Shown: in pieces, positions 1 to 64,000 of the stretch
Layout of the letters: every line of letters begins with the position of its first letter
Numbering within the stretch: position 1 is the first letter of the stretch
Origin: Flavipsychrobacter sp.
Lineage (GTDB): Bacteria > Bacteroidota > Bacteroidia > Chitinophagales > Chitinophagaceae
Reading direction: 5' to 3'
Assembly (NCBI GenBank): GCA_016786615.1
Contig: JAEUVX010000002.1
Span: 186,001 to 250,000 of the forward strand
DNA: 64,000 nucleotides
Position numbers and translations under genes: made by a program
The notes under the pieces: model-generated
The model's input: only the letters and a program-made list of their open reading frames with translations
Database searches by the model: none
Told to the model about the DNA's origin: nothing

Positions 1-412
1 GGTCTATTTCTTCGATAAACGCATCACTACCATTCCACCTTGCCTCAAAAAGCTGATTATTATCCCATATCATCAGTGAAAATGGTTCTATATCCTGCAA
101 ATCTGTTTTTAGGAACTCCCTGCTTGGAAATGCAGTATCGAAAACATCAAGGAATACCAAACCTCTGCTTTTTTTATACGGCGGCTTATAATGGTGTTTT
201 TCTGTTGCACCATTAAGCAACACCATAGCATTACCGTTGTTGTGCAGTGCTATCCATGTGCCACCTGCTTTTCCATCTTTAGGATACAATATTTTCCCGG
301 TCGACATTTTTTCAATTACAGGTGCAAACGCAGCAGGCCTTTGTACCTGTTCATCCCTATTTGAAGTAAGGAATATCTTATCTCTGTATGGCAAAAATGT
401 TACTGTACACAT
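1..412 (-). CDS. NRDE family protein (TANGO2-like), 3' part outside window
   Basis: This reading frame opens with ATG at 412-410 and runs out of the window, giving 137 N-terminal residues. It starts MCTVTFLPY and carries the family signature TSNRDEQ around residues 16-22, followed by GGTWIAL and a LLNG segment typical of NRDE/TANGO2 proteins. An N-terminal Cys directly after Met is typical of the Ntn-hydrolase-like NRDE fold; the biochemical role is poorly known, and eukaryotic TANGO2 is linked to heme and lipid handling. The start lies 13 bases inside the upstream DinB-like gene, so translation is probably coupled. The family call rests on the visible motif; the rest is inference. Confidence 0.82.
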   Translation of the reverse strand, partial: MCTVTFLPYRDKIFLTSNRDEQVQRPAAFAPVIEKMSTGKILYPKDGKAGGTWIALHNNGNAMVLLNGATEKHHYKPPYKKSRGLVFLDVFDTAFPSREFLKTDLQDIEPFSLMIWDNNQLFEARWNGSDAFIEEID

Positions 413-894
413 TTTCTTCTATATTCAATTGTTGAAGGAGCTACACCGAATTTTTCTGATAGGGAAATTGAAGTTAATTCATGGATGCCTACGCGTATTA
501 ATGCCATATGGTGAATGGTATGTTCCAGATTATATATCAATTCCCTATTGTAAGAGCTATTAACGCTTATCATGGTCGTACCACCAAATTCAGCCTCCAA
601 TACCACAGGTTTGTCTTCTTTGTAAATGTTGGATGATATTCCCTCAATGCAAATAATAGCTATATCTCTATCAGTTTCAATCCGTATATCGCGTTTTCTA
701 TTTTCATAATTGACCGTACCTACGTAATATCCGTCATGCAAACATTGAAACAGTTCAATTATATGACGCGTATGCTGGCCGATTGTAGCACCAGAGAGAT
801 GTAAAGAGCACTTAGTGTATTCTTCATTACTCATTTGTGCTATTACATCTGCCAGTTCATTTAAAACATTGCCGATAATTGCTGATTGTTGCAT
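400..894 (-). CDS. DinB-like four-helix protein
   Basis: A 164-residue protein with two His-rich segments that fit the DinB/YfiT fold: IGQHTRHIIELF near residue 40 and NLEHTIHHMALIRVGI near residue 125. In DinB-like enzymes these His residues form a metal site used in thiol-dependent transferases, but the substrate is unknown here. The ATG at 894 is the only reasonable start. The 3' end overlaps the NRDE gene by 13 bases, so the two are probably co-translated. No secretion signal is visible, so it should be cytoplasmic. The exact function cannot be read from sequence. Confidence 0.75.
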   Translation of the reverse strand: MQQSAIIGNVLNELADVIAQMSNEEYTKCSLHLSGATIGQHTRHIIELFQCLHDGYYVGTVNYENRKRDIRIETDRDIAIICIEGISSNIYKEDKPVVLEAEFGGTTMISVNSSYNRELIYNLEHTIHHMALIRVGIHELTSISLSEKFGVAPSTIEYRRKCVQ

Positions 895-927
895 ACTTAG
901 TAATACGAATTGGTGGATGTAACGGAT

Positions 928-1380
928 TTATTTGAATTTTGACCAGTTCGCATCGGCCTTGCCTTTAAGCTTTGCTTCATCTTTGTTCCAACTCTTCAGT
1001 GTGTTATTGAAGTACTTATTATAAAACAGGTACAGCTTCTTATCTATAATTTTGAATGTTTCGGGGTCTACTTCCACTGTTTCTCCTTTAGCACCCATTG
1101 CATAAGCACACCAACCTCCATACTGTGGCTCATAACTTGCAGGGCTTTTCTTGAACAGTTCAAGATTAGCAGCATTTTTAAAGTAGTATACCACCCCTTG
1201 ATATTGAAATGCATATGTTTTATCACCTTCAAGCGGCTTACCTTCAAAATAGCTAACAGGGTCGTATCCTTGTATTGCCAACCCATTTTCGAGATTGAAT
1301 TTTTTTTGCCTTTGTTGCATAGATTGTGCATATACAATTCCAAAATTGCATAGCAACACTACCACAATTAGAGATCTCAT
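928..1380 (-). CDS. Secreted YHS domain protein
   Basis: A 150-residue protein starting at the ATG at 1380, with an N-terminal signal peptide that ends near VYAQ. The YHS-like core reads IQGYDPVSYFEGKP, then a Tyr/Phe-rich stretch (YYFKNAANLELFKKSP) and YGGWCAYAMGAKG. YHS domains are often found in metal-handling proteins; homologues in Bacteroidota are annotated only as YHS domain proteins. The longer frame begins with TTG at 1398, but the ATG at 1380 puts the signal peptide at the N-terminus and is preferred. It is probably periplasmic. The partner and substrate are unknown. Confidence 0.8.
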   Translation of the reverse strand: MRSLIVVVLLCNFGIVYAQSMQQRQKKFNLENGLAIQGYDPVSYFEGKPLEGDKTYAFQYQGVVYYFKNAANLELFKKSPASYEPQYGGWCAYAMGAKGETVEVDPETFKIIDKKLYLFYNKYFNNTLKSWNKDEAKLKGKADANWSKFK

Positions 1381-1444
1381 ATTTTTTAATTTGAACAAAT
1401 TTCTGATTATTATAAGCTGTACTTTGTCAGCTACAAGACAAATA

Positions 1445-2428
1445 CTATTCTTTAAGAATATTCTTATAATACACTCCTGCCCTATCGGTTATCCTAATTC
1501 TATAAACACCTGTAGGAAGAAAATCTAAATTGTAAGTTGCCGACAGACTATTCTGCTTAATAGTTTTCATTAGTTTCCCGATAGCGTCATATACCAGTAC
1601 CGTTGAAGGTTCTTTTACATTGACAGTAATTACGCCTTTAGTCGGATTAGGATAAATAACCCCTTCTGTTGATTGATTTGCAGCAGCTATGCTTGTTGCA
1701 CCTTGCAGGTTTGCAGACTTAGTAACCTGTACTATTTGCTTACTGGCATCTTGCAGCATCGCAACGATATTCATCCTGTTTGCTATCCATGCAGAATTCA
1801 GGGCTATAGTTTGAGTATATACAATTGAGTCTCCGATGTTTGAGGGCACAGTGATATTCATCGGTGCACCCCATACAGATTTTCTGAACACATCATAGTG
1901 TTTCGTCTCCCCATTTGCAGCGTTGAAGAACAATGTATCTTCGGTGAGCGCTGCATACAATTGGAGTGATGACAACGAACTGGATGACACCTTTTTTAGT
2001 TTTACTGAGACCATTATGCTATTGCTGCCGAATGGAGCTAATTTAGCTTCAGCTTCAAAAGCACTGGTTTGTCCCAATTCTGATTGAAAAATTGACGCAT
2101 CGTTATAGTTAATACTTGAGGCGATAACCTTCCCCTGTATTACCAATCTTGGCGTAGCTCCGTAGACACCATAGTAATTTGTTCTGTCGTCATTCTCTTG
2201 TTTGTTATGCTGGTTTAACGGACATACTGCATATGGAGCACTTGGGTGATAGGCAATATGAATGACTTGCGGAAATTGAACTCTGTTTGTGTAAAACCCC
2301 GGATTTCTGGATGCACAGATACTACAGTAGGTATTTGTAAAATGTTCTACAATTACGTTTTTAGTAACCTGGCTGATAGCTGAATATTGACTCAATGCAG
2401 CAGCTATTATGAAAACAATTTTTCTCAT
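1445..2428 (-). CDS. Omp28-like thioredoxin-fold protein with T9SS sorting domain
   Basis: A 327-residue secreted protein. The signal peptide (MRKIVFIIAAALSQYSAISQ) supports the ATG at 2428; a longer frame would run into the upstream gene. Residues 30-110 contain EHFTNTYCSICASRNP, a CxxC motif, and GATPRLVI, which resembles the cis-Pro segment of thioredoxin folds; this pattern matches Omp28-related proteins. The C-terminus has GVIYPNPTKG and a YDAIGKLMK segment, which is a type A T9SS sorting domain, so it should be exported across the outer membrane and attached or released. It lies 25 bases downstream of a barrel gene on the same strand and is probably co-transcribed with it. Confidence 0.85.
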   Translation of the reverse strand: MRKIVFIIAAALSQYSAISQVTKNVIVEHFTNTYCSICASRNPGFYTNRVQFPQVIHIAYHPSAPYAVCPLNQHNKQENDDRTNYYGVYGATPRLVIQGKVIASSINYNDASIFQSELGQTSAFEAEAKLAPFGSNSIMVSVKLKKVSSSSLSSLQLYAALTEDTLFFNAANGETKHYDVFRKSVWGAPMNITVPSNIGDSIVYTQTIALNSAWIANRMNIVAMLQDASKQIVQVTKSANLQGATSIAAANQSTEGVIYPNPTKGVITVNVKEPSTVLVYDAIGKLMKTIKQNSLSATYNLDFLPTGVYRIRITDRAGVYYKNILKE

Positions 2429-2453
2429 TTTATTGGTAGTTGTTTTTTTTAGA

Positions 2454-3389
2454 CTATTTTTTCTTGCTGAAGAAGTACGTAGCGCGTGGTGTGATAACAA
2501 AAGCACGTGTCAGTCCATCTGGCCTATAGTCACGTACAATTACAGGAGCTCCTACACCTGCCTCAAAACGCCAGTTTTTGTAATTGCGGTAATATTTAAA
2601 AGTGAGGTTAAGCGTAAGCCCTTCACTGCCTGCAGCCTCCATTTTATTATCCGCCAGTGTTGTTACATTATCATTTCCCAAATGATATATAAATAGTGTA
2701 CTGGCCGATATGCCACTCCGTTTCCAGTCCTTATCATATTCAAGGCGTAGAAGGGCATCTCCTTTTCTTTCCAGTTTTCGCGACGAGAAGTATTGTTGGT
2801 AAGCAGTGTCAGCACTGTTATATACACTTGAGTAATACTGGTTATCGTTATAGTTAACTATTGGTTGTTGCAAGCCAACAGTAAGTACATAATGCCTTTT
2901 ATATCTAAGATTCAGACCTGCTATTATATCCATAGTGCCGAGATTTGGCTGGTATGGCATTGGTAAGGGCAAACCATTTTTATCTCTGAGATTTGATTTG
3001 CCAAGACTTACCCTTCCACCAACAGTACTTTTAATATCCCATTTGTCTTTTTGCTTGTAGATACTTTGTGTATACGTAGCTATAACATCACCTATTCCCG
3101 AAGTTGTACCAAGATTTCCGGTTGCTATATAATATGGCAATTTTATTTCTACCGAACTATTAGCAGATAAATTCTTGCCAATTTCCAATTGTGGTATAAA
3201 AACTACTGTACCTTGTTCGCCATAGCCTATTGTTCCGGACAAGCCGATACTACCATAATCTTTTACTGCATTATTATGATTACCGGTTTTTAATGCTCCG
3301 GTAGTGCAAAAACCGGCATCAGCACAACCTTGTGCTAAAATATTGGTTGAAGTCAGTATACAAAACAAGAACAAGATGCCTTTCCTCAT
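2454..3389 (-). CDS. Putative outer-membrane beta-barrel protein
   Basis: A 311-residue protein with a signal peptide (MRKGILFLFCILTSTNILAQ) that fixes the start at 3389 rather than at the upstream Met. The mature part begins with CADAGFCTTG and continues with alternating hydrophobic strands such as SVEIKLPYYIATGN and ALLRLEYDKDW. It ends in ITPRATYFFSKKK, where a penultimate aromatic strand suggests an outer-membrane barrel. No transport substrate is recognisable. It precedes the Omp28-like T9SS gene by 25 bases, which suggests one operon. Similar unnamed proteins are common in Bacteroidota. Confidence 0.65.
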   Translation of the reverse strand: MRKGILFLFCILTSTNILAQGCADAGFCTTGALKTGNHNNAVKDYGSIGLSGTIGYGEQGTVVFIPQLEIGKNLSANSSVEIKLPYYIATGNLGTTSGIGDVIATYTQSIYKQKDKWDIKSTVGGRVSLGKSNLRDKNGLPLPMPYQPNLGTMDIIAGLNLRYKRHYVLTVGLQQPIVNYNDNQYYSSVYNSADTAYQQYFSSRKLERKGDALLRLEYDKDWKRSGISASTLFIYHLGNDNVTTLADNKMEAAGSEGLTLNLTFKYYRNYKNWRFEAGVGAPVIVRDYRPDGLTRAFVITPRATYFFSKKK

Positions 3390-3948
3390 AAAGTCTTTAT
3401 GTTTTGGCAAACATCGAAAGACTACACTAACTAAATTGTCGCCCAAGCGACTATTTCATTTTATGAGACTAATATGACGTAAACACATAATTATATAGTT
3501 AAATGAAAGAATTGTTCAATAATACTCTTTGAATAATACCAATATGAGTATATTTTTTATATACTATGTTTTTATTACCTGTATACACTGTGTACGAAAA
3601 ACATCTCTTTTTAATGGAAAACATAACAGCACATTAGAAATATACTATGAGGAACTTTTAATAAAACTGTATTAGTAGATAACACATGTTAGGGTTATAG
3701 AAAAATTATAGAATATGCTATTCAGATTTAACAGTACTATTTAATATGCTTTGTTGCACAAAACAGTTGAAGTAATCGGTTAGTTGCGTAAAGACCGCAT
3801 CATTGGTTTTGGAAGATATTATTTCAAGAACATTTGAATAACTGTTAACCAGTAAAATTGTCCATCCTAATACGTTATCATTCCATTTTCCGGGGTAAGG
3901 TATTGATAGAATTTTGCATCATTAATTTATAATCATAAAAACTTAAAA
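3390..3948. other. Gene-free AT-rich intergenic region
   Basis: This 559-base stretch separates the divergent barrel and AhpD-like genes. I see no RNA gene or clear terminator. On the minus strand, 3918-3718 is open for about 66 codons (peptide with PYPGKWNDNVLGW) but has no ATG, so it may be a gene remnant. Confidence 0.5.
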
Positions 3949-4494
3949 ATGAGCAAATTTTCAGTTCCAACCAGAGACGAGGTATCTGCAGACAACCAGG
4001 TATTATTTGACAACATTACCAAAGCACTTGGTTTTGTGCCTAACCTGTACGCTATGATAGCGTATTCAGATAATGCGCTAGGTAAATATCTTGCCTTCCA
4101 GGGAGTCAAAACATCACTGAATAATAAAGAAAAAGAAGCCGTGAACCTTGTGGTAAGTGAAGTGAACGGTTGTAAATATTGCCAGAGCGCGCACACAGTG
4201 CTTGGTAAAATGAATGGCTTTTCTGAAGAAGATATAATGAAAATACGTGGCGGCCAAAGCAGCGACCTGAAGCTGAATACACTGGTAGCGCTGGCGAAAG
4301 ACATAACTGAAAACAAAGGGCGTGCTGCACAAACAAACCTGAATGCATTTTTCAATGCCGGCTACACTAATGCCCATCTTGTAGATGTGATCATGCAGGT
4401 GAGCGATAAGATAGCTATGAACTACCTGCACAATCTTACCCAGGTACCTATTGATTTCCCTGTAGCGGAACCAATACAAGAAATAGCTGCATAA
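3949..4494 (+). CDS. Carboxymuconolactone decarboxylase/AhpD-like protein
   Basis: A 181-residue all-helical protein with the AhpD signature CKYCQSAH at residues 75-82, giving redox Cys75 and Cys78 and a following His82. AhpD-like members act as alkylhydroperoxidases or thiol-disulfide partners; true decarboxylases usually lack the CxxC pair, so a peroxidase-like role is more likely here. The N-terminus (FSVPTRDEVSADNQVLFDNI) is the usual peroxidase-related form. No signal peptide is visible. It is the first gene of a same-strand group with a DUF1348 protein, a lipoprotein and an AraC regulator, which may control it. Confidence 0.85.
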   Translation: MSKFSVPTRDEVSADNQVLFDNITKALGFVPNLYAMIAYSDNALGKYLAFQGVKTSLNNKEKEAVNLVVSEVNGCKYCQSAHTVLGKMNGFSEEDIMKIRGGQSSDLKLNTLVALAKDITENKGRAAQTNLNAFFNAGYTNAHLVDVIMQVSDKIAMNYLHNLTQVPIDFPVAEPIQEIAA

Positions 4495-4560
4495 ATATTA
4501 AAGAACAGGAGAATGGACAAATAGTAATAGTTTGTCCATTCTTCATTAAACACATGACGT

Positions 4561-4974
4561 ATGGAAAAAAGATACCCCATTCCGCCATTTACGCTGGAAA
4601 CTGCTCAACAAAAAGTACAGGCTGCAGAATATGCCTGGAATACAAAAGATCCCGAAAAAGTATGCATGGCATATACCATTGACACTGAATGGAGAAACCG
4701 AACAGAGTTTCTGAATGGCCGTGAAGAAGTAAAAGAGTTCCTTAAACACAAATGGGCTAAGGAACAGGATTATAAACTAAAGAAGGAACTATGGGGCTTT
4801 CGTGAGAACAGGATGGCTGTGCGTTTTGAATATGAATGGCATGATGAATACGGGCAATGGTACCGCAGCTACGGAAATGAAATGTGGGAATTTGATGAAA
4901 ATGGCTATATGCAGAAGCGATATGCCAGTATTAATGACATGCCTATAAATGAATCTGACAGAAAATTCAGGTAG
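4561..4974 (+). CDS. DUF1348 / SnoaL-like (NTF2 fold) protein
   Basis: A 137-residue protein that matches the DUF1348 group of the NTF2-like superfamily. Landmarks are [18 protein letters not shown] at the N-terminus, then [11 protein letters not shown], a [12 protein letters not shown] segment, the repeated aromatic stretch [13 protein letters not shown], and a C-terminal [13 protein letters not shown]. The fold usually makes a cone-shaped pocket for small substrates, but no enzyme activity is established for this group. It follows the AhpD-like gene by 66 bases. A redox or detoxification role is possible from context only. Confidence 0.85.
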
Positions 4975-5059
4975 AGGAATTTTGTCCATCAGAAAAAGAA
5001 AATCGTCCATCACTATATTCTGATAAACAAATCAAATTTGATTTCTCAAAAAAAAAAAG

Positions 5060-5998
5060 ATGAAGATCAATTTAACGTTAAGCACATTATTGCTGGTGAG
5101 TAGCATTGTGCTGGTACAATGCAAAAAAGATGATAATAAGATTACCCCTGCAGTTACAGGTAAAGACCCTAATACTGCAGAAAAAGTTTCGATTGACAGG
5201 TTCAGCAGCGCGGCAGGGCACCTGCAGGTAAGAGATGCAAGTAACGGGTTGCCTACAGCAAATGCTCCGGTAAATTTTGATGTGGCACCTTTCATTACAA
5301 AGGGACTCAGCCCGTCAGGTCAGCCAGTTGAGTATTATAATTTTGATGTTCAGTCTACAGCACCTGCACCTATATATGTCCTGTTTAAAAAAGGTTCTTC
5401 AACACCTGTGCAGGGACAATTAAATATCATTGATAAAATACCCGGCGAGGCAGGCTATAATGATTTCTGGCTGATCAACAAAGTAGAAGTACCTGATGAT
5501 TATGTAACTAACAGCATTACATCTCTCGGCGAGATACAATCAAAAGGCTATAGCGTAACACCTACCAACATGATAGTGAATTGCCCGGTGGTACCTGACG
5601 GATCAACAGCTACAAAACGCGTTGGTGGCGGCAGTGCTTCGATCATAAGAGGATGGTATAAAGGGAAAGTCGTTACTTATTTCTCATTTGAAGAAAAAGC
5701 ACTTACCACTACGGGTAATGGCATGGTGCCTACATCGCCTATATATGTGACATTTAATGTTAACCCAGATCAGACTAATGGTGGTCCGGCTTCAGGGTTT
5801 AAAACTGAAATGGGTAATATGCAGACACATAATGTAGTAGCAACATTACCTGCAGATGGAGGTTACTCGCCATTGTGGAGTGTGAATGTGTATGATAATA
5901 TGGACTTTAGCAAAGTAAATAATTTTAGTACAGTCCAGTCCGCAAAAATATTGGCACAGGGAGTTGCATTGGTTAACTGTCCTATAGTAAGCCAGTAG
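5060..5998 (+). CDS. Hypothetical lipoprotein
   Basis: A 312-residue protein with a lipoprotein signal: hydrophobic LSTLLLVSSIVLVQ followed by Cys20 and a charged KKDDNK. The mature chain has AGHLQVRDASNGLP, YYNFDVQSTAPAPIYVLF and CPVVPDGSTATKR, but I recognise no named domain. Two segments look alike (PAPIYVLFKKG near residue 100 and TSPIYVTFNVN near 220, each followed by a YxxLW or DFWLINK-like stretch), suggesting an internal duplication. It sits between DUF1348 and the AraC regulator on the same strand. It should be anchored in the cell envelope. An A-tract lies just before the start. Confidence 0.7.
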   Translation: MKINLTLSTLLLVSSIVLVQCKKDDNKITPAVTGKDPNTAEKVSIDRFSSAAGHLQVRDASNGLPTANAPVNFDVAPFITKGLSPSGQPVEYYNFDVQSTAPAPIYVLFKKGSSTPVQGQLNIIDKIPGEAGYNDFWLINKVEVPDDYVTNSITSLGEIQSKGYSVTPTNMIVNCPVVPDGSTATKRVGGGSASIIRGWYKGKVVTYFSFEEKALTTTGNGMVPTSPIYVTFNVNPDQTNGGPASGFKTEMGNMQTHNVVATLPADGGYSPLWSVNVYDNMDFSKVNNFSTVQSAKILAQGVALVNCPIVSQ

Positions 5999-6081
5999 TT
6001 CTGTTTTATCCATGCAGGTTTGTCATGGTTGTGTAAAACCTGCATGGATAATTTCATTATTGTCGGATATCTTACAATTAT

Positions 6082-7035
6082 ATGCCCACATATAAGCTCC
6101 CTTTGTTTCGAGACAGCAAGACACAGATCTTTGCTGACATATCACATCATAACAAAATGGGTGGGAATACATCATATACCATAGTTAATCCGCAAAATGG
6201 TAACCTGGCTTTCAGGATCTTCAGCTTTGATGATAACAGCCATTTCAACCATATACAGCGGCTTAGTTATTATTCTGTAATACTAATACTGAATGGAGCA
6301 GGACAACTGAAAGCAGATTTTTCAGAATACGGATTTACAGATGGTTCCCTGATGTTTTTCGCCCCTTACCAGCCATTCATGATTAATGAGCTGGAAGCTA
6401 TTAACGGATTTGTGATAAATTTTCATGCTGACTTTTTTTGTATCCATAAACACCAGAAAGAAGTGGCTTGCAACGGAGTATTGTTCAACAACATATACGA
6501 ACCACCATTTTTATCAGTTGATGATGATTCTATACCTGCGTTTCTTAACCTGATAGACCAGATGAAAACAGAAACACAAAACACTGCACTGGCACAATAC
6601 GACATACTTATATCTTACCTGAAAATACTTCTCATCAATGCATCAAGGCTGAAGCTGAATGATATGCCAGAAGCATTAACAGCAATAGACGCTAAAGAAC
6701 CATTTATACTGCAAGGTTTGAAAAAAGCTATTGAAGATAACTACAAGACCGTGCATGCCCCTGCAGATTATGCCAGTATACTAAATATATCTCCTAAATC
6801 ACTGGCAAGAATCACAAAAACACATTTCAATAAAACGCTTACCAATCTTATCTCCGAGCGTATAATCATAGAAGCAAAACGTGAGTTGTATCTTACTAAC
6901 AAGCCCATAAAAGCTATTGCATACGAGCTTGGGTTTGATGATGAATATTATTTTAGCCGCTTCTTTAAAAAAAATGCTGACATATCCCCTCAACTATATC
7001 GTGATACTGTAGGTTTTGCTCGTGCTTCTGCATAA
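6082..7035 (+). CDS. AraC family transcriptional regulator
   Basis: A 317-residue protein with an N-terminal sensing half (residues 1-195) and a C-terminal AraC DNA-binding domain of two helix-turn-helix units (about 215-312). The second unit shows IKAIAYELGFDDEYYFSRFFKKNADISPQ, the classic AraC signature read here in pieces: AYELGF, YFSRFFKK and SPQLYR. The sensor half resembles the cupin-type arm (LILNGAGQLKADF). It lies 83 bases after the lipoprotein gene and may regulate the upstream AhpD-like/DUF1348 group; that is inference from position. The inducer is unknown. Confidence 0.9.
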   Translation: MPTYKLPLFRDSKTQIFADISHHNKMGGNTSYTIVNPQNGNLAFRIFSFDDNSHFNHIQRLSYYSVILILNGAGQLKADFSEYGFTDGSLMFFAPYQPFMINELEAINGFVINFHADFFCIHKHQKEVACNGVLFNNIYEPPFLSVDDDSIPAFLNLIDQMKTETQNTALAQYDILISYLKILLINASRLKLNDMPEALTAIDAKEPFILQGLKKAIEDNYKTVHAPADYASILNISPKSLARITKTHFNKTLTNLISERIIIEAKRELYLTNKPIKAIAYELGFDDEYYFSRFFKKNADISPQLYRDTVGFARASA

Positions 7036-7495
7036 TTTTTAAAGTTTAAACAATTATAGCTTACATCGTCGGAATTATTTTTATACACACATACCCCTAC
7101 TAAATCGAACCTCCTTTAAATTTAGTCTACTGTAAACTGCATACAGTCAAGATAATCTGAAACAAAGCCGTTATAATATCTACCAAGTTAGTTAGTCCTA
7201 TTGTAAAATAATTCAATCCGAATAATATTCTAAGGAGTAGACAAAGCCTTATAATGAAGATAGCAACCTAACACTTATAATCTTTTTTATTAGCGTTAAT
7301 ATTAATATTGATTGTCACTATTTTTAATTTAGAACTTTACTAGACTAAGGTTTCATTATGACATCTGTTCGTCTGTAGCCAAGATTATGAAACTGTAAGT
7401 AGTGACTAACATTCAATTGGATGTCCACAGGGATTGAACCAAGAATGATTAATTATCAGTACAATATAAATAATAATAAGATTTAATTAAAAGTC

Positions 7496-7538
7496 AAACC
7501 CCTGAAAAACCGCTACAGTAGAGACTTTCAGGGGGTTT
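7496..7538 (-). terminator. Hairpin after tmRNA-like fragment
   Basis: AAACCCCTGAAA at the left pairs with TTTCAGGGGGTTT at the right, with one bulged G and an 18-base loop. It lies 12 bases beyond the 3' end of the minus-strand tmRNA-like fragment, as a terminator would. Confidence 0.55.
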
Positions 7539-7550
7539 AAATTTTAGAGA

Positions 7551-7573
7551 GTGGAGACACGCTGGATCGAACC
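7551..7573 (-). other. tmRNA/tRNA 3'-end-like fragment
   Basis: Read on the minus strand this contains GGTTCGATCCAGC and ends in GTCTCCAC, the layout of a T-arm followed by an acceptor strand, as at the 3' end of ssrA or a tRNA. The matching 5' half is missing and the T-stem does not pair well. Such partial copies are typical of attachment sites left by integrases; here that is inference. Confidence 0.35.
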
Positions 7574-7734
7574 ATGCCACTAATTAACAATTAACCCCTA
7601 TTTCTGCTCCAAAATAATTTCTCGTACATTTAACTCAAGTTCTTTCTCTACATCATGAGATAAGTGAGTTTTTAGTGAGTAATAAGTAATATTTTGGCTT
7701 AAACAATTAATATACACCACGTTGAGAGATATTG

Positions 7735-7756
7735 TTCGAATCCCTCTTTCTCCGCT
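7735..7756 (+). other. tRNA-Ser 3'-end-like fragment
   Basis: The stretch TTCGAATCCCTC followed by TTTCTCCGCT matches the T-loop, 3' T-stem and acceptor strand expected of a bacterial tRNA-Ser. The 5' partner GGAGAAA is not found upstream at tRNA distance and the 5' T-stem is lost, so this is not an intact gene. A strong terminator follows 8 bases later, as after a real tRNA gene. It may be an integration scar. Confidence 0.4.
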
Positions 7757-7764
7757 GAATAGTG

Positions 7765-7809
7765 ATGTAAGACAAAGCAATACAATGTATTGCTTTGTCT
7801 TACATTTTT
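7765..7809 (+). terminator. Perfect 20-bp-arm terminator hairpin
   Basis: Arms 7765-7784 and 7786-7805 are perfect inverted copies around a single A, followed by a T-run. It sits just after the tRNA-Ser-like fragment and would end transcription on the plus strand. Confidence 0.7.
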
Positions 7810-7924
7810 CGCGACTTACTAAATATTTTATCCGCTTGCATCCCTTTGAACAATAGTGTTAGCCTACAGATTACTCTAAAGTGTTTTTTCATATTTATCA
7901 GATGATGGCACTGGATATGATAAC

Positions 7925-7953
7925 AAAAAACTGCCCCGATGCGAACGGGGCAG
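7925..7953 (-). terminator. Terminator of kelch T9SS gene
   Basis: CTGCCCCG and CGGGGCAG pair around a 7-base loop; on the minus strand the stem is followed by a run of six T. It lies 23 bases after the stop of the kelch gene. Confidence 0.85.
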
Positions 7954-7975
7954 CAACCTACCTGCTTAAACTATA

Positions 7976-9229
7976 TTATTTGCTTAGAGAAATGACAGAT
8001 CGGTAAGTTTGTTTTTCAGATACCAACTCCAGTATGTATTGCCCTTGTGCTACATCAGAAAGGTTAATAGTTCTATCTGTGCCTAGTAATCCTGTAGCAG
8101 CTTTTTGCCCTGTAATACTATATACGACGTAATTGTATGTTCCGTTTTCAACATCTATATGCAGTTTACCTGTAGACGGATTGGGATATATGTTCAACTT
8201 ATTTTGTGTTGTTGCGGTTTCGATATTTAGCTTCGCTACTACATCCATTTCATACCAATCGCGGAAGTAGGTTTGTGCACTACCATCCAATCTCCATCCG
8301 CATCCGGCGTATGCTTTATTACCAACTGCTGCCGCAACACCAAACAGTCGGCCTTGAGCTGGCCAACTGCCATGCAGATAACCCCATTTGTCTGTTGATG
8401 GGTTGTAATAAAAGAAAGTCGATTTATAGCCGGTATAACTAGTGCTTCCTAAACCTACAAAGCCTTTGTTGTCAATTACAAACGATACTGCACCATATCG
8501 AGCTGAGTCAGGAAAATCTGCTTTAGGTGTCCATGAATTGGCAGTCGCATTGTATTCATAGGTTTTAACAGTATTGGTAACACCTACTTGTCCACCCGAA
8601 ACATATCCTTTACTATTAAGAGCAAATGCTACAGCACTTTCTATAGTTGATTCCGGATAATCTGTTTTCTTGGTCCATTTATTAGCACCAGGGTCGTATT
8701 CCCACACTTGGTTAGTAGCATTTTTACCTGCACCAAAAGAACCTGCACCACCTACTACATAAGCTTTATTGTTCACAACAAAAACACATGACTCAGTTCT
8801 TCCTGAGTCTGGCAGACTTGCCTTCTGTACCCATGTACCCGTCGACGGGGTAAACTCCCAAAGATCTTTAAGATTTTTCTGGGCTCCCGAAGTACTTAAA
8901 AAATTCTCTGCGCCCAGACCCAAATACATTTTCCCATTAACTGTAAATGCTATTCCGGCAGAGCGATTGAGAGGTCCGATTGGTGTTGCAGTCAGATTTT
9001 TCCATGCTCCGGAAGCAGGGTCATATTCCTGCAGGTCGTTCAGCCATTGATTATTTGCATAGCCACCTGTCAAGTATATCTTACCTCCTGCAACAGTACT
9101 CATGCCGCCCCAACGCCCAAACTGAAACTGTAAATTATCAGCCTTCTTTACCCATTGTGCTGATATATTTGACATTGTGCAAATAACTGTGAATACCGGT
9201 AAGGCAAACTGCAATAAAATTCTTTTCAT
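7976..9229 (-). CDS. Kelch-repeat beta-propeller protein with T9SS sorting domain
   Basis: A 417-residue secreted protein starting at the ATG at 9229, which places the signal peptide MKRILLQFALPVFTVICTMSNISAQ at the N-terminus. It then carries about six kelch motifs, each with a Gly-Gly pair and spaced Tyr/Trp (KIYLTGGYAN, KAYVVGGAGSFG, KGYVSGGQVG, KGFVGLGSTS, KAYAGCGWR), forming a galactose-oxidase-like propeller without visible catalytic residues. The C-terminus has LNIYPNPSTGKLHID, a type A T9SS sorting domain, so the propeller should be displayed or released at the cell surface. It probably binds protein or glycan ligands, but none is known. It is monocistronic and divergent from the two-component genes. 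Confidence 0.9.
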   Translation of the reverse strand: MKRILLQFALPVFTVICTMSNISAQWVKKADNLQFQFGRWGGMSTVAGGKIYLTGGYANNQWLNDLQEYDPASGAWKNLTATPIGPLNRSAGIAFTVNGKMYLGLGAENFLSTSGAQKNLKDLWEFTPSTGTWVQKASLPDSGRTESCVFVVNNKAYVVGGAGSFGAGKNATNQVWEYDPGANKWTKKTDYPESTIESAVAFALNSKGYVSGGQVGVTNTVKTYEYNATANSWTPKADFPDSARYGAVSFVIDNKGFVGLGSTSYTGYKSTFFYYNPSTDKWGYLHGSWPAQGRLFGVAAAVGNKAYAGCGWRLDGSAQTYFRDWYEMDVVAKLNIETATTQNKLNIYPNPSTGKLHIDVENGTYNYVVYSITGQKAATGLLGTDRTINLSDVAQGQYILELVSEKQTYRSVISLSK

Positions 9230-9567
9230 ATCTAAAATGTTTTCCTTACACCTAGACAACAAAAGAGTAAAAACAAGTTTGCAAAATGTACATAAAGAAT
9301 AATAACAAAACTTAACGATTGCAAAATTGAAATAATAACCTATTATATTATAGCTATTAGTTAATGTATTAACGATAGAATAAAAAGACAATCAATATGC
9401 AACATGTTAATAGCTTGATCAGGTTCAGTATGCTCATCCTTTAAAAACTACCCTATCACCCAACTCTAATTCATGCTAAACCGTCATAAAAACTTAAAAA
9501 AGCTTAAATAACAAACAAATCCATGTCTAAACATTATAGCAAGTAAGCATATCAATATCTTTGATAG
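9230..9567. other. Intergenic region between divergent kelch and kinase genes
   Basis: A 338-base AT-rich stretch that must hold both promoters. The only recognisable element is TATCTTTG at 9556-9563, a -7-type box that ends 4 bases before the kinase start codon. I see no RNA gene. Confidence 0.45.
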
Positions 9568-11118
9568 ATGAATAAAGGCAAATCTAATCCGGTATATCTG
9601 TACTATACTATAGGCTTTGTTATTGCCACACTTATCGGTATACAGGTATATTGGATAAGAAACAGTATTAATGCCGAGAAGAAAGCAATAGAAAGAAGGT
9701 TAAAGGAAGATATAGACGATGTTGTGAAACGGGTGGAAGAAGATGCCTATTGTTTTACATACTATTCAAAGGCATATATTAAGAAAGGCGAAGGGATATT
9801 TATGCTAAAACAGAAATGGGCTGATGGCAGGTTTGTTCCTCTCAACGCTGGTGGCTATGTAGATACTATGTCTTTATATAATTTGTTTCGTACCCAAGCA
9901 GATACAGATGTATTTATACACGATAAATCTGTTTGGTTCGATACCTATCCGGCAACGGTAGATGTTACAATGAAATTCTCGTTTGTAGGTCTCAACCCTG
10001 ATATTAAAAGAACTGACAGCTTGTCTTACCAGATTGGGAATATAAGCGATAACAATTTCAGGCAGTTATTATCAAATAAGTTTAAGGTTGATGAAGCTAT
10101 CAATACTACATTATTAAACCACTTGATTGTAGAGGCATTAAAAAAGAATAAGTTGGATACTTTTTATTATGCAGGAATCAGGAAAGAAGGACAGGATGGT
10201 TATGAATATATAACCAAAGGAAGTAAAATAGCTGACTTGAAATCTACAAATATCAAGGCTTCGTTTTTGAATAATAAGTTTGATACTCCTTACGAATTGG
10301 ATGTGCATGTACCGGACTCTTTCATGTCTGTAGTACGTTCACTACTTATTATGATGATTTCCTCTTTGCTCATTATTATAATACTTATCGCCTCATATAT
10401 ATACTTTGTACGCACAATTTTTAATCAGAAAAAACTATCTGAAATAAAAAACAATTTCATAAACAATATTACACATGAGTTCAGAACTCCCATAACCAAT
10501 ATTAACCTTGCAGTTGAAAACTGGAAAGATGCCGGAAAGCCTGATAACTATTATCTGAATATAATTGAGGAAGAAAACAAACACATGGAGCGGAATGTAG
10601 AGCAGATACTGCAACTAGCTTCATTGGAAGAAAGAATAGGAAAAAAGCACTTCACAAAAGTAAACATACCGGACCTGATTAAAGAAGCTGCAGCTTCTTT
10701 TCAAATACAAATTGATAATACTAACGGCAATGTTAAACTTGATTTAAACGCCTCAAACCCCTATTTATATTGTAATGCACTGCATGTACGAAACATGTTG
10801 CAAAACCTCATAGACAATGCCATCAAATACAGAAAAGATAAACCAATAATAACTATTTCGACATTCAACACAGGCAGTCATTACGTATTGCAAGTAGAAG
10901 ATAATGGCATTGGTATGAGTGCCGAAACCCAAAAGTATATTTTCAACAGATTTTACAGAGGAGATACCGGAGACAGGCATGATGTAAAAGGCTTCGGGTT
11001 GGGAATGAGCTACGTTAAACACATAGTGGATGAGCATAACGGAGAAATAAACATAAAAAGCAAGCCGGGAAAGGGGACAAAAGTCACTATTTATTTACCT
11101 GAACTTAATAATCATTAA
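9568..11118 (+). CDS. Membrane sensor histidine kinase (RprX-like)
   Basis: A 516-residue sensor kinase. A first membrane helix lies at residues 8-28 and a second near 253-283 (VVRSLLIMMISSLLIIIIL), framing a periplasmic sensor of about 220 residues with no named fold. The HisKA motif ITHEFRTPITNI puts the phospho-acceptor at His303. The ATPase domain shows LIDNAIKYR (N box), VEDNGIGMS (G1), FNRFYRGD (F box) and GFGLGMSYVKHI (G2). The stop codon is one base before the response regulator start, so the two form an operon. The layout resembles Bacteroides RprX; the signal sensed is unknown. Confidence 0.93.
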   Translation: MNKGKSNPVYLYYTIGFVIATLIGIQVYWIRNSINAEKKAIERRLKEDIDDVVKRVEEDAYCFTYYSKAYIKKGEGIFMLKQKWADGRFVPLNAGGYVDTMSLYNLFRTQADTDVFIHDKSVWFDTYPATVDVTMKFSFVGLNPDIKRTDSLSYQIGNISDNNFRQLLSNKFKVDEAINTTLLNHLIVEALKKNKLDTFYYAGIRKEGQDGYEYITKGSKIADLKSTNIKASFLNNKFDTPYELDVHVPDSFMSVVRSLLIMMISSLLIIIILIASYIYFVRTIFNQKKLSEIKNNFINNITHEFRTPITNINLAVENWKDAGKPDNYYLNIIEEENKHMERNVEQILQLASLEERIGKKHFTKVNIPDLIKEAAASFQIQIDNTNGNVKLDLNASNPYLYCNALHVRNMLQNLIDNAIKYRKDKPIITISTFNTGSHYVLQVEDNGIGMSAETQKYIFNRFYRGDTGDRHDVKGFGLGMSYVKHIVDEHNGEINIKSKPGKGTKVTIYLPELNNH

Positions 11119-11119
11119 C

Positions 11120-11803
11120 ATGTCGCGAATCTTATTTGTAGAAGACGATCTCAATCTTGGGATGCTGCTAAAGGAGAACCTTAACAACAAAGGCTTCGAT
11201 ACTACTTGGTGTAAAAACGGAGAAGATGGACTTAATGTGTTTAAAAAAGAAAAATTCTCGCTATGCATATTAGATGTCATGATGCCAATAAAGGACGGCT
11301 TTGCTTTGTGTAAAGAAATAAGGCTAATAAATGCTGAAGTGCCGATAATATTTTTGACGGCGAGAAGCATGAGTGACGATGTCATTAAAGGCTTTGAATA
11401 TGGTGCAGATGATTACCTTACCAAACCATTTAACACACAAGAATTGTATCTGCGCATCAAAGCCATTCTGAAAAGAATGCAACCAAAAGAGAGTAACCCG
11501 CTTAAGATATATAATATAGGAAAGTACCTTTTTGACCATAATAAAATGACCCTGGAGTATGAAGGAGAAATTACTAAACTAAGCTCAAAAGAAGCGGATT
11601 TATTGTGGGTATTGGTTACAAACAAAAACGAGCTGACTCAACGCAATTTAATACTGGAAAAAGTATGGGGCAATGACGACTATTTTGCCGCTAAGAGCAT
11701 GGACGTTTATATCAGCAAACTCAGAAAGCTGCTGAAAAACGATCCTGAAATTGAAATCCTGAATGCTTACGGCATTGGGTTTAAAATGCTAATAAATAAT
11801 TAA
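11120..11803 (+). CDS. OmpR-family response regulator (RprY-like)
   Basis: A 227-residue regulator with a receiver domain (1-115) and a winged-helix DNA-binding domain (130-225). The acidic pocket is FVEDDLN, the phospho-acceptor is Asp52 in LDVMMPIKDG, the switch Thr is in FLTARS, and Lys102 is in LTKPF. The C-terminal part has SSKEADLLWVL and a recognition segment DVYISKLRKLL typical of OmpR proteins. One base separates it from the kinase gene, so it is the cognate partner. Targets cannot be read from this window. Confidence 0.95.
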   Translation: MSRILFVEDDLNLGMLLKENLNNKGFDTTWCKNGEDGLNVFKKEKFSLCILDVMMPIKDGFALCKEIRLINAEVPIIFLTARSMSDDVIKGFEYGADDYLTKPFNTQELYLRIKAILKRMQPKESNPLKIYNIGKYLFDHNKMTLEYEGEITKLSSKEADLLWVLVTNKNELTQRNLILEKVWGNDDYFAAKSMDVYISKLRKLLKNDPEIEILNAYGIGFKMLINN

Positions 11804-11982
11804 GCACTTGAGTTTGAATTCAGGTAATAAATGTAGTTTCTAAGGCTTCGGAATGTAGAAAAGAAGCATATACCTGAACAGGCAAATGAAGTACCTAAAT
11901 TATCTACACTGTGCAATTTGTGGGTTTATGATACACTTGTAGTCTAGCATAGCAGACAAAAAATCATTTTTTCCTAAAAAAA

Positions 11983-12025
11983 TTTGGTTAATTGAAAACA
12001 TTACTAGTATATTTGTACTATACAA
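11983..12025 (+). promoter_or_regulatory. Bacteroidota promoter with overlapping PadR operator-like dyad
   Basis: TTTG at 11983-11986 and TATATTTG at 12008-12015 are separated by 21 bases, matching the -33/-7 elements of Bacteroidota. Overlapping dyads cover the -7 box and expected start site: TAGTA-N6-TACTA (12005-12020), GTATA-N7-TATAC (12007-12023) and TTGTA-N3-TACAA (12013-12025). Their placement just before the PadR gene suggests autorepression. Confidence 0.7.
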
Positions 12026-12037
12026 GTTGAATAATAC

Positions 12038-12421
12038 ATGTTACACACAACAAATAAACAAGAACAATACAAAAACGAATTGCTTGAAGCTTGGGAAGAA
12101 ACCTACAAGAAAGGACAACTTACGCTTTGGATATTCCTTGCATTGAAAGAAAGTGAAAAGTTTGTTGATGATATAAAACAGTATGTTGAATCTGCTTCCG
12201 GTAATACTCTGACATGCGAGGAGCAGAGCCTGTACCGTACACTGCGCAAATACAAAGAGTTGGAAATGGTAGACTATAATACCAAACCCGGTGACGGTGG
12301 CCCCGAAAGAAAATATTATTATCTCACCAAACTCGGTGAGGAATTACTTCAACGCTTTTGCGAACGAAACATCAAACTATTTTTTCAACCACAGATAAAA
12401 AATTTAATGTTCAAAAACTAA
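12038..12421 (+). CDS. PadR family transcriptional regulator
   Basis: A 127-residue winged-helix regulator of the PadR type. The N-terminal helix-turn-helix reads KKGQLTLWIFLALKE, followed by EEQSLYRTLRKYKELEMVDY, which is the recognition helix, and the wing GGPERKYYYLTKLGEELL. PadR proteins usually repress their own promoter together with a linked membrane or efflux gene. Four bases separate the stop from the next membrane protein gene, so the two form an operon behind a clear promoter with a dyad. The ligand is unknown. Confidence 0.9.
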   Translation: MLHTTNKQEQYKNELLEAWEETYKKGQLTLWIFLALKESEKFVDDIKQYVESASGNTLTCEEQSLYRTLRKYKELEMVDYNTKPGDGGPERKYYYLTKLGEELLQRFCERNIKLFFQPQIKNLMFKN

Positions 12422-12425
12422 GTAT

Positions 12426-12833
12426 ATGAATTTTATCAACCGTTACATTCTATTATTTGCAAGTATTGCAATAGTTCTATCAACTACGTTTATGCTTTTG
12501 CTATACAATATGCTGATAAATAAAGCATATACCGGCATCATTATCCTTAGCATATTATACGCAGCAGCCTATTTTATAACAGCATTGTTAATTGGCAAAA
12601 AAGATGTGTATGAGGGGTATATTGGTTTTAATTATCACCTTACAACCTATATAGTTTGTATGTTAATACCGATTTCCTTAGCGACTATTGGGTATCTGCC
12701 AGCGTATTTCATTGGCCAGACATTGAGTATTGGCATTTTTTGGGGCATTGGTTTGACAATACATTTCATTGTTTTCTTGATAAACAGAAAGAAAAGCATT
12801 AAAGGATTTGATAAGACCGAGTTGTTTGAGTAA
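12426..12833 (+). CDS. Four-helix membrane protein linked to PadR
   Basis: A 135-residue protein with four predicted membrane helices: about residues 6-28 (YILLFASIAIVLSTTFMLLL), 37-57, 70-95 and 100-122, ending in a basic tail NRKKSIKGFDKTELFE. No named domain is visible. It lies 4 bases after the PadR gene and is surely in the same operon, the usual arrangement in which PadR represses a membrane-stress or efflux-type gene. The function is unknown. Confidence 0.75.
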   Translation: MNFINRYILLFASIAIVLSTTFMLLLYNMLINKAYTGIIILSILYAAAYFITALLIGKKDVYEGYIGFNYHLTTYIVCMLIPISLATIGYLPAYFIGQTLSIGIFWGIGLTIHFIVFLINRKKSIKGFDKTELFE

Positions 12834-12969
12834 ACGATTGTCATATAAGGGTGAAATAAGGGGTTAGTTTAAGTTTTATTAAGGATTGTTAATTTTTATT
12901 ATCCACCTTAAGAAGATATTGTAAATAATTTTTCGGTGCATTTTTCACTAATTAAAAAATATGTACCAG

Positions 12970-13821
12970 ATGAAGACTTTATCTACACTCCTCTTTTCAA
13001 TTACAATGCTGGCTGCTACACAGGCAGACGCACAATATTGCATGTTGCCGGGGCGCACATCGTACAGCACAACACAACCCGGCATCAAAGTATTCAAACT
13101 CAATACTATCAGCCGTACATCGGTACAGGTAGAAAACCCGCTTTCACAGCCTTCTTTAGTTGTAACGACTGATACTACCACTCTGCAACGCGGGCAAACT
13201 TATACAGTAAACATACTACATACACGCGATAGCATTATAGCCAGCTTCGCAACAGCCCGCAACAACATACGTATGTGGATTGATTACAACAATGATAAAG
13301 ACTTTGATGATGCAGGAGAAACAGTAATAACTGCCGACCTGCAAACTGCAGGCTGGTATACCAATACTTTTACAGTGCCGCCCACTACTCCTCTTGGCAC
13401 CGTACGCCTACGTGTTACTGCCAAAATGAGTGCAGATGCCGGACACAGTGTGCCCACATCTTGTGATATACCCAAAGACCCTATTGACTACCACGGCGAA
13501 ATGGAAGACTATCACCTGAAAATTGTGCCGGCTACAAGTATAGGCATTACTGAAGTAAACAATCTGCAAACATCCATCTACCCCAACCCTACATCAGGCA
13601 TTGTAAGCGTAATGATAGATAGCAAAAACAACGCACAGCTTGGCATACACCTCTACGATATTACAGGAAAGCTTGTAAAAACATTACTGCAAGAACCCAT
13701 GCAGAGTAACTATAAATACGATTTCAACCTCAACAACTATAGTCTTCAATCTGGTGTGTATTTCATAAAGATTACCTCGGCACAAGGGCAGTCTTACCAA
13801 AAACTAATACTGAACAATTAA
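12970..13821 (+). CDS. GEVED domain protein with T9SS sorting domain
   Basis: A 283-residue secreted protein. I prefer the ATG at 12970 over the one at 12961 because it leaves a compact signal peptide, MKTLSTLLFSITMLAATQADAQ. The middle contains a GEVED domain: MWIDYNNDKDFDDAGET, then LGTVRLRVTAKMS, and the terminal GEMEDYHLKI. Such domains are common in surface proteins of Bacteroidota and resemble calcium-binding beta sandwiches. The C-terminus has SIYPNPTSGIVSV and ends in YQKLILNN, a T9SS sorting domain. Two CX4CH lipoproteins follow on the same strand. Confidence 0.88.
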   Translation: MKTLSTLLFSITMLAATQADAQYCMLPGRTSYSTTQPGIKVFKLNTISRTSVQVENPLSQPSLVVTTDTTTLQRGQTYTVNILHTRDSIIASFATARNNIRMWIDYNNDKDFDDAGETVITADLQTAGWYTNTFTVPPTTPLGTVRLRVTAKMSADAGHSVPTSCDIPKDPIDYHGEMEDYHLKIVPATSIGITEVNNLQTSIYPNPTSGIVSVMIDSKNNAQLGIHLYDITGKLVKTLLQEPMQSNYKYDFNLNNYSLQSGVYFIKITSAQGQSYQKLILNN

Positions 13822-13882
13822 GGAATACATACCAAACAGGGGTACATCTTCAAGGTGTACCCTCAATTTTATTTTCAAGGCT

Positions 13883-14218
13883 ATGAAGAAATACGCTATA
13901 CTATGGCTGATAGCATTAATTGCCTGCAACAAAGAGGAGAAAACAAACAATACAACTCCTGCACCATGCGTGGCATCATACACTACAGACATTAAGCCTG
14001 TAATTGCAAACAAATGTGCCACAACAGACTGCCACGGGCATAATGGGCTGGCAAACCTCAATGACTATAACATTTTGAAAGAACGTGCTGATAACGGCAA
14101 TATCAACAAATTTGTTTTTGAACTGAAGATGATGCCCCCAACAACAGCCACACAACTTACAGATGCAGAAAAAGAAAAACTACAATGCTGGCTGAAAAAT
14201 GGCGCGCCGAATAATTAA
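13883..14218 (+). CDS. Small c-type cytochrome-like lipoprotein with CX4CH motif
   Basis: A 111-residue protein with a lipoprotein signal (MKKYAILWLIALIAC). A heme-type site CATTDCH occupies residues 45-51, with four instead of two residues between the cysteines. A later Met-Pro segment (LKMMPPTT) fits a distal Met ligand, followed by the helix LTDAEKEKLQCWLKNGAP, which is typical of class I cytochrome c ends. CX4CH is known in some multiheme cytochromes such as cytochrome c3. Heme binding is inferred. The gene overlaps the next one, which has the same motif, by 20 bases, so they are translationally coupled. It should sit on the periplasmic side of a membrane. Confidence 0.75.
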   Translation: MKKYAILWLIALIACNKEEKTNNTTPAPCVASYTTDIKPVIANKCATTDCHGHNGLANLNDYNILKERADNGNINKFVFELKMMPPTTATQLTDAEKEKLQCWLKNGAPNN

Positions 14219-15647
14219 ATACTATCTTATTGTAGCACTGCTCTGTGCTTGTAAGCATCAGCAAAGCTTACCTTTAGGCGATTACCCAAAAGAAGTAGGT
14301 AACATTATTATACCAAAATGTGCCACGAGTGGCTGTCATAACAACCAAAGCGCCGCCGGGGCTGGCGGACTAAACCTGACTACCTGGAACGATATGTTTG
14401 CAGGCGCACGATCCGGTGCTGTAACGATACCCTACAGGCCGGATTTCAGTACGCTTTGTTATTATACCAATACCGACACATCCCTGGGAGTAACACTTGT
14501 ACCTACCATGCCGGAGGGCCAACCACCACTTACAAGACAAGAATACCTGACACTGCGCGACTGGATAGCCGCAGGTGCCCGCAATGCAAATGGAGAAATA
14601 AAGTTTGAAGACAACCCCAACCGTAAAAAAATATACGTATTGCACCGCATGTGCGATGTTGTAACTGTATTTGATGGTGCTACCCTGTTACAAATGCGTT
14701 ACGTCGATGTTGGTGTAAAACAGCTGCAGGACTATCCCTATAGTATTAAAGTATCTCCGGATGGGAAGTATTGGTATGTATCTTTTTTTGCACAGTCAAA
14801 TATCATTCAGCAATACGATGCCACCAATGACAAACACGTCGGTAACATTACTCTTGGCGATGGTATATGGACCAGTTTCACCATCAGCCCTAATGGACGC
14901 TACGGATATTTTGTTGACAACAGCAACCCGGGCAAAATAGTTTGTGCAGACCTGTTTGAAAAGAGAGTATTACATACCTATACATTCAATAACACTATGC
15001 AATACCCATACGGCATATGCTACAACAAAGCATCGGAGAAACTATATATAGGCACTACAACCGGCAACTTTATTTACACAATAGACATTATCAATCCATC
15101 CTTCCCTGTTTTGCATCAAATACCTGTGGATGGCAGTGCAACAATCAGGCATGTGCCAAGCGTAGAACCACTACAGCTCCTTACAGAGGGACATTATTGC
15201 TATATAACATGCCAAAACACACAAGACCTGAAAATACTGGATACATCAACCAATACAGTAATTAAAACCATCCCACTACCTGCGGCACCTGCATGTATGG
15301 ACTATTCTGCAAAATATAATAAGCTATTTATCAGCTGCACAGAAGATATCACCAGCTTTGCACCACTCAGAGGTAGTATATGTGTAATAGACATCAACAC
15401 ACTTACGCTGCAAAAAAGCATCTACAGCGGTTACCAGCCCTATGGTTTAGCAGTAGATGATGCTGGTGGATTAGTAGCGGTAGCCAATGCAAATCTGAAT
15501 AGTGCAGGCCCGGCACCGCACCACACAAGCAACTGCGGCGGACGAAACGGGAACGTAAGCTTTATTGATATGAATACACTATCACTCATTAGCGGTAAAA
15601 AATCTGAGGTTGCCGTATTTCCTATCAGCATAGGTATCAGGCATTAA
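14199..15647 (+). CDS. Lipoprotein with CX4CH cytochrome-like domain and YVTN-type beta-propeller
   Basis: A 482-residue protein starting inside the previous gene. The signal YYLIVALLCAC is a lipobox. Residues 30-130 form a second cytochrome-like domain with CATSGCH at 41-47 and a TMPEGQPPLT segment for a possible Met ligand. Residues 140-480 form a seven-bladed-type YVTN/YncE propeller with repeated VSPDGKY, ISPNGRY and VAVANA strands and DG-rich turns. Such propellers often sit beside or on redox domains in surface proteins. An electron-transfer or binding role is inferred from architecture only. Confidence 0.8.
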   Translation: MARRIIKYYLIVALLCACKHQQSLPLGDYPKEVGNIIIPKCATSGCHNNQSAAGAGGLNLTTWNDMFAGARSGAVTIPYRPDFSTLCYYTNTDTSLGVTLVPTMPEGQPPLTRQEYLTLRDWIAAGARNANGEIKFEDNPNRKKIYVLHRMCDVVTVFDGATLLQMRYVDVGVKQLQDYPYSIKVSPDGKYWYVSFFAQSNIIQQYDATNDKHVGNITLGDGIWTSFTISPNGRYGYFVDNSNPGKIVCADLFEKRVLHTYTFNNTMQYPYGICYNKASEKLYIGTTTGNFIYTIDIINPSFPVLHQIPVDGSATIRHVPSVEPLQLLTEGHYCYITCQNTQDLKILDTSTNTVIKTIPLPAAPACMDYSAKYNKLFISCTEDITSFAPLRGSICVIDINTLTLQKSIYSGYQPYGLAVDDAGGLVAVANANLNSAGPAPHHTSNCGGRNGNVSFIDMNTLSLISGKKSEVAVFPISIGIRH

Positions 15648-15943
15648 TAGCTTGTGCCATTTTTACTCAACAAACATTCTGTCTGGGATGTTTCAATTAT
15701 TTAGCACGATTAAATGATAGTTATTCGCCATTGCAGGTATTCTTCTCCTGCTACCCTTATATCCTAGCTGTTCAAGATGTTCTGAAAGGCATCTTGAACA
15801 AATGATAGAAAGCCGTTTTGCAAACGGAATCTGAAATACAGCTGCTGATGCAAAGATATGCAGCGGTACCAAGAATGCCATTCAGAGAACGGAGTGTAAT
15901 TTTAAATTCCAAATGCCCTGCGGAACATTCGGAATAGCAAACA
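15648..15943. other. Intergenic region with a 10-bp hairpin
   Basis: A 296-base stretch between convergent genes. The only structure I see is a perfect 10-bp inverted repeat, GTTCAAGATG (15770-15779) and CATCTTGAAC (15790-15799), with a 10-base loop and no T-run. Confidence 0.4.
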
Positions 15944-16135
15944 TCATTTCTCCGCTTTCTTCTTCCGGTTTTTAATAAGTACATAAACTGAGAACACAAA
16001 GACAACCAAGTAAATAATAGCCAACGCAGTGTTCTTAAACCTCAGGCTTTCAAAATCAAACTGCTTATACAACGCCACCCCTACAATGATGGCTACAATG
16101 CTTAAAGTAAATATCGGCGCTTTATTGTTTTCCAT
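15944..16135 (-). CDS. Small two-helix membrane protein
   Basis: A 63-residue protein beginning MENNKAPIF at the ATG at 16135. Two hydrophobic helices are visible, TLSIVAIIVGVALYKQF and ALAIIYLVVFVFSVYVLI, with a basic C-terminal tail KNRKKKAEK that should stay in the cytoplasm. A longer frame upstream adds a basic, non-hydrophobic N-terminus and is less likely. Small proteins of this form are common and unnamed in Bacteroidota. It stands alone on the minus strand between two plus-strand units. Confidence 0.6.
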   Translation of the reverse strand: MENNKAPIFTLSIVAIIVGVALYKQFDFESLRFKNTALAIIYLVVFVFSVYVLIKNRKKKAEK

Positions 16136-16371
16136 TATTCTCTTGTTTTCTTTCGCCTTTGCAGTACACCTCACACTTAACAAACGTTCACCCTACTTAA
16201 CATCAGACTAACCGTCGGGCTATCATTTAAAAATATAAAAAGCAACCGAAAAAAACTGACTAATTACACCGTAGCCCCATAATACATTACAATATTTCCC
16301 ATTACATTCCGCCCTTGAATAACCACAAACGGATTTTGCTTCGTACCTTCGCGCACCCATTTTTATCAGTT

Positions 16372-17907
16372 ATGACAGATAGTAACCAACCACTACATAA
16401 AGGGCCACTCACAAACCACCCTATAACGGAGAACTTTGCCGATTGGAGCCACCTGGTAGATGGCAGGAAGTTTTTGGAACAATTGACAAGGCATGCCTAC
16501 AGAGTGTGTCACTACAGTTCCGTAATAGACAACTACAACACATTCCACAAACACTTCGGGCACAGAGGCACTATACATTTTGCGGTAAAAGCAAGTGCAG
16601 AACCTTTCGTCCTGAAAACACTGATAGCATTAGATGCGGGTTTTGAGATAGCCACATACAGCGAATTGAGGCTGCTGATAGAATGCGGATTGCCAAAAGA
16701 TAAAATCGGGAAGAAAGTAAACTTCGGGCAAACGCAAAAAGAACGTTCTGATATAAAAAAGGCACTGCGTGATGGTGTACGAAATTTTGCAACAGACAAT
16801 ATTCATGATATCAGAATAATCACAGAAGCAGCAGGACAGCAGCAGATGAACAAAAAAGATATCAGGTTGCAGATAAGATTATTCAATGCAGCAGGCAGCA
16901 GTTCGGGAGAAGGATTCAGCCAGTCATTCAACAAACGTTATGGTGTTGATAACGACCAGGCAATGCAGCTTGCAGAGAGTATTGTTGCCACCGGCATGAC
17001 GGTTGCAGGATTTACATTTCACCCGGGTAGCGGTTCCGACAGTCCTGCACTTTGGGATTATGGTGTGCACAGTGCCGCACGGCTCACCCGCAGGATGAAG
17101 GAAGAACTTGGCATTACCATTACCGAACTGAACCTGAGCGGAGGTTTCGCCCCTTCTGTACCTATAGAACAATACAGCACACATATACTGTCGCTTATAG
17201 AAAGCGCGTACAAAGAAGCAGGTGCAGAACTACCGGCAAGTATCGACACCGAACCGGGCAGATGGCTTGTTGCAAATGCCGAGGTATTGATAGGCAAAGT
17301 ATCGAACATAAAAATAAACAGGGACGGCACACGAATTGTAACAATGACAACCGGCGTATCCGAAAATGGTACACTTACCGACCTTGGCCTGGATTTTGAT
17401 TTCTTCATACTGGAAAATGGCAAAGCCCGCAAACTGGAAAAACGTGCGGAACTACGGGGCAACCTGCATGGACGTGCCTGTGCAGATTTTGACGTCATTG
17501 CAGAAAACACACCTGTACCCGCAGAACTGCACCCCGACAACCCGATAGCAGACGATGTATTTGTTGTTATACATGGTGCGGGCGCATACTCTCATTACAT
17601 GGAGCGAAACTTCTGGTGCGGCATTACACCACCTATGAAGATGAACTATGATGAATTCAGAAATTGTATAACCAGCGAAATCAATTATCAGCGCGCGATA
17701 ATAAACTCTTATGCAGAGCGTTCAGGCCTACCACTTAAAAACGCTATGACTTTCATTACCAATACTACAGACAGAAAACTGGGGCAAATAAAAGGCTCGG
17801 AAATAGCAAGGATACTTGACGACCCTGAATTGCTGAACAAACTGGGGCTGCATATCCTTACCAGTGTTGCGGAATTTGTACATACAAACAGCCCTTCAAA
17901 AGATTAA
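16372..17907 (+). CDS. Fold-III PLP-dependent decarboxylase-like enzyme
   Basis: A 511-residue enzyme of the alanine racemase/ornithine-DAP decarboxylase fold. Lys73 in HFAVKAS is the expected PLP Schiff-base lysine. A Gly-rich phosphate-binding segment is GGFAPSV, and the second-subunit active-site strand reads GRACADFDVI, with Cys370 and the Asp three residues later aligning with the catalytic Cys and substrate-binding Asp of decarboxylases. The substrate is not clear; it could be ornithine, lysine, arginine or a carboxy-polyamine. The ATG at 16372 is preferred because a -7-like box TACCTTCG lies at 16344-16351. The family is certain, the reaction is not. Confidence 0.85.
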   Translation: MTDSNQPLHKGPLTNHPITENFADWSHLVDGRKFLEQLTRHAYRVCHYSSVIDNYNTFHKHFGHRGTIHFAVKASAEPFVLKTLIALDAGFEIATYSELRLLIECGLPKDKIGKKVNFGQTQKERSDIKKALRDGVRNFATDNIHDIRIITEAAGQQQMNKKDIRLQIRLFNAAGSSSGEGFSQSFNKRYGVDNDQAMQLAESIVATGMTVAGFTFHPGSGSDSPALWDYGVHSAARLTRRMKEELGITITELNLSGGFAPSVPIEQYSTHILSLIESAYKEAGAELPASIDTEPGRWLVANAEVLIGKVSNIKINRDGTRIVTMTTGVSENGTLTDLGLDFDFFILENGKARKLEKRAELRGNLHGRACADFDVIAENTPVPAELHPDNPIADDVFVVIHGAGAYSHYMERNFWCGITPPMKMNYDEFRNCITSEINYQRAIINSYAERSGLPLKNAMTFITNTTDRKLGQIKGSEIARILDDPELLNKLGLHILTSVAEFVHTNSPSKD

Positions 17908-18112
17908 ATAAGCGTTTGCATATCACTGCAACATGCTGATATTTCAATAACTGACGATACAGACATCAGGGATTGTATGCACTTACTATGTGTACATCTT
18001 ACAATTCAGTGTTCGTCAGGCCATCCCATTCCAGCAGATTCCCCCGGCTACTCCCCTTTTACCGGCTTTCTTTCCCATCATTGCTTTACTATCTTTAAGC
18101 AAAATCATTATT

Positions 18113-21100
18113 ATGTTTTTCAAACACTTGCTCAGTGCAATGTTCTTAATACCGGTATGCACTCTTGCCGGCGATAAAAAGAAATGGGATGTTGAAAATC
18201 CGGGCAGCCCGCAAAAAGAAGTTTCCTTCACTGTAAACGAAGGCACATGGCTGAATGTTGACATCTCACCTGACGGTAAAAGCATCGTGTTCGATCTGTT
18301 GGGCGATATATACATTATGCCCTCAACAGGTGGCGAAGCCAAAGTATTGAGGCAGGGCAAAGCAATGGAAGTACAGCCTCGCTTCAGCCCCGATGGTAAG
18401 AAAATATCCTTTACCTCTGATGCAGGTGGCGGCGATAATATATGGATTATGAACCGCGATGGTAGCAATGCCAAGCAGATAACCAAAGAAAACTTCCGCC
18501 TGCTGAACAATGCAGTGTGGGCACCCGATGGTAAATACATCATAGCACGCAAGCACTTCACCTCTACCCGTTCACTGGGTGCGGGCGAAATGTGGATGTA
18601 CCATATCAATGGTGGCAACGGTTTGCAACTTACGGTAAAGAAAAACGACCAGCAGGATGTAAACGAACCATGCGTATCGCCCGACGGACGTTATGTGTAC
18701 TACAGCGAAGACATGTATCCCGGTGGCCATTTTGAATACAATAAAAATCCTAATGACCAGATATTCGTCATCAAGCGTTTCGACAGAGAAAAAGGCATCA
18801 ACGAAAATGTAACCGGCGGACCGGGCGGAGCCGTACGCCCGCAGGTATCACACAACGGCAAGCTGCTTGCATTCGTAAAAAGGGTTCGCACAAAAACAGT
18901 TTTGTATCTCCGCAACCTGAAGACAGGCGAAGAATGGCCTGTGTACAATCAGTTATCAAAAGACCAGCAGGAAGCATGGACTACATTCGGCATCTACCCC
19001 GGCTTTGCATGGACCCCGGACGACAACCACATCATCATTTGGGCAGGTGGCAAAATCAGGAAGATTGATATTAATAATCCGAATACAGCTAAAGAAATAC
19101 CATTCACTTGTCATGTGAAGCAAAAAATATCTGAAACTGTTCGTTTTGCCCAAGAGCTTAATCCTGATAGGTTCAATGTTCATGTAATACGCCAGGCTAT
19201 TACATCCCCCGATGGCAAATGGCTTGTATTCAGCGCACTCGGGCATCTTTACAAAAAAGAGTTACCTGCCGGCAAACCTGTACGCATTACAAAAGATACT
19301 GATTACGAATACGACCCGTCATTTTCTCCCGATGGCAAAAGCATAGTATATGTATCATGGAATGATGTAACAAGCGGCTGCATATACAAAACCTCATTAG
19401 CTGGCGGCACACCCGAAAAGATAAGTAGTAAAAAAGGAATCTATCGTACTCCGTCATATTCTCACAATGGCAAATGGTTGGTGTACGAAAAAGAAGGTGG
19501 CAATAACACGCTTGGCCCTGCTTATACTGCTCAGCCCGGTATATATATTATGCCTGCAGCTGGTGGCAAAGAAACTTTTGTTACTAATAAAGGCGAAAGC
19601 CCTGTATTCAGCAAAAATGACAACCGCATCTATTATCAATCAGGCGGCGGATTGGAAAAAACATTTAACTGGTGCAAAACAGATGGCAGTGATGAACGCA
19701 CTATTTTCAAAACCACTTATGGCAAACAATTCACAGTCTCTCCCGACGAAGAATGGATAGCTTATTCAAATCTCCATCACGTATATATTGCCGCGTTCCC
19801 GCATACAGGCCGTACGATAAATATAGGTAGCGATTCTGCCGACTTCCCTGTAAGACGTGTATCAAAAGATGCAGGCTACAACCTGCACTGGAGTGGCAAT
19901 GGCAATAAACTACATTATACGCTGGATGAGAAATATTATACCATCAACCTTCAAGACCTTTTCCAGTTTGTTGGTGGCAAGCCCGATTCTTCTTTCAACA
20001 TACCGTCACAAGGAACAGCGATTAACCTCACAGCGAAAACAGACAAACCTAAAGGCACACTTGCGTTTACTAATGCTCGCATCATCACTATGGAGCATGA
20101 AGGGATTATTGAAAATGGAACGATAGTAGTAGAAGGCAATATCATTAAATCTGTGGGCAATGCATCACAAATAACCATACCAGATAATGCTAAGAAGATA
20201 GATTGCAAAGGCAAAACCATTATGCCTGGATTTATTGACGCACATGCGCACGCAGGCCATTTCAATAGCGGAATTGTACCACAGAAACATTGGCCATACT
20301 ACGCGAATCTCGCATACGGTGTCACTACCATGCACGACCCATCTGCCAACAGCGAGTTTGTATTTGCACAAAGCGAACTGGTAAAATCAGGTAAGATGGT
20401 TGGGCCTCGTGTATTCTCTACAGGCACCATTCTCTATGGTGCAGATGGCGACTTCAAAGCAGTCATCAATTCTTACGACGATGCCAAAAGTGCCTTGCAA
20501 CGTACCAAAGCATTCGGCGCATTCAGCGTGAAAAGCTATAACCAGCCACGCCGCGAACAAAGGCAGATGGTGATAGAAGCTGCCCGCGAGCTAAACATGG
20601 AAGTTGTACCCGAAGGTGGTTCATTCTTTTATCACAACCTCAGCATGATACTGGACGGACACACAACCATAGAACACAACATACCCGTAGCACCACTATA
20701 TGACGACGTAATACAATTATGGAAGCGAGCAGGTACTGCCAACACACCAACACTTATTGTAAGTTATGGTGGGCTCTCCGGCGAATACTACTGGTATCAA
20801 CACACCAACGTTTGGGAGAAAGAAAGACTGCTGCGCTATACCCCACGCCCTGTAATAGATACCCGCAGCAGGCATCGTACCATGGCACCTGAAGAGGAGT
20901 ATGAAAATGGCCACATTCTTGTATCAAAGAGCCTGAAAAAGCTGAACGATGTGGGCGTACTCATCAATATGGGTGCGCACGGACAGATACAAGGCATTGG
21001 CGCACATTGGGAAATATGGATGATGGCACAAGGTGGCATGACACCATTAGAAGCACTACGCACAGCTACCATCAACCCGGCACAAAGCCTCGGACTTGAC

Positions 21101-21346
21101 AAGCATATCGGTTCACTGAAAGCCGGCAAACTTGCAGACCTGATAGTATTAGACAAAAACCCGCTGGATAACATCTACAATACTGAAAGTATAAAGTACA
21201 CAATGGTAAACGGCAGGTTGTATGATGCTGAGACTATGAATGAAACAGGCAACTACAACAAGCCACACAGCCCGTTCTATTGGGAACAGGGCAAGAATGC
21301 AGACTCATTTCCATGGTACGAAACAGAACAGCACCTCGAAGATTAA
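18113..21346 (+). CDS. Secreted TolB-like propeller fused to amidohydrolase
   Basis: A 1077-residue protein. The ATG at 18113 leaves a signal peptide, MFFKHLLSAMFLIPVCTLAG. Residues 40-640 hold a WD40-like/PD40 propeller with repeated DISPDGKSIVF, FSPDGKKISF, SPDGRYVYY and FSPDGKSIVYV motifs. Residues 660-1050 form a metal-dependent amidohydrolase: FIDAHAHAG gives the HxH pair (His711, His713), and further His residues lie in DGHTTIEHNIP and NMGAHGQIQG, with the closing GKLADLIVLD strand. This fusion is known in Bacteroidota and Proteobacteria; the substrate may be a small peptide or imide. A TATCTTTA box at 18090-18097 may be its -7 element. A strong hairpin follows. Confidence 0.9.
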   Translation: MFFKHLLSAMFLIPVCTLAGDKKKWDVENPGSPQKEVSFTVNEGTWLNVDISPDGKSIVFDLLGDIYIMPSTGGEAKVLRQGKAMEVQPRFSPDGKKISFTSDAGGGDNIWIMNRDGSNAKQITKENFRLLNNAVWAPDGKYIIARKHFTSTRSLGAGEMWMYHINGGNGLQLTVKKNDQQDVNEPCVSPDGRYVYYSEDMYPGGHFEYNKNPNDQIFVIKRFDREKGINENVTGGPGGAVRPQVSHNGKLLAFVKRVRTKTVLYLRNLKTGEEWPVYNQLSKDQQEAWTTFGIYPGFAWTPDDNHIIIWAGGKIRKIDINNPNTAKEIPFTCHVKQKISETVRFAQELNPDRFNVHVIRQAITSPDGKWLVFSALGHLYKKELPAGKPVRITKDTDYEYDPSFSPDGKSIVYVSWNDVTSGCIYKTSLAGGTPEKISSKKGIYRTPSYSHNGKWLVYEKEGGNNTLGPAYTAQPGIYIMPAAGGKETFVTNKGESPVFSKNDNRIYYQSGGGLEKTFNWCKTDGSDERTIFKTTYGKQFTVSPDEEWIAYSNLHHVYIAAFPHTGRTINIGSDSADFPVRRVSKDAGYNLHWSGNGNKLHYTLDEKYYTINLQDLFQFVGGKPDSSFNIPSQGTAINLTAKTDKPKGTLAFTNARIITMEHEGIIENGTIVVEGNIIKSVGNASQITIPDNAKKIDCKGKTIMPGFIDAHAHAGHFNSGIVPQKHWPYYANLAYGVTTMHDPSANSEFVFAQSELVKSGKMVGPRVFSTGTILYGADGDFKAVINSYDDAKSALQRTKAFGAFSVKSYNQPRREQRQMVIEAARELNMEVVPEGGSFFYHNLSMILDGHTTIEHNIPVAPLYDDVIQLWKRAGTANTPTLIVSYGGLSGEYYWYQHTNVWEKERLLRYTPRPVIDTRSRHRTMAPEEEYENGHILVSKSLKKLNDVGVLINMGAHGQIQGIGAHWEIWMMAQGGMTPLEALRTATINPAQSLGLDKHIGSLKAGKLADLIVLDKNPLDNIYNTESIKYTMVNGRLYDAETMNETGNYNKPHSPFYWEQGKNADSFPWYETEQHLED

Positions 21347-21350
21347 CCTT

Positions 21351-21406
21351 ACAATACTTTAATAAAAAAGCAAGCCGATTGGCTTGCTTTTTTATTAAAG
21401 TATTGT
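21351..21406. terminator. Bidirectional terminator, 26-bp perfect stem
   Basis: Arms 21351-21376 and 21381-21406 are perfect inverted copies with a GATT loop, and each side carries A/T runs. It separates the convergent amidohydrolase and efflux operons and can stop both. Confidence 0.92.
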
Positions 21407-21417
21407 ACCCAAAAAAT

Positions 21418-22557
21418 CTATTCTTCTTCCCCTGCATTCTTCAACTTCATCAGTAAGGTATATGCGTTCTTTAACACCACATTTGTATTGGCAAGATCAG
21501 CACCATTGGCATCTGCTATAGTTATATAGCCTTGCCGCACACTGCCTGTCGTTACTTCCTGCATTTCGTATGTTTTATCTCCCTTTACAACAAACAAATA
21601 TTGCTTATTGTTGTAGCGCACTACGGCCTCTTCCGGCACTGTCAGCACTTTTTCTTTTTGCAGCTCTAGTTCCGCATTCATATACATGCCGGGTACCAGT
21701 GTTTTATCATACGCTTCAAAATGGCAATGCACCTGTACAGCCCTGTCGTTACTCACATCCTTTCCTATCAATATTACATCGCATGGGTATTTCTTATCAG
21801 GATTGTTATTCGTGTATGCAAATACTTTTTGCCCGATGTAGAGTTTACTGATATCCTTTTCATATACGGTAAGCGCAAGATGTATATCTGTAGGGTTCAC
21901 CAATTCAAACAAGACATCCGATGGTGTTACATACTTACCAATATTCACATCCACAGCCGACACGAAGCCATCAATCGGCGAATGAACACTTACAGTTCTC
22001 GATATATTGTTCTCTGTTAGTTTATCTGCATTAATACCAATCAGCTGCAGCTTTTGCTTCAGGCTGCTTATCTGTATCTTATTGCTTTTATATGCAGCCA
22101 TTGCCTGCTGATATACTTTATCGCTGCTGGCTTTGCTTTTGTTCAGCTCCTGTTGTCGCTGATATTCGGCTTCAAGATATTCCTGGTTGGCTTTTGCAGT
22201 CAGGTAATCCTGTTGCAGTTGTATGTACTGCTGGTCTTCCATCACTGCTATCACCTCACCTTTATTAATATGCATACCGGGCAACAGTTTTGTTGATTTC
22301 AGATATCCGCCTAAAGGGAAACTGACTGATACCATATTCTGCGGTGGCACATCTATCTTGCCACTCACTTTTATTACCGACTGCATATCCTGCAGTATCG
22401 CTTTACCTGTTTCAATTTTCGCATGTTTGAGCTGCGCATCCGTAAGCGTAACCGTCGTTTCAGACACACTTCCTGTTTCAGCAGCCGGTTCTTTTTTAGT
22501 ATCGTTGCCGCAAGATGTAATTATCAATGCAGCAATTATGATAAATATATACTTCAT
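21418..22557 (-). CDS. RND efflux membrane-fusion (periplasmic adaptor) lipoprotein
   Basis: A 379-residue adaptor of the CusB/CzcB/HlyD type. The lipobox is FIIIAALIITSCGN. A biotinyl-lipoyl half appears as SVSFPLGGYLKSTKLLPGMHINKGEVIAVMED, then a coiled-coil hairpin with Gln-rich YIQLQQDYLTAKANQEYLEAE and SSLKQKLQLIG, and the second lipoyl half VHSPIDGFVSAVDVNIGKYV. The beta-barrel and membrane-proximal domains follow. It links the inner-membrane pump to the outer-membrane channel. It lies 6 bases after the pump gene and is the last gene of the operon. Confidence 0.92.
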   Translation of the reverse strand: MKYIFIIIAALIITSCGNDTKKEPAAETGSVSETTVTLTDAQLKHAKIETGKAILQDMQSVIKVSGKIDVPPQNMVSVSFPLGGYLKSTKLLPGMHINKGEVIAVMEDQQYIQLQQDYLTAKANQEYLEAEYQRQQELNKSKASSDKVYQQAMAAYKSNKIQISSLKQKLQLIGINADKLTENNISRTVSVHSPIDGFVSAVDVNIGKYVTPSDVLFELVNPTDIHLALTVYEKDISKLYIGQKVFAYTNNNPDKKYPCDVILIGKDVSNDRAVQVHCHFEAYDKTLVPGMYMNAELELQKEKVLTVPEEAVVRYNNKQYLFVVKGDKTYEMQEVTTGSVRQGYITIADANGADLANTNVVLKNAYTLLMKLKNAGEEE

Positions 22558-22563
22558 ATCAGT

Positions 22564-25500
22564 TTATTTTTTTGTCAGGTAGTTTAATTCATACACTGCT
22601 TCATTCAGTTTCACCAAAGCATCATAATACCCGCTGCTGATGGCAAACGACTGGTTCAGCAACAATGTATATTCCATGTAATTGATTTCACCCATTGCAA
22701 ACTGTGTACTTGCAGTCGCTATCACTATGTCTGCATTTTTCAATGCGGTGTTTTCATAAAACATTACTGCTTTTGCATATTGCTTATATGTTGTTACAGC
22801 TTGTCTGTATTGCATCGCGAGCATATTATTGCCATCTTCCAACTCTGTTGCTGCTATACGTCTGCTTAGCGACATAGCATTCAACCTTCCTGTTTGTCCG
22901 AAGAAAAACAAAGGCACACCTACTCCCACCATTACAGAGCCGAATCTGGTCGACTTGTTATAAAACCTGTCAACATCAGCAACTTTTTGCCATCCGCTAT
23001 AGCTTTGATTATAATACCCGCCCATTAACTCAGGTAATAATTTTGTCCTTTCCAACTTATACATTGCATCCGATACCTGTTGTTGTTGTTTCAGATAACC
23101 TATATATGGGTGCGTTGTCATATCTGCATCGGCAACGGCTGCAGGTGCATCTGCTTTTACCAACTGTTGCTCAGGTATATAGACCAATTCGCTGTTCAGC
23201 AAATAGCCAAACCTGCTGAGCAACACATCCATATCTGCCTGTAGTTGTTGTAACTGCAATGCTATCTGTCCGCGCATATTCTCTGCTGTAGTCTTTTCCA
23301 GCAGGTTTGATTCTCCGAGTTTGAACCGCAGGTTCGATGTAGTTTCGAAAGATGCATATAAACTATCTGCACGTACCAGCAAATCCCGTTTTTGATACAG
23401 ACAATTAATTTCGCTGTACAAAACAGACACTTGCTTTATCAGTTCTTTTTCTTTCAGCTGTGTTTGCATTGCTGCTGCCTTCCATTCTTTTTGGGTTAAT
23501 GCACGTTGCTGTACATATACAAGCGGGAATGAGATACTTTGTGTAATGCTGTATCGCGTATCATCATAGGCACTATTGATATTACCCCACTCTGCCGTTA
23601 CATTGGTTTTACTGACATCAAATGCCGACGAACGCATTTTTTTATAATAATCAGCCGTCATCCTTTGCGATTGCAATTTCAGGTTGTTGCGCAATGCTGT
23701 ATCAATAGCTGCCTGTAGCCCGATTGGTGTTTGTGCATCAACCACAGCAGGCGACATGCACAGCAGTAATAGCAATGTAGTCTTTGTTTTCATTTTGAAG
23801 TTCACTTTATCAAATAATACAAATAGAACAGGCAATAAAAACAACGTGAGAAATGTAGCTGCTATCAATCCTCCAATCACAACAGTTGCTAACGGGCGCT
23901 GCACTTCCGCACCTGCACCATTACTCAATGCCATTGGTAAAAAACCAAGCGACGCTACTGCTGCGGTCATCAGCACAGGTCGCAGGCGCAACTTTGTTCC
24001 TTGCAATACAATCTGCCGCAAGTCAGTTTCACCCTCCTGCTGCTGCCTTCTGAATTCTGAAATCAACACAATACCATTCAGCACTGCCACACCAAACAAA
24101 GCAATGAACCCGATACCCGCACTGATACTGAATGGCATACCCCGTAATGCAAGCGCAAATGCACCACCAATTGCCGACAGTGGTATAGCACTGTATATTA
24201 TCAGGCTATATTTTACAGATTTAAAAGCGAAATACAGCATCAGGAATATCAAACCCAACGCCATAGGTACAACTATTGCCAATCGCTTCTTCGCCTCCTC
24301 CAGGTTTTCAAATGCACCACCATAAGTGATGTAATAACCCGGAGGCAATTGTATCTTCTCTGCCTTTTGCTGCAGCTCATTTACAATACTCTGTACATCC
24401 CTTCCACGCACATTGAATCCTACTACTATCCTTCGTTTCGCATCTTCACGCTGTATCTGGTTCGGGCCGTCTTTTATTGCAACAGTCGCTAATTGATGTA
24501 ATGGAATTTGTGCGCCATTAGCAACAGGTATCAGCAGATTTTGTACATCTTCTATACTCTTGCGTTGGTCTCCTGCAAGGCGCACTACAAGGTCAAAACG
24601 TTTTTCCCCTTCATATACAAGCCCTGCAGCTTGACCGCCAAATGCAGCATTTATGGCATTGTTTACAGTTTCAATATCTGCACCGAACTGTGCCAGTGCA
24701 GGGCGGTTGTACTCAATAATAATCTGAGGCAAACCTGTTACTGTCTCTATATACAAATCTTTCGCACCTTCAACAGAAGCAGCCAACCCACCCAACTTAT
24801 CAGCATAATGCGCCAGCGTATCAAGGTCTTCACCAAATATCTTACATACTACATCCTGCCTTGCTCCTGTCATCAATTCATTAAAACGCATCTGTACAGG
24901 GTACTGAAAGCCTGTTGTTATACCCGGCACATCTGCCAATGCAGCTCCCATCTTTTCTGCCATTTCAGGGAAAGTTTTTGCTGAGGTCCATTCTTTTTTA
25001 TCTTTCATTATCACCATCATATCACTGGCTTCAATAGGCATAGGGTCTGTTGGTATTTCACCACTTCCTATCTTAGTCACAACTTTCTCTACCTCAGGAA
25101 ATTTATTCAGTAAGATACCTGCCGCTTTTTGTGTAGCATCTATTGTAGTATGCAAATTACTGCCGGTCAATACTCTTGTATCCACTGCAAAATCACCTTC
25201 TTCCAATTGCGGGATAAACTCACCACCAATCGACATCAGGATAATCACAGCAATGACAAACAACGATAACGCAATGCTGATTAATAGCTTTGGATAATAC
25301 AACACCTTCTGTAATGCACGATGAAACACATGTTCAATTTTCGACATCATCCTGTCAGAGAAAGTTTCTTTATGGTTGATTTTCTTGCTGATAACCCACG
25401 CACTCATCATGGGTATATACGTCAGTGATAAAATGAATGCACCTAACAATGCAAATGCGACTGTTTGTGCCATCGGGCGGAACATCTTACCTTCTATACC

Positions 25501-26910
25501 CTGCAACGAGAATATAGGCAGGTACACTATCAGTATAATAATCTGCCCGAATACAGCACTATTCATCATTCGCGATGCAGCACCTTTTACTTCCGTATCC
25601 ATTTGCGGCTGCGTCATCTTCGTCACCTCTCTGTATTGTTTTGAGTGGCTCAGTTTATGCATTACAGCTTCTACTATTATTACTGCTCCATCAACTATCA
25701 AACCAAAGTCGAGCGCACCCAGGCTCATCAGGTTTCCGCTTACACCAAACAGGTTCATCATAATAACCGCAAACAGCATTGAAAGCGGAATAATTGACGC
25801 AACTATCAAACCCGCTCTTGCATTGCCCAAAAACAACACGAGGATAAAAACCACAATCAGCGAACCTTCCAGCAAATTCTTTTCTACTGTACCGATAGCG
25901 TTATTCACCATTTTTGTCCTGTCGAGAAATGGCTCAATCGCTACACCTTCAGGCAGTGTTCTTTCTACCTGCTCAATCCTGCTTTTTATTGCTTTGATAA
26001 CCTGGCCGCTATTTGCACCTTTCAGCATCATCACTACAGCACCCGCTACCTCACCTTCGTCATTATAGGTCATTGCGCTATATCGAATAGCAGCACCTGT
26101 TTGCACAGTAGCTACATCCCTTATCAGTAAAGGCGCTCCGCCCGCAGACTGTTTAATTACGATGTTCTCAATATCGCTGATGCTACCCGCAAGGCCCTCG
26201 CTGCGTATATATAATATCGCAGGGCCTTTTTCTATATAAGCTCCCCCTGTATTTGCATTGTTCTTTTCCAGCGCATTGAATACATCCGCCACACTGATAT
26301 TGAATGATGCAAGTTTTGCAGCATTAACGGCTACTTCATATTGTTTCAGGTTACCACCAAAGCTGCTTACATCTGCTACGCCGGGCACACCCAATAATTG
26401 CCTGCGGACTATCCAGTCTTGTATTGTTCGCAGTTCGGTAGCTTCATATTTCGATTCATATCCCGACTTTGCTTTTACCACATATTGATACACCTCACCA
26501 AGACCTGTTGTCACTGGTGCAAGAAATGGTGTACCCAAACCTTGCGGTAATTCGCTTTGTACAGTCAGTAACCGTTCACTTACCTGCTGCCTTGCCCAAT
26601 ACACATCCACATCATCATGAAAGACAATTGTAACCAATGACAACCCGAAGCGCGAAAAGCTACGTATCTCTTTAATACCGGGGATATTACTGTTTGCCTG
26701 TTCTATCGGGAACGTTATCAAACGTTCCACATCCGGGGCACCTAATGATGGTGTAGAAGTTATAACCTGCACCTGATTATCTGTAATATCGGGTACTGCA
26801 TCTATTGGCAACCTTGTCAGCTCATAGCTGCCATAGCCTATCAATGCCAGTACAAATAATACAATAATCAGTTTATTATTAACCGAAAAGCTGATGATTT
26901 TACTCAGCAT
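22564..26910 (-). CDS. CzcA/CusA-type heavy-metal RND pump fused to TolC-like outer-membrane factor
   Basis: A 1448-residue protein made of two normally separate parts. Residues 1-1039 are a full-length HME-RND pump: KIISFSVNNKLIIVLFV at the first helix, RLPIDAVPDITDNQVQV, and the TM4 proton relay DFGLIVDGAVIIVEA with its Asp/Asp/Glu set. Met1040 starts a signal-like stretch (MKTKTTLLLLLCMSPAVVDAQ), followed by about 400 residues of a TolC-type protein with long helical segments and QTGRLNAMSLSRR. The pump exports divalent or monovalent metals using proton flow. The fusion is known in Bacteroidota. An internal start at 23793 could also yield the channel alone. The adaptor gene follows. Confidence 0.93.
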   Translation of the reverse strand: MLSKIISFSVNNKLIIVLFVLALIGYGSYELTRLPIDAVPDITDNQVQVITSTPSLGAPDVERLITFPIEQANSNIPGIKEIRSFSRFGLSLVTIVFHDDVDVYWARQQVSERLLTVQSELPQGLGTPFLAPVTTGLGEVYQYVVKAKSGYESKYEATELRTIQDWIVRRQLLGVPGVADVSSFGGNLKQYEVAVNAAKLASFNISVADVFNALEKNNANTGGAYIEKGPAILYIRSEGLAGSISDIENIVIKQSAGGAPLLIRDVATVQTGAAIRYSAMTYNDEGEVAGAVVMMLKGANSGQVIKAIKSRIEQVERTLPEGVAIEPFLDRTKMVNNAIGTVEKNLLEGSLIVVFILVLFLGNARAGLIVASIIPLSMLFAVIMMNLFGVSGNLMSLGALDFGLIVDGAVIIVEAVMHKLSHSKQYREVTKMTQPQMDTEVKGAASRMMNSAVFGQIIILIVYLPIFSLQGIEGKMFRPMAQTVAFALLGAFILSLTYIPMMSAWVISKKINHKETFSDRMMSKIEHVFHRALQKVLYYPKLLISIALSLFVIAVIILMSIGGEFIPQLEEGDFAVDTRVLTGSNLHTTIDATQKAAGILLNKFPEVEKVVTKIGSGEIPTDPMPIEASDMMVIMKDKKEWTSAKTFPEMAEKMGAALADVPGITTGFQYPVQMRFNELMTGARQDVVCKIFGEDLDTLAHYADKLGGLAASVEGAKDLYIETVTGLPQIIIEYNRPALAQFGADIETVNNAINAAFGGQAAGLVYEGEKRFDLVVRLAGDQRKSIEDVQNLLIPVANGAQIPLHQLATVAIKDGPNQIQREDAKRRIVVGFNVRGRDVQSIVNELQQKAEKIQLPPGYYITYGGAFENLEEAKKRLAIVVPMALGLIFLMLYFAFKSVKYSLIIYSAIPLSAIGGAFALALRGMPFSISAGIGFIALFGVAVLNGIVLISEFRRQQQEGETDLRQIVLQGTKLRLRPVLMTAAVASLGFLPMALSNGAGAEVQRPLATVVIGGLIAATFLTLFLLPVLFVLFDKVNFKMKTKTTLLLLLCMSPAVVDAQTPIGLQAAIDTALRNNLKLQSQRMTADYYKKMRSSAFDVSKTNVTAEWGNINSAYDDTRYSITQSISFPLVYVQQRALTQKEWKAAAMQTQLKEKELIKQVSVLYSEINCLYQKRDLLVRADSLYASFETTSNLRFKLGESNLLEKTTAENMRGQIALQLQQLQADMDVLLSRFGYLLNSELVYIPEQQLVKADAPAAVADADMTTHPYIGYLKQQQQVSDAMYKLERTKLLPELMGGYYNQSYSGWQKVADVDRFYNKSTRFGSVMVGVGVPLFFFGQTGRLNAMSLSRRIAATELEDGNNMLAMQYRQAVTTYKQYAKAVMFYENTALKNADIVIATASTQFAMGEINYMEYTLLLNQSFAISSGYYDALVKLNEAVYELNYLTKK

Positions 26911-27022
26911 AAGTATTAGATATTTTACATCATGAAGGCATTAATCAATATACCTCCACAACACTGAATGAATAAAACACAATGCTGTAGCAGCACTGTA
27001 TGGAATCGCAGTAATCAGATAA

Positions 27023-27490
27023 TTATATACGTGGCGGCTGCCAGATGTTTGATAATGCCTCAGAAGAATGGTAAGGCGATTGATAGCCTGTTAACACTTG
27101 CTTTTCGGTTACAAAAACAGGCTTTGACTTAATACTGAAATCAAAATCTCCGGCTTCAAAAAAAGTGAATGCCATTAACGGCGCATGGTTGCATTGCTTG
27201 AACGGCAACTGCATATCCCTGTCATAATCTCCATGCTTTGTATCATCGGCATAGTGCATGGCAAGGAAGTCAACAAAGTCAATTTGCTCGTCCAATGCCT
27301 TGTGTTCAAAATAGTGTTCTACCAACACGGTAATCTTCATTAGCTGATGAACCGGTGTTTGTGCAAACACGATTGTGAGCAATAACGATATGGCTATGAT
27401 TCGCAACAAGACTACAAATATAACAATAATACAGTTTTCAAACCCAAGTAATCGGTAATCCACACAACATTCACATTCTCCTTTTAACAT
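27023..27490 (-). CDS. Small envelope protein at head of metal-efflux operon
   Basis: About 155 residues if started at the ATG at 27490. The conserved part begins with a hydrophobic stretch IIAISLLLTIVFAQ, then LMKITVLVEHYFEHK, FVDFLAMHYADDTKHGDYDRD, LPFKQ and the C-terminus SNIWQPPRI. I recognise this pattern from short uncharacterised proteins that often precede CzcA operons in Bacteroidota. The N-terminal 30 residues (with CECC) look unlike a signal peptide, so a TTG start further in, near LLRIIAISL, is possible. It lies 112 bases upstream of the pump gene on the same strand. A role in metal sensing or efflux is inferred from context. Confidence 0.65.
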   Translation of the reverse strand: MLKGECECCVDYRLLGFENCIIVIFVVLLRIIAISLLLTIVFAQTPVHQLMKITVLVEHYFEHKALDEQIDFVDFLAMHYADDTKHGDYDRDMQLPFKQCNHAPLMAFTFFEAGDFDFSIKSKPVFVTEKQVLTGYQSPYHSSEALSNIWQPPRI

Positions 27491-27560
27491 TGCGATTACA
27501 TTACTAATACTATTGTGGCATTCTCTTTGATTGAGTATATTAGGAGTAAATCCGTAAGTT

Positions 27561-28271
27561 ATGAGACTGAGTGAAACATGGTTTATGGAAGGATATATAG
27601 ACTTTGAACTGCAGAAGTACAAACTACTTGCCTACCTGCAAGAGGTAAATCAATGCTTTAACCAACACAAGCTATACCCTCAACTTGCCGATGTAGTCTT
27701 TCACTACAACAACCTGGCATCTTTCAAAGAACATAAAAAGCTGATACAGGATAGCTTCCCAAAACAACTGAATAATGTGAACCTGCAAAAACTGGAACTG
27801 GTGTACGAAGAAATGCTACAGGACAGTGCCATCATGCAGGAACTTGAAAACATAGTACAGTACGCCCTTACACAAATGAAACCCACACTTGACAACGGTG
27901 CTGAACTCTACGAACAAGTGGAGAAGCACTTGCGGATAGAACCGGTAGGCATTATGCCGCTGTACAAGAACGAAGGCTATATATTGATACGCTACGGCAA
28001 CTATAGTGAAACACATGCCTACAACTACACCATTACCCTCTTCGAACACCAGAACGACAAGTACCGTGGCATACGGCTGAGCTATGTAGATACCTGGCAA
28101 AACAGCATTGCCAATACTTACGAAAACATAAAGCGGGATATTATCAAGGCCATCCGAACATTACCCAATCCTGCTGTGTTCAGCATCGAACACCCGCTAC
28201 CCGTACCGCTTGACGAAACCCTGCTGCCGATAGCCAAACGTGCATTAGTAAGGCAAATAGGTATAGCCTGA
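27561..28271 (+). CDS. Conserved hypothetical protein
   Basis: A 236-residue soluble protein with no signal peptide or membrane helix. Sequence landmarks are YIDFELQKYKLLAYLQEV, ELADVVFHYNN-like helical segments, a middle strand region GIMPLYKNEGYILIRYG, and a C-terminal RRLxRQ-like ALVRQIGIA. I do not recognise a named family, though related proteins seem widespread in Chitinophagaceae. The start may be ATG at 27561 or the second ATG at 27585 (MEGYIDFEL), which looks more like the conserved N-terminus; an AGGAG at 27542 is too far from either to decide. It is divergent from the metal-efflux operon. Confidence 0.6.
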   Translation: MRLSETWFMEGYIDFELQKYKLLAYLQEVNQCFNQHKLYPQLADVVFHYNNLASFKEHKKLIQDSFPKQLNNVNLQKLELVYEEMLQDSAIMQELENIVQYALTQMKPTLDNGAELYEQVEKHLRIEPVGIMPLYKNEGYILIRYGNYSETHAYNYTITLFEHQNDKYRGIRLSYVDTWQNSIANTYENIKRDIIKAIRTLPNPAVFSIEHPLPVPLDETLLPIAKRALVRQIGIA

Positions 28272-28352
28272 GCTACTTTTAACACTTTATTACCCATAGG
28301 TTTTATACTTTTATAAAACCCGTTATGCTCATATTCATTAACCAATAAAAAA

Positions 28353-28712
28353 ATGAGCTTTATGAATACTGCACAAAAACTCGCCTACTGGGCTCCCCGT
28401 ATATACGGTATCATACTTACCATATTCTTCACCCTGTTTGCATTGGATGTGCAATACACCGGCGATGCAGTTGCATTTGCCACAGAACTGGCCATACATC
28501 TGATACCGACTGCGGTACTGATTACCATACTTGTATTGGCATGGCGCAGGGAATGGGTAGGTGTAGTAGCCTACACAGCACTGGGTATATGGTACATCAT
28601 CATTGCACATACACGCCCCGACTGGATAGCAGCCATTACAGGCATACTCTTCTTTGGTGCCATACTATTTGGCATCAGCTGGTATAACCGCAGGCACAGG
28701 CTCGCTCATTAA
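28353..28712 (+). CDS. Hypothetical four-helix membrane protein
   Basis: A 119-residue protein with four membrane helices: IYGIILTIFFTLFALDV, the AIHLIPTAVLITILVLA stretch, VVAYTALGIWYIIIAH and AITGILFFGAILFGISW, ending in a basic tail NRRHRLAH. An N-terminal ARIYG-like PRIYGI motif is typical of a small unnamed family in Bacteroidota. It lies 81 bases after the previous gene and 11 bases before the next small gene, so it probably shares an operon with the latter. No function is known. Confidence 0.65.
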   Translation: MSFMNTAQKLAYWAPRIYGIILTIFFTLFALDVQYTGDAVAFATELAIHLIPTAVLITILVLAWRREWVGVVAYTALGIWYIIIAHTRPDWIAAITGILFFGAILFGISWYNRRHRLAH

Positions 28713-28723
28713 ATAAAGACCTT

Positions 28724-28903
28724 ATGAAGCTTAATAAGGAATGGCACCTGAAACACAAAATGCCTGCCAAAGCCACACTTGACCAACGAATAGAATGGCA
28801 CCTGAAACATGCTGTAAACTGTACTTGCAGAGGCATACCCGAAAAGCTGCTGGAGGAGATGAAGAAGCGAGGCATCAAAATACCAACAACTAAACCTCAT
28901 TAA
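28724..28903 (+). CDS. 59-residue conserved small protein with EWHLKH repeat
   Basis: ATG at 28724 opens a 59-residue basic protein that ends at TAA 28901-28903. It contains EWHLKH twice, 18 residues apart, then a Cys pair in VNCTCRGIP and the helix EKLLEEMKKRGIK. At DNA level the repeat is an identical 17-base copy at 28739-28755 and 28793-28809. I recall similar short proteins in Bacteroidota, which supports a real gene, but no function is known. The His and Cys residues could bind a metal. It starts 11 bases after the membrane protein gene and stops two bases before the end of the convergent NADH dehydrogenase gene. Confidence 0.7.
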   Translation: MKLNKEWHLKHKMPAKATLDQRIEWHLKHAVNCTCRGIPEKLLEEMKKRGIKIPTTKPH

Positions 28904-28905
28904 CT

Positions 28906-30219
28906 TTACTCCATACTATGATGCTCTTTTGCCATCTCTACCTGTTTGCGGGTAGGCATGAGTATGAGCCTTAGCGTGGTATCGTTGGTAAAATAGCTGA
29001 TAGCCCAGTTGATAAAGATGATGAGCTTGTTCTTTGCATTCAGTATCAGCATCAGGTGCAGGAACATCCAGAACAACCATGCTATAACGCCCTGAAAACT
29101 GATGAATGGCAAATCAACCACAGCCTTGCGCTTACCAACAGTTGCCATAGTACCCGGAGATTTGTACCTGAATTGTTGCAGTTTGTTGCCGTTTTTTAAT
29201 GCTTTGAGATTTGTTGCCAGTTGGGTTGCCTGCTTGCCTGCAACGTTTGCCATCTGCGGATGGCCATTAGGCCAGTCTTTCGTTTCCATATAAGAAATAT
29301 CGCCGATGGCATATATGTTTTCAGTGCCGGCAACTTTGCTGTACGCATCCACTTTTATACGATTGCCGCGCACCAGCACTTCTTTTGGTATGCCTGCAGG
29401 TACATTGCCGATAATACCTGCAGCCCAGATAAGGTTGCGCGTTTTTATCTGTCTGCCATCTTTGAGCATGGCTATATGCCCATCATAATCCTGCATGATG
29501 GCATTGGTCCAAACCTGCACACCCATTTTCTCGAGGTATACCTGCGACATACGTTGCGATACAGGGCTCATAGCAGATAATGTATTGGGGCTGCCTTCCA
29601 GGAGATATACATTCAGCTTGCTGAAATCCATATCGGGGTAATCGCGTGGCAGAATGTTCTTTTTAAGCTCTGCCAATGAACCCGAAAGTTCTACACCCGT
29701 AGGGCCACCACCTACTACTACAATATTCATTATCTCCTCCATCTCTTCGGGTGTGGCATTTAGGGCGTCTTCAAAATTGAGCAATATCCTGTTGCGTAAT
29801 GTAATAGCCTCTGTGGTTGACTTCATCGGGAAGGCATACTGTTCAAGGTTTTTATTACCGAAGAAATTTGTTGTACAACCCGTTGCAATAACGAGTATGT
29901 CGTAACTGAAATTGCCATCTTCGGTTATTACCAGTTGCTTATCTGTGTTTACTTCCTTCACTTTCGTATTGCGGACATGAACATTTTTGCTGCGCTGAAA
30001 TATTTTACGAAGCGGGAAAGAAATAGAACTGGGCTCGAGGCGTGCGGTAGCTACCTGGTAAAACAAAGGCTGAAACTGATGAAAATTGTACTGGTCTATC
30101 AGTGTGATATTGTAACCGGTATTCCTGAGTTTTTTGGCGAGTTGCAAGCCTGCAAAGCCTGCCCCCAGAATCATGAGTTCGGGTGCGCTATCCGATTGGC
30201 GATTTGTGGATACTGCCAT
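28906..30219 (-). CDS. ndh: Type II NADH:quinone oxidoreductase
   Basis: A 437-residue flavoprotein. The first dinucleotide fold is ILGAGFAGLQLAKKL (FAD), the second is VVVGGGPTGVELSG (NADH), and IYAIGDISY is the FAD ribityl-contact motif. The NFHQFQPLFYQVATA segment is typical of NDH-2. The C-terminal part has WLFWMFLHLMLIL, the amphipathic membrane anchor region. NDH-2 passes electrons from NADH to quinone without pumping protons. It stands alone on the minus strand; a -7-like TAGCTTTG lies at 30281-30288 (minus) and would give a leader of about 55 bases. Confidence 0.92.
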   Translation of the reverse strand: MAVSTNRQSDSAPELMILGAGFAGLQLAKKLRNTGYNITLIDQYNFHQFQPLFYQVATARLEPSSISFPLRKIFQRSKNVHVRNTKVKEVNTDKQLVITEDGNFSYDILVIATGCTTNFFGNKNLEQYAFPMKSTTEAITLRNRILLNFEDALNATPEEMEEIMNIVVVGGGPTGVELSGSLAELKKNILPRDYPDMDFSKLNVYLLEGSPNTLSAMSPVSQRMSQVYLEKMGVQVWTNAIMQDYDGHIAMLKDGRQIKTRNLIWAAGIIGNVPAGIPKEVLVRGNRIKVDAYSKVAGTENIYAIGDISYMETKDWPNGHPQMANVAGKQATQLATNLKALKNGNKLQQFRYKSPGTMATVGKRKAVVDLPFISFQGVIAWLFWMFLHLMLILNAKNKLIIFINWAISYFTNDTTLRLILMPTRKQVEMAKEHHSME

Positions 30220-30280
30220 CGTTGTATGTTTTGCAGCACTATGACAGGCATAGTGCCTGATGAAAGATATAAATGCGCCG

Positions 30281-30288
30281 CAAAGCTA
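30281..30288 (-). promoter_or_regulatory. -7-like box of ndh
   Basis: On the minus strand this reads TAGCTTTG, a perfect match to TAnnTTTG. It lies about 60 bases before the ndh start. A clear -33 TTTG is not seen. Confidence 0.4.
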
Positions 30289-30354
30289 CGATGCTTTGTA
30301 ATGCTAACCATCATTTGCAGCCATTAAAAGATAAATGCGGCACATAGATATTCT

Positions 30355-31341
30355 CTATCCTGTTTTTGAGTAAAAATCAATAAGTTTTAATTGCTGTTTT
30401 CGGGGTATGGCTTTAAACCATCTTTCTTTCCCCTCTCTGTCGGCACGCGGCAGGCGGCGTGTATTGCTATCTATGGCAAGGTATTGCTGCCATAGCTCAT
30501 CGTCAGTAGGTGCTGCAGGTTGTATTTCAGGTGCTGCAATCGTGGGCTTGATGGGATTGTCAATAACATCACGGTATGCGGCGGGCTTATTTTCTTTGAG
30601 GTAGTCCATTGTTTTCTGAATACGCAGTTTATGATACTCGTCTGTCAGGCTATTATTCAGATAGGGCGCACCATCATCCAGCGTATCGAAGCCGAGGCGT
30701 TCTACATCCTGCGCGGGTACACGTATGCACCTGCCCTGCCAATAGGGGTCGTCGTACGGGTAGATTTTCAATAGCTCTTCCAGCGTTTTTTCAGGCGCCG
30801 GTTTAACCACCTCAGCCGTCTCATTCTGCTTTGCAGAAGCGCCGGCATCCCCTCCTAAAAACAGGAGGGGAGCTTTCTCTTGTTTGGGTTGCTCTATCTT
30901 CTCTTTATACTTATTTGCGGCAAGGCGGCTGTCAAGGTCGATGGCGCGGATGAGGGCGGCAGGGCTTACATCGTCATACACTTCTACAATACTATCGCGC
31001 AGGCGCATGTGGCGCTTTACCTGCATCTGCCCCGTTATTATTTTCGCCAGTACCTCGCGTCTGCTTTGCAAACTGCATACTTCCGTTTTGATGCGTTCTT
31101 TAGCATCCTGCACCAGTTCTTCCAGTGCCAGTGTAGTGGCACGTTCTTCCAGCTTATCTATATATGGCTTCAACTGATTGTACAAACGATTTGCGGAAGA
31201 GCGCAGACTATTGCCATCGGCAACTGCGGGATATGCTTCTTTGTAAGCGGCTCGCTTGTCTTTAGTGCGGATGAAGTGTGTGATGAATGTTTTGTGGGCG
31301 GATTTTAACGCAGCCCAATCGGCGTGGTTTTCGGGTGTCAT
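30355..31341 (-). CDS. Terminase-small-subunit-like protein, orphan
   Basis: A 328-residue soluble protein. The N-terminal 80 residues resemble phage terminase small subunits: FITHFIRTKDKRAAYKEAYP followed by SLRSSANRLYNQLKPYID, the pattern of helix-turn-helix Terminase_2 proteins. The middle has a predicted coiled coil (TTLALEELVQDAKERIKTEV) and a Pro/Glu-rich linker, and the C-terminus is rich in charged helices. No large subunit, portal or capsid gene is nearby, so it is not part of an intact prophage here. It may be a domesticated DNA-binding protein or a phage relic. The resemblance is from pattern only. Confidence 0.5.
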   Translation of the reverse strand: MTPENHADWAALKSAHKTFITHFIRTKDKRAAYKEAYPAVADGNSLRSSANRLYNQLKPYIDKLEERATTLALEELVQDAKERIKTEVCSLQSRREVLAKIITGQMQVKRHMRLRDSIVEVYDDVSPAALIRAIDLDSRLAANKYKEKIEQPKQEKAPLLFLGGDAGASAKQNETAEVVKPAPEKTLEELLKIYPYDDPYWQGRCIRVPAQDVERLGFDTLDDGAPYLNNSLTDEYHKLRIQKTMDYLKENKPAAYRDVIDNPIKPTIAAPEIQPAAPTDDELWQQYLAIDSNTRRLPRADREGKERWFKAIPRKQQLKLIDFYSKTG

Positions 31342-31504
31342 TTTATAGGGTTTTCAGGATTTATTTATTATAGCAAATATACAAATAAAAGACGATAAAA
31401 CACTTATTTTTATGATGATTAAACCGTACAATACTGTACATCTGTTTTGTAAACAAGGATGAGTACATAAATGTATCTACCCATTTGTGATACTTCCCCA
31501 ATCG

Positions 31505-31609
31505 CGTCATTGCGAGGCACGAAGCAATCTAATCAGATTGCTCGCAAATTCAGAATAGAGTAATGTTATATTGAGTTTATACCAGGTTGCTTCGTGCCTC
31601 GCAATGACG
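31505..31609. repeat. REP-like inverted repeat with 23-bp perfect arms
   Basis: The arm at 31505-31527 (begins CGTCATTGCGAGGCACG) is repeated exactly in reverse complement at 31587-31609. A nested smaller palindrome, AGCAATCT-aatc-AGATTGCT, lies at 31523-31542. Motifs of this ATTGCGAGGCACGAAGCAA type recur as intergenic palindromes in many bacterial genomes. It sits between two minus-strand genes. Confidence 0.85.
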
Positions 31610-31618
31610 TAAGGGAAA

Positions 31619-31948
31619 TCATTTCTTCTTTTTCTTTACCACAAGATTATAACTATCCAACACCATTTCTTTCAGTTGTTTATTGGTGATGGTGCCGTCA
31701 ACTATTATGGTGTTCCAGTGTTTTTTGTTCATGTGGTAGCCCGGTAATACACAAGGGTATTCTTCGCGCAGCTCAAGGGCACGTTCGGGGTCGCATTTTA
31801 CATTAAAGCGCAGCGGGTCTTCGTCGAGCGAAACAAGCAGGAACATTTTGCCACCTGCTTTCATTACCAGCGTTGTTTCATCGAAGGGAAAACTCTCGGT
31901 AACATCGGGCAAGCTGAGGGCATATTCGTGCAGTTGTTCAATGTTCAT
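31619..31948 (-). CDS. MmcQ/YjbR family protein
   Basis: A 109-residue protein starting at the ATG at 31948 (MNIEQLHEYALSLPDVTESFPF). It contains the YjbR/CyaY-like signature: TTLVMKAGGKMFLLV, then RFNVKCDPERALELREE, PGYHMNKKHWNTI and the closing helix LKEMVLDSYNLVVKK. The fold resembles a double-wing DNA-binding or frataxin-like domain, but the role is unknown. It is the last of three minus-strand genes behind parE and lies 37 bases after the preceding gene. Confidence 0.9.
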   Translation of the reverse strand: MNIEQLHEYALSLPDVTESFPFDETTLVMKAGGKMFLLVSLDEDPLRFNVKCDPERALELREEYPCVLPGYHMNKKHWNTIIVDGTITNKQLKEMVLDSYNLVVKKKKK

Positions 31949-31985
31949 GTGGCTAAAGCTAGTATTGCAGGCGCGAATAGAAAAA

Positions 31986-32471
31986 TTATACCACAGCACC
32001 GCCCATACTGCCCGCCATACCCTGCATATAATTGCAGCAGTATATCAGTATCAGTATCAATATGGCGCTTTTACCTTCAGTATAGTTATCGTCGGTTTCT
32101 ATCTCGTAGTTAAAGCTGAATTTTGTCCACTGAAAATCGGGCTTCAGGGTAATGATGGCATGGTCTGTATCTGTAACTAAAGAATACTTATTATGCCACA
32201 TACCGGATTTGAACATATAGGTCTTTCCCTGGTAGTCTATAGACATACCACCCCAACTGAATTTTATTGTTGCTGTTACCTCATCTCCTTTCTTCACTAC
32301 AAGCTCTGTATGCCAAAAGTTTGCTGACTCTATTCCATACTCGCTACTACCCTGTGTTATTTTCACCTTCATAGAAAACCACCCATCGTATCCTATCATA
32401 CCAAGCGAATTATTGTTTTCATCAAACAATTCGAAGTTGCGTTTGTGTTCTCCTTTTGCAGTGTACTTCAT
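31986..32471 (-). CDS. Hypothetical protein, possibly tubby/LURP-one-like
   Basis: A 161-residue protein. Residues 1-130 are strand-rich: RNFELFDENNNSLGMIGYDG, WHTELVVKKGDEVTATIKFSWGG, YMFKSGMWHNKYSLV and FSFNYEIETDDN. This resembles the tubby/LURP-one scramblase-like fold, but that is a guess. Residues 134-150 (SAILILILIYCCNYM) form one membrane helix, so the protein may be tail-anchored. It lies 39 bases after the pentapeptide-repeat gene and 37 before the YjbR gene. No name is assigned. Confidence 0.55.
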   Translation of the reverse strand: MKYTAKGEHKRNFELFDENNNSLGMIGYDGWFSMKVKITQGSSEYGIESANFWHTELVVKKGDEVTATIKFSWGGMSIDYQGKTYMFKSGMWHNKYSLVTDTDHAIITLKPDFQWTKFSFNYEIETDDNYTEGKSAILILILIYCCNYMQGMAGSMGGAVV

Positions 32472-32510
32472 AATAACAGCATTTTATTAAATATACATAA
32501 TTATGACAAC

Positions 32511-33080
32511 CTACTCTACCTCAATATTGTACTTATGCAGCAACCCCTGCAATCCATCTGCGGAAAATTTTGCACGATTGATACGGTTAGTTTCCGGGTT
32601 TATTGAAAAGCCTATAGCTGTTCGCAGGTCAGCCTTTTCAAGTAAGGTATTATCAAACATAGCACCTGCCAGATTGCTGCCATCAAAAGAAGCACCTGTA
32701 ATATCTGCAGATGTAAAGTCTGTTTCCTGCAAATTGGAATTTGTAAACGAAGTATTGTGAATTTTTAATTTGTAGAAAGATGAATAACTAAGATTGCAAC
32801 CATTGAAACTGAACGACAACAAAAACGGTGTACAATCTGCAAAGACAATCCCCAACATTTTACAATCTGTAAAACGTGCATTGTTCAATGTAGTTTGTTT
32901 CAATCGTACATTACTGAGGTCGCAATTTTGAAAACTGCAATCTGTAAATGAGCATTCCGATAAATCTGCTCCGGAAAAGTCAGCATCTTTGAATAAACAG
33001 TTTTCAAATTCACAGGTTTCAAAACCGGCTTCAGCGAAGCTGATATTTGAAAAGGTATCGTCGGTTATATATCTGCTCAT
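32511..33080 (-). CDS. Qnr-like pentapeptide-repeat protein
   Basis: A 189-residue right-handed quadrilateral helix protein. Nearly every fifth residue follows the A(D/N)LxX pattern, for example CEFENCLFKDADFSGADLSECSF read in short units, then SFTDCSF, NARFTDCK, NTSFTNSN, ADITGASF and GSNLAGAMF. The C-terminus RTAIGFSINPETNRI and GLLHKYNIEV matches the dimerisation end of Qnr/McbG-like proteins, which mimic DNA and protect type II topoisomerases. The gene lies 64 bases downstream of parE on the same strand, behind parE's terminator. Topoisomerase protection is a strong inference from family and position. Confidence 0.88.
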   Translation of the reverse strand: MSRYITDDTFSNISFAEAGFETCEFENCLFKDADFSGADLSECSFTDCSFQNCDLSNVRLKQTTLNNARFTDCKMLGIVFADCTPFLLSFSFNGCNLSYSSFYKLKIHNTSFTNSNLQETDFTSADITGASFDGSNLAGAMFDNTLLEKADLRTAIGFSINPETNRINRAKFSADGLQGLLHKYNIEVE

Positions 33081-33097
33081 TGCGATAATTGATTATA

Positions 33098-33129
33098 AAA
33101 AAACAAGAGCTACGAATAACGTAGCTCTT
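33098..33129 (-). terminator. Terminator of parE
   Basis: AAGAGCTACG and CGTAGCTCTT pair around a five-base loop; on the minus strand a run of T follows. It lies 16 bases after the parE stop and 18 before the pentapeptide-repeat start. Confidence 0.85.
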
Positions 33130-33144
33130 ACCTGATGTGATTAT

Positions 33145-35040
33145 TTATTTTTCTACTTCTACCCCCAATTCTTCTGCAAGGTCTTTTTCTACACGCAGGC
33201 CGGCAATAATATCGAGCTGGCGCTGAGGAGTATTTTTACCCATGTAGTATTCCAGCAGTTTTTGTATCTGCGCTTCCTGCCCCAGCAATACGGGTTCTTT
33301 GCGCATATCTTCGCCGATGAACTGTGCAAACTCCTCGGGGCTGATTTCACCCAAACCTTTGAATCGTGTTATCTCAGGCTTGGTACCCAGTTCTTTAATA
33401 GCACGCTGACGTTCTTCATCCGTATAACAGTAAATGGTTTTCTGCTTATTACGCACACGGAACAAAGGCGTATCGAGAATATATACGTGGCCATTCTTTA
33501 CCAGATCGGGGAAGAACTGGAGGAAGAAGGTCATTATCAGCAAACGAATGTGCATACCATCCACATCTGCATCGGTGGCTATTACTATGTTGTTGTAACG
33601 CAGGCCTTCCATACCTTCTTCAATATTCAGCGCGTGCTGCAGCAGATTGAACTCTTCATTTTCGTACACTACTTTTTTTGTCAGCCCGTAGCAGTTGAGT
33701 GGCTTACCCCGCAGGCTGAATACTGCCTGAGACTCTACATTGCGGCTCTTGGTAATGCTACCGCTGGCACTATCACCCTCGGTAATGAAGATGGTGCTTT
33801 CCAACTGCTTTTGCATAAACTCTTCTTTGCCTTTATTGGGCAAATCGCTATTCAGATGTATGCGGCAGTCGCGGAGTTTTTTATTGTGCAGGTTGGCCTT
33901 CTTGGCACGTTCGTTTGCCAATTTGCGTATGCCTGAAAGTTCTTTACGTTCGCGCTCGCTTTGCTCAATACGTTTTTTCAGCGCATCGGCAACTGCGGCA
34001 TTTTTGTGCAGGTAGTTATCCAATTCCTTTGCCAGAAACTCGAGCACAAACATCTTCATGCTCTGCCCGCCTTCGGCCACGTATTGCGAACCGAGTTTGG
34101 TTTTTGTCTGGCTTTCGAATACAGGTTCCTGCACACGTACAGATATAGCAGCGCAGATGCTCTGACGAACATCAGACGCTTCATAATCTTTCTTATAAAA
34201 ATCGCGGATGACTTTTACAAATGCCTCGCGAAAAGCTGCCTGGTGTGTACCACCCTGCGTAGTGTGCTGTCCGTTGACGAATGAATAGATATCCTCGCCA
34301 TAGTCGCCGGTGTGTGTGAGGGCTACTTCTATATCCTCTCCCTTGATGTGGATAATCGGATAACGACAACTTTCAGGATTGGTTTTGCGTTGCAGCAAAT
34401 CGAGCAGGCCATTTTTAGAAACATAGTTTCTGCCGTTCAGGTTTATCTGCAGGCCTGCATTCAGGAAGCAATAATTCCAAACCTGGTTTTCGATATACTC
34501 GTTGATGAAATGGTAATGCTTGAATACCGTATCATCGGGGGTAAACGTAACCATTGTGCCATTAGGCTCTGAGGTGGTTGTTTCCTTATGTTCTTTGGTA
34601 AGTACTCCACGTTCGAACTCGGCAGTTTTAGATTTACCATCGCGAAAGGCCGTGACTTTGAAATAAGTACTCAGGGCGTTTACCGCTTTTGTACCCACAC
34701 CATTCAAACCAACAGATTTCTGAAAGGCTTTGCTATCGTATTTGGCACCTGTATTTATCTTACTCACCACATCCACTACCTTGCCCAACGGGATACCACG
34801 ACCATAGTCGCGGATGGTAACGGTTCCGTTATCAATCTTCAGCTCTACCCGCTTGCCGAAGCCCATAGTGTATTCATCAATACAGTTATCTACTACCTCC
34901 TTCAGCAATACGTAGATACCATCATCCACACTGCTGCCATCGCCCAGCTTGCCGATGTACATACCGGGGCGCAGGCGTATGTGTTCCCTCCAGTCGAGCG
35001 ACCGGATACTATCTTCCGTATATTGATTCTGTTCTGCCAT
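33145..35040 (-). CDS. parE: DNA topoisomerase IV subunit B
   Basis: A 631-residue type IIA topoisomerase ATPase subunit. The GHKL ATPase domain shows [24 protein letters not shown] and [13 protein letters not shown]. The transducer follows, then the Toprim domain with [11 protein letters not shown] and [15 protein letters not shown]. The length and the absence of the gyrase insert fit ParE rather than GyrB. It decatenates and relaxes DNA together with ParC. No parC is next to it. A TATATTTG box on the minus strand lies at 35049-35056, only 8 bases before the start. A Qnr-like gene follows downstream. Confidence 0.92.
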
Positions 35041-35194
35041 TCTGGTTGCAAATATAAATTTTGGCAGTATTAAAGAGATATTTGGATTTTTAATAGTTGA
35101 TAAATGGGTTTAATGTGTGGAGAAGTCAATTGCAGATATAGTTGTTGGGAAGGGCAGTTACGTGGGAGGAAAACTGTAATCTGATATGCATACA

Positions 35195-35228
35195 ATTATA
35201 AAGGCGGGCATAAGCCTGCCTTTATAAT
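35195..35228 (-). terminator. Terminator-like hairpin after outer-membrane gene
   Basis: ATTATAAAGGC and GCCTTTATAAT pair, with a G/T step and an ATAA loop. It lies 15 bases after the stop of the minus-strand gene at 35244. Confidence 0.7.
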
Positions 35229-35243
35229 AAAAAATATGTATTC

Positions 35244-36044
35244 CTACAACCCGAGGAAACAAATCTCTTTCTTGCGGCGGGTGTTGTACTTCAATAAACG
35301 GAAATCCAGGCCAACAGTGATTGTATGAAAGGCATCGGGCTTGGGCGATACTACTGCTGTGCCAAAGCCATCGAGGTGGTCGTTGAACAGGAAGTGATAA
35401 CTATACTCTGCATAGAACCTTACGGCAGGTGCCAGTGTAACATATGTACCAATACCTACAGGTGCAACTGCCATACCGGATTTGTAAACTTTTGCAGCTT
35501 CCTGCGGATATCTTTCCCATGCTATATCACCATAAAAATATACGGAGTCGATACCATCCATTTCTCTCGTTACCCTGTTGCTGAGGTAGCCGATACCTGC
35601 AAATACATAAGGCGACAGTATTTTGTACCTTCTTATTTTATAATCGTTTGTGTAACGGTCGTCTTCCGGCCATTCCCAACCCTGCCCCCTGAAAGCCCAC
35701 TGCGCACGCAAAGACACTTCTGTAACATTGCTCTTAAAACTGAAACTGCGTTTGGGCCTCCAGCCATCGTAGCGGCTGTCGTCACCATCGAGCGAGCCCA
35801 TTGCAAAAGATACACCAACGCCGAGGTATTCATTCACCGGCAAAACAGATGTAACCTGTACACCTGCTTTGGCTTTTGATATATCGCCAAACTGATTGGG
35901 CGTAAGGTCGCCCAGATAAACGAATGCTGATGCCCCCACTGATGTATTAACCGGGCTGTATTCTACCGGAATAAAACGTTGTGCCTGTGTTGTATATATA
36001 CACGCAACAGAGAGAGAAAACAATATGAATAATTTCTTTATCAA
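35244..36044 (-). CDS. Outer-membrane barrel protein, DUF6089/PorG-like
   Basis: A 266-residue protein with an N-terminal signal (KKLFILFSLSVACIYTTQAQ). The start codon at 36044 is TTG; an in-frame stop lies just upstream and no ATG precedes the signal, so an alternative start is needed. The mature chain has SVGASAFVYLGDLTPNQ, SLRAQWAFRGQGWEW, SPYVFAGIGYL and FHTITVGLDFRLL, an eight-strand-type outer-membrane barrel resembling DUF6089/PorG proteins. PorG is linked to T9SS in some species, but that link is not shown here. It stands alone. Confidence 0.65.
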   Translation of the reverse strand: MIKKLFILFSLSVACIYTTQAQRFIPVEYSPVNTSVGASAFVYLGDLTPNQFGDISKAKAGVQVTSVLPVNEYLGVGVSFAMGSLDGDDSRYDGWRPKRSFSFKSNVTEVSLRAQWAFRGQGWEWPEDDRYTNDYKIRRYKILSPYVFAGIGYLSNRVTREMDGIDSVYFYGDIAWERYPQEAAKVYKSGMAVAPVGIGTYVTLAPAVRFYAEYSYHFLFNDHLDGFGTAVVSPKPDAFHTITVGLDFRLLKYNTRRKKEICFLGL

Positions 36045-36271
36045 ACCCCTTGATATTTAACTAACAGATAAAACTACACAACCAGTTTAACTTATACTAA
36101 TATGTGCTTGTCGGGGTCGAAATTACTATCAATCCACACCGATGATAAAATACGAGAGGCTACTTAACCACAGAATAACCTCTGATTAACCAGCAGATAA
36201 CAAACGGGAAGTATTAAGCATCTGCTATATGCACTATTACTGTGATATATAATTACCTATTTTGTGTGTAA

Positions 36272-37225
36272 ATGAAAAGACACCTTTTAACCTTACTGTT
36301 ATTAATACCTGTGTGCTCAAAGGCGCAAAGCAAAGAGCTGCTGCAACGTATTGACAGATTTCATACCCTCAAAAGGTTATCCTTTGAAAAAAAATATGAT
36401 TCTGTTGTTGCCATTGCAGGCAAGCTGCCTTTCAGAGACAGTCTTTACCTGTATGCAACAGAAGGGTTTATGACAACAGCACTGCTGCATCTTGGAGATA
36501 CCACAACTGCCTTGAAATATCTTGTAAAAACAATTGAAAATCAAGGATATGAATCGAGGGCAAACATCCACTATTCGCTGGAGCATTTCGGGCTGGACAG
36601 CAACAGGGAATACAAAGAAATTGTACGCAATTTCGACACCCATTTCAGTAAACACATTCAACAACTAAACCTGCCTATGCTGCAGGAATGCCTTGAAATA
36701 TACTATACTGATACACGGACGCGATATTTGTGGATGATGGCAGAGCCAGGCAGTAAAATGCAAGCTTATGCAGATAGCCTGCAAGATAAAAGCGACCTGA
36801 TGAATGTGGAAGCTATGACCAACATACTACGCAAATACAAACGTTTCCCCGGCATATCAGAAATAGGTATTTCTTTTTGCAACAACTTCAAGCATATACT
36901 TGCACACTTTGCATACCTGCTGCCGCAAGACACGCTGATGCTATACCTGAAAGAAGCGACACTGAAAGGTGAACTACCTAACCACTATGGCCCATTTCTG
37001 ATAGATAAACGTGCGAGACAATACGAAAAGGGAATGCAGACGTATGGTGTATATGGCAATGCATCCGACTATATTGATGGCGAATTTCATTATCCTCCGA
37101 TAAAAGATATAGACTATGTTGATAAACGCAGGGCTGATTTTTTATTACCACCATTATACAAAATGCTTGAAGTTGAAAAATCTGTGTTGCCAAAAGACTA
37201 TGACCGAACTAAACAAAAACGATAA
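36272..37225 (+). CDS. Secreted hypothetical protein with DUF6624-like C-terminus
   Basis: A 317-residue protein with the signal peptide MKRHLLTLLLLIPVCSKAQ. Residues 25-150 are helical and could hold TPR-like units (LYATEGFMTTALLHLG). The C-terminal part, YGPFLIDKRARQYEKGMQTYGV and PPIKDIDYVDKRRADFLLPPL, matches the DUF6624 pattern as far as I can see. It is followed 18 bases later by a membrane protein gene on the same strand, likely one operon. The role is unknown. Confidence 0.65.
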   Translation: MKRHLLTLLLLIPVCSKAQSKELLQRIDRFHTLKRLSFEKKYDSVVAIAGKLPFRDSLYLYATEGFMTTALLHLGDTTTALKYLVKTIENQGYESRANIHYSLEHFGLDSNREYKEIVRNFDTHFSKHIQQLNLPMLQECLEIYYTDTRTRYLWMMAEPGSKMQAYADSLQDKSDLMNVEAMTNILRKYKRFPGISEIGISFCNNFKHILAHFAYLLPQDTLMLYLKEATLKGELPNHYGPFLIDKRARQYEKGMQTYGVYGNASDYIDGEFHYPPIKDIDYVDKRRADFLLPPLYKMLEVEKSVLPKDYDRTKQKR

Positions 37226-37243
37226 TCCATAATATTATAGATT

Positions 37244-37936
37244 ATGCTTGAAGTTATCTATTACATACTACTCTTTGCCATACTGCTGATACTTGGGTTT
37301 GGTTTTAATGAGGCTATATCACGAGCAGGATTATCGAAAGAACGACGCGGCAGATTTTTAGGCGGATATGCAGGATTGATGCTGTTGTTCATCGTATCGA
37401 CAGGCGCATTGGCACTTACTGATTTTTACAAAAGTTTTTCATTACCCCCTCGGCTGGTATTATTGGGTGTGTTGCCGGCTTTCGCCATTATTATATACTA
37501 TTATGCCGCACCGAGATTTAAAGATATTACTGCTGCATTCCCATTGTTGTTTACTATATATTTTCAGAGCTTCCGGATAATTGTAGAACTGCTGATACAT
37601 GGTGCATACCAGAAAGGATTAGGCCCCGTAATAGTTACTTATGAAGGCAGAAACTTTGATATAATCGCGGGATTGAGCGCACCATTGGTGGGGTGGATGT
37701 ATGCACGCGGACTGCTATCGAAAAAACTGGTATTGACGTGGAACCTATTGTGCCTGATGTTGCTTGCCAATATCGTGTTCATATTCATATCGCTGATGGT
37801 AAATCCGCAGTTCTGGGGATACGAAACCCCGCCAGTCAGTATGGATTTTCTGACGACGCCTTATGTATATATTGCCGCAGTGTATATGCCTGTTGCAGTA
37901 TTTATGCATGTGATGAGTATTAAGAAATTGTTGTAG
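37244..37936 (+). CDS. Hypothetical multi-pass membrane protein
   Basis: A 230-residue protein with about seven membrane helices, starting MLEVIYYILLFAILLILGFG and including LMLLFIVSTGALALTDF, LVLLGVLPAFAIIIYYY, FPLLFTIYFQSFRIIVELL, LLCLMLLANIVFIFISLM and YIAAVYMPVAVFMHVMS. I recognise no domain; related unnamed proteins occur in Chitinophagaceae. It is probably co-transcribed with the preceding secreted protein gene (18-base gap). Confidence 0.7.
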   Translation: MLEVIYYILLFAILLILGFGFNEAISRAGLSKERRGRFLGGYAGLMLLFIVSTGALALTDFYKSFSLPPRLVLLGVLPAFAIIIYYYAAPRFKDITAAFPLLFTIYFQSFRIIVELLIHGAYQKGLGPVIVTYEGRNFDIIAGLSAPLVGWMYARGLLSKKLVLTWNLLCLMLLANIVFIFISLMVNPQFWGYETPPVSMDFLTTPYVYIAAVYMPVAVFMHVMSIKKLL

Positions 37937-37946
37937 TAAATAGCAA

Positions 37947-37954
37947 TATCTTTG
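37947..37954 (+). promoter_or_regulatory. -7 box of DinB gene
   Basis: TATCTTTG matches TAnnTTTG. TTG copies at 37928 and 37931 lie somewhat close for a -33 element. The position argues that the DinB gene starts at 37976 rather than at the TTG at 37952. Confidence 0.45.
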
Positions 37955-37975
37955 AGCACCAAATACATGAACATT

Positions 37976-38488
37976 ATGCAACGCCCGCAAGCCACAGAAC
38001 ATAATCCATATTTTCTTCGCTATATATCGTTAGTACCTGATGGTAATTATTTTGAGCTATTGCAGCAGAATACTGACGAGGTGAATGCGGCTTTCGGCAA
38101 CCTGAGTGAAGCAGCACAAAACTATAGCTACGAACCAGGGAAATGGACACCAAAGCAAATGCTGATGCACCTGATGGATACGGAGCGTGGCATGAGCTAT
38201 CGTGCATTGGTAGCTGCGCGGGGCGATAATGAGCAACTGATACAAACACTGGATGAAGACCTGTATGCCAGCAATGCGATAGTGAACAACCGCAGTATGG
38301 AAGATTTGCTGGAAGAGTTTAACGCCATACGCATAACAATACGCAAGCTTTTTGAAGGGTTAAATGATGACCAAAGTACATGGACAGCCAATGTAGTGAA
38401 CGGGCGTGTATCTGCACGCGCACTGGGGTATATGATGATTGGCCACGCCATACATCATCTGAATGTATTGAAAGAACGCTATCTATAA
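37976..38488 (+). CDS. DinB family protein
   Basis: A 170-residue four-helix protein of the DinB superfamily. The conserved metal-site histidines are visible in KQMLMHLMDTERGMSYR (first His) and GHAIHHLNVLKERYL (last two). The middle has NRSMEDLLEEFNAIR. Such proteins include thiol-dependent transferases and DNA-damage-induced proteins; the substrate is unknown. Possible starts are TTG 37952, ATG 37967 and ATG 37976; the last fits the -7 box at 37947. The stop overlaps the convergent RidA gene by 6 bases. Confidence 0.87.
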   Translation: MQRPQATEHNPYFLRYISLVPDGNYFELLQQNTDEVNAAFGNLSEAAQNYSYEPGKWTPKQMLMHLMDTERGMSYRALVAARGDNEQLIQTLDEDLYASNAIVNNRSMEDLLEEFNAIRITIRKLFEGLNDDQSTWTANVVNGRVSARALGYMMIGHAIHHLNVLKERYL

Positions 38489-38947
38489 CAAAGAAAAACT
38501 GCAGGTAATACCCACAGAAAAGTTGCGAGGCAGTTTATCTACACCGAAGATGGCACGTGTATGTATGCCTTTTTCACCCAATACATTTACAAACAGGTCT
38601 GATGCACCATTAGCTATAGCCGGGCCATCATCCCACCCATCAGCAGCCTGATAATATATATCAGCATGGTTAAGCCCTGCCACTTTATCAAACCCTACAT
38701 ATTTGTGCACTTGTGCCAACACATTTGCTGCACACATCGCAGCAGCTACATATCCTGCTTCTGTTGTTATTGTATCGCCCAGCCTGCCCTGATATAAATA
38801 ATCATCATTTCGTATAGGGAACTGAATAGCTATGTATGCAATATTGTTTCTGATATTTACAGATACATAAGAGCCTCCAGGCTTTGGCGGATGCTGCAAG
38901 TGCAAATCGTATGCAGCTAACGAAGTAATAATATTGTTTGTATCCAT
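38483..38947 (-). CDS. RidA/YjgF family protein
   Basis: A 154-residue protein of the longer RidA type. It shows PPKPGGSYVSVNIRNNIAYIAIQFP, GRLGDTITTEAGYVAAAMCAANVLAQV and the C-terminal RAIFGVDKLPRNFSVGITCSFSL, with the conserved substrate Arg in the RAIFGVDKLP motif. RidA proteins remove reactive enamine/imine intermediates, but this subgroup is less well defined. The ATG at 38947 is preferred to the upstream one at 38980. The 3' end overlaps the convergent DinB gene by 6 bases. Confidence 0.88.
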   Translation of the reverse strand: MDTNNIITSLAAYDLHLQHPPKPGGSYVSVNIRNNIAYIAIQFPIRNDDYLYQGRLGDTITTEAGYVAAAMCAANVLAQVHKYVGFDKVAGLNHADIYYQAADGWDDGPAIANGASDLFVNVLGEKGIHTRAIFGVDKLPRNFSVGITCSFSLL

Positions 38948-38998
38948 ACTCAAAATTACATCCTTGTTGTTAATACGCATTTATAGGTGCATCAATAA

Positions 38999-39826
38999 TT
39001 ATTCTTTGAGGAAAAACTGCAGCGCTCCATTTGTGCCCGCATCGCTGAATAATTCTAACTGATAGGTTTTCTTTTTGGTAATAACTGTGAGGTGTGCCGT
39101 ACATGGCGGAATTTCGCCCTGATTTTCAGCTACCATCAGTAACTTGCATAACGGGTTGCGTTCATCAACCTTAATGTATTGAACAACTGACCTTGCAGTC
39201 AGTTGCTGGTTGCGCAACAGCATACTATCATTCATGTAAAGCGATACGATATCACCATCTACCTGCCCGTTATCTACAAGCATTATTTTTATAGAGTCCT
39301 TCTCCGCATTATCTATCTCTATAAATTTCTGAATATTGATTGCACGTTCCAGTTTTTCGTCTGTAGCTGTTGATGCGATATTATCACTATTCTTGCGTGG
39401 TATTGGCTTCTCCAACCATACTTTGCTATTCATTAATAAGAACCCTCCTCCGTTCTCTTTCCATCTTCCTTCAAAACGCATACTGCTATCGGTATAACGC
39501 AATTTCATTGTGTAAGTTCCTAATACATTTGTAGCAAAGAAGCCTAATTTGACAGCTACTGCACTATCTTCTTTAATAACTAATGTAGAATCTGCAGCCC
39601 TGTATATACCACTTATATAATAATGTTCGTACTTATCATTACCATGATGTAAATGAGACATGCCGGTAGCTACGGAATCATTATTCAAACTGATGTCAAG
39701 TACCAGCTTATCCGGGCGAGTACTGCCGAATGAGAATCCGTAATTGCCTACCCACTTGCCTGTAATATCCTGTGCATGCAGCGGATATGTAAGAACTAAT
39801 GTCAGTAGCAGGTACACGTATTTCAT
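38999..39826 (-). CDS. Secreted hypothetical protein
   Basis: A 275-residue protein with the signal peptide MKYVYLLLTLVLTYPLHAQ (start ATG 39826). The mature part begins DITGKWVGNYGF, a lipocalin-like opening seen in many Bacteroidota secreted proteins. The C-terminal domain, KIMLVDNGQVDGDIVSLYMND with CTAHLTVITKKKTYQ, resembles a widespread beta-sandwich module of this phylum. The chain has no T9SS sorting domain, so it should stay in the periplasm. It lies 51 bases before the RidA gene on the same strand. Confidence 0.72.
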   Translation of the reverse strand: MKYVYLLLTLVLTYPLHAQDITGKWVGNYGFSFGSTRPDKLVLDISLNNDSVATGMSHLHHGNDKYEHYYISGIYRAADSTLVIKEDSAVAVKLGFFATNVLGTYTMKLRYTDSSMRFEGRWKENGGGFLLMNSKVWLEKPIPRKNSDNIASTATDEKLERAINIQKFIEIDNAEKDSIKIMLVDNGQVDGDIVSLYMNDSMLLRNQQLTARSVVQYIKVDERNPLCKLLMVAENQGEIPPCTAHLTVITKKKTYQLELFSDAGTNGALQFFLKE

Positions 39827-39888
39827 AAACTTACATTTACAACGCAAACAAAATGAATAATATCTTAATACATTGTTATCATTTATAC

Positions 39889-39917
39889 AAAAGCCGCTAC
39901 GTGATGCAGCGGCTTTT
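39889..39917 (-). terminator. Terminator of DUF4345-like gene
   Basis: AAAAGCCGCT and AGCGGCTTTT pair around a nine-base loop. It lies 34 bases beyond the stop of the minus-strand gene at 39951 and ends in a short T-run on that strand. Confidence 0.75.
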
Positions 39918-39950
39918 GAGCAATATATAATGCAGACAGGGCAACGAACC

Positions 39951-40364
39951 TTACGCTTTCTTCAGCTTTTGGGGATAGATGAGCATCAACCCCAATGAAC
40001 ATGCAAACAAAACGCTTTCTATACTCAGCCATTTGTTTCCGAAATCGCCCAACGGGCCTTCGTTTAACAATGTAATTATGCGAGATAATGCGTAAAAGCC
40101 CCAAAGCATCGTTAAAAACCCTAAGCCGGCTTTTTTATCTTTTACCAAGAGGTACACCAGGCTGATAACAATGGTTAGCCCCACACCACCATACACCCCG
40201 CGAATAGAACTGTATGCATCGTTATTGGGCAGCTTTACCTGTACAAGGTCCATTACCATCTGCGGACTGAAAAAAGCCATTGCACTTACCATCATCAATG
40301 AGCATGCAGAGAACACAATCAGCACACCTGCACTGATGTTCAGCAATCGATTATTGTTTTTCAT
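39951..40364 (-). CDS. DUF4345-like four-helix membrane protein
   Basis: A 137-residue protein starting MKNNNRLLN at the ATG at 40364. Four membrane helices are visible: ISAGVLIVFSACSLMMVSAMAFF, the GVYGGVGLTIVISLVYLLV region, GFLTMLWGFYALSRIITLL and SVLFACSLGLMLIY. The helix-1/2 segment SSIRGVYGGVGL matches the DUF4345 pattern (RxxxGG). The role is unknown. It is monocistronic, with its own terminator. Confidence 0.75.
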   Translation of the reverse strand: MKNNNRLLNISAGVLIVFSACSLMMVSAMAFFSPQMVMDLVQVKLPNNDAYSSIRGVYGGVGLTIVISLVYLLVKDKKAGLGFLTMLWGFYALSRIITLLNEGPLGDFGNKWLSIESVLFACSLGLMLIYPQKLKKA

Positions 40365-40458
40365 AACTGTATTATTTTGCTGCAAAGCTCGGTATGGTAC
40401 AAAAAATAAATCTTGGCGTACACCAAGATTTAAGAAATACAGTTATACATGCGTATAG

Positions 40459-41250
40459 CTATTTATTTTTCTTTGCCAGTTTTTCGGCTAATGAATAATA
40501 CGATTGGCGGGGCAACACAGCAACTGTTTTTCTGATAGCTTTATTGACCCACCCCGGAATACATATCACCGACCCATTGCCAAGTGCATCAAGCGATGCA
40601 GCAACAACCTCATCAGCATCCATCCAGATATCCAAACCCTTGATACCGTCAAAACGTTTTACATCCTCTTTTGTATGGAAGCCGGTATGTGTTAAACCCG
40701 GGCAAAGACTTTGCACTCTTATTCCTTTATGATGCACTTCCATGTGCAAGGATTCAAGAAAACCGTTGATGAAAGATTTTGTAGCTGTATATATGCTGCT
40801 GCCGGGTGCAGGTATAAATGCTGCCAAAGATGATACTGCAATAATATCCCCGCGCTTTCGTTTCAGCATACGTGGCAGTATAGCATGTACCAAACTTACA
40901 ACTGATAAAGAATGCACACTTATCATGTTCATTACCGCACCAATGTCTTCGTCTTTAAAATGAGCTTTTTCTGCGTAACCGGCAGCGGCGATAAACAAAT
41001 CAATCTTCTTTTCAGCTTTCAGCCTGTCGGCCAACACGGTTACATCAGTACCATCTGCAAGATTTACAGCGTGTGTATCAACAGATATACGGTAACGATT
41101 TCGAATATCTGCGGCAAAATCATTTAGCTTTGCTGCATCACGGTCGCACAAAAGCATACTGCACTTTGTTTTTGCCAGCATGTTGACAAATGCAGTACCT
41201 ATACCCCCTGTGGCACCAGTAATAACTATATGCTTGGATTGAGGAGGCAT
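40459..41250 (-). CDS. Short-chain dehydrogenase/reductase
   Basis: A 263-residue classical SDR. The NAD(P)-binding Rossmann start is IVITGATGGIGTAF, the NAG-like segment is FIAAAGYAE, and the catalytic set is VSSLAAF (Ser) with YTATK (Tyr, Lys). A CPGLTHTGF motif follows as in many SDRs. The substrate is unknown. It lies 18 bases downstream of the ELWxxDGT-repeat gene on the same strand, so they may be co-transcribed, although no functional link is apparent. Confidence 0.92.
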   Translation of the reverse strand: MPPQSKHIVITGATGGIGTAFVNMLAKTKCSMLLCDRDAAKLNDFAADIRNRYRISVDTHAVNLADGTDVTVLADRLKAEKKIDLFIAAAGYAEKAHFKDEDIGAVMNMISVHSLSVVSLVHAILPRMLKRKRGDIIAVSSLAAFIPAPGSSIYTATKSFINGFLESLHMEVHHKGIRVQSLCPGLTHTGFHTKEDVKRFDGIKGLDIWMDADEVVAASLDALGNGSVICIPGWVNKAIRKTVAVLPRQSYYSLAEKLAKKNK

Positions 41251-41268
41251 AATTTATACAATGAACCC

Positions 41269-42891
41269 TTATTGCAATACCAGTTTTTTATAAAACGAAT
41301 TACCATCTACCGAACCTTTTAGGGTATAAATACCTCCAGGCAGTTGTTCCAGATGAAGTATCGTTTGCTTATTACCTGAAACTAATGATTGCTGATATAC
41401 TACGCGGCCTGCAACATCAAACAATGTAACATCACCTGACTGAAACGCAAGATTATCTATTATAATATTACAAGTACCGTGAGCAGGATTGGGATATATG
41501 GTTACCGCATCGTTCAGATTATTTACCTGTGCTACACTTATAGGTGTGGTAGTATCTCTGATACTCCATAGTTCTGCACCAGTGGCATCATAATCTGCTC
41601 CGAAATACAATTCGCCATCATACTCTGTAAAGCCTTTGAATACCGTTGCAGATAAGGCATTGCTTTTAGTCGCACTCGGGTTCAGCAATACATGAGTGCC
41701 TGCAGCTGTACCATCAGAAATAAACAACTGCGTATCACCAGGTGCATGTTCTGCTAAAAAGTAGAGTTTGTCTTTATAAATTTTAAAATGATGTGCATTA
41801 GAACCACCCGGACCACTTACTAAATCTTTAAACAGCTTGGTACCCGCTGCAGTACCGTCACATTCCCATATTTCGTTTCCTTCTCCAGGTGAGTACAGTG
41901 TAAAATAGAGCTTATTTTTATACACAATTGGCCAGTACAAATCTGTAGGTACAGCACCCGGAGTAATTTCTGCAACTAATACCGAACCGGCGAGTGTGCC
42001 ATTTGTTTTCCATAATTCTTTATTCAATCCGCCATCTGCATTAACAAAAAGCTCATTATTATATGCAACTACAAATTTGTTTCCGATAGCAAGAGCTGAC
42101 AGGCTGATTGTACCTGCTGTAGTGCCATCCGTTACAAATATTTTAGTACCATTAAGACCGGGTATTGTTGCAATAAAAAACAACTTACCCCCTGCTACTG
42201 TAAATGTATTGGGATAAGAACCGAGAGAAGAAGGTGAAATATCTTTCAACATTTTAGTACCTGTATCTGTACCATCCGTCACCCATACTTCATCTCCATT
42301 TGCATCAGTTGTGGCCCTGAAGAACAGCCTTCCGCTAAACTCAAAGAACTCGGCACAATGGCTTCCACCCACCGGGTTTATATCTTTAAGCATTTTAGTA
42401 CCCGCAGTTGTGCCATCTGTCTCCCACAATTCATTACCTACTCCGTTGTCTCCAAACGCATTAAAATAGACTTTTCCATTGTATGCTTTCAGGTTTGCAG
42501 GATTTGATGCTAATGCACCGAGGTACATATCCTTCAGTATAGTAGTACCTGCAGCAGTGCCATCACTTTGCCAGAGCTCTATTCCCTTACCCTCCCCTTC
42601 TGCTGCAAAAACAAGTTTGCCATTCAATACCGTCAATTCTGCAGGATTAGACCCCGACGAGCCGGTATTGATATTTTTCACCAGCATTGTACCCGTCATT
42701 TTACCGTCCGTAACCCAAAGCTCGTAGCCTTGCGAAGCATTGGTAGCAGAAAAATATAGTTTACCGTTCATTACCGTACCCGGTAGCGGATTGGAATTGC
42801 CTGCATTGTTTACATCCAAACCTTTGAATACAACTTGTGCATACGCATTGCAACAAAACAACAAAAACGGAAAGAAGTATAAATAGCGCAT
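41269..42891 (-). CDS. ELWxxDGTxxGT-repeat protein with T9SS sorting domain
   Basis: A 540-residue secreted protein. After the signal peptide MRYLYFFPFLLFCCNAYAQ it has about eight copies of a roughly 50-residue unit: NGKLYFSA, ELWVTDGKMTGT, ELWQSDGTAAGT, ELWETDGTTAGT, EVWVTDGTDTGT, KIFVTDGTTAGT, ELWKTNGTLAGS, EIWECDGTAAGT and QLFISDGTAAGT. The repeats likely build a beta-propeller. The C-terminus VTIYPNPAHGTCNI and KKLVLQ is a T9SS sorting domain. It should act at the cell surface; the ligand is unknown. Confidence 0.92.
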   Translation of the reverse strand: MRYLYFFPFLLFCCNAYAQVVFKGLDVNNAGNSNPLPGTVMNGKLYFSATNASQGYELWVTDGKMTGTMLVKNINTGSSGSNPAELTVLNGKLVFAAEGEGKGIELWQSDGTAAGTTILKDMYLGALASNPANLKAYNGKVYFNAFGDNGVGNELWETDGTTAGTKMLKDINPVGGSHCAEFFEFSGRLFFRATTDANGDEVWVTDGTDTGTKMLKDISPSSLGSYPNTFTVAGGKLFFIATIPGLNGTKIFVTDGTTAGTISLSALAIGNKFVVAYNNELFVNADGGLNKELWKTNGTLAGSVLVAEITPGAVPTDLYWPIVYKNKLYFTLYSPGEGNEIWECDGTAAGTKLFKDLVSGPGGSNAHHFKIYKDKLYFLAEHAPGDTQLFISDGTAAGTHVLLNPSATKSNALSATVFKGFTEYDGELYFGADYDATGAELWSIRDTTTPISVAQVNNLNDAVTIYPNPAHGTCNIIIDNLAFQSGDVTLFDVAGRVVYQQSLVSGNKQTILHLEQLPGGIYTLKGSVDGNSFYKKLVLQ

Positions 42892-43037
42892 CTGTTAAAA
42901 GTTTCAGGTTACATATAAATATAGCAACAATATCTCAATGATTGTTTTCAGGATGTAAATATCTTTAACAGAAAGCTAACAGCCTACTACCCGACTTATC
43001 ATGCAGTCTGCAAGTCTATTACTGAAACCATTATTGT

Positions 43038-43871
43038 ATGAGATATACATTCACATTGGCGTTTATACTGTTGATGTTACATGATGACAGTCGTGCACAA
43101 CAATACACCAAAGCCGACTCACTGAAAGCAAAATCATATTGGGACAATAGCTGGAATTTTACATTATATTCAGCCAAGCATCAACTATACCTTGATAGTG
43201 CATTAATGGTAATACCCACCCATGCCTACTATTGGCAACAAAAATCGATGCCGTTATACAAAGCTAAAAAGTATGAACTTGGCAAACCGTTTCTGGATAA
43301 TGCTGTAAAATATGATGCTGCAAAATGGCTGGAGTACAGGGCATATATGCGCTGTATTTTTGAAAAGAATTACAAGGGTGCTCTGGAAGATTTTTATGTA
43401 GTAAAAAATAAATACAACAATATATATGTAATGGATCACCCTTATGATTTCTACATAGGGCTATGCCATTTACAACTCAACAGGTTTGACAGTAGTAAAG
43501 CATATATAAAGGGATGTGTTGAAGACCGTTTGAAAAAATACGGTGCTGATTGGGTACACCCTAATCACTGGTTTTACCTCGGCATTATTGAGTACGAGCA
43601 GGAACATTATACGAATGCTATCGAGGCATTTGACAAAGCAATAAAACTTCACCCCAAATTTTCGGATGCCTATTATTACAAGGGCATGTGCCAATATGAA
43701 CTACACGACAATACAGCCTCGCTGGCATCTATGCAATCGGCCATACAGTATTTGAATGAAGGATACTCCATCAGAGAAGATGGAGCTCTCTATGAACTTT
43801 TCCCTTACCAGATTCACAGCAGTAAAGTTAACGCCATGATACGGTCACTTGAAAAAACTAAACAGCATTAA
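43038..43871 (+). CDS. Secreted TPR-repeat protein
   Basis: A 277-residue protein with a short signal peptide (FTLAFILLMLHDDSRAQ). It has several tetratricopeptide units; the clearest is HWFYLGIIEYEQEHYTNAIEAFDKAIKLHPKFSDAYYYKG around residues 180-220 (read here in short pieces: WFYLGIIEYEQ, AIEAFDKAI, DAYYYKGMC). TPRs mediate protein contacts; the partner is unknown. It overlaps the convergent aminotransferase gene by 4 bases at the stops. It is probably periplasmic. Confidence 0.82.
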   Translation: MRYTFTLAFILLMLHDDSRAQQYTKADSLKAKSYWDNSWNFTLYSAKHQLYLDSALMVIPTHAYYWQQKSMPLYKAKKYELGKPFLDNAVKYDAAKWLEYRAYMRCIFEKNYKGALEDFYVVKNKYNNIYVMDHPYDFYIGLCHLQLNRFDSSKAYIKGCVEDRLKKYGADWVHPNHWFYLGIIEYEQEHYTNAIEAFDKAIKLHPKFSDAYYYKGMCQYELHDNTASLASMQSAIQYLNEGYSIREDGALYELFPYQIHSSKVNAMIRSLEKTKQH

Positions 43872-45148
43872 CCTATTGCCTTTTTTATTTGTTCAATGAG
43901 TAGATCCACTTCTGCCCTATTGTTATAAATATGTGTAGATACCCGTAGCGAATTCAGCCCGTTTTCGGCAACCGTGCGAATACGAATTTTATTAGTGGAA
44001 CACTGGTCATAAAACTTTGTGTATTCAACACCTTTTATCCTGAACCCGTTAACTGCACACCTGCTGCGTTCTTCTGTAGGAGTAATAAGCTCTACTCTAT
44101 CGCCAAGACTCAACAATTGCTGTTGTGTATAGGCACCTAAAGACTTGATACGATTGTGTATGTTTTGCATACCGATAGTTTCAATAAAATCGATTGCGGC
44201 ATCTACACCTTTATACAAGCCTAGCGCCTGTGTTCCACCGTAATAGCGATGTGCATTATCGGCATACTTGCCCATTTTGGGTGTATCCAATGCCATATTC
44301 CATTTCCCGTTATCGCTGCCACCGCCAACAAAATAGGTTTGCAAGGTTTGCTGAAAATCTTTCCGGACATACAGGAACCCTGTACCTTTAGGGCCAAGCA
44401 TCCACTTGTGGCTGCAAGTAGCATATGTATCGCATCCCATATCGTGCAAATCAAGCATCAGCATACCCGGGCCATGCGCGCCATCTATTATAGAATATAT
44501 ACCCTTTTCGCGGGCAAGCTTGCAGATTTCTTTTGCAGGTAGTATTTGCCCTTGTGTACAAGGTATATGCGGTACGGCAATAACACGTGTACGTTTAGTT
44601 ATTAAAGCAGCAATCCTGTTGAGTGTTTCATCGGCAGTAGATGCAGGGGTGAAAGTTTTGATAACGATACCATGCAGTTTGCGCCTGTTGAGCCAGGGGA
44701 ACGCATTGCCAACATGCTCGTGTGTGGTTAAGATTACTTCATCGCCACGACGCAGCGGAACACCCCAGCAAGTAATGTTAATCCCGTCAGTAACATTATG
44801 CGTCAATGCTATTTCATCTTCGTTTGCACCTACAAAAGCTGCCAGTTTTTTAGCTGTATGTTCCCAGCCACCATACGAGCCGTGATGATCTCCATCCATC
44901 ATACCGTTTTTAACTGCCTCTATTACAGGATATGGAGACGGCCCCATCGTACCATTATTTAAGTAAGTGAAATCGTGTGTAAGGGGAAATAGTTGTCGGA
45001 CATTATTCCAGTATTTTTCATCCGTATCGTTTACACTCTTTCCGCCTGACTGAATTTGTTTCATTGCGGCAATAACCTCCATTTCGGTAAAAGACAGGGT
45101 TGCAAGGACAGATGCCGAGCGAAGAAAATTTCGTCTGTTGAAAAACAT
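43868..45148 (-). CDS. Tat-type class V aminotransferase-like enzyme (isopenicillin N epimerase group)
   Basis: A 426-residue PLP enzyme. The N-terminus MFFNRRNFLRSASVLATLSF is a twin-arginine signal, so the folded enzyme is exported to the periplasm. The class V fold shows YLNNGTMGPSP, ALTHNVTDGINI, SIIDGAHGPGML (with the PLP-binding Asp) and SHKWMLGPKGTGF, where the Lys after His is the Schiff-base residue. This matches isopenicillin N epimerase and cysteine desulfurase-like families. The substrate is unknown. Tat export of a PLP enzyme is uncommon. Confidence 0.88.
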   Translation of the reverse strand: MFFNRRNFLRSASVLATLSFTEMEVIAAMKQIQSGGKSVNDTDEKYWNNVRQLFPLTHDFTYLNNGTMGPSPYPVIEAVKNGMMDGDHHGSYGGWEHTAKKLAAFVGANEDEIALTHNVTDGINITCWGVPLRRGDEVILTTHEHVGNAFPWLNRRKLHGIVIKTFTPASTADETLNRIAALITKRTRVIAVPHIPCTQGQILPAKEICKLAREKGIYSIIDGAHGPGMLMLDLHDMGCDTYATCSHKWMLGPKGTGFLYVRKDFQQTLQTYFVGGGSDNGKWNMALDTPKMGKYADNAHRYYGGTQALGLYKGVDAAIDFIETIGMQNIHNRIKSLGAYTQQQLLSLGDRVELITPTEERSRCAVNGFRIKGVEYTKFYDQCSTNKIRIRTVAENGLNSLRVSTHIYNNRAEVDLLIEQIKKAIG

Positions 45149-45456
45149 GGGGTATATAATTAGAGAGTTAAATATAATACTATATCAATACACATTATAG
45201 TAAATAATCATTATTTCTATAAGCAAATCAACCCATTAAAATTCAACACATTAACTGATTGCACATACAACAAAATATGATTGTATTAATTGAACATTAA
45301 TCTGATTTTAATTCCGGGTTATAAAATGAAAATTTAATTTAGGTTATCGGTTAACATCAGAATAAATAAAATATTAATTATATTAAAATTATTAAGATGC
45401 AAAATACATTCCGATATCCTCTATTAAGAAATAATTGTTAAGGCAAAATCCAGTTT
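45149..45456. other. AT-rich intergenic region
   Basis: A 308-base, strongly AT-rich stretch between the divergent aminotransferase and the first giant Ig protein. I see no RNA gene, hairpin or clear promoter consensus, although promoters for both must lie here. Confidence 0.4.
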
Positions 45457-48400
45457 ATGAAAAGACCTCTTTACGCAAGAAGATTAACAAGAGTCCGTAA
45501 CGCATTTTTAATGGCAATCATTGCCATACCGGCGATGCTTGCAGTTTGCAGTAAAGCAAATGCACAAACCGTAACCATTGGTACGGGAACTTCCACTGAT
45601 TACTTCTATGGCCCATATTACCGTAGCAGTGCATCCTCCAGTTTCAACTATTCAAGATATGCATACTTGTATACAGCTGCAGAGTTAGGCATTCCTTCCG
45701 GTTCAATTATTACTCAGGTAGAATGGGACAAAGCATCGGGTACAATAACCGCGAATAACACCTTTAACATACTGATGGCTAATACAGCAGCCACCACATT
45801 GACAACGGGTACAAGTTGGGGAACGCTTACTACAGGTACTACAGCAGTATATGGCAGTACAACACAAGCATTTTCAACCACAGGATGGGTTCCCTTCACA
45901 TTAACTACGCCATATACTTACACTGGCGGCAACCTCATAATATTAACTGATCACTATAAACAAGGTACAGCCAGTGGAGCTAACAACTTCCGTTACACGA
46001 GTGCTAGTGGTAAGGCAATAGGATATGCAAGCAGTGCAGCACCCTCTGCAAGCACTACACTTACAACTACTTACGGCAATAACCGCCCTAATATAAGGAT
46101 AACATATACCGCAGGGGCACCATGTTCCGGTACACCAAACCCCGGCAATACATTAAGCTCTGTAAATCCAGCTTGCCCCGGTACAAACTTTACATTATCG
46201 CTGCAAACCCTGCCAAGCGGTTCGGGCATTTCTTATCAATGGCAATCGTCTGCAACGGGTACTATATATACTGATATACCAAGTGCTACTACTACTACAT
46301 ATACAGCTAACCAAACAAGTGCTACATATTACAGATGTGCAGTGACTTGCGGTTCTAACACCGGTTTATCAACACCAATTTATGTAACAATGAATGGTTT
46401 TATGAACTGCTATTGCATACCTACACTGACTACAGGATGTACAGCGGGTGACTATATCAGCAATTTTACATTTGCAACAATTAATAACTCAAGCGGCTGT
46501 GCATCAGGTGCATATGCAAATTACGGTGGCTCTGTAACAGCACCTAACCTTACACTGGGCAGTACCTATACTACAAGTATCAGTGTAGGCTACTCCAACC
46601 AATATGTTGGTGCATGGATAGATTATAACCAAAATGGTACGTTTGAAACAAGTGAATACACGGATTTAGGAATAGTAACAAGCACATCAACTCCTGGCAC
46701 AAGCTCTATTACCATACCGACAACAGCTATGACAGGGTTGACTAAACTAAGGCTTCGTTGCAGGTGGAATACCTCATTCGGATCGGGTGACGCATGCACC
46801 AATGGTTGGTCTTATGGCGAAACCGAAGATTATGATGTTAATATCGTGTGTCCTTCTATTACCGGTGTATCGAACCCGAGCAATAGTATTACATGCCAGT
46901 TCAGCAATGCAATATTCAGCGTTAGCGGCACGGGTATAGGGCTTACTTATCAATGGCAGCAAAACTCAGGTTCAGGTTATACAAACCTCAGCAACAACAG
47001 CATGTTCAGCGGCGTAACAACCAATACATTATCTATTACAGGAGCCTTAACCTCTATGGATAATTACTTGTATCGTTGTGTTGTAGGTACAAGCTGTTCT
47101 TCGCAAACAGTTACTACCAGTGCAGGGACACTAACCGTTAATGCCGGTGTAAATATTATTTCAAGTCCTGCTAACCAGATAGTATGTAATAATGCCAGCA
47201 CGTCATTTTCTGTAATAACTGCAGGAAGCAGCCTTAGTTATCAATGGCAAATAAATACAGGTAGTGGTTGGAGCAATATCAGCAATGGTGGCATATACAG
47301 TGGGGCAACAACTACTACTCTTGGTATTTCATCAGCTACATCTGCAATGAATGGCTATTCATACAGGTGCGAAATAACTAAACCTACATGCAGTGTCATT
47401 CAAACAAGTGCTGGTACATTGACTGTTGTAGTTCCAAATACATCTATAACAATCAGTACCGCTAACACTAATGTTTGTGCAGGTGCAAGCACAGTGTTTA
47501 CAGCATCTACAGCTAATGCGACTAACCCAAGTTATCAATGGCAGGTAAATGGTACTAACGTAGGTACAAATAGCACAACATTTACTACTACCGGCCTTGC
47601 AAACGGGGATGTTGTGCGTTGTGTGCTGACAGTAACGGGTAGCTCTTGCGGCTCTACAATTGTTAGTAATAACCTGACGATGAATGTGATACCTACAGTA
47701 TTACCTACTATCAGTATCAGCACAGCAAGCACTTCTGTTTGTGCAGGTAGCTCTGTAATCTTCACAGCAGCAACTACTAATCAGGGTACAGCACCATCAT
47801 TCCAGTGGAGGAAAAATGGTGTACCAGTTAGTTCGGGCACAAACTCATATACGGATAATGGCCTGACATCGGGCAACGTAATATCTTGCGTACTGACAAG
47901 TAATGCAGTATGTCCATCGCCTGCAAGTGTTACCAGCAACAATATTACAATGACTGTAAACCCAATACTTACACCATCTGTAAGCATCAGCACATCAAGC
48001 ACTACAAGGTGTTCAGGTCAAAGTACAACATTTAACGCGACACCGGTGAACGGCGGTACTGCACCTGTTTACCAATGGTATGTAAACGGCAACCCGGTTG
48101 GTACTAACAGTGCAGCATATACTACAACAACCCTTCAAAACGGTGATGTGGTAACTTGTACAATGAACTCAAGCGTTCCTTGCCCTACCAGCACAACAGT
48201 AACAAGTAATGCACTGACAATGACAATAGACAGTACAGTAGTACCAACTATCAGCGTTGCGTCTAATTTCGGCACACAAGCATGTGTGGGCATACCTGTT
48301 ACTTTCACAGCTACAGTTACTAATGAGGGTACTGCTCCGCTATACCAATGGAGGCAAAACGGTCTGCCTGTTGGTACAAACAGCAGCACATATACTGCTA

Positions 48401-49320
48401 TACTTACTGCAAACAGCACCGTAAACTGTATACTCACCAGTACAGCAACATGTGCTATCCCGGCCAGTATAACAAGCAACACACTATCAATGATATTGAA
48501 CCAGGTAACAAAAGCAACTATAGCTGTGGTACCTACACCTGATAGTGTTATTTGTACTCCTAACACCGGCATATTGTTCTACACAGTTTATACAAACGGC
48601 GGCAGCAATAATAAATACCAATGGATTAAAAACGGTGTAGATGTAACCGGCGAAACACAAAGTACATTCTTCAGCAATACACTTGATGACAACGATGTTA
48701 TTTCGTGCCGATTCAGCAGCAGCAATGTTTGCGTATTACCTGAAACAAGCCAGGGTGTAACAATGAGAAAATATCCAATGGTTGTACCGGGTGTAACCAT
48801 CAAAATGGAAGACCTTGGCGGAAACACTATTCGCTTTACCGCGAACATTGTAAACGGCGGGCCTAATCCAAGATACCAATGGAGGAGAAACGGTATATCT
48901 ATACCTAATGAAACAAACAGCGTGTACACTGTAACAGGCCTCAGCAGCAATGACAGAATAAGTGTAGAGCTTATCAGTGATGCAATATGTGCTATTCCTA
49001 GATCTGTTATCAGTAATGATGCCATGACAACTACCAGCATACAGGTTGTAGCTACAGGTGTAAACCACATTGGCTTATACCCTAACCCTGCAACAGAAGG
49101 TATTGTATTCCTTACAACAGATAAAACACTGAAAGGAAATACTGAGATACGTATTCTTGACAGGTTGGGAAGTGTGGTTTATTCTCAAAACAATATAGAC
49201 CTGAATACAACTACACCAACTTCAGTAAATATTGGCAACCTTGCTGCCGGTATGTACATCATGCAAGTGATCAATACAACTGAAAACGTTAAGACGAATA
49301 TTCGTTTCAATAAGCAATAA
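45457..49320 (+). CDS. Giant Ig-repeat surface protein with GEVED head and T9SS sorting domain
   Basis: A 1287-residue secreted protein. A long signal peptide (to about residue 36) is followed by a beta-rich head, one Ig-like unit, a GEVED domain (GAWIDYNQNGTFETSE to GETEDYDVNI, residues about 315-465), two longer Ig-like units with YQWQ cores, then six regular Ig-like modules of about 88-90 residues (47.43-49.06 kb) each with a YQWR/YQWY core and a SC or NC near the end. The C-terminus GLYPNPATEG and NIRFNKQ is a T9SS sorting domain. The six-module block is repeated in the next gene. It probably acts in adhesion; the ligand is unknown. Confidence 0.9.
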   Translation: MKRPLYARRLTRVRNAFLMAIIAIPAMLAVCSKANAQTVTIGTGTSTDYFYGPYYRSSASSSFNYSRYAYLYTAAELGIPSGSIITQVEWDKASGTITANNTFNILMANTAATTLTTGTSWGTLTTGTTAVYGSTTQAFSTTGWVPFTLTTPYTYTGGNLIILTDHYKQGTASGANNFRYTSASGKAIGYASSAAPSASTTLTTTYGNNRPNIRITYTAGAPCSGTPNPGNTLSSVNPACPGTNFTLSLQTLPSGSGISYQWQSSATGTIYTDIPSATTTTYTANQTSATYYRCAVTCGSNTGLSTPIYVTMNGFMNCYCIPTLTTGCTAGDYISNFTFATINNSSGCASGAYANYGGSVTAPNLTLGSTYTTSISVGYSNQYVGAWIDYNQNGTFETSEYTDLGIVTSTSTPGTSSITIPTTAMTGLTKLRLRCRWNTSFGSGDACTNGWSYGETEDYDVNIVCPSITGVSNPSNSITCQFSNAIFSVSGTGIGLTYQWQQNSGSGYTNLSNNSMFSGVTTNTLSITGALTSMDNYLYRCVVGTSCSSQTVTTSAGTLTVNAGVNIISSPANQIVCNNASTSFSVITAGSSLSYQWQINTGSGWSNISNGGIYSGATTTTLGISSATSAMNGYSYRCEITKPTCSVIQTSAGTLTVVVPNTSITISTANTNVCAGASTVFTASTANATNPSYQWQVNGTNVGTNSTTFTTTGLANGDVVRCVLTVTGSSCGSTIVSNNLTMNVIPTVLPTISISTASTSVCAGSSVIFTAATTNQGTAPSFQWRKNGVPVSSGTNSYTDNGLTSGNVISCVLTSNAVCPSPASVTSNNITMTVNPILTPSVSISTSSTTRCSGQSTTFNATPVNGGTAPVYQWYVNGNPVGTNSAAYTTTTLQNGDVVTCTMNSSVPCPTSTTVTSNALTMTIDSTVVPTISVASNFGTQACVGIPVTFTATVTNEGTAPLYQWRQNGLPVGTNSSTYTAILTANSTVNCILTSTATCAIPASITSNTLSMILNQVTKATIAVVPTPDSVICTPNTGILFYTVYTNGGSNNKYQWIKNGVDVTGETQSTFFSNTLDDNDVISCRFSSSNVCVLPETSQGVTMRKYPMVVPGVTIKMEDLGGNTIRFTANIVNGGPNPRYQWRRNGISIPNETNSVYTVTGLSSNDRISVELISDAICAIPRSVISNDAMTTTSIQVVATGVNHIGLYPNPATEGIVFLTTDKTLKGNTEIRILDRLGSVVYSQNNIDLNTTTPTSVNIGNLAAGMYIMQVINTTENVKTNIRFNKQ

Positions 49321-49332
49321 GCAACTTGCTTC

Positions 49333-49376
49333 AAAAAAGGAAAGCCAGGCAAATTTGCCCGGCTTTCCTTTTTTTA
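49333..49376 (+). terminator. Terminator of first Ig-repeat gene
   Basis: AGGAAAGCC and GGCTTTCCT pair around an inner palindrome GGCAAATTTGCC, followed by a long T-run. It lies 13 bases after the stop. Confidence 0.9.
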
Positions 49377-49600
49377 TTAACTATTACATAAAAAATCTGT
49401 CCATATAAAACATACTCTATTACACACAATTAAGAAGACAAATTACAGTAAATCAAATAGATACGATTTGAATATTATAATATTTATAATTTATGCCCAC
49501 CAAAAAGAAATTAAATAAAATACAAATTGTAATTTAATAGTATTCGAACAACACAACAATATACCCAATCAATTATCAACGCTACAAAAAATTGACTACA

Positions 49601-52600
49601 ATGAAACACCCGATTTTTTACATGATTCGTATAATGGTTCTTTTTTGTGCACTGTTATTTCATAACGAGGTAAAAGCACAATGGGCCTATGCAGTGCCGA
49701 TTACGATTACCAATACTGTAAACAGTGTGGTAAACAACTATCAGGTACCGATATACATTAACACATCTACACCGATAACAAACGGGCAAATGTTATCTAA
49801 TGGTAATGACATCAGGTTTGCCAGTACTTGCCTCGGAGGTACATTCTATGATTATTACATAGATTCAGGCTTCAACTCAACAAGAACTAAAATATGGGTG
49901 AAGATTGATAACCTTCAGCCATTGGCAAATAAAGTAATATACTTGCTGCATGGCAACCCGAGTGCTGCTGCAGCATCTACCCTTTCTACTTTTAACGGTC
50001 CGTACTCATCAACCAATCAGGTGAGTGTAACTGCTACAAATACTGTATCTAACTGTCAACGCGGATTCCGTTTTTCCCCAAACCACCTTATAATAGTTCC
50101 ACAGTTTGGTAAACAAACGCCTGATGCGACAACCAGATACGTTACGGTTTTCGACTTTTCAAGCACTGCATTAATACAACAAACACAAGTATCCGGAGCA
50201 TCAGGCGTGTATAGTTATGCTAACCTGCCATCGCCTATCTGGCTGCAAAAAAACACACAGTATCTGGTCCAGCTATACAATGGAACCGGGGACATGTATT
50301 ATTATGGTACATCATCACAGATAAACAACAATCTTACATACTATGATATGAGGTATTGCAACAGTTGTACCCAAAATACATTCCCAACATCTACATTAAC
50401 CAACTATCATTATGGGGTTCCCGATTTTATGTTTTATACCTGTGACACCAACAATATAGCATCAGCACCTACTTACGTTGTGGGTGCAGGCAGTGGCGCA
50501 GGCCCAACAATAACATTAGGACAAAACCCTACAGTTTGTGCAACAACAACTACTGCTCCATTACCTTATACAGCAGTAAACGGTGCCCCTACTACATACA
50601 GCATAGTATGGAGTGCCGCAGCTATTACAGCAGGTTTTGTAAACGTTACTTCCGCAGCATTCCCTGCTACCAGCCCGATATCAATCGCAGTGCCGGGCGC
50701 AGCAGCTGTTAATTCATATTCAGGCACACTTACACTTTCAAATGCATGTGGCACCAGCGTAGGTTATCCATTTACTGTAACGATTACCAATACAATACCT
50801 ATTACCACACAACCAGCAAATACAAGTATATGCTCTGGTGGTAATGCAAGCTTTACAGTAGCAGGCACAGGGGCAACAGGATATCAATGGCAGGTAAACA
50901 CCGGTAGCGGTTTCACTAACGTTACCAATACAGGTGTGTATAGCGGTGCTACAACATCGAACCTGAGCATTACTGCTGCACCATTAACAATGAATGGCTA
51001 TACATACAGGTGTGTATTAAGTTCTACAGGTTGTGGTTCTGTAACATCTGCCAGCGGCATACTGACTGTTGGTTTATCTAATTCAACTATCACAATCACC
51101 AACACAAGCTCTGTAAGCTGTACGGGTGTAAGTATTACTTTCAACTCAAGCGTAACAAATGCAGGTACGGCACCAATCTATCAGTGGCAGGTAAATGGCC
51201 TGAATGTAGGCACCAACAGTCCAACATATACTTCAACCACACTGGTTAACGGTGATGTGGTGCGTTGCCTGCTGACACCAACAGGAGGCGGCTGTACAGG
51301 CAGTGTTACAAGTAATTCAATTACAATGAGCCTGATACCAAGTGTTGCACCGACAATCACTGTCAGTACTACCAATACTACAGTTTGTGCAGGTACATCA
51401 GTAATATTTGTTGCTAACTATACTAATGGCGGTACTACACCATCATTCCAATGGAGGAAAAATGGTGTACCTGTTGGGTCCGGCACTAACTCTTACACAG
51501 ATAATGGTGTAACAACGGGTACGATAATATCTTGTGTAATGACAAGTAATGCACCTTGCGCCATACCCACAACAGTTACAAGTAACAATGTAACAATGAC
51601 TGTGAACCCGATACTTATACCATCAGTAAGCATCAGCACATCGAGCACTACAAGATGTGATGGACAAAGCACTGTGTTTACTGCAACTCCTGTAAACGGT
51701 GGCACAAGCCCGATGTATCAATGGTTTGTGAACAATAACCCAGTAGGAACAAACAGTACATCTTATACAACAACTACATTGCAAAACGGTGATATTGTTA
51801 CATGTAATATGAACTCGTCAGTAGCTTGTCCGAGCAGCACAACTGTAACCAGTAATGCACTGACAATGACAATCAACCCAACAGTGATACCAAGTATCAG
51901 CATCAGTTCTGATTTCGGCACACAAGCTTGTGTTGGTGTACCGGTAACGTTTACTGCAACAACAACAAATGGTGGCCCTGCCCCGCTGTTCCAGTGGAGG
52001 CAAAACAGTGTATCGGTTGGCACTAACAGTCCGACATACACCACAACACTAACAGCAGGAAGCACAATCAACTGTATATTAACGAGTACTTCAACTTGTG
52101 CAATACCTACAACTGTAACAAGTAATACTCTTACAATGACAGTAAATCCGGTTGGTAAAGCAACCGTAGATGTAGTCCCAACACCTGACAGCATTATGTG
52201 TACACCGGGTAATGGTATCTTATTTTATACCGTATATACCAATGGTGGCAGTAATAACAAATATCAATGGTTGCTGAATGGTATAGATATACCGGGAGCA
52301 ACACAACCAACATTCTTCAGCAATACGCTTGCAAACAACGACCTTGTATCTTGCAGATTCAGCAGTAGCAATGTGTGTGTATTCCCTGAACTGAGCCAGC
52401 CTGTAACTATCAAACGCTACCCTGTGGTGGTACCGGGTGTTACTATTAAAGTAGAAGACCTTGGTGGTAATACGATACGCTTTACTGCAAACATTGTAAA
52501 CGGAGGCCCTAACCCTATGTATCACTGGAGGAAAAACGGCAATTATATACCTAATGAAACTAATAGCGTATATACTGTAACCGGCCTCAGTAATACAGAC

Positions 52601-52966
52601 AGGATAAGCGTAGAAATAAAGAGCGATGCCATTTGTGCCTCTCCAAAATCTGTGATAAGTAATGATGCCGTATTTACAACAAACGTACAAATAGTAGCGG
52701 CAGGCGAAAACCATATCGGGTTATATCCTAACCCGGTAATGGATGGACAGTTATTCCTGACAACAGACAAAACTCTAAAAGGAAATACAGAAATCAGGAT
52801 AACAGACAGATTAGGCAGCCTTGTTTCTGTTCAAAAAAATATAATACTGAACGACAGCAAACCTGTAACGATAGAAGTAGGCAACTTGGCCGCAGGTATG
52901 TATATACTGCAAGTAATTAATGACGCTGAAAATGTGAATACCAACATCAGGTTCAACAAGCAGTAA
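49601..52966 (+). CDS. Giant Ig-repeat surface protein with DUF2341 head and T9SS sorting domain
   Basis: A 1121-residue secreted protein started at the ATG at 49601 (MKHPIFYMI); an in-frame TTG nine bases upstream is rejected. After the signal peptide comes a DUF2341-like head (YAVPITITNTVNSV, QVPIYINTS, KIWVKIDNLQP, YLLHGNPSA), then two Ig-like units and six modules of about 90 residues that match those of the previous protein in the same order. It ends with GLYPNPVMDGQ and NIRFNKQ, a T9SS sorting domain. It is a partial duplicate of its neighbour with a different head. Confidence 0.9.
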   Translation: MKHPIFYMIRIMVLFCALLFHNEVKAQWAYAVPITITNTVNSVVNNYQVPIYINTSTPITNGQMLSNGNDIRFASTCLGGTFYDYYIDSGFNSTRTKIWVKIDNLQPLANKVIYLLHGNPSAAAASTLSTFNGPYSSTNQVSVTATNTVSNCQRGFRFSPNHLIIVPQFGKQTPDATTRYVTVFDFSSTALIQQTQVSGASGVYSYANLPSPIWLQKNTQYLVQLYNGTGDMYYYGTSSQINNNLTYYDMRYCNSCTQNTFPTSTLTNYHYGVPDFMFYTCDTNNIASAPTYVVGAGSGAGPTITLGQNPTVCATTTTAPLPYTAVNGAPTTYSIVWSAAAITAGFVNVTSAAFPATSPISIAVPGAAAVNSYSGTLTLSNACGTSVGYPFTVTITNTIPITTQPANTSICSGGNASFTVAGTGATGYQWQVNTGSGFTNVTNTGVYSGATTSNLSITAAPLTMNGYTYRCVLSSTGCGSVTSASGILTVGLSNSTITITNTSSVSCTGVSITFNSSVTNAGTAPIYQWQVNGLNVGTNSPTYTSTTLVNGDVVRCLLTPTGGGCTGSVTSNSITMSLIPSVAPTITVSTTNTTVCAGTSVIFVANYTNGGTTPSFQWRKNGVPVGSGTNSYTDNGVTTGTIISCVMTSNAPCAIPTTVTSNNVTMTVNPILIPSVSISTSSTTRCDGQSTVFTATPVNGGTSPMYQWFVNNNPVGTNSTSYTTTTLQNGDIVTCNMNSSVACPSSTTVTSNALTMTINPTVIPSISISSDFGTQACVGVPVTFTATTTNGGPAPLFQWRQNSVSVGTNSPTYTTTLTAGSTINCILTSTSTCAIPTTVTSNTLTMTVNPVGKATVDVVPTPDSIMCTPGNGILFYTVYTNGGSNNKYQWLLNGIDIPGATQPTFFSNTLANNDLVSCRFSSSNVCVFPELSQPVTIKRYPVVVPGVTIKVEDLGGNTIRFTANIVNGGPNPMYHWRKNGNYIPNETNSVYTVTGLSNTDRISVEIKSDAICASPKSVISNDAVFTTNVQIVAAGENHIGLYPNPVMDGQLFLTTDKTLKGNTEIRITDRLGSLVSVQKNIILNDSKPVTIEVGNLAAGMYILQVINDAENVNTNIRFNKQ

Positions 52967-53327
52967 TAACCAATTATTAAGTACATAAAAAAAGGCTGAG
53001 CGACTGCTCAGCCTTTTTTGTGTTATAGAAAACAAGCTATTCAAAGCACTTAGTTTTTCCAGTTTTCTCAAATAATATATTTTTATTTTTAAAATTAAAA
53101 ATACTACCTTTAACATTCACTTAACCCTTATCAGGGAATTCTAATGAATAACAGCTTGGCGATGAATTATCAGCACTTGTTTCTTTCCATAAGTCGCTAA
53201 CCCATTCCGATAGCAAACTGCTGTCATCTTACATGTAGAATTAAGAGAAAATTACTGAGGCTGACTTATGCTCTGGCATGAGCTCCGGCACAATGCATCA
53301 ATGTGTAATAACAAAAAAGTTTTTGCT
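52967..53327. other. Intergenic region upstream of Cys-rich operon
   Basis: A 361-base stretch. It holds the terminator of the preceding gene (52988-53019); the rest must contain the promoter of the two-gene Cys-rich unit, but I cannot point to a clear TAnnTTTG element. No RNA gene is visible. Confidence 0.45.
52988..53019 (+). terminator. Terminator of second Ig-repeat gene
   Basis: GGCTGAGC and GCTCAGCC pair around a GACT loop, flanked by an A-run and followed by six T. It lies 21 bases after the stop. Confidence 0.92.
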
Positions 53328-55622
53328 ATGAACAGGAAAAATTTGTTTTTGTTGTTGTTGCTATCGGCATCTTATGTGTGCCAAGCACAAAACAAGCCGG
53401 GTATTGTCTCTAATCTGCCAACAGGTTTGAAAACAAATCTGCCATTTGAGATATCTCCTAAAGGAGGAATGGCAATGCCATCTGCAGGCTTAAAGAATGC
53501 TTCGTTTCTCAACAATGGATGGTTGGGAGGATTAGACATATCACTCCCGGTAATTCGACCAAAGAAAAATCCGAAATCATTCAACTTTAACCTTGGCTTT
53601 GATGCAGGAATCGATTATAGTTCTTTTACATCAAACGGAGGGCTGGACTTTGTAAAAAACAACTACCAGCTTTCTAACGGAAGCCTCAATCCGTATTTCG
53701 ATAATTCATCGAACCAGGCAAAAGCACTACAAATATCTATAGGCCCACGGATATCGCTCAGCTATAAAAAAATACACCTAACCCCCAGCCTTCAATTAGG
53801 TTACTTCAATTTTCGACAGAACGGTTATTCAATATTAGATACAGTAAGCAATGCTGCAGGGGTTCAGTCAACGATTCCATTATTATTTGCCAAAGAAACA
53901 AATACGAATGGCTTGCTGATAAGACCTAAGATAAATATCGGTTTTGATGTTACGCGTTATATGAGGATATGGGTAGGCTCATCTATGAGTATGGGCCCTG
54001 ACATTAACAACGATTACCACATCTGGCAACCTGATAAAAAAACGCTCAATAACAGTATAAGTACAGACGAGCTGATTGGCGGGCGAGCTGTTTTACAAAG
54101 AACCAATACTCCGTTTCAGTTATTCAATATTGAACTTGGCGTAAAAATGGGATTGGGGATAACACCGCTTTCCAAACCGGGTATAAAATTTCCGCAAAGC
54201 ATGCCTCCCTTGTCTAAGTCGGCATATAAAGACAATGTAATAACAGCCGCAGATAAGATAAAAAAGAATAGTACAACTACTGCTACGCAAAAAACAAAAC
54301 AAGCAAACGCCAACGGAGCCTTGTCGTCTGATAATGCAATGGCACGCTACAATGCATCTGCACCTGAAATTGTTTTCCCTGCCAACAACACTAAAACATC
54401 ATTGATTAACAATGACCTTCGAATCAATTTTAAAGGTAGCAATACGGATAATGTACAATATGAATTGAATATATGGACGGAGAAAAACGGCAGGAAGAAA
54501 AACGTGTTGCAACAAACTTATCCTTACGATTGGGATGGCAGTGTAAAAGACTTTGGCAATATTATCGACAAAAAAGGCAAAGACATTTTTCATGCGCAGA
54601 TAACTGCAATACCCGGCAGTAAGGATGATAAAATAAAACCTAAAAACAATAATACCGATTACCGAAATGTGCAGCAGGAAGGGACACCTGTATTTACTAA
54701 CCGTGGCATCAGTGCGCCCGTAGTGTTCAGTATTTCTGCAGGTTGTTTCCCGAACCTTACATTAGACCTCGATAGTACAAAATGCGTAGATAGCGGTAAA
54801 ACAAAAGTATGGGGACACGTAACATTGGCAAGTGTTACAGGTATTACAGTTACAAGCATTACAATTACCGATTTCAGAGAAAACAACTTCAGCGGGCCGG
54901 CAGTACCCGTTAGTAATCTGTTGCCAGGTACAAGCCTGCCACCTACAAGCAATAGCCCCTTCAGCTTCAATGTAGACAAAGACATGTGCGGAAAACTTTT
55001 GTTCATGCGCATACTTATAACATATACATGTGTACTTACTAACGAATCTGTAACGGTGCCATGTGCAGATACTATTACAATGCCTTGTTGCAAGTGTAAC
55101 TACTGTGCAGACAGTATGAAAATAAGTTCACAAAGTTCGGGCATCAGCTATAACAACAGCAATAACCTAGCACAGATAAACCAGTCATTCTCTGTTACAC
55201 CTAACAACATCACGCATGTTACTGCTGAAATCGTATATATGTCTGACAGTGTAAATGACCCGGCATGTAACATCTGCGATGCAAAACCGGAATCAGTATA
55301 TCACTTCACCGGCACTAATACAATGTCATGGAACGGGAACACACCATTGAACGCATCAGCTGCAAACAGTGCAACGAGTTTTCCATCGAAAATCATAAGC
55401 TGGCAATGCAATAATAATGGTAATGTAAGTTTCATTCTGAATGCGGGGCTACCTGATATACCGAAACTGAAATGTTGTGAAACATATACGCGTATTTGTA
55501 TCCGCTACAGTTTTACGGATGCCAACTGTAAGAAATGTGACATCCTTGTTTGTTATTCGCTAAGCTATAGTACAGGCAGTGGTACAACTGAAGAAAACGG
55601 AACAGGTAACACCAAAAACTGA
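53328..55622 (+). CDS. Barrel-like protein with Ig-like middle and Cys-rich tail
   Basis: A 764-residue protein. The ATG at 53328 gives the signal peptide MNRKNLFLLLLLSASYVCQAQ. Residues 25-290 alternate in a barrel-like way (SFNFNLGFDAGIDYS, LQISIGPRISLSYKKI, PSLQLGYFNFRQNG, KINIGFDVTRYMRIWVG, LFNIELGVKMGLG). A linker and an Ig-like part (FPANNTKTSLINNDLRINF) follow. Residues about 475-755 are rich in Cys: CCKCNYCADSM, DPACNICDAK, KCCETYTRICIRY and ANCKKCDILVCYS. This tail resembles residues 1500-1675 of the next protein. No T9SS domain is visible. It is 5 bases from the next gene. Confidence 0.75.
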   Translation: MNRKNLFLLLLLSASYVCQAQNKPGIVSNLPTGLKTNLPFEISPKGGMAMPSAGLKNASFLNNGWLGGLDISLPVIRPKKNPKSFNFNLGFDAGIDYSSFTSNGGLDFVKNNYQLSNGSLNPYFDNSSNQAKALQISIGPRISLSYKKIHLTPSLQLGYFNFRQNGYSILDTVSNAAGVQSTIPLLFAKETNTNGLLIRPKINIGFDVTRYMRIWVGSSMSMGPDINNDYHIWQPDKKTLNNSISTDELIGGRAVLQRTNTPFQLFNIELGVKMGLGITPLSKPGIKFPQSMPPLSKSAYKDNVITAADKIKKNSTTTATQKTKQANANGALSSDNAMARYNASAPEIVFPANNTKTSLINNDLRINFKGSNTDNVQYELNIWTEKNGRKKNVLQQTYPYDWDGSVKDFGNIIDKKGKDIFHAQITAIPGSKDDKIKPKNNNTDYRNVQQEGTPVFTNRGISAPVVFSISAGCFPNLTLDLDSTKCVDSGKTKVWGHVTLASVTGITVTSITITDFRENNFSGPAVPVSNLLPGTSLPPTSNSPFSFNVDKDMCGKLLFMRILITYTCVLTNESVTVPCADTITMPCCKCNYCADSMKISSQSSGISYNNSNNLAQINQSFSVTPNNITHVTAEIVYMSDSVNDPACNICDAKPESVYHFTGTNTMSWNGNTPLNASAANSATSFPSKIISWQCNNNGNVSFILNAGLPDIPKLKCCETYTRICIRYSFTDANCKKCDILVCYSLSYSTGSGTTEENGTGNTKN

Positions 55623-55627
55623 AAATT

Positions 55628-58600
55628 ATGAAACACTTCATTGTAATTATATCATTCGTTCTTGGCAGTATCCTGAACATACCTGTTGTAAACGCACAAC
55701 AGCATCCTGAATGTATTAACTGCTGTACCCAGATAGGGGGTGGCAGTACCCCACCTTGCTGGGTAGTTTGTACAGACAAACCATACCAGATAAGGTTATC
55801 GCAAACATCACCATCCGGCTGTAGTTTTCCGGCACAACCGGGCTATACGGCTACTCTGATAAGTACATCCAGCGGCATCTGTACTTACCAGGTTGTATTC
55901 AATACACCGGGTACATACAATATATCGGGCACATGCTTCCAGGTATTGCCACATCCGCAAGCTATTATTGCAAACCCCAATCCGATATTGGCGTGTAAAG
56001 GATCGCCTGTAAGCTTTATAAACGGATGGCTGTTTGCTACCGACTATAGCTGGGACTTCGGAGACCCGGCATCCGGTGGTGCTAATACAAGTAATTCTCC
56101 TGGCAATCCCGTTACTCATACATACAATACACCCGGCACTTACACTGTTACACTTGTTGCCACAACGAGTATTAACAGGAACGGAACAGATATACCTTGC
56201 TGCAGTGACACAACGCATGTTACCGTAATTGTAGATTCCAGCGAAGGACCGACAGTAGGTTGCCTCAGCCCTGTTTGCGATAGTTCAACAGGCAATTATT
56301 GTATTCTCAGTAACCCGTCCGGATGTACTTATACATGGAGTACCAATGCAGGCAATACCGTAACACCATCGGGCAACTGCGCTACATTCAACTGGAACAC
56401 AATGCCTTTAGGCAGCATAATACTAACACCATCCGGTACAAACTGTTGTCCTTATCCGTCAACATTCTATATACCCATCATGCCGTCCGGCAATTTCAAC
56501 ATTAGTGGTAATGATACCGTTTGTGGCGGAGCAATAGAATTTTATACCGCCCCTGCAATATGGGGAGCAACATACAACTGGTCGATAAGCCCAACTGTAA
56601 ACTTCAATATACCAAACCCTGCAAACCCAAGCCAGATAGCTGTTTTATGGCCATCTTCGGGTACTTATACCATTACCTGCAATATGGGTAATGACGTACT
56701 GGATTGTGATGGTGTAGGAACAATCACTGTTAATGTGTTACCAAAATTTCAGATAACAGGCCCTGCACAAGCCTGCGTGAATCAACCCGTAACATTTACA
56801 TCTACAGCCACAGGCACTACTAACTGGATAGTATCTCCTGCTGCAAGCTGCAGTACATCCGGCAGTAATTTTAATTGTTCATTTGCCACAGCTGGCACAT
56901 ATACTATTACAGCATCCAATTCCGCATATTGCAATAGCCCTGTTGCAACTATTATCATATTGCCACAACCGGTGGCGCCTATACTCAGCGGACCACTACA
57001 AGTATTACCCGGCTGCACTTATACATACACAGCTACATCACCTAACCCTGTAACATGGAGCGTAACACCGGGCAGTGCTACTGTAGTAAATGCCGGCAAC
57101 TCCATACAGGTAACATGGCCATCATCTTTTACCGGCGGAACAGTATCTGCGGTTGCTGTACAGGATAGTTGTCAATCACCGGCAGCAGTGCTAAACATCG
57201 GGGTGATACCTGCACCAACTATTACAGGTGGTGGCAATCTTTGCAGCAACGGGCAAAACAGTTTCAGTTTATCATCATTGCCGGCAAATACTACTGTACA
57301 ATGGACTGTAAGCCCTGCAACAGCAGGCAGTGTGACGGCGGGACAAGGCACCCAAAATGCTACAGTAACATGGTACACAGTTGCCACATCTACCCCGATA
57401 ACAGTTACAGCAACCATCACAAATGGCTGTACCAATACAACTTTTGCGACACTCAATGCTACAGGTACGTTATTCCCTGAACCTGCGGCATCAGTATCGG
57501 GCAACCTGTTGTTTTGTATTGGCGGCTCTACGACCATTACCGCGACACCAGGTTTTACCAGCTACAGTTGGGATGGAGGGACACCTGTTGGCAGTAATAC
57601 ACAATCATTCAGTACTGCCGGTGTTCACAACGTAGAGGTAACTAATTCATTTGGTTGCAAAAAGAAGATATTCTTTACATTGGTTGCCGTACCATCACCC
57701 GTTGTTACCTTGTCAACAACTACTGTACCACAATGTATCAACTCTGTATTGCAACCATTCACATTAGCAACAACTACAGGCTCGGGATATACTGTTACCA
57801 ACTATACATTTAAAGACCCTAACGGTATAACAATATGCAGTGGCTTATCTCCAACATGTACAGTTGGCTCACCAATACCAGGCACTTATACAGTTACGGT
57901 ATCATTCAGCTATACTTATAACGGAAGCCCTGTATCATGCACAAAAACTGCTTCGATACTGGTTGGCTGCCCTTCAGGTGGCGGTTGTGGCAGTGGCTGT
58001 ACTCAAAACCCGAACAACTGTAATTATACAATCACATACAGCTACCTGTCTTGTAACAGCATACAGCTTACAATCAACCCATTCCCGCAATGCGGCAGCT
58101 TCAACCCGCCAGATACCATAATGTTGAATTGGGGAGATGGAAATATTACCAACATATACAGTTCGTACAATACAACTACCCAAACCTATGTATTGACACA
58201 TACCTACAACCTACCAGCATATTACCATTTGTTCCTGAGTTGCAATCTTGGTGCTATTGATATACCAGTTGGCGGTGCTGTAGATTTCAATCTGGTACGA
58301 GATAGTTGCGCTGTTGACCTGATTGACTTTTCATCTGCCATATCAGGTGCTACATTTACTTTTACTTCTGTAAACTGGGGAGACGGTAACACCAATACCA
58401 ATACAAGCCATGTATATGCCTTAAGCGGCACATACCTTGTTACGCTCACATACATGCTGAATGGCAACCCTTGTACTGATACCCAGAGTATAACTGTGAT
58501 AAAACCCAACTATAACATAGTTGCTAATCCCAACCCTGCATGTGCAGGCTCGCCTGTCAACTTCTCTGTAGCATATATCGCTCCATTTAACAGCTCACTT

Positions 58601-61474
58601 GTACAATCTTATGTCTGGAATTTCGGAGATTTATCTGCCAACAGCCACGATTCTGCCACACAACATAGTTACACCTTACCCGGCACCTATACAGTGACGC
58701 TTACTATTACAGACATATATGGCTGTACTGTTGTAAAAACCATGTCACTTACTGTAAATGCTCCTGTAGCATATACATTATCGAGCAACAGCCCGCAATG
58801 CGATTCTGTTACGCTTACCATCAATACACCATCCGGCTTTGGCAACCCGACGGCAGTAACATGGATACCTGCAAGTGTAAATAACCTTGGCGGATTTCAA
58901 TATTCCGCAGACAGTTCGGGTCTATACACAGCAACTGTAACGGGTCCTAATGGTTGCAGCATTGTATTATTGAATAATATTACTGTGTACCCCAAACCAA
59001 ACATTACAATCAATGCACCGGACTCTGCATGTACCGGACAAACCTATACCATAACATCCAATGCATCACCAACCCTGTTCACATTCAACTGGCAGATAAA
59101 TGGTATCAGTACAGTATATACCCAAAGCGGCACCGGCACAAATATCTCTTTTGCCCCGACAACTGCAGGCACGTATGAAATAGTGCTCACAGCTACATTA
59201 ACATCAGCACCGTTCTGCACTGTTACTGTAAAAGATACCATAACCGTTTTCAGCTCCCCATCAGTAACAGTTACGCCAAGTACATTCAGTATTGTCTGTT
59301 CGGGTACACCTATTACGCTTACATCAAGTGTTACCGGGAATTCACCTTTCACTTATAGCTGGAGCAGCGGCCAGACAACCAGCGCTATAACGGTTTATAT
59401 AAACGGCAACTATACTGTAACAGTTACCGATGTGAATAAATGTAAAGGGAAAGCAACAGGCACAGCCAACATAGCACCGCTACCCGACTTCACAGTATTT
59501 GCACGAGGTTGTGATACTTTATGTTTTGCCGCAGGCGACACAATACATGGCCCTGCAGGATATAGTAATTATCAATTCCTGATAGATAACACAACCGTAC
59601 AAAACGGAGCTACCAGTTATCTTGCCGACCCATGCGGCCAAACTATTATGGCAGACGGAGCACCACACATCATCAAACTGATTATTACTACATCGCAGGG
59701 ATGTATCGACAGTTCGGAATTTGAATTGAAATGTAAAGAGTGTAACGCTTGTGTTTGTGATACCGGTGTGCATTTCACCACTTCGCCATATATCAGCTAT
59801 CATAAAAATGAAGAGAAATATACTGACAGCACCAAATGCAACAGCAATACAGTAAACAAACTGGAGTGTAAAAAACCTTATGAATTCGCCATTGGATTCA
59901 CATATCCACCAAGCTACGATAGTTGTAATGTAAAAGACAGTGTGGTGATAGCAGATGCAGGTGGAAGCATGGTTACATCTCAATCCAGCGTTTCGCCCAA
60001 CAGCCCGCTGATGTTTTCATTCAGCCAACCAGGCACCTATTGCATCATCCATTATCTGACTGTTAATGGCAAAGTATGCGACTCGTGCAGGATATGTGTT
60101 GATATCAGCTGTCCTACAGAACCACCTTGTAACAACTGTATAAAAATCCTCAACTCATCGTTCTTTGAATTGACGGATTCTGTTAAGAATAACAACGGCT
60201 TCCAGGTACAGAATGGCAGCATCGACTTCTCAACAATTGCAGACGCACAAGAAGTGAAAATATCCATTGCTGATATTGAATACTCATGGAGTGATTCAAA
60301 ATGTCAGGATTGTCAATCTCGCACTATTGGCAGGGGATGCTTGTTTGCACAAAACAATACACAAACCATTGGCGGACTTACTTTAGATCCTAATTCTGCA
60401 CAGTTCCTTCCAATCGGCTCTAAGCCGGATGAATGCCCGCAGGAGGTATTATGGATAATGGGCACTGCTGCTACGGCAGGTACTTATAATGTACCGGTAC
60501 AATTCAGCCTGCCGCAAGGACTAATACCATCGTGCTGCAGCCTGAAGGTTACCAAACTGTGCCTACGCCTGAGTATCAAAGACATCAATTGCCAGGTTTG
60601 CGATACAATTATCTGCTTCACCAGCAGGCCTGCATGTTGTAAGGGTACGAAATGGATCAGCAAAAACCTGTCATGGTCTGCAACATCAACAGGTGGCGGT
60701 TCTTCTACCACAGCTGCTGCAGCTACTAACAATATATCTGTAGTATGTGGCAAAACATACACTATACAAGATGGCATTACCTACACCTTCAATGCAACGT
60801 ATCAATGCAGTACAGGATGTGCTCAAAAAACAAAAGTGAAAATAGTACAGCCTAACGGAAGTATCATCAACCAGAACATGCCGTATAATAAGAGCTTTAA
60901 TCAACCGGGTACATACACCGTTACTTATTACGCTTATTGCGGCAATGTGATTTGTGATAGCTGCACTTTCAAAATGTACATGGATAAAGATTGCTGCAAG
61001 GGCTCTAAATGGAATAGCAAGAAGATAACTTACAAAAAAGCGAACGGCCAGACCACAACAAAAAATCTGATAAATGGTGATGTTATATCCAGTGCGGCAA
61101 CCACTACGGTAGCCCTGAGTTATCAATGTGCCGAGGGTTGCGCTCCTACGTATAAATGGAAAAGGTGGCGCAATGGTGCACCACACGATAGCGCGAGTAT
61201 AGCATCTACAGCTTCAATTGTAAATATCAATTTCACTCCGCCAACCAGTAGTTGCGATAGTATTGTTATTACCGTATTCTGTGATGGTAAACTATGTGAA
61301 ACACTCAGCTTCAGATTATGCTGTATTAACTGTACCGGCATACCTAATACAGGCAGCATATATTATATGAAGCAAGAATATTATTATCGTACAGAGGATA
61401 CTCCTAATCCTATCATCCGAAAGAAAACAGATAATATATCTGCCTACAGCATTTATAGAAAACACAAACCTTAG
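55628..61474 (+). CDS. Giant PKD-domain protein with C-terminal Cys-rich ladder
   Basis: A 1948-residue protein with the signal peptide MKHFIVIISFVLGSILNIPVVNAQ. Residues 100-1350 are Ig/PKD-like; four clear PKD cores read WDFGDPASGG, WGDGNITNIY, WGDGNTNTNTSHVY and WNFGDLSANSHD, each followed by a GTYxVTL strand. From residue 1369 the composition changes: by my count 42 Cys in about 555 residues, arranged as CxxC, CC and DSC units (CKECNACVC, CDSCRICVDISC, CQDCQ, CCKGTKW, CDSCTF, CCKGSKW, CCINC). No T9SS sorting domain is seen at the C-terminus. The Cys-rich module at 1500-1675 is shared with the preceding protein. It is probably surface-exposed. Confidence 0.8.
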   Translation: MKHFIVIISFVLGSILNIPVVNAQQHPECINCCTQIGGGSTPPCWVVCTDKPYQIRLSQTSPSGCSFPAQPGYTATLISTSSGICTYQVVFNTPGTYNISGTCFQVLPHPQAIIANPNPILACKGSPVSFINGWLFATDYSWDFGDPASGGANTSNSPGNPVTHTYNTPGTYTVTLVATTSINRNGTDIPCCSDTTHVTVIVDSSEGPTVGCLSPVCDSSTGNYCILSNPSGCTYTWSTNAGNTVTPSGNCATFNWNTMPLGSIILTPSGTNCCPYPSTFYIPIMPSGNFNISGNDTVCGGAIEFYTAPAIWGATYNWSISPTVNFNIPNPANPSQIAVLWPSSGTYTITCNMGNDVLDCDGVGTITVNVLPKFQITGPAQACVNQPVTFTSTATGTTNWIVSPAASCSTSGSNFNCSFATAGTYTITASNSAYCNSPVATIIILPQPVAPILSGPLQVLPGCTYTYTATSPNPVTWSVTPGSATVVNAGNSIQVTWPSSFTGGTVSAVAVQDSCQSPAAVLNIGVIPAPTITGGGNLCSNGQNSFSLSSLPANTTVQWTVSPATAGSVTAGQGTQNATVTWYTVATSTPITVTATITNGCTNTTFATLNATGTLFPEPAASVSGNLLFCIGGSTTITATPGFTSYSWDGGTPVGSNTQSFSTAGVHNVEVTNSFGCKKKIFFTLVAVPSPVVTLSTTTVPQCINSVLQPFTLATTTGSGYTVTNYTFKDPNGITICSGLSPTCTVGSPIPGTYTVTVSFSYTYNGSPVSCTKTASILVGCPSGGGCGSGCTQNPNNCNYTITYSYLSCNSIQLTINPFPQCGSFNPPDTIMLNWGDGNITNIYSSYNTTTQTYVLTHTYNLPAYYHLFLSCNLGAIDIPVGGAVDFNLVRDSCAVDLIDFSSAISGATFTFTSVNWGDGNTNTNTSHVYALSGTYLVTLTYMLNGNPCTDTQSITVIKPNYNIVANPNPACAGSPVNFSVAYIAPFNSSLVQSYVWNFGDLSANSHDSATQHSYTLPGTYTVTLTITDIYGCTVVKTMSLTVNAPVAYTLSSNSPQCDSVTLTINTPSGFGNPTAVTWIPASVNNLGGFQYSADSSGLYTATVTGPNGCSIVLLNNITVYPKPNITINAPDSACTGQTYTITSNASPTLFTFNWQINGISTVYTQSGTGTNISFAPTTAGTYEIVLTATLTSAPFCTVTVKDTITVFSSPSVTVTPSTFSIVCSGTPITLTSSVTGNSPFTYSWSSGQTTSAITVYINGNYTVTVTDVNKCKGKATGTANIAPLPDFTVFARGCDTLCFAAGDTIHGPAGYSNYQFLIDNTTVQNGATSYLADPCGQTIMADGAPHIIKLIITTSQGCIDSSEFELKCKECNACVCDTGVHFTTSPYISYHKNEEKYTDSTKCNSNTVNKLECKKPYEFAIGFTYPPSYDSCNVKDSVVIADAGGSMVTSQSSVSPNSPLMFSFSQPGTYCIIHYLTVNGKVCDSCRICVDISCPTEPPCNNCIKILNSSFFELTDSVKNNNGFQVQNGSIDFSTIADAQEVKISIADIEYSWSDSKCQDCQSRTIGRGCLFAQNNTQTIGGLTLDPNSAQFLPIGSKPDECPQEVLWIMGTAATAGTYNVPVQFSLPQGLIPSCCSLKVTKLCLRLSIKDINCQVCDTIICFTSRPACCKGTKWISKNLSWSATSTGGGSSTTAAAATNNISVVCGKTYTIQDGITYTFNATYQCSTGCAQKTKVKIVQPNGSIINQNMPYNKSFNQPGTYTVTYYAYCGNVICDSCTFKMYMDKDCCKGSKWNSKKITYKKANGQTTTKNLINGDVISSAATTTVALSYQCAEGCAPTYKWKRWRNGAPHDSASIASTASIVNINFTPPTSSCDSIVITVFCDGKLCETLSFRLCCINCTGIPNTGSIYYMKQEYYYRTEDTPNPIIRKKTDNISAYSIYRKHKP

Positions 61475-61510
61475 CAGACTGTTTAATTAGCATACATTGG
61501 TTCAAAACAG

Positions 61511-61537
61511 AAGGCCGCTTTTCAGCGGCTTTCTTTT
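61511..61537 (+). terminator. Terminator of giant PKD gene
   Basis: GGCCGCT and AGCGGCT(T) pair around a TTTC loop with one G/T step, followed by TTTCTTTT. It lies about 37 bases after the stop. Confidence 0.8.
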
Positions 61538-61624
61538 ATTAAAGTATTGATGAAGCGAGGCTACACAAAGATTTACAAACGGATAAAAACAAGTAAAGGG
61601 TAGCAATTGCTACCCTTTACTATG

Positions 61625-61695
61625 TAGTCCGACCTGGATTCGAACCAAGACTAACTGAACCAAAATCAGTTGTGCTACCTTTACACCATCGGACT
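61625..61695 (-). tRNA. tRNA-Gln (TTG anticodon)
   Basis: On the minus strand the 7-bp acceptor stem AGTCCGA pairs with TCGGACT, with discriminator A. The anticodon arm is ACTGA-TTTTGGT-TCAGT, so the anticodon is TTG (Gln, CAA). The T-arm has GGTTCGAATCC. The D-arm contains GGTAGCAC. CCA is not encoded. The length is 71 bases. It stands alone between the PKD terminator and the mrdA promoter. Confidence 0.95.
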
Positions 61696-61822
61696 AACTG
61701 GTGTCATTGGGATTGCAAAGGTAATAGCTGTGAACAAAACAGACAAACTTTTCTCAGAAATATTTTTTTGAAATAAATCACAATACGGGGATAAATAAGC
61801 CATAGGTAACTATTATCTCTCA

Positions 61823-61852
61823 TTTGAAAATCATGTTTTTAGAGTAGGTTTG
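61823..61852 (+). promoter_or_regulatory. Promoter of mrdA-rodA
   Basis: TTTG at 61823-61826 and TAGGTTTG at 61845-61852 are 18 bases apart and match the -33/-7 elements of Bacteroidota. The start codon lies 33 bases after the -7 box. Confidence 0.65.
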
Positions 61853-61885
61853 CAATCAATACCCATTTTAAATACTAATTAACAC

Positions 61886-63910
61886 ATGTCTATAGCGGCA
61901 AACCCGCGCCAGTTCGTTATTCGAGTTATTTTTATCAGCATGGCTGTTATCATGCTGCTACGCCTGTTTTTCCTGCAAGTTGTAGAAGATAAATATAAAG
62001 TGATGGCCAATGATATAGCAATTTTTCGTAAGGTGGTGTATCCGCCAAGAGGTGCTATACTTGACAGGCGGGGAAAGCCCATGCTTTATAACGAACGTGT
62101 ATATGATTTACTTGTAACACCAGCAACCGTAAGCAAATCTTTAGATACGGCTTCGTTGTGCGATGTGCTTGGTATTGACAAAGAGGCTTTTGTGAAAATG
62201 CTTACGCGCACACGTGTCAAAAGCGGCCCGATGCGCAAAGGTGTATTTATAGAAGAAATGAGTGCGCAACAAACAGCACGTTTTCAGGAAAACATGTATA
62301 ATTTTTCCGGTTTTGAGATGGCTGAACGCTTCAGGCGTACTTACCCTCGTGCAAGTGCCGCACTCATGCTCGGGTATATAGGTGAGGTATCGCCGGAAAT
62401 GCTGAAGAAAGAGCAATATGCATCTTATCAGCAAGGTGACTATACTGGCATGAACGGATTGGAGCGCAGCTATGAAGATGTGCTGCGCGGACAACGTGGT
62501 GTACACTTTCTGGAGCGCGACAACTTCAACCGTCCGAGAGAGCCCTATAAAGGAGGTGAACTTGATACACCTGAGATTGCAGGTAAGAATCTTGAATTGT
62601 ACCTGGATGCAGATTTGCAGGAATACGGCGAAAAGCTGATGCAAAACAAACTAGGCAGTGTAGTAGCTATAGACCCGAAGACAGGTGGTATTCTTGCCAT
62701 GATAAGCGCACCAAACTATGACCCCAATTTATTGCGCGGTACCGAACGGACAAAAAACTATGGTAAGCTATATAAAGATGCAACCAAACCATTACTAAAC
62801 CGTGCAACACAAGCATATTACCAGCCAGGCTCAACCATGAAACCCATGACAGCCCTCATGGCACTGGACGTTGGTGTAATCACCCCTTCATTCGGTTATC
62901 CTTGCGGAGGTGGTTATTACGCATGCGGCAAACGTATTGGTTGTACACACACTGGTGGCGGGCACGCAGCTAACCTGCGCTTAGCACTGGCCAACTCGTG
63001 CAACGCGTATTTTGTACACATATTCAGGTTGATAGCTGATGCGAAAAAATTCGGCGGAGTAAAAAAAGGAGTACAGGTATGGCATAAGTACTGCAACGAC
63101 TTTGGCTTCGGGCACCCTACTGGTGTTGACATTCCTTTTGAAATGAGTGGTAAGGCTCCTGACACCAACACTTATAATAAAATGTACAACGGTTCGTGGA
63201 ATTCGTGTACTATGTTATTTGTAGGTATGGGTCAAGGCGAAATAGCGCTAACCCCCATACAACTTGCGAATGCAATGTGCATCATAGCCAACAAAGGTTA
63301 TTATTATACTCCCCATTTTGTGAAGTCTATTGGTAATAATCCAAAAGACCCGCTACTGCAGCCATATATGAAAAAGCATGTGGTAACACATATACCGGAT
63401 ACATTCTTTGATGTGGTTGCAAAAGGTATGCAGGATGTGGTGGAACGCGGCACCGGTACTGTTGCCAAGATGGAAGGCATTGAGATATGTGCAAAAACCG
63501 GTACTGTAGAAAATAAAGCTGTAGTTCACGGACAGGCTATGAAGATGAAAGACCACTCTGTATTTGTGGCATTTGCACCAAGGGTAAACCCTAGGATAGC
63601 TATTGCTGTAGTAGTAGAAAATGCCGGTTTTGGTGCTACATGGGCAGGCCCTGTTGCAAGCCTTATGATTGAAAAATACCTGCTGGACAGCGTGTCATCG
63701 AAACGCAAACACCTGGAACAAAAACTATATAACGCCAATCTGGTAAACAGATATACTTATGCTATTGACTCTGCACAAAGATTGAGAGATGCAATAAGAA
63801 GAGAAAAGAAAGAGGAAGTGAAACGCATGGCTGACAGCACAGCATACGCACAGGATTCTATCAGGGCAATGAGGTTCTTCAATAAATATTATATAAAGAA
63901 AAACAAATAA
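61886..63910 (+). CDS. mrdA: Penicillin-binding protein 2 (elongation-specific transpeptidase)
   Basis: A 674-residue class B penicillin-binding protein. A short cytoplasmic tail is followed by the membrane helix VIFISMAVIMLLRLFFLQVV. The pedestal dimerisation domain begins YPPRGAILDRRGKPMLYNERVY. The transpeptidase domain has the three active-site motifs: SxxK in QPGSTMKPMTAL, SxN in LANSCNAYF and KTG in CAKTGTVEN. PBP2 crosslinks peptidoglycan during cell elongation with RodA, whose gene follows 17 bases later. The mreBCD genes that often precede it are not present here. The start at 61886 matches the promoter. Confidence 0.95.
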   Translation: MSIAANPRQFVIRVIFISMAVIMLLRLFFLQVVEDKYKVMANDIAIFRKVVYPPRGAILDRRGKPMLYNERVYDLLVTPATVSKSLDTASLCDVLGIDKEAFVKMLTRTRVKSGPMRKGVFIEEMSAQQTARFQENMYNFSGFEMAERFRRTYPRASAALMLGYIGEVSPEMLKKEQYASYQQGDYTGMNGLERSYEDVLRGQRGVHFLERDNFNRPREPYKGGELDTPEIAGKNLELYLDADLQEYGEKLMQNKLGSVVAIDPKTGGILAMISAPNYDPNLLRGTERTKNYGKLYKDATKPLLNRATQAYYQPGSTMKPMTALMALDVGVITPSFGYPCGGGYYACGKRIGCTHTGGGHAANLRLALANSCNAYFVHIFRLIADAKKFGGVKKGVQVWHKYCNDFGFGHPTGVDIPFEMSGKAPDTNTYNKMYNGSWNSCTMLFVGMGQGEIALTPIQLANAMCIIANKGYYYTPHFVKSIGNNPKDPLLQPYMKKHVVTHIPDTFFDVVAKGMQDVVERGTGTVAKMEGIEICAKTGTVENKAVVHGQAMKMKDHSVFVAFAPRVNPRIAIAVVVENAGFGATWAGPVASLMIEKYLLDSVSSKRKHLEQKLYNANLVNRYTYAIDSAQRLRDAIRREKKEEVKRMADSTAYAQDSIRAMRFFNKYYIKKNK

Positions 63911-63927
63911 TACCGCAGTAAACGATC

Positions 63928-64000
63928 ATGAGCGCACAGGGCAAATCATTATTCAGCAGACTGGACACTACTACACTGGTATTGTACCTATCGCTTGTTT
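63928..64000 (+). CDS. rodA: RodA, N-terminal fragment at window end
   Basis: ATG at 63928 opens 24 codons before the window ends (MSAQGKSLFSRLDTTTLVLY). The LFSRLDTTTLVLYL opening matches the RodA start seen in Bacteroidota, where a short cytoplasmic part leads into the first membrane helix. RodA is the SEDS glycosyltransferase that works with PBP2. It lies 17 bases after mrdA, the usual order, so the call rests on both sequence and context. Confidence 0.8.
   Translation, partial: MSAQGKSLFSRLDTTTLVLYLSLV

Follow-up and report, generated by a model that had tools for sequence, protein, structure and literature searches.

A conserved two-gene unit of Bacteroidota in which a probable barrel protein and a giant PKD protein share a Cys-rich module

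INTRODUCTION

The classical arrangement of T9SS adhesins is a gene for a protein with a type B CTD located beside a PorP/SprF gene. SprB-SprF and PG1035-PorP combine a large or giant surface protein with an outer-membrane barrel, and both components are often encoded side by side. PMC9143113 and PMC12618676 describe type B CTD adhesins as being held by PorP-like barrels, and PMC12635249 reports that the carrier SprF of F. johnsoniae uses periplasmic cysteines, with a disulfide between SprF and GldK. The TANFOR proteins (TIGR02542) appear in passages of PMC7073777 as polymorphic toxins and hypothesised T9SS substrates, the genes of which co-occur with T9SS cargo; the words “barrel” and “porin” are absent from the main text of that paper.

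A gene pair from Flavipsychrobacter sp. is compared here with these systems. It resides in a window of 64,000 nucleotides, which is the whole stretch of DNA analyzed, and the assembly is a 2.96-Mb MAG, 91% complete, labelled G000 among the compared genomes (G, genome; L, locus). No description of the pair or of the cassette related to it was found among the papers listed from the open-licence PMC literature.

RESULTS

The gene pair and its products

An earlier note on this DNA had placed the two genes 5 bases apart, and the ORF coordinates gave the same distance from P0001 to P0002. The features of the locus are as follows.

52994..53019, + strand: hairpin plus T run 5' of the unit, downstream of the T9SS cargo gene at 49592-52966 (by eye; absent from the terminator scan list)
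53328..55622, + strand: P0001 (A-type gene), 764 aa, with a signal peptide (by eye), probable outer-membrane barrel, beta-rich middle, and C-terminal Cys module
53391..54197, + strand: probable outer-membrane beta-barrel, P0001 about residues 22-290 (barrel-only relatives, HMM, hydrophobic alternation)
54360..55067, + strand: beta-rich middle, perhaps Fn3-like and then Ig-like, P0001 about residues 345-580 (AlphaFold2 strands, partly of low confidence)
55074..55562, + strand: Cys module, A-type, P0001 residues 583-745 (profiles; AlphaFold2 block with a pLDDT of about 75-93)
55628..61474, + strand: P0002 (B-type gene), 1948 aa, with a signal peptide (by eye), PKD/Ig repeats, and a Cys-rich C-terminal third
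60107..60622, + strand: Cys module, B-type, P0002 residues 1494-1665 (profiles, HMM searches)
60623..61351, + strand: further Cys-containing modules, P0002 about residues 1666-1908 (BLAST similarity to parts of several other B proteins and of the T9SS-tailed G025 protein)
61509..61534, + strand: terminator-like hairpin 3' of P0002, closing the two-gene unit (weak alone, because the scan gave 6 sites versus 7.0 expected by chance)

The start of P0001 was set at ATG 53328, its ORF already opens at ATG 53268, and its stop codon ends at 55622. A T9SS cargo gene (49592-52966; TIGR04183, 1.2e-6) precedes P0001. Downstream of P0002, the terminator-like hairpin is followed by a tRNA-Gln on the opposite strand and then by another ORF, which we take to encode a penicillin-binding protein. 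Loss of a T9SS tail from P0002 was ruled out because 34 bases separate the stop codon from the hairpin at 61509. A recent transfer of the pair found no support, with GC contents of 40% for P0001 and 44% for P0002 compared to 41% for the window.

The earlier note had called the N-terminus of P0001 barrel-like. Evidence for this is indirect and comprises a weak similarity to OMP_b-brl_2 (E 0.55, below the Pfam cut-off), a mean hydrophobic alternation above that of all 500 column shuffles, which indicates beta-type alternation and not a barrel as such, and a 329-aa relative (L049) with little beyond the barrel and a C-terminal Trp. Against it, the barrel region gave no Pfam match above the cut-off. 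An HMM of 11 P0001-type barrels, P0001 included, scored P0001 at 3.5e-102. Judged from these sequence features, the N-terminus is probably an outer-membrane beta-barrel. In a standard even-stranded barrel, a C-terminal domain ends up in the periplasm; if the barrel of P0001 is an ordinary one, its module should therefore be periplasmic, and P0002 would have to reach through or stay inside. Other P0001-type barrels (L046-L055) occur without the module, several of them with CarboxypepD_reg/SdrD_B-like repeats and an “SGLKDTLKTNV”-like tail.

AlphaFold2 modelled residues 340-764 of P0001 with a mean pLDDT of 72.4 and a pTM of 0.49; the module consisted nearly entirely of strands, and the region before it was poor. 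A relation of the middle region to Fn3 is weak, with an hhalign probability of 10. Foldseek with the C-terminal half of P0001 returned many Ig-like adhesin and pilin domains at a TM of about 0.2, too weak to name a fold.

P0002 is a PKD-domain protein (PKD_4, E 1.9e-24, 86 bits, cut-off 27), and giant PKD proteins of Bacteroidota are usually located at the surface. About 280 residues follow its Cys module. G025, which belongs to the same order, encodes a relative of P0002 that is 2238 aa long and ends in a T9SS type A tail (L006, 7910-14626, - strand); the paired Cys module was not detected in this protein, nor were A, C, or D matches beside its gene. A scan of viral contigs with residues 1487-1948 of P0002 yielded no relative.

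The shared Cys module

Residues 587-755 of P0001 and 1500-1675 of P0002 had been aligned by eye in the earlier note, and profiles bore out this homology for residues 583-745 and 1494-1665. BLASTP of P0001 against P0002 gave 41% identity over 46 columns (E 1e-5), and hhalign of an A-type profile (19 rows) against a B-type profile (16 rows) gave a probability of 99.6 with an E of 9.1e-24 over 167 columns. A B-type HMM built without P0002 matched residues 1494-1665 of P0002 (E 7.7e-31) and also P0001 (E 3.4e-19). An A-type HMM built without P0001 matched P0001 at E 6.2e-50; P0002 was not among the window ORF matches of this small HMM at E<=10 and was found at E 2.8e-11 by the larger A2 profile, which contains P0001 and not P0002. 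As a control for the A-type HMM, 70 long proteins were block-shuffled 20 times and reversed once, and none of the resulting sequences matched at E<=10.

Seven Cys positions, two of which form a CC pair, are common to both modules: Cys 62, 131, 132, 139, 149, 152, and 157 in the P0001 segment correspond to 70, 147, 148, 156, 166, 169, and 174 in the P0002 segment, and each of them is a Cys in 20 to 23 of the 23 A rows and in 18 to 20 of the 20 B rows. A clean ancient split into A and B modules was unsupported, because the best tree split misplaced 6 of 43 rows. Sequence searches of Pfam, NCBIfam, and PDB with the module gave no credible match, so no known sorting or adhesion domain was recognized in the shared segment in these databases. 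In the searches with this module and with the cassette protein C (see below), hits to PF09519 (in 1 of 19 members) and to PF14529 (in 1 of 23) were taken as chance. Haem binding was also discarded since the CxxC motifs of both modules, inspected by eye, are without a following His.

Distribution of the module and the pair

Neither the search of 14 other genomes of the same genus nor a scan of genome contigs with P0001 revealed a relative of this protein. P0001-like matches were present in at least 29 of 394 Chitinophagaceae genomes when up to two candidates were scored in each, many over the barrel only, with near full-length relatives in G142 (33%) and G212 (31%). With up to seven candidates scored per genome, the A2 profile found the module in at least 16 of the 394 genomes, with two matches in 15 of them and one in G216, where the B-profile uncovered a second copy. 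The two copies of the module genomes in this family sit in adjacent genes, A and then B. The earlier note had also considered that the pair might not co-occur in other genomes; it is kept in dozens of other Bacteroidota.

In a sample of the phylum, 16 of 316 genomes possessed the module according to the A2 profile, three of them already counted in the family set. Two of the 13 genomes outside the family (G525, G660) were dropped due to short matches with stops, and 11 were examined. At nine of these 11 loci, a protein of 1073-1603 aa (one of them cut by a contig end) contained a single internal module, which means that a partner gene is not always required. G708 harbors an A-B pair. In G547, two proteins start D-like and contain two modules apiece; they may be A-B fusions, a label that is an interpretation because the A-type HMM outscores the B-type HMM on both modules. 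All eight outside module proteins scanned for tails, with G653 left out because of its contig end, have an internal module and a terminal TIGR04183-like tail, six above and two below the cut-off. The module can therefore be extracellular, and its coexistence with a type A signal (6/8 above the cut-off) shows that it does not serve as one itself.

A four-gene cassette with a predicted barrel

In 7 of the 16 module genomes of the family, and in 30 loci found through gene C, the pair is part of a cassette A-B-C-D, with C proteins of about 570-590 aa and D proteins of mostly 280-350 aa. The scan with C yielded 42 loci, mainly from Chitinophagaceae and Ferruginibacter MAGs and also from Limnovirga, Flaviaesturariibacter, Flavobacterium, and Lacihabitans; L074 and L076 represent one MAG. 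When nine incomplete loci were left out, the module was present in both A and B in 30 of the 33 complete loci, in neither in 3 (L078, L079, L082), and in one alone in none. The A-B gap was 5-30 bp in 27 of the 30 module-bearing loci. Selection by C makes these loci uninformative on how often pairs occur without C. At L078, L079, and L082, and also at L121 and L122, A and B are replaced by a protein of 1628-2113 aa that begins TANFOR-like and by one of roughly 700 aa that looks Fn3-like by eye, neither of them with the module.

C was modelled with a pLDDT of 83.6 and a pTM of 0.71 as 25 long antiparallel strands and one short strand, so that it is predicted to be an outer-membrane barrel of 25-26 strands. 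The best Foldseek match was MtrB (6r2q_B, TM 0.51), and the ushers PapC and FimD appeared at a TM of 0.37-0.43 among many other barrels; Pfam, NCBIfam, and PDB sequences gave no credible match to C. C was not found in the window genome, one MAG that is 91% complete.

The N-terminal part of A varies with the presence of C. In all seven family module genomes with a full-length C, A has a match to the D-HMM, which covers a TANFOR-like plus Fn3 half. The nine family module genomes without a full C gave no such match in eight complete A N-termini, the truncated A of G299 being dropped. The P0001-type barrel is fused to A in G000, G142, and G212. The A proteins of G043, G090, G141, G211, and G260, also without C, were dropped as candidates for P0001-like barrels, their N-termini having no detectable relation to the barrel of P0001 (hhalign probability 0.7). 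That A supplies a barrel of its own where C is missing is therefore shown only for G000, G142, and G212. Fusions of D to a barrel occur in G708 and G547 (C-HMM, E 1.7e-9 and 4.8e-9, filters off), and at L065 the P0001-type barrel is encoded on its own, by a gene located between B and C of the cassette. The 503-aa product of that gene (8224-9735) contains many “YVGHVTLLKRNG”-like repeats ahead of the barrel. In G142 and G212, a remote C homologue is located beside a TANFOR gene elsewhere in the genome.

The 30 C loci and 9 family genomes without C comprise 39 module loci, with the 11 of the 42 C loci that overlap family genomes counted once. Just upstream in 15 of these 39 loci lies a gene for a response regulator, presumably of the LytTR type, for a large putative sensor kinase, or for each of the two, as judged with HMMs of six members, four of which come from the 39-locus set; an ORF intervenes at L057 and L087. 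No such gene lies just upstream of the window pair. A RecX-like gene is located directly 3' of D in 21 of the 42 C loci (L056 and 20 others).

Comparison with T9SS signals and PorP/SprF

The earlier note had stated that neither protein possesses a YPNP-type T9SS tail, and the absence holds for both tail types: TIGR04183, the sorting domain of type A cargo, had no match in the last 300 aa of P0002 or the last 264 aa of P0001, and TIGR04131, that of type B cargo, had none in the complete proteins or their C-termini. Two other window proteins served as positive controls and reached 28 bits on TIGR04183 with a cut-off of 23; two of the six T9SS cargo proteins counted in the window by the earlier note were confirmed above this cut-off. 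TIGR03519 did not match P0001, so that its sequence does not place it among the PorP/SprF shuttles.

The mismatch with type B cargo and PorP/SprF is not a blind spot of the models because G000 itself contains 11 type B CTDs above the cut-off (of 12 TIGR04131 matches, none at this locus) and four PorP/SprF genes above the TIGR03519 cut-off, none of them P0001. Three type B CTD genes of G000 are located directly beside PorP/SprF genes (C3:262067-263297, C7:196205-197469, C1:2104-3365).

Relation to TANFOR proteins

TIGR02542 had no match in P0001 and none in G000, so that P0001 is not assigned to the TANFOR class. The TANFOR domain of A and D relatives was visible at the profile level only: hhalign of the N-domains, signal peptides included, against TANFOR proteins gave a probability of 99.4 (E 2.8e-21) for D and 97.9 (E 4.3e-13) for A, and the D-HMM matched TANFOR proteins. 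With up to nine candidates scored per genome for TIGR02542 and up to three for C, TIGR02542 matches occurred in at least 38 of the 394 family genomes, C-family matches in at least 60, and both in at least 31. The Fisher p of 8e-23 for this co-occurrence is overstated because all TANFOR matches in the family sample are below the curated cut-off of TIGR02542 and related genomes are not independent. Of at least 45 TANFOR matches, 28 were located directly 3' of a C-family gene at a distance of 0.18-1.65 kb (for example, L132 8224-17026 and L133 2626-11332), 6 were within 15 kb on either side of such a gene, and 11 had no C match on the same contig and strand. The C-family barrel directly 5' of these 28 genes is a candidate for the partner of the TANFOR toxins in the outer membrane.

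DISCUSSION

The earlier note had offered an outer-membrane partner with its surface exoprotein as one reading of the pair. It is the best supported one, owing to the conserved pair, the module in both genes, and the fusions, although the support covers only part of it; the C/D cassette, the TANFOR link, and the two-component regulators go beyond what had been claimed. With about as much belief as doubt, P0001 and P0002 are interpreted as a co-expressed outer-membrane anchor and a giant surface exoprotein that are coupled via paired Cys modules. P0001 would sit in the outer membrane by its N-terminal barrel and present its C-terminal module. The module of P0002 may dock on that of P0001 or become crosslinked to it by disulfides, which would keep the PKD repeats of P0002 at the cell envelope, where they most likely form a surface fibre with an adhesive or structural role. 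The window pair would be a compact version, with anchoring in many relatives split among A with its TANFOR-like N-domain, the barrel C, and D. That P0001 anchors P0002 is suggested by the shared module, the conserved adjacency and concordant presence, the barrel model of C, the absent T9SS tails, and the fusions, which elsewhere join two modules in one protein, a barrel to A, and D to a barrel. Gene fusions are standard evidence for association. In many environmental Bacteroidota, a conserved, unnamed Cys module would in this way connect a giant surface-type protein with one of the barrel type.

A domain common to two neighbouring genes could nevertheless mean that they are plain paralogues, and the module could have spread among adjacent surface genes by simple duplication or shuffling without any physical coupling of the products. 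Single-copy carriers outside the family and the unclean A/B tree split (6/43 rows misplaced) agree with such an origin, but complete C loci with 30 cases of both, 3 of neither, and none discordant, the two-module fusions of G547, and the occurrence of two copies in each module genome of the family do not, making this the least probable of the readings considered. Hardly more probable is a function of the module as a new class of T9SS sorting domain, with P0002 and perhaps P0001 being cargo of a dedicated barrel as SprB is of SprF. The module is terminal in A proteins and many B proteins, the P0002 relative of G025 has a type A tail in place of the module, and TANFOR genes and T9SS cargo co-occur according to a passage in PMC7073777. 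On the other hand, 8 of 8 outside proteins have the module in their interior and end in a TIGR04183-like tail (6 above the cut-off), P0002 continues for about 280 residues past the module, and the probable barrel of P0001 would be odd for T9SS cargo.

The position of the modules relative to the membrane leads to another reading, in which both are periplasmic and the two proteins make up a scaffold of the envelope beneath the outer membrane instead of a surface fibre. An even-stranded barrel would leave the C-terminal domain in the periplasm, and neither protein has a known surface-export signal; the usual surface location of giant PKD proteins in this phylum, the module relatives in T9SS-tailed proteins, and the T9SS tail of a P0002 relative nevertheless make a periplasmic scaffold quite unlikely. 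Somewhat less unlikely, the cassette may be a general outer-membrane platform for TANFOR-type proteins, with the module pair as one payload or adaptor arrangement and the window pair as a reduced offshoot. This agrees with the 28 of at least 45 TANFOR matches 0.18-1.65 kb directly 3' of a C-family barrel gene, with the D-HMM matches to TANFOR proteins, and with the N-domain similarity (probability 99.4 for D, 97.9 for A). It has to be set against a window genome with neither C nor a TANFOR match, the lack of a toxin domain in P0001 and P0002 in Pfam and NCBIfam, TANFOR matches that are all below the family cut-off, and the 11 of at least 45 without C on the same contig and strand.

The anchor-and-exoprotein reading can tentatively be extended, with an extension that is doubtful but slightly more probable than these alternatives: the window pair may be the two-gene miniature of an undescribed outer-membrane presentation platform of Bacteroidota, in which a TANFOR-like adaptor and a 25-26-strand barrel (C/D) display or export paired Cys-module fibres in some lineages and TANFOR toxins in others, the barrel being fused to the adaptor in the window. 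If true, this would provide the TANFOR class, with an export route so far hypothesised, with its outer-membrane partner.

Compared to the known systems, the window pair resembles SprB-SprF and PG1035-PorP as a giant surface-type protein encoded beside a barrel-type protein but differs in having neither a type B CTD nor a PorP/SprF match and in sharing one homologous Cys module between both partners; it is best read as a pair that may work like SprF/SprB yet falls under neither definition. T9SS type A cargo differs by its tails, which the P0002 relative of G025 and the module carriers outside the family possess and P0001 and P0002 do not. Large outer-membrane barrels such as MtrB and the ushers PapC and FimD are similar to C in predicted fold and strand number, albeit without a credible sequence match, and C is absent from the window genome. 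TANFOR proteins (TIGR02542) are like A and D of the cassette in a TANFOR-like N-domain followed by Fn3-like repeats and in their occurrence in Bacteroidota with T9SS neighbours, whereas P0001 has a probable barrel instead, and A ends in the Cys module and not in a toxin.
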